Source of the DNA: Syntrophobacter sp. SbD2
Lineage (GTDB): Bacteria; Desulfobacterota; Syntrophobacteria; Syntrophobacterales; Syntrophobacteraceae
Direction of reading: 5' to 3'
NCBI GenBank assembly: GCA_900290385.1
Contig: OMSV01000051.1
Location: 1 to 8,469, forward strand
Length of the DNA stretch: 8,469 nucleotides
In this document: positions 1 to 8,469 of the stretch, one piece after another
How the letters are laid out: every line of letters begins with the position of its first letter
Numbering within the stretch: position 1 is the first letter of the stretch
The notes under the pieces: generated by a model
Seen by the model: only the letters and a program-made list of their open reading frames with translations
The model's database searches: none
What the model was told of the DNA's origin: nothing
Made by a program: the position numbers and the translations under genes

Positions 1-1
1 G

Positions 2-2170
2 GGCCTCAAAATCTCCGCCGGCACTGGAAAATTGCTCAAGAAAGATATGAATGATTTTGTAGACATGCTGCAGTCGAAAATCCCAGAAGTTTTCGACAGC
101 GACGACTACCGCGCCAAAGAAGGCGAAGTGCACCAGGATTTCGAGAAACGGAGGCGGGAGTATATCGACGAACTCTCCCAGGAGGCGCGCGACCAGGGAT
201 TCATTCTTCAGTTCTCCCAGGTTGGTATGGTGATCATTCCCTCCAACAAAGAAGGCGAGCCGATGACGCAGGAGGACCTGCGCCACCTGAGCGAGGAAGA
301 ACGCCAAGTCCTGCGCAGCAAGAGCGATGAGTTGCATGAGCGAATGAAGGACACCATCAAGAAAATCCGAGAGGCAGAAAACGAATTCAAGGAAAAGCAC
401 ACAAAGCTCGACAACGAGATTGCTCTATTCGTGGTTGGACAGTTGATGGATGTTTACGAGGAAAAATACCAGGACGACCAGCAGGTGCTCGACTACCTGA
501 AGGAAGTCCAAGAAGACATTCTCGAAAATATAGACGATTTCAAGAAAAAGCCCGAAGCCCAGCAACAGATGCCGGGACAGCCCGTAGCTCCTTTTGCCGT
601 GCCTCCCAAGGAAGCTACCCTGCGCAAGTACGATGTTAATGTTCTCATCGATAACTCGGAAACCAAGGGTGCTCCGGTTATCATCGAGTCGAATCCGGCC
701 TATCCCAACCTTTTCGGCTCCATAGAAAGGCAGGCTTGGTTTGGAGCGCTGTTTACAGATCATACGATGATAAAAGCCGGATCGCTTCACAAGGCCAACG
801 GCGGCTATCTGGTGATGAAGGCGCTCGACCTTCTTAAATGGTATATTTCTTATGAAGCTTTAAAAAGGGCGCTGCGTGACAAAGAAATCAGGATCGAAGA
901 CCTGGGCGAACTCTACGGAATGTTTAGCACACGCACGATCCGGCCCGAGCCCATTCCCCTTAATTTAAAGATCGTCCTTACCGGCGATCCCTATATCTAC
1001 CAATTGCTCTACAGCCTTGACGATCGCTTCCAGAAGCTTTTCAAGGTCAAGGCCCACATGGGCGACCAGATGGACAGAAAGCCCGACAGGGTCCTCGAAT
1101 GCTCGAGGATGATCGCCCGCTACTGCGACGACCACCAGATAAAGCACCTGGACAAATCGGGAGTCGCCCGTGTGCTCGAATACAGCGTGGAGCTAACCGA
1201 GGACCAAGATAAGCTCACTCTTGAGCTTGGGACCATCGCTGACCTGCTTCGAGAATCCAATTACTTTGCCGGCATCGAGAGCAGCGAAGTTGTTCAGAGA
1301 AAGCACGTGGATGAGGCGATCAAGAAGCGTATCTATCGCTCCAACCTCATCGAAGAGCGTGTGAAGGAGGTAATGGAAAAAGACATCATCTGGATCGAAA
1401 CCGAAGGTGAAAAGGTCGGGCAGGTTAACGGCCTTGCGGTGCTGATGGCAGGTGATCACGTTTTTGGCAAGCCCAGCCGGATCACGGCAACCGTTTCGGT
1501 TGGACGCGAGGGGATGGTGTCCATCGACCGCGAATCGAAAATGAGCGGCGTTACGCATACCAAGGGGCTGATGATTTTAAGCAGCCTTTTCAGGGAGCGG
1601 TTTGCCCAAAACAAGCCCATAGCCTTCTCCGCCTCGGTGTGCTTTGAGCAAAGCTACGGAATGATTGATGGAGACAGCGCTTCGAGCACTGAATACTATG
1701 TCCTTGTCAGCGCCATCAGTGGTTTGCCCTTGAAACAGGGTATAGCTGTAACAGGATCGGTCAGCCAGAAGGGTGAGGTTCAGCCGATCGGGGGCGTGAA
1801 CTACAAGATCAAGGGCTTTTTCGACATCTGCAAATTCAAAGGACTCACGGGCGAACAGGGCGTCATGATTCCGCACAAGAACGTCCGCAACCTGATGCTT
1901 GACCAGGAAGTAGTAGATGCAGTCACCGAAGGCAAGTTCCACATCTGGCCTGTCGCCACGGTTGAGGAAGGCCTGGGTATCCTTACGGGAATGGATGCCG
2001 GCACGGTCCAGGAGGATGGAAGTTATCCGGAAGCCACCGTCTACAGGAAAGTTGACGATAGGCTCAAGGAGATTTCTGAAATCGTACGCAAGTTCTCCAA
2101 AGATATGGAAGGCGACGGCAAAAAGTCCGAAGAGGATGAAGGTTCGAGCTGCCCTCACTGCGGGCATTAA
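2..2170 (+). CDS. ATP-dependent Lon-like protease (LonB/AAA_32 type), 5' end outside window
   Basis: Cytoplasmic ATP-driven serine protease of the Lon superfamily (S16), the bacterial Lon-like type with an AAA_32 module. The frame is open from base 2 with no stop, so the true start and the Walker A region lie upstream; a TTG at 32 is only an internal codon. Seen in order: a helical, charged coiled-coil insert (about 60-540); the AAA core with GGYLVMKALDLL (800-835) and the segment EALKRALRDKEIRIEDLGE; a lid region; then the C-terminal protease domain (about 1370-2030). The catalytic serine is in DGDSAS (Ser codon 1676-1678) and the lysine in GGVNYK (Lys codon 1805-1807). They lie 43 residues apart, the same spacing as Ser679/Lys722 of E. 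coli Lon, so the protease should be active. The protein ends in an acidic tail closing with CPHCGH. It is followed by a terminator and is probably not co-transcribed with the kdp regulators. Family call sure; substrate unknown. Confidence 0.93.
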   Translation, partial: GLKISAGTGKLLKKDMNDFVDMLQSKIPEVFDSDDYRAKEGEVHQDFEKRRREYIDELSQEARDQGFILQFSQVGMVIIPSNKEGEPMTQEDLRHLSEEERQVLRSKSDELHERMKDTIKKIREAENEFKEKHTKLDNEIALFVVGQLMDVYEEKYQDDQQVLDYLKEVQEDILENIDDFKKKPEAQQQMPGQPVAPFAVPPKEATLRKYDVNVLIDNSETKGAPVIIESNPAYPNLFGSIERQAWFGALFTDHTMIKAGSLHKANGGYLVMKALDLLKWYISYEALKRALRDKEIRIEDLGELYGMFSTRTIRPEPIPLNLKIVLTGDPYIYQLLYSLDDRFQKLFKVKAHMGDQMDRKPDRVLECSRMIARYCDDHQIKHLDKSGVARVLEYSVELTEDQDKLTLELGTIADLLRESNYFAGIESSEVVQRKHVDEAIKKRIYRSNLIEERVKEVMEKDIIWIETEGEKVGQVNGLAVLMAGDHVFGKPSRITATVSVGREGMVSIDRESKMSGVTHTKGLMILSSLFRERFAQNKPIAFSASVCFEQSYGMIDGDSASSTEYYVLVSAISGLPLKQGIAVTGSVSQKGEVQPIGGVNYKIKGFFDICKFKGLTGEQGVMIPHKNVRNLMLDQEVVDAVTEGKFHIWPVATVEEGLGILTGMDAGTVQEDGSYPEATVYRKVDDRLKEISEIVRKFSKDMEGDGKKSEEDEGSSCPHCGH

Positions 2171-2227
2171 AAAAGCTGGTCTGCCAGGGATCTCTTTGAA
2201 AGCCTGGCGATAGCGAAACGAATCCCG

Positions 2228-2254
2228 AAGGGCGGCTGATCACCGCCCTTTTTT
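2228..2254 (+). terminator. Rho-independent terminator after the Lon-like gene
   Basis: A perfect 8-bp stem AAGGGCGG/CCGCCCTT with a 7-base loop (CTGATCA) runs straight into six T's (2249-2254). It lies 58 bases after the protease stop codon. It should end the protease transcript and insulate the response-regulator gene, which then needs its own promoter somewhere in 2255-2419. I could not identify that promoter with confidence. Confidence 0.88.
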
Positions 2255-2419
2255 GGCGCCTTATGGCCAACATCAAACAACCTCTTATCCGGATTATCGA
2301 CATCAATCATTGGAAGAGGGTAAACTTACGGGCCGTTCCGATCGAGCGCGGCTGCAAGGTGGAAGGCTTTGAGAGCATCTTGCACTCCGTCATCCTGCTT
2401 ATTTGATTGAAGTACTAAC

Positions 2420-3778
2420 ATGGGAACAAATGTGAGCAGCGCATTGGCCCTTTCCATTCTTGTCGTCGATGATGAACCCAATATCCGGAAGACCCTCAGT
2501 ATCGCTCTGGAGGCCGATGGCCATCATGTTTTAACCGTAAGCAGCCCGAAAGATGCGTTGTCTGAGGCCAATACGCGCTATTTCGACCTTGCTCTGGTTG
2601 ATCTCCGGCTGGGCTCGGAGTCCGGAATAGACTTGATCGGCAATCTACTGGCGATCTGCCCGTGGATTAAGTGCATCGTTATTACGGCTTATGCTTCGAT
2701 TGATACCGCTGTGGAAGCAATGCGGCGCGGAGCCTTTGATTACCTGCCCAAGCCTTTCACTAACGATCAGTTATCGGTGCTTGTCAACAAGGTTTCAGTG
2801 GTCAGGACCCTGGAGCAAAAAGTGGCGTCCCTTCAGGAAAGTCTGAGAGAATCAGTTCCCGAGGCGGTCGTCGAGAGCCGCAGCCCTTTGATGCAGCGGG
2901 TTTTGGCCATGGCCAGGCAAGTGGCGGACAGTGAAGCCACCATCCTGATTCGTGGTGAGAGCGGGACCGGCAAAACCATTCTAGCTCATGCAATACACTC
3001 ATGGAGCGGCCGTTCGTCAAAACCTTTCGGGAATATTTCGTGTCCTTCACTCTCAGCCGAACTGCTTGAAAGCGAGCTTTTCGGGCATGCTAAGGGGTCC
3101 TTTACCGGTGCTCTGCGCGATTATCCCGGACGCATTGCGGCCTGTGACGGGGGGACGCTTTTTTTGGATGAAATCGGGGATTTGCCACTGTCGATCCAGG
3201 CCAAATTATTGCGGGTACTCCAGGAAAAAGCCTACGAGCGTCTGGGGGATTTGGAAACAAGAAAGGCCAATGTTAGAGTCTTGGCGGCTACCAATATCGA
3301 TCTTGATTCGGCAGTAAAGACGGGGCGGTTTCGTGAGGACCTTTTCTACAGGCTTGATGTCGTAGAGATTGTGATTCCTGCGCTTAGAGAGCGCCGTGAG
3401 GACATTGTGCCGCTGGCCGAGGTCCTTCTGGCCTTTTTTGCCAGGCAGAACCATCGCCGGGTACTGGGATTTACCGAGGAAGCCTCTGAAGCCCTCGAGA
3501 ATTACGAATGGCCCGGCAATGTGAGGGAACTCCGAAACGCGATCGAACGTGCGGTGCTGTTGTGTAGTGACGATAGGGTCGGAATTCACCACTTTCCGCT
3601 CAAGCTCAAGCCGTTGGAACGCGTGCCCGGCCCCGGCGGCCTGGTAACCATGGAAGAGCTTGAAAGAACGCACATCCGGCGCGTACTGGCTTCTAGCAGA
3701 TCCATTGAAGAAGCATGCCGGATTTTGGGAATGGATTCCGTGACTTTTTGGCGAAAACGAAAGAAATATGGATTATAA
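2420..3778 (+). CDS. Sigma-54-dependent response regulator, NtrC family, AlgB-like
   Basis: Cytoplasmic transcription activator that, once phosphorylated, uses ATP to open sigma-54 promoters. The receiver domain (residues about 12-125) has acidic D17/D18, phospho-acceptor D61, T89 and K111. The AAA+ domain (about 153-390) has Walker A GESGTGKT (179-186), a sigma-54-contact loop reading GSFTGA (226-231) instead of the usual GAFTGA, and Walker B GGTLFLDE (244-251). The Fis-type HTH is at the extreme C-terminus (about 411-452), ending RKRKKYGL. From memory, the receiver start, the CPSLSAELLESELFGH stretch and this C-terminus match Pseudomonas AlgB closely. Length (452 aa) is normal for the family. 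The ATG start puts the receiver about 10 residues in, as in AlgB; the ribosome site is weak (GAAG, 2409-2412). The kinase gene lies 172 bp downstream, behind a sigma-54 promoter, so the two form a likely pair acting on the kdp genes. The domain call is sure; the target is inferred. Confidence 0.95.
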   Translation: MGTNVSSALALSILVVDDEPNIRKTLSIALEADGHHVLTVSSPKDALSEANTRYFDLALVDLRLGSESGIDLIGNLLAICPWIKCIVITAYASIDTAVEAMRRGAFDYLPKPFTNDQLSVLVNKVSVVRTLEQKVASLQESLRESVPEAVVESRSPLMQRVLAMARQVADSEATILIRGESGTGKTILAHAIHSWSGRSSKPFGNISCPSLSAELLESELFGHAKGSFTGALRDYPGRIAACDGGTLFLDEIGDLPLSIQAKLLRVLQEKAYERLGDLETRKANVRVLAATNIDLDSAVKTGRFREDLFYRLDVVEIVIPALRERREDIVPLAEVLLAFFARQNHRRVLGFTEEASEALENYEWPGNVRELRNAIERAVLLCSDDRVGIHHFPLKLKPLERVPGPGGLVTMEELERTHIRRVLASSRSIEEACRILGMDSVTFWRKRKKYGL

Positions 3779-3784
3779 ATTTGG

Positions 3785-3801
3785 CATTTCATTTTGAAAT
3801 G
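3785..3801. promoter_or_regulatory. Putative activator-binding dyad 1 (upstream enhancer)
   Basis: A perfect inverted repeat, CATTTCA-TTT-TGAAATG, centred at 3793, about 139 bp upstream of the start predicted from the sigma-54 promoter. Its core TTCATTTTGAAA (3788-3799) recurs with one change at 3820-3831. No T-run follows, so it is not a good terminator for the regulator gene. It is probably a binding site for the Fis-type HTH of the adjacent NtrC-family regulator; that assignment is inference. Confidence 0.6.
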
Positions 3802-3819
3802 TCTTCAACGAACTCATCC

Positions 3820-3831
3820 TTCAATTTGAAA
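3820..3831. promoter_or_regulatory. Putative activator-binding dyad 2 (upstream enhancer)
   Basis: TTCAATTTGAAA contains the perfect dyad TTCAA-T-TTGAA, centred at 3825, about 107 bp upstream of the predicted start. It is 11/12 identical to the core of the dyad at 3788-3799. The centres are 32 bp apart, about three helical turns, so both would face the same side of the DNA. An AT-rich stretch (about 3853-3903) lies between it and the promoter and could bend easily, but I see no clean IHF site. Confidence 0.55.
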
Positions 3832-3904
3832 GCGTCCAGCTTGCCCCCACCCGGTAATTTTTAGCTAAGCTCTTGAAATCGCATAATTTAGTTTTATTTT
3901 GCCA

Positions 3905-3920
3905 TTGGCATGTGATTTGC
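3905..3920 (+). promoter_or_regulatory. Sigma-54 (-24/-12) promoter of the kinase-kdp operon
   Basis: TTGGCATGTGATTTGC carries the invariant GG (3907-3908) and GC (3919-3920) with exactly 10 bases between them, close to the consensus TGGCAC-N5-TTGC. The predicted start is near 3932, leaving a leader of about 19 bases before the GTG at 3951. Two matching dyads lie at enhancer distance, and the gene just upstream encodes a sigma-54 activator, which makes a chance match unlikely. Confidence 0.85.
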
Positions 3921-3950
3921 CTTCAGAATTCAGAAGAAGGGTAAAGGGAC

Positions 3951-5792
3951 GTGAGTCTAAAAACAAAACTGATCCTGGCTTCGTGCGGTCCACTTCTTAT
4001 TCTTTTGGTGGTGGGTCTAATAAGCATCCGGACCATCACCCAGTCAAGCAAGGCTCTCGAGCGGATTTTCAGAGAAAACTACGACAGTGTAGCTGCGGGG
4101 CTGGCGATGAAGCAGGCAATCCTGGAAATTGAGCGTGGCGTTGAGCCGCTTCTTTACGAAAGCAGTGCTGACAAGACGATTATTGACTCTGCCGTTCTGA
4201 GGTTTTCGCAAAGGCTGAAATTCCTGAAGGGCAATGTCACTCTGCCTGGCGAACACGAATTAACGAACAGACTGGCAGAATCCTGGAAAACTTACACGAG
4301 CGAACTGGAAACTTTAGTTCAAATGCAGGAGAGCGGCTCTGCCCGCCGGGATTTTTACAGGGCCAGACTGCTGCCCCAGTCAGACGCGGTCCTCGATGCG
4401 GCACAGCAGATAATTGATATCAACTTGAACAATATAATCTCGGGCGATGGCCAGGTTCGGCAACATGCAACAGAAACAAATCGCGACGTAATAGTGCTGG
4501 TGTTGGCTGGAACAGTGCTGGCGCTGATCTTTGTTATCATTATAGGACCGTCCATACTAAGGCCGATATCCTACCTTACTCGTTCTGTGAAAGAGATTCA
4601 GCAGGGAAACCTCGATCTTGTCGTAAAGGCCAGGTCGGGAGATGAAATCGGCCAACTGGCTTCCGCTTTCAACGATATGACAACGAGCCTGCGTGAATTC
4701 AGACGAACGAACCGCGCACGGCTGATTCGCACTCAGAAGGCGACCCTTTCGGCGCTTAACTCTCTTTCCGACGCTATTATTATCTGCAATCCGGAGGGCG
4801 CCATCGAGCTTTCAAACGATACGGCCGAGCGGTTGTTTGCACTTAAGGCAGGAATGACCATTCAGTCGGTTGAAAATGTGCGGATGGGGGAACTATTCGA
4901 GCGTGCGCGCCACGAGATGCGGCCCATCCGGCTCACAACCTATGATTGGGCTATTCAGGTCTTCAGGGACGGAGAGGAACATTTCTTTTTGCCCGAGGCT
5001 GTCCCGATAATGGACGAGGAAAGACGGCTCACCGGCGTGATGCTCATTCTCTCGGATGTGACCAGGCTGCGCAAGCTTGATGAAGTGAAAAGCGGTCTTA
5101 TTTCGATTGTTTCGCATGAACTCAAGACCCCTCTGACTTCCATTAGACTTGCGGCCCATGCGCTTTTGAATGAAAAACTCGGTCCGCTGAATTCCAAACA
5201 GGCCGAACTTGTCATTGCCGCTCGAGATGACAGCGACCGGCTCTACCGTATCATCGAGAACCTGCTGGACATCGGTCGACTGGAGTCCGGACGCTCCACT
5301 GTCGAGCTTGTTCCGGTGAGCCCGGAACAGGTCCTTCTCAATGTTGTCGAAGACATGAGGCCCTCATATGTCGATCGGGGAGTTTCCCTCGTACTCGACC
5401 TGCCCGGAGATATACCCCAGGTTCTTGCCGACAGGTTGAGGCTGGAGATTGTCTTTGCCAACCTTCTTAGCAATGGTTTGAAATTTACCCCTCCGGGGGG
5501 AGAGGTGAAGATATCGGCACGCTTGAACAACGGTACAGTGCTTTTTTCCGTCGAGGATACCGGCTCTGGAATACCCAAGGAGTCCCTGCCGCACATCTTT
5601 GAAAAGTTTTTCAGGGTGCCCGGCCGCGGCGGGCAGCCGAGCAACACCGGACTGGGTTTGGCCATAGTGAAGGAGATCATAGAGGCCCACGGCAGTAGGG
5701 TAGAGGTGGCCAGCACGCCCGGGGAAGGCACGAAATTTAGTTTTACTCTTGCCGCTGCAGGCGGGGTTTCCAGCGATATGAAGGCTTCATGA
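3951..5792 (+). CDS. Membrane sensor histidine kinase (HAMP-PAS-HisKA-HATPase), KinB-like
   Basis: Inner-membrane sensor kinase, the probable partner of the AlgB-like regulator encoded just upstream. Order: TM1 (residues about 7-26); a periplasmic, mostly helical sensor region (about 29-178); TM2 (about 180-203); HAMP (about 204-256); PAS (about 265-375); HisKA with SHELKTPL and phospho-acceptor H389; HATPase_c with N-box NLLSNGLKF (504-512), G1 DTGSG (536-540), the FEKFF segment and G2 GLGLA (567-571). All catalytic boxes are intact and 613 aa is normal. The GTG start is fixed by an in-frame TAA at 3942-3944; purine-rich sites AGAAGAAGG (3932-3940) and AAAGGG (3943-3948) precede it. HisKA resembles Pseudomonas KinB (memory, not alignment). 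It has none of the large cytoplasmic KdpD/Usp N-terminal region of the classical potassium sensor KdpD, so a different input is expected. It lies 86 bp before the small genes of the kdp operon with no terminator between. Confidence 0.94.
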   Translation: MSLKTKLILASCGPLLILLVVGLISIRTITQSSKALERIFRENYDSVAAGLAMKQAILEIERGVEPLLYESSADKTIIDSAVLRFSQRLKFLKGNVTLPGEHELTNRLAESWKTYTSELETLVQMQESGSARRDFYRARLLPQSDAVLDAAQQIIDINLNNIISGDGQVRQHATETNRDVIVLVLAGTVLALIFVIIIGPSILRPISYLTRSVKEIQQGNLDLVVKARSGDEIGQLASAFNDMTTSLREFRRTNRARLIRTQKATLSALNSLSDAIIICNPEGAIELSNDTAERLFALKAGMTIQSVENVRMGELFERARHEMRPIRLTTYDWAIQVFRDGEEHFFLPEAVPIMDEERRLTGVMLILSDVTRLRKLDEVKSGLISIVSHELKTPLTSIRLAAHALLNEKLGPLNSKQAELVIAARDDSDRLYRIIENLLDIGRLESGRSTVELVPVSPEQVLLNVVEDMRPSYVDRGVSLVLDLPGDIPQVLADRLRLEIVFANLLSNGLKFTPPGGEVKISARLNNGTVLFSVEDTGSGIPKESLPHIFEKFFRVPGRGGQPSNTGLGLAIVKEIIEAHGSRVEVASTPGEGTKFSFTLAAAGGVSSDMKAS

Positions 5793-5878
5793 TAGATAGG
5801 GCTGCACCGCTGGAGCAAACAGATGGGAAACACACTAGGATGTGATTTAAGGACTTTTTCCGAGAGGAGGAATAAGAG

Positions 5879-5974
5879 ATGGATTTAGCAATATGGTTGC
5901 CGGGGATGTTCTTACTGGGAATCGTGGTGATGGTAGTCTGCTTTCTGTTCGTAAAAGGTTGCGACAAAATATAA
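5879..5974 (+). CDS. 31-residue single-TM protein upstream of kdpF
   Basis: A tiny open frame of 31 codons plus stop: MDLAIW start, a hydrophobic span (residues about 4-25) containing LPGMFLLG, and a short polar end KGCDKI. It has a very strong ribosome site, AGAGGAGG (5863-5870), eight bases before the ATG, which is the best evidence that it is translated. It sits 18 bp before kdpF. From memory, similar mini-proteins ending in C-D-[KR]-[ILV] occur just before kdpF in many bacteria, often loosely labelled as potassium-transport ATPase; their role is not known to me. It probably sits in the inner membrane with the Kdp complex, as KdpF does. Confidence is high that it is a gene and low for any function. 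Confidence 0.75.
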   Translation: MDLAIWLPGMFLLGIVVMVVCFLFVKGCDKI

Positions 5975-5992
5975 CGCAAAGGAGTTCAAGCG

Positions 5993-6073
5993 ATGATCTA
6001 CATTACAGCGGCTGTCGCAGTTTTTCTTTTTGTTTATCTTACTGTTGCCATGATACGGCCGGAGTGGTTCTAG
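5993..6073 (+). CDS. kdpF: Potassium-transporting ATPase subunit KdpF
   Basis: A 26-residue single-TM peptide that in E. coli binds and stabilises the KdpABC complex. Sequence support: hydrophobic span (residues about 4-20) followed by the family ending, here YLTVAMIRPEWF, close to the usual YLxxAL-IRPExF. The ribosome site AAAGGAG (5978-5984) is eight bases before the ATG, the same layout as for kdpB. Its stop codon TAG lies inside the left copy of the CTAGGCAAG repeat that borders the foldback element, so the insertion did not change the protein. Length is normal (about 25-30 aa). Confidence 0.9.
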   Translation: MIYITAAVAVFLFVYLTVAMIRPEWF

Positions 6074-6221
6074 GCAAGTTTCCGTCCGGACAGGGTCCTT
6101 TTCCGCCCTGGCGGTGTCAATCTTCGGGCTTTCTTGTGCGGCGTACCCATGTACGCCTCCGCGCAAGCCCTGGATTTCCTTGCCAGAACGAAAAATACCT
6201 CCTATCCGAATCGGAAACTGC
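6074..6221. repeat. Long imperfect inverted repeat (hairpin) in the kdpF-kdpA gap
   Basis: The left arm (6074-6146) aligns with the reverse complement of the right arm (6151-6221) over about 70 bases. Shared blocks are AGTTTCCG, CGGA-AGG, TTTT-CG, CTGGC, GGGCTT, GCGG and CGTAC. The tip is GCGTAC-CCAT-GTACGC (6141-6156), a 6-bp stem with a 4-base loop. Transcribed, it would form a tall structured hairpin between the kdpF and kdpA messages. There is no T-run after it, so it is not an obvious terminator, but it could alter mRNA stability or the kdpF/kdpA ratio. Confidence 0.85.
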
Positions 6222-6252
6222 AAGAGTCTCATCCGGTGTCTCCGAATGGACA
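6079..6252. mobile_element. Probable miniature foldback element (MITE-like) between kdpF and kdpA
   Basis: A 174-bp non-coding stretch bordered by two exact copies of CTAGGCAAG (6070-6078 and 6253-6261), as a 9-bp target duplication would be. Its ends are imperfect inverted repeats: TTTCCGTCCGGACA at the left against TGTCCATTCGGAGA read from the right on the other strand (10 of 14 match). Most of it folds back on itself (6074-6221, listed separately). Removing the element with one copy of the repeat leaves 40 bp between kdpF and kdpA, a normal operon spacing. There is no transposase, so it would be moved in trans. Open frames across it are not convincing genes. A 9-bp direct repeat could arise by chance in a region this size (very roughly one in ten), so the exact borders are less certain than the foldback itself. 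Confidence 0.6.
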
Positions 6253-6296
6253 CTAGGCAAGCCCCGGCGATTCACCGATCGTGAAAGGAAAAACAC

Positions 6297-8129
6297 ATGA
6301 CGTTTATTCAGGTATGGTTGCTACCTATAGCACTTCTTGTAACGGCCACGGTCATTGCGTTCCCGTTGAGCCGTTACATGGTATGGATTATGGATGGAAA
6401 ATACCGGCCCTGGCCGGTTTTCCGCTGGTTCGAACAGCGACTGGACAGCGGTGAACAAGACTGGAAACAGTATCTATTCGCGCTGCTCCTGTTCAATACC
6501 CTGATGTTCGTGTACACCTTCCTGGTTCTGGCGGTCCAGCCCTATACGCCGCTAAACCCAAGAGGGCTTACGATGATAGCGCCGAGCACCATTTTTAACA
6601 CCGTCGCCTCATTTATTACGAACACCAACCTCCAGCACTATTCGGGAGACCAGCACCTGTCGAACTTCAGCCAGATTTTTTTCGGGATTTTTAATCTTTT
6701 TTTCTCGGCGGCTGTAGGCCTGTGCGCGCTGGTTGCCATCATCCGCGCCCTGCGGGGCGAATCAAAGGTCGGCAACTTCTTCGTCGATATGTGGCGGGTT
6801 GTGGTTTACATGTTCGTGCCTACCGCGCTCATATTCGGCCTCATTTTCATAACCCAGGGCAGCCCGATGACCTTCGAAACCTCGCACGATGTCACGACGG
6901 TTGAAGCGGGGGCGATGGGCACGACCGACACGGGCGAGGCGAAACCGCAGACGATTATCGTTGGGCCGGTCGCGGCCTGGGAATCCATGAAAATGCTGGG
7001 CACCAACGGGGGCGGGTTCTATGGCATGAACTCGGCCCACCCGTTCGAAAATCCGACGGGTTTGTCGAATTTCTTCAACACCTATGCGATGATGATGTTC
7101 CCGTTTGGTCTGGTGTTGATGTTTGGCCGAATGCTGAAAAGGTTCCGGCACTCCCTTGTGGTTTTTTCTGTCATGATGGTCATGATGGCCGGCACAGTCG
7201 TCTGGTCGATCTATTTCGATACTCTCAAGCCTAATCCAGGACTAACCGGACAATCTGTGGAACAGAAGTTCGAAGTCCCCAGTGCGGCATCTCCTGGAGG
7301 AAAGCTTGCAGTGGTTATGCCGGCAGTTCCGAGCTTGCCCGTCGAGCAGCACCTGGGCAATCTCGAGGGAAAAGAGATGCGTTTCGGGACTTCGGCCGGC
7401 GCAACTTTTGACGCCCTGACCACTGACGTGACCTGCGGCGCCGTAAACGCTGAGGAGGACAGCCTGAACCCGGTATCGGCAGCTTCGCCTCTGGCCGGAA
7501 TGTGGCTGAACTGCGTGTACGGCGGTAAAGGCGTGGGCATGATCAACATGTTGACTTTCATCATCGTCGGGATCTTTATCGCAGGCATGATGGTGGGAAG
7601 AACGCCGGAATATCTCGGGAAGAAAATCGGCGCCCGCGAGGTGACATTTGCAATGATCGCCATACTGGTTCATCCCGTCTTTATTCTGTGGCCCACGGGG
7701 CTTTTTGCCGGGACAACCATGGGGATGCAGGCGATAAGCAACGCCGGCGCGCACGGCTTCTCGCAAATCCTTTACCAGTTCTCTTCGGCTACGGCCAATA
7801 ACGGTTCTGCATTCGACGGCCTGGGGGTGACTTACGGTTTCTGGAATGCAACGAGCCCAGGGCCGAGCGCCGTTGCGTTCGACATCGCAGCCGGCCTGTG
7901 CATGCTTTTCGGCCGTTTTCTGCCGATTATCGCGCCCGTTGCCATGGCGGCGTCCCTTGGCGCTAAAAAATCGAGCCCGTTTGGTCTTGGCACGCTTCGG
8001 GATGACAGCATAACGTTCGGTTTTCTCCTGCTGGGGACCGTTGTTATCATCGCTGGATTGCTCTTTTTGCCTGTTGCCGTGCTGGGACCTGTAGCGGAGC
8101 ACTTCGGCCCGATGCCTTTTGGGGGATAA
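6297..8129 (+). CDS. kdpA: Potassium-transporting ATPase subunit KdpA (K+ channel-like subunit)
   Basis: Inner-membrane subunit that selects and binds K+ in the KdpFABC pump. It is built of four channel-like TM-pore-TM repeats, about ten TM spans. The four pore segments are all visible: SFITNTNLQHYSGDQ (TNTN at 108-111, with Q113 at the place of the E. coli selectivity residue Gln116); GTNGGGFYGMN (235-245) with HPFENPTGLSN after it; TCGAVN (379-384, matching E. coli SCGAVN); and GAHGFSQ...ATANNGSAF (NNGS 501-504). GRTPEYLGKKIGAREV follows the third repeat. At 610 aa it is longer than E. coli KdpA (557), largely from extra residues at about 312-365, in the outer loop before the third pore helix. 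The ATG is preceded by AAAGGA (6284-6289). It forms an operon with kdpF and kdpB, with kdpC expected beyond the right edge. Confidence 0.98.
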   Translation: MTFIQVWLLPIALLVTATVIAFPLSRYMVWIMDGKYRPWPVFRWFEQRLDSGEQDWKQYLFALLLFNTLMFVYTFLVLAVQPYTPLNPRGLTMIAPSTIFNTVASFITNTNLQHYSGDQHLSNFSQIFFGIFNLFFSAAVGLCALVAIIRALRGESKVGNFFVDMWRVVVYMFVPTALIFGLIFITQGSPMTFETSHDVTTVEAGAMGTTDTGEAKPQTIIVGPVAAWESMKMLGTNGGGFYGMNSAHPFENPTGLSNFFNTYAMMMFPFGLVLMFGRMLKRFRHSLVVFSVMMVMMAGTVVWSIYFDTLKPNPGLTGQSVEQKFEVPSAASPGGKLAVVMPAVPSLPVEQHLGNLEGKEMRFGTSAGATFDALTTDVTCGAVNAEEDSLNPVSAASPLAGMWLNCVYGGKGVGMINMLTFIIVGIFIAGMMVGRTPEYLGKKIGAREVTFAMIAILVHPVFILWPTGLFAGTTMGMQAISNAGAHGFSQILYQFSSATANNGSAFDGLGVTYGFWNATSPGPSAVAFDIAAGLCMLFGRFLPIIAPVAMAASLGAKKSSPFGLGTLRDDSITFGFLLLGTVVIIAGLLFLPVAVLGPVAEHFGPMPFGG

Positions 8130-8186
8130 TGGCCGGGAGCATTCATGAAAGCCGATGGAAGTAACGGCATCAGGAAGTACTCACTC

Positions 8187-8193
8187 AAAGGAG
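8187..8193 (+). promoter_or_regulatory. Ribosome binding site fixing the kdpB start
   Basis: AAAGGAG eight bases before the ATG at 8202, the same sequence and spacing as for kdpF. It favours 8202 over an in-frame ATG at 8145, which has a poorer site (GGGAG, 8135-8139) five bases away and would add 19 residues. Confidence 0.7.
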
Positions 8194-8201
8194 TTTCAGA
8201 T

Positions 8202-8469
8202 ATGAGCAAGGTAGTTCCAAATTTTGAAATACCGGTAGGGGAGGCACGGCTGAGTCCGGGGCAGTCTCAGCCGATGCGCCGCGTAAGAGCGCGAAAGCTG
8301 CTGGAAAAGGAGACCGCAATGGTCGCCTTGAAGCAGGCATTTATGATGCTGAGGCCTGACCTCCAGTGGAAAAATCCCGTCATGTTCGTAGTCCTGGTTG
8401 GGGCTGTTCTTACCCTTCTGTACATTGTCGAAGCCGCGTTGGGCGGCGCCACGAGCCAGGTGTCCATTA
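8202..8469 (+). CDS. kdpB: Potassium-transporting P-type ATPase subunit KdpB, 3' end outside window
   Basis: Catalytic P-type ATPase subunit of the KdpFABC potassium pump; only the first 89 codons are in the window. Visible are a polar N-terminal extension, the segment LKQAFMMLRPDLQWKNPVMF (residues 43-62) that matches the entry to TM1 in KdpB (E. coli QWRNPVMF), and the first membrane span (about 59-80). The phosphorylation DKTGT site and the rest lie beyond the edge. About 25 residues more than in E. coli precede the NPVMF motif, so the cytoplasmic N-terminus is long. An alternative in-frame ATG at 8145 would lengthen it further. It lies 72 bp after kdpA. Confidence 0.95.
   Translation, partial: MSKVVPNFEIPVGEARLSPGQSQPMRRVRARKLLEKETAMVALKQAFMMLRPDLQWKNPVMFVVLVGAVLTLLYIVEAALGGATSQVSI

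Follow-up and report, generated by a model that had tools for sequence, protein, structure and literature searches.

Gene organisation of the locus

The window, by which we mean the whole 8,469-nucleotide stretch of Syntrophobacter sp. SbD2 DNA analysed here, carries an NtrC-family activator and a HAMP-PAS histidine kinase beside kdpFA and the start of kdpB (Table 1), an arrangement proposed in an earlier sequence-only reading and borne out by Pfam and TIGR profiles. The regulator comprises Response_reg, Sigma54_activat, AAA_lid_14 and Fis-type HTH_8 domains (Pfam), and has the PF00158 match (216 bits) and GSFTGA contact loop of a sigma-54 activator. The kinase has a predicted membrane topology and comprises 4HB_MCP_1, HAMP, PAS, HisKA and HATPase_c domains (Pfam). 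The proposed likeness to AlgB/KinB is not supported. KinB_sensor (presumably PF16767) is not among the Pfam matches at E ≤ 0.001, where 4HB_MCP_1 is found instead, and sequence comparison with the PDB returned no solved structure related to the sensor segment. The profile models closest to the regulator are generic NtrC relatives (AtoC, PEP-CTERM and NtrC), the best 25 of 106 all falling below cut-off.

Table 1. Features of the window, with the basis for each assignment
Feature	Position	Strand	Basis
NtrC-type response regulator (REC, sigma-54 AAA+, Fis-type HTH)	2420..3778	+	Pfam
Candidate upstream activator site 1, TTTCATTTTGAAA, centre of perfect palindrome CATTTCATTTTGAAATG	3787..3799	.	shared with L054 and L056
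Candidate upstream activator site 2, CTTCAATTTGAAA, 32 bp from site 1	3819..3831	.	site consensus and spacing
Predicted sigma-54 -24/-12 promoter TGGCATGTGATTTGCC, ahead of the kinase-kdp block	3906..3921	+	exact consensus match
Histidine kinase, 4HB-type N-terminal sensor segment, HAMP, PAS, HisKA, HATPase_c	3951..5792	+	Pfam; GTG start
31-aa microprotein, one hydrophobic stretch, directly 5' of kdpF	5879..5974	+	conservation among relatives
kdpF	5993..6073	+	TIGR02115 and PF09604 above cut-off
kdpA, 610 aa, long clade	6297..8129	+	PF03814 617 bits; TIGR00680 477 bits (cut-off 387.7)
kdpB, 5' part only	8145..8469	+	TIGR01497 profile positions 5-59, E 6.9e-10

The kdpB frame is interrupted by the window end and starts at 8145 or, likelier, at 8202 (Shine-Dalgarno judged by eye). 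Evidence on kdpC, KdpD and the KdpB TGES motif is therefore drawn from two relatives outside the window: L054, the closest, with KdpA, regulator and kinase 94%, 89% and 90% identical to those of the window, and L056, whose regulator occupies the same place and is 79% identical. The microprotein is kept 5' of kdpF in L054, L056, L006 and L004 and precedes 53 of the 65 kdpA genes of the window's clade; it has no Pfam match and no significant NCBIfam match. The stretch between kdpF and kdpA is mostly a dispersed repeat, and a riboswitch there was rejected, a scan of the window giving no Rfam match at gathering threshold.

A predicted sigma-54 promoter heads the kinase-kdp block

Within the window, the only mismatch-free match to TGGCAYNNNNNTTGCH lies at 3906-3921, 29 bp 5' of the kinase start; matches with up to two mismatches are not enriched (9 found against 10.9 expected). 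In L054 TGGCACGTGATTTGCC occupies the same promoter place, in agreement with the earlier proposal of a sigma-54 promoter at the head of the block. A candidate site inside the microprotein (5886-5902) has two mismatches, no better than chance, and was rejected. A weak sigma-70-like site (3873-3900, 9/12) lies just 5' of the kinase, and a simple scan of 2100-6320 found no terminator-like element and no plus-strand sigma-70-like site between kinase and kdpA.

We scored -24/-12 sites across kdp loci with weights following the published consensus and with positions counted from the longest ORF start, so that a number of the scored sites fall at +1 to +40 relative to it. Sites scoring at least 11 stand ahead of the kinase in 20 of the 25 distinct loci, and ahead of kdp in six of the 13 sigma-54-class loci without an upstream kinase. 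Among the 22 loci of the KdpE class only L076 reached this score, and L076 itself has an NtrC/4HB pair; outside the sigma-54 class L088 (full KdpD) and L131 also did. No good site precedes the kinase in L093, L100, L111 or L136, the last a KdpE locus filed in the sigma-54 group via a 4HB-like frame, and in L108 the site lies further upstream. The sigma-54 site is placed ahead of the kinase-kdp block or, in several loci whose kinase is downstream or elsewhere, ahead of kdpF (site before kdp without upstream kinase: L001, L071, L073, L095 and L134). The sigma-54 gene rpoN is present in 18 of 18 genomes tested and does not discriminate between classes.

Paired upstream sites at constrained spacing

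Upstream of the predicted promoter, two candidate activator sites conform to an enhancer-like consensus, YTKCA-N3-TGMAR, repeated 32 bp apart, with 87 bp between site 2 and the -24 box. A pair was found in 17 of the 40 sigma-54-class loci examined, spaced at 32 bp in 15 and at 31 bp in two; counted over all close pairs, 15 of 20 are spaced at 32 bp. With promoter distance measured only for pair spacings of 31-33, site 2 lies 65-67, 75-77 or 85-88 bp from the -24 box in 17 of the 40 loci, and the pair-to-promoter distance steps by roughly one turn of the helix. The other 23, which include the kdp-first loci L069, L072 and L126, gave no pair with promoter, and no such composite was found in the Planctomycetota pieces.

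Conservation of the sites exceeds chance. Of 24 pre-kinase regions, 11 contain the exact site (0.1 expected) and 19 contain it with up to one mismatch (2.2 expected). Ahead of kdp in the other sigma-54-class loci (n = 15) the corresponding counts are three (0.06 expected) and nine (1.1 expected), and in full-KdpD loci (n = 22) zero (0.18 expected) and one (2.2 expected). In L077, a full-KdpD control, and L127, grouped under other loci, kdpA lies at a contig edge; their count regions span most of the contig and the expected counts were computed on the same long regions. The consensus was derived from the same loci as those counted, with the full-KdpD loci and shuffled DNA serving as controls. 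Scanning 2.31 Mb for composites of pair and promoter returned 21, of which 16 lie before the kinase, one before kdpA and four elsewhere, against none in three shuffled copies that preserved base composition in 100-bp blocks but not dinucleotides. For the window alone, 74 of 200 shuffles match the site count at up to one mismatch, and three of 200 do as well for the YTKCANNNTGMAR form, which was chosen after seeing the sites. Window-only matches are consequently weak evidence, and the case rests on the relatives. We found no published description of this paired enhancer-like site, which is specific enough for a footprinting test and for regulon prediction.

The regulator-kinase pair associates with short KdpD

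Of 71 sampled kdp loci, 27 encode a short KdpD, EIIA-tailed or not, and in 26 of these an NtrC-type regulator and a 4HB kinase lie within ~9 kb. None of the 22 full-KdpD loci has both: 20 have KdpE (one also with an NtrC-type regulator), two have neither, and none has NtrC without KdpE. The association has a Fisher value of 4e-12 (on 25/1/0/20), although this value, like the Rayleigh values, overstates independence because the rows are related. It is seen in both KdpA clades and, within Planctomycetota, in six of 11 places. Pairing of NtrC/4HB with short KdpD exceeds chance and is a recurrent pattern. The sequence-only reading had seen a distinct control logic in the coupling of a sigma-54 pair to kdp; the pair is indeed a recurrent partner of kdp, but a link of this kind to potassium had already been published (PMC3333781; PMC4641369).

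An alternative is that the pair governs something else, such as envelope or general stress, with kdp a passenger or minor target. The four of 21 composites away from both kinase and kdp would fit such a role, as would D. vulgaris, where several regulators act on kdp, the stress regulator DVU3305 included (PMC3333781, accessible text). We nonetheless regard it as unlikely, given the sigma-54 sites before kdp in loci without an upstream kinase, the recurrence of the short-KdpD association in both clades and in Planctomycetota, and the genomic position of the kinase itself: orthologs scoring at least 290 bits occupy 36 places in 35 of 74 genomes, and 34 of the 36 adjoin kdpA or short kdpD. Regulators adjoining the kinase change label seven times over 47 tree rows and do not form one clean clade, so no single origin is claimed. 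A G[AS]xTGA loop is missing from the L001 regulator, and L086 has a second 4HB kinase next to its NtrC gene.

KdpD is dismantled rather than absent in the closest relatives

The earlier proposal that the pair stands instead of KdpD/KdpE is not readable from the window, because it ends inside kdpB. In the relatives one part of the proposal stands and the other does not. A complete kdpD/kdpE does not follow kdpC in L054 or L056, no KdpE adjoins the KdpD pieces in the DNA examined there, and the window has no OmpR-type (wHTH) KdpE. The KdpD-derived proteins 3' of kdpC lack a kinase core (Pfam), and instead of a single-chain KdpD these relatives encode separate KdpD-Usp and Usp-DUF4118-GAF proteins. 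KdpD has been taken apart rather than lost: the Walker/Usp half persists as a separate protein, and the window's own clade also keeps the Usp-DUF4118-GAF half. Seeds for the domain HMMs used here came from the window, from E. coli and from L004, and a subset of proteins was checked with Pfam.

Catalytic motifs and target serine are conserved in relatives. The short KdpD of L054 and L056 carries GYGPGVGKT-W and LVDEL, and among 49 kinase-less KdpD rows (45 distinct) G-X5-GKT Walker A is present in 48, a loose Walker B in 47 and, of the adenine pair W39/R190, an aromatic at W39 in 47 and R190 in 48. The KdpB TGES serine is present in 129 of 129 rows (122 distinct), the window's kdpB ending before this motif. 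Stand-alone KdpD-Usp is thus most likely, from its motifs, the 'short KdpD' serine kinase acting on KdpB Ser162. Cyclase genes, considered as a class marker, occur in 71 of 74 genomes and do not discriminate.

Could a classical KdpD/KdpE encoded elsewhere still control kdp, leaving the sigma-54 pair as a second input? Three genomes (G048, G084 and G095) additionally encode a PF02702 frame of 819-908 aa, G291 has a KdpE-type regulator ~6 kb 5' of the L076 kdpA, and in G274 a KdpE-type regulator and kinase lie 2-3 kb from the EIIA-tailed KdpD of L159. In G001, the closest genome (a MAG), the single PF02702 match is of the short form and the other DUF4118 frames have no PF02702 match, and we consider this arrangement very improbable.

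Discussion

Our results favour, with a probability of roughly 0.8, a reading of the window as the front of a Kdp operon under a dedicated sigma-54 two-component system. Low potassium, or an accompanying envelope or turgor change, would activate the 4HB-HAMP-PAS kinase, which would phosphorylate the NtrC-type regulator. The regulator may then assemble on the two palindromic sites, set about three helical turns apart, and loop on one DNA face to drive sigma-54 RNA polymerase at the predicted promoter. Besides the kinase itself, giving positive feedback, the transcript would cover the microprotein, kdpF and kdpABC, and the relatives suggest that it would extend over the dismantled KdpD. KdpD-Usp, lacking a histidine kinase, would shut the pump down through phosphorylation of KdpB Ser162, so that KdpD's two jobs would be split between two unrelated proteins. 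In short-KdpD systems the sigma-54 pair is a candidate for the transcriptional half of control.

One tentative elaboration, compatible with the sigma-54 operon model and a version of it, is that the kinase receives its potassium signal in trans from Usp-DUF4118-GAF or from EIIA-tailed KdpD, the sensor being a multi-protein complex and not the 4HB segment. Kinase-less Usp-DUF4118-GAF proteins occur in L054, L056, L064 and L139, and all 22 rows of the KdpD-EIIA fusion, from 20 distinct loci, retain a PH motif; on the other hand, no separate TM-GAF protein was found in the remaining short-KdpD loci surveyed, and the 4HB segment carries invariant residues of its own. In its fullest and equally speculative form, Usp-DUF4118-GAF would read potassium and KdpD-Usp(-EIIA), a pump inhibitor, would read the state of a second messenger or of the PTS. 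One or both would signal in trans to the 4HB kinase, the sole driver of transcription by way of sigma-54 and the phased paired enhancer. If true, such a distributed sensor would be a further Kdp control class beside KdpDE and the c-di-AMP riboswitch.

Comparison with known systems

The locus is predicted to share with E. coli KdpD/KdpE two-component control of the adjoining kdpFABC. In E. coli, KdpE is OmpR-type and KdpD includes a kinase core; next to kdp in L054 and L056, neither an E. coli-type KdpE nor a KdpD kinase core was found. AlgB/KinB of Pseudomonas likewise couples an NtrC-type regulator to a membrane sensor kinase but differs in its target and in the KinB_sensor match that the window kinase lacks.

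Sigma-54/NtrC control of kdp is already known, and the present locus class is a variant of it. DVU3334, a sigma-54 NtrC-type regulator, was mapped in 2011 to its own kdpFABC in Desulfovibrio vulgaris, and an ortholog with a conserved motif was reported in Syntrophobacter fumaroxidans (PMC3333781; PMC4641369); a single site of our pair may coincide with that published motif. The DVU3334/DVU3335/DVU3336-kdpFABC locus of D. vulgaris Hildenborough resembles ours in its NtrC-type regulator and in encoding the sensor half of KdpD as a separate ORF. By locus tags its order is kdp, sensor half, kinase, regulator, whereas the window runs regulator, kinase, kdp. Neither the 4HB kinase nor the 32-bp pair nor a general rule is described for D. 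vulgaris kdp in the accessible text of PMC3333781 and PMC4641369. In L126, where the genes follow the D. vulgaris order, the regulator is divergent, with an end branch of 1.75, and neither a kinase match at 1e-40 nor a paired site was found. In Deinococcus radiodurans kdp, KdpD-N is also separate from sensor kinase and regulator; that regulator, 23.9% identical to KdpE, is not NtrC-type, unlike the window's (PMC5716572, accessible text).

Short KdpD has been described as a pump-inhibiting atypical serine kinase whose phosphorylation of KdpB is stimulated by c-di-AMP, and species without KdpE mostly retain only the serine-kinase part of KdpD (PMC11018627). Our relatives match this description in their KdpD and Usp domains without kinase core, conserved Walker A and KdpB TGES serine, and KdpE mostly absent. 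Pieces with an EIIA tail, and pieces of Usp-TM-GAF alone, extend the range of forms beyond that short KdpD. The accessible text of PMC11018627 names no transcriptional regulator for short-KdpD species except c-di-AMP in some Bacillota. For such species the sigma-54 pair offers a candidate kdp activator, as seen in one phylum-wide sample and some Planctomycetota, and the KdpD-EIIA fusions and transmitter-less KdpD halves provide natural separable parts with which to ask which half senses what.

Gene content of the window and its relatives

Reading frames, Pfam/NCBIfam matches and a sigma-54 consensus scan upheld the gene and promoter calls of the sequence-only reading, which had proposed an AlgB/KinB-like sigma-54 pair in place of KdpD/KdpE. 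Among 66 loci found by a contig scan with a KdpA query, the closest relative is L054 from a Syntrophobacteraceae MAG (identity of KdpA 94%, regulator 89%, kinase 90%). Its order is LonB, regulator, kinase, kdpA (split over two frames in the MAG and left uncorrected), kdpB, kdpC, a Usp-DUF4118-GAF protein of 433 aa and a KdpD-Usp protein of 432 aa in open frame. A second locus, L056, has the same order from the regulator onward, the last two proteins being 433 and 392 aa. As these separate KdpD pieces follow kdpC and all four lack HisKA and HATPase by Pfam, KdpD is dismantled in L054 and L056 rather than replaced outright.

Features of the window and of related kdp loci (L, loci; G, genomes)
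Feature	Sequence	Position	Basis or remark
LonB-like protease, end part	window	2-2170	reading frame, Pfam/NCBIfam; fragment also upstream of regulator in L054
NtrC-type response regulator	window	2420-3778	reading frame, Pfam/NCBIfam
Candidate paired sites	window	3787-3799 and 3819-3831	second site 87 bp from -24 box
Weak sigma-70-like site	window	3873-3900	just before sigma-54 site
Sigma-54 consensus	window	3906-3921	sole mismatch-free match within window
4HB-HAMP-PAS-HisKA-HATPase kinase	window	3951-5792	reading frame, Pfam/NCBIfam
31-aa microprotein	window	5879-5974	reading frame; directly before kdpF
kdpF	window	5993-6073	Pfam/NCBIfam
Dispersed repeat, kdpF-kdpA gap	window	about 6077-6255	strong folding (z -4.1)
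kdpA	window	6297-8129	reading frame, Pfam/NCBIfam
kdpB, first part only	window	3' end	reading frame, Pfam/NCBIfam
c-di-AMP riboswitch RF00379	L054	14526-14660	96 bits; before amino-acid-permease-like frame
KdpC of long-KdpA operon	L056	14075-15106	
KdpD-Usp with C-terminal PTS EIIA	L004	16236-17915	Pfam-checked
KdpD-Usp with C-terminal PTS EIIA	L010	7821-9503	
Second 4HB-kinase/NtrC pair	L086 (G377)	421-3798	beside kdp operon; own paired site at 1803

The microprotein is conserved, with a single hydrophobic stretch (about MNLxIWLPAMFxLGLxxMGLCYLFxxACEKI), and belongs to no known family in Pfam/NCBIfam. It precedes 53 of 65 kdpA genes in the long-KdpA clade versus 2 of 73 in the E. coli-type clade, where those two are dissimilar, and is possibly an extra pump subunit. 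KdpC in long-KdpA operons is mostly about 338 aa versus 190 aa in E. coli, its profile matching as two separate stretches that flank an insert. In G001, which contains L054, the kdpF-kdpA repeat has 20 matches, the plain kdp flank counting as one; searches of G002 and G003 gave none. The L054 kdp site is without about 175 bp of it.

Association of the sigma-54 pair with short KdpD

A search for KdpA (PF03814) covered 395 genomes from the phylum to which G001 belongs. At E <= 0.001 85 genomes matched, 16 of them weakly and partially, and the regions of the 69 genomes with at least 200 bits yielded 71 kdp loci, all classed with HMMs built for this analysis. KdpD was short (KdpD-Usp without a histidine kinase core) in 14 loci, short with an EIIA tail in 13 and full in 22, the remainder having KdpD-Usp-TM-GAF without kinase (7), a fragment (1) or no KdpD in reach (14, with an NtrC regulator in 7). 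Of the 27 short KdpDs with or without EIIA, 26 are accompanied within about 9 kb by a 4HB kinase together with an NtrC regulator; the sole exception, L130, is a contig of 5.2 kb. The two occur together in none of the 22 full-KdpD loci, 20 of which have KdpE (L109 also with an NtrC regulator) and two of which, L088 and L094, have neither KdpE nor an NtrC regulator. Within the short-KdpD group, L076 has a KdpE-type regulator in addition to the pair and the NtrC gene of L086 adjoins a second 4HB kinase. Counting against the rule is L159 (G274), where a KdpE-type regulator and kinase lie near an EIIA-tailed KdpD. The sigma-54 class includes members of both KdpA clades. KdpD turned up in all 74 genomes searched with PF02702, namely the 69 KdpA genomes plus G002-G006; G048, G084 and G095 each hold a short KdpD plus an 819-908-aa PF02702 frame.

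The window kinase, used as a query against the same 74 genomes with 17 candidates scored per genome, matched 36 places in 35 genomes at 290 bits or more, the next best being 268 bits. Thirty-four of the 36 adjoin kdpA or short kdpD, and the family is thus predicted to be a Kdp kinase. One of the other two (G002:C191) neighbours Usp-DUF4118-GAF; the kinase of G230:C36 lies at a contig end, and the kdpA contig of G230 starts with a kinase fragment. Kinases of loci with kdp genes first (G127, G290 and others) score lower, about 170-205 bits, as more distant relatives, and G262 has no match at 1e-40. The sensor segment has E42, N43, Y44, S46, N95, T97, E101 and N158 invariant in 20 aligned kinases. 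In Planctomycetota, 9 of 246 genomes matched at 1e-70 in 11 places, including the query's own; 6 of these 11 pieces (roughly 4.8 kb) have short KdpD by the kinase, all with an NtrC regulator as well.

Promoter and paired palindromic site

The -24/-12 sites were scored with weights following the published consensus, a score of 11 or more being counted as good. Good sites were found in 20 of 25 distinct pre-kinase regions (below: L108, L093, L100, L136, L111). For the 13 sigma-54-class loci lacking an upstream kinase, 6 of the regions before kdp have one. The KdpE class has 1 in 22 (L076, itself a carrier of the NtrC/4HB pair), and 19 other loci have them only in L088 (full KdpD) and L131. Some kdp-first loci have a good site before kdpF (L071, L073, L134, L126, L069).

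A paired palindrome stands upstream of the sigma-54 site in pre-kinase regions. The element TTKCANNNTGMAA is exact in 11 of 24 such regions, against 0.1 expected, and has at most one mismatch in 19, against 2.2 expected. For regions preceding kdp, the corresponding counts (expected values in brackets) are 3 (0.06) and 9 (1.1) in 15 other sigma-54-class loci, and 0 (0.18) and 1 (2.2) in 22 full-KdpD loci. Spacing was 32 bp in 15 of 20 pairs at 9-59 bp and 31 bp in one. A 31-33-bp pair followed by a -24 box was found in 17 of 40 loci examined and not in the other 23, with the second site 65-67 bp (3 loci), 75-77 bp (8) or 85-88 bp (6) from the box; successive distances differ by roughly a helical turn (R 0.86 at 10.5 bp), a periodicity whose p value is not literal, the loci being related. 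Pair and promoter together occur 21 times in 2.31 Mb of DNA, 16 before a kinase, one before kdpA (L095) and four elsewhere (L017, L100, L119 on the other strand, L128), and never in three shuffled copies. Neither the Planctomycetota pieces nor the majority of the kdp-first loci examined have the paired site.

Proposed control of kinase and pump

With the kinase gene inside the putative sigma-54 transcript of the window and the regulator gene outside it, activation would raise kinase and pump together. The 49 KdpD sequences lacking a kinase core (45 distinct), including 9 TM-GAF forms, keep Walker A in 48 cases, a loose form of Walker B in 47 and R190 in 48; all 129 KdpB sequences (122 distinct) have the TGES serine. 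Judged by these residues, short KdpD of the relatives has the features required by the published serine kinase on KdpB, as described in PMC11018627. KdpD-Usp fusions to EIIA occur in L004, L010, L089, L125, L165 and others, Pfam-checked only in L004, and the PH motif of EIIA is kept in 22 of 22 (20 distinct). Since EIIA-Ntr acts on KdpD in E. coli, the fusion hints by analogy at the same input. The L054 riboswitch lies about 1.4 kb downstream of short KdpD, past the kdp cluster; together with a c-di-AMP cyclase gene in 71 of 74 genomes, it makes c-di-AMP control a possibility.

Comparison with known systems

We consider it probable, at about four in five, that these loci represent a real and coherent alternative class of Kdp control, partly anticipated in Desulfovibrio. 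L159, the weak sigma-70-like site and the 23 of 40 loci lacking a pair weigh slightly against it. According to the D. vulgaris study (Rajeev 2011, PMC3333781), DVU3334 maps to kdpFABC with a kinase described as split; its orthologs in S. fumaroxidans and the Miyazaki strain of D. vulgaris come with a conserved motif, to which the single element seen here may be akin. In D. vulgaris kdp is also the target of another regulator, one tied to a Lon-like protein. Kazakov 2015 (PMC4641369) counts DVU3334 among sigma-54 activators, with potassium uptake as its function. In the open-access literature searched, partly in excerpt and with most subscription papers outside it, we found no description of the generality of the class, the rule tying short KdpD to sigma-54, the phased paired site, the KdpD-EIIA fusions or the transmitter-less sensor halves, an absence that is no proof of novelty. 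D. radiodurans (PMC5716572) likewise has KdpD-N plus a separate kinase, but its regulator is KdpE-like.
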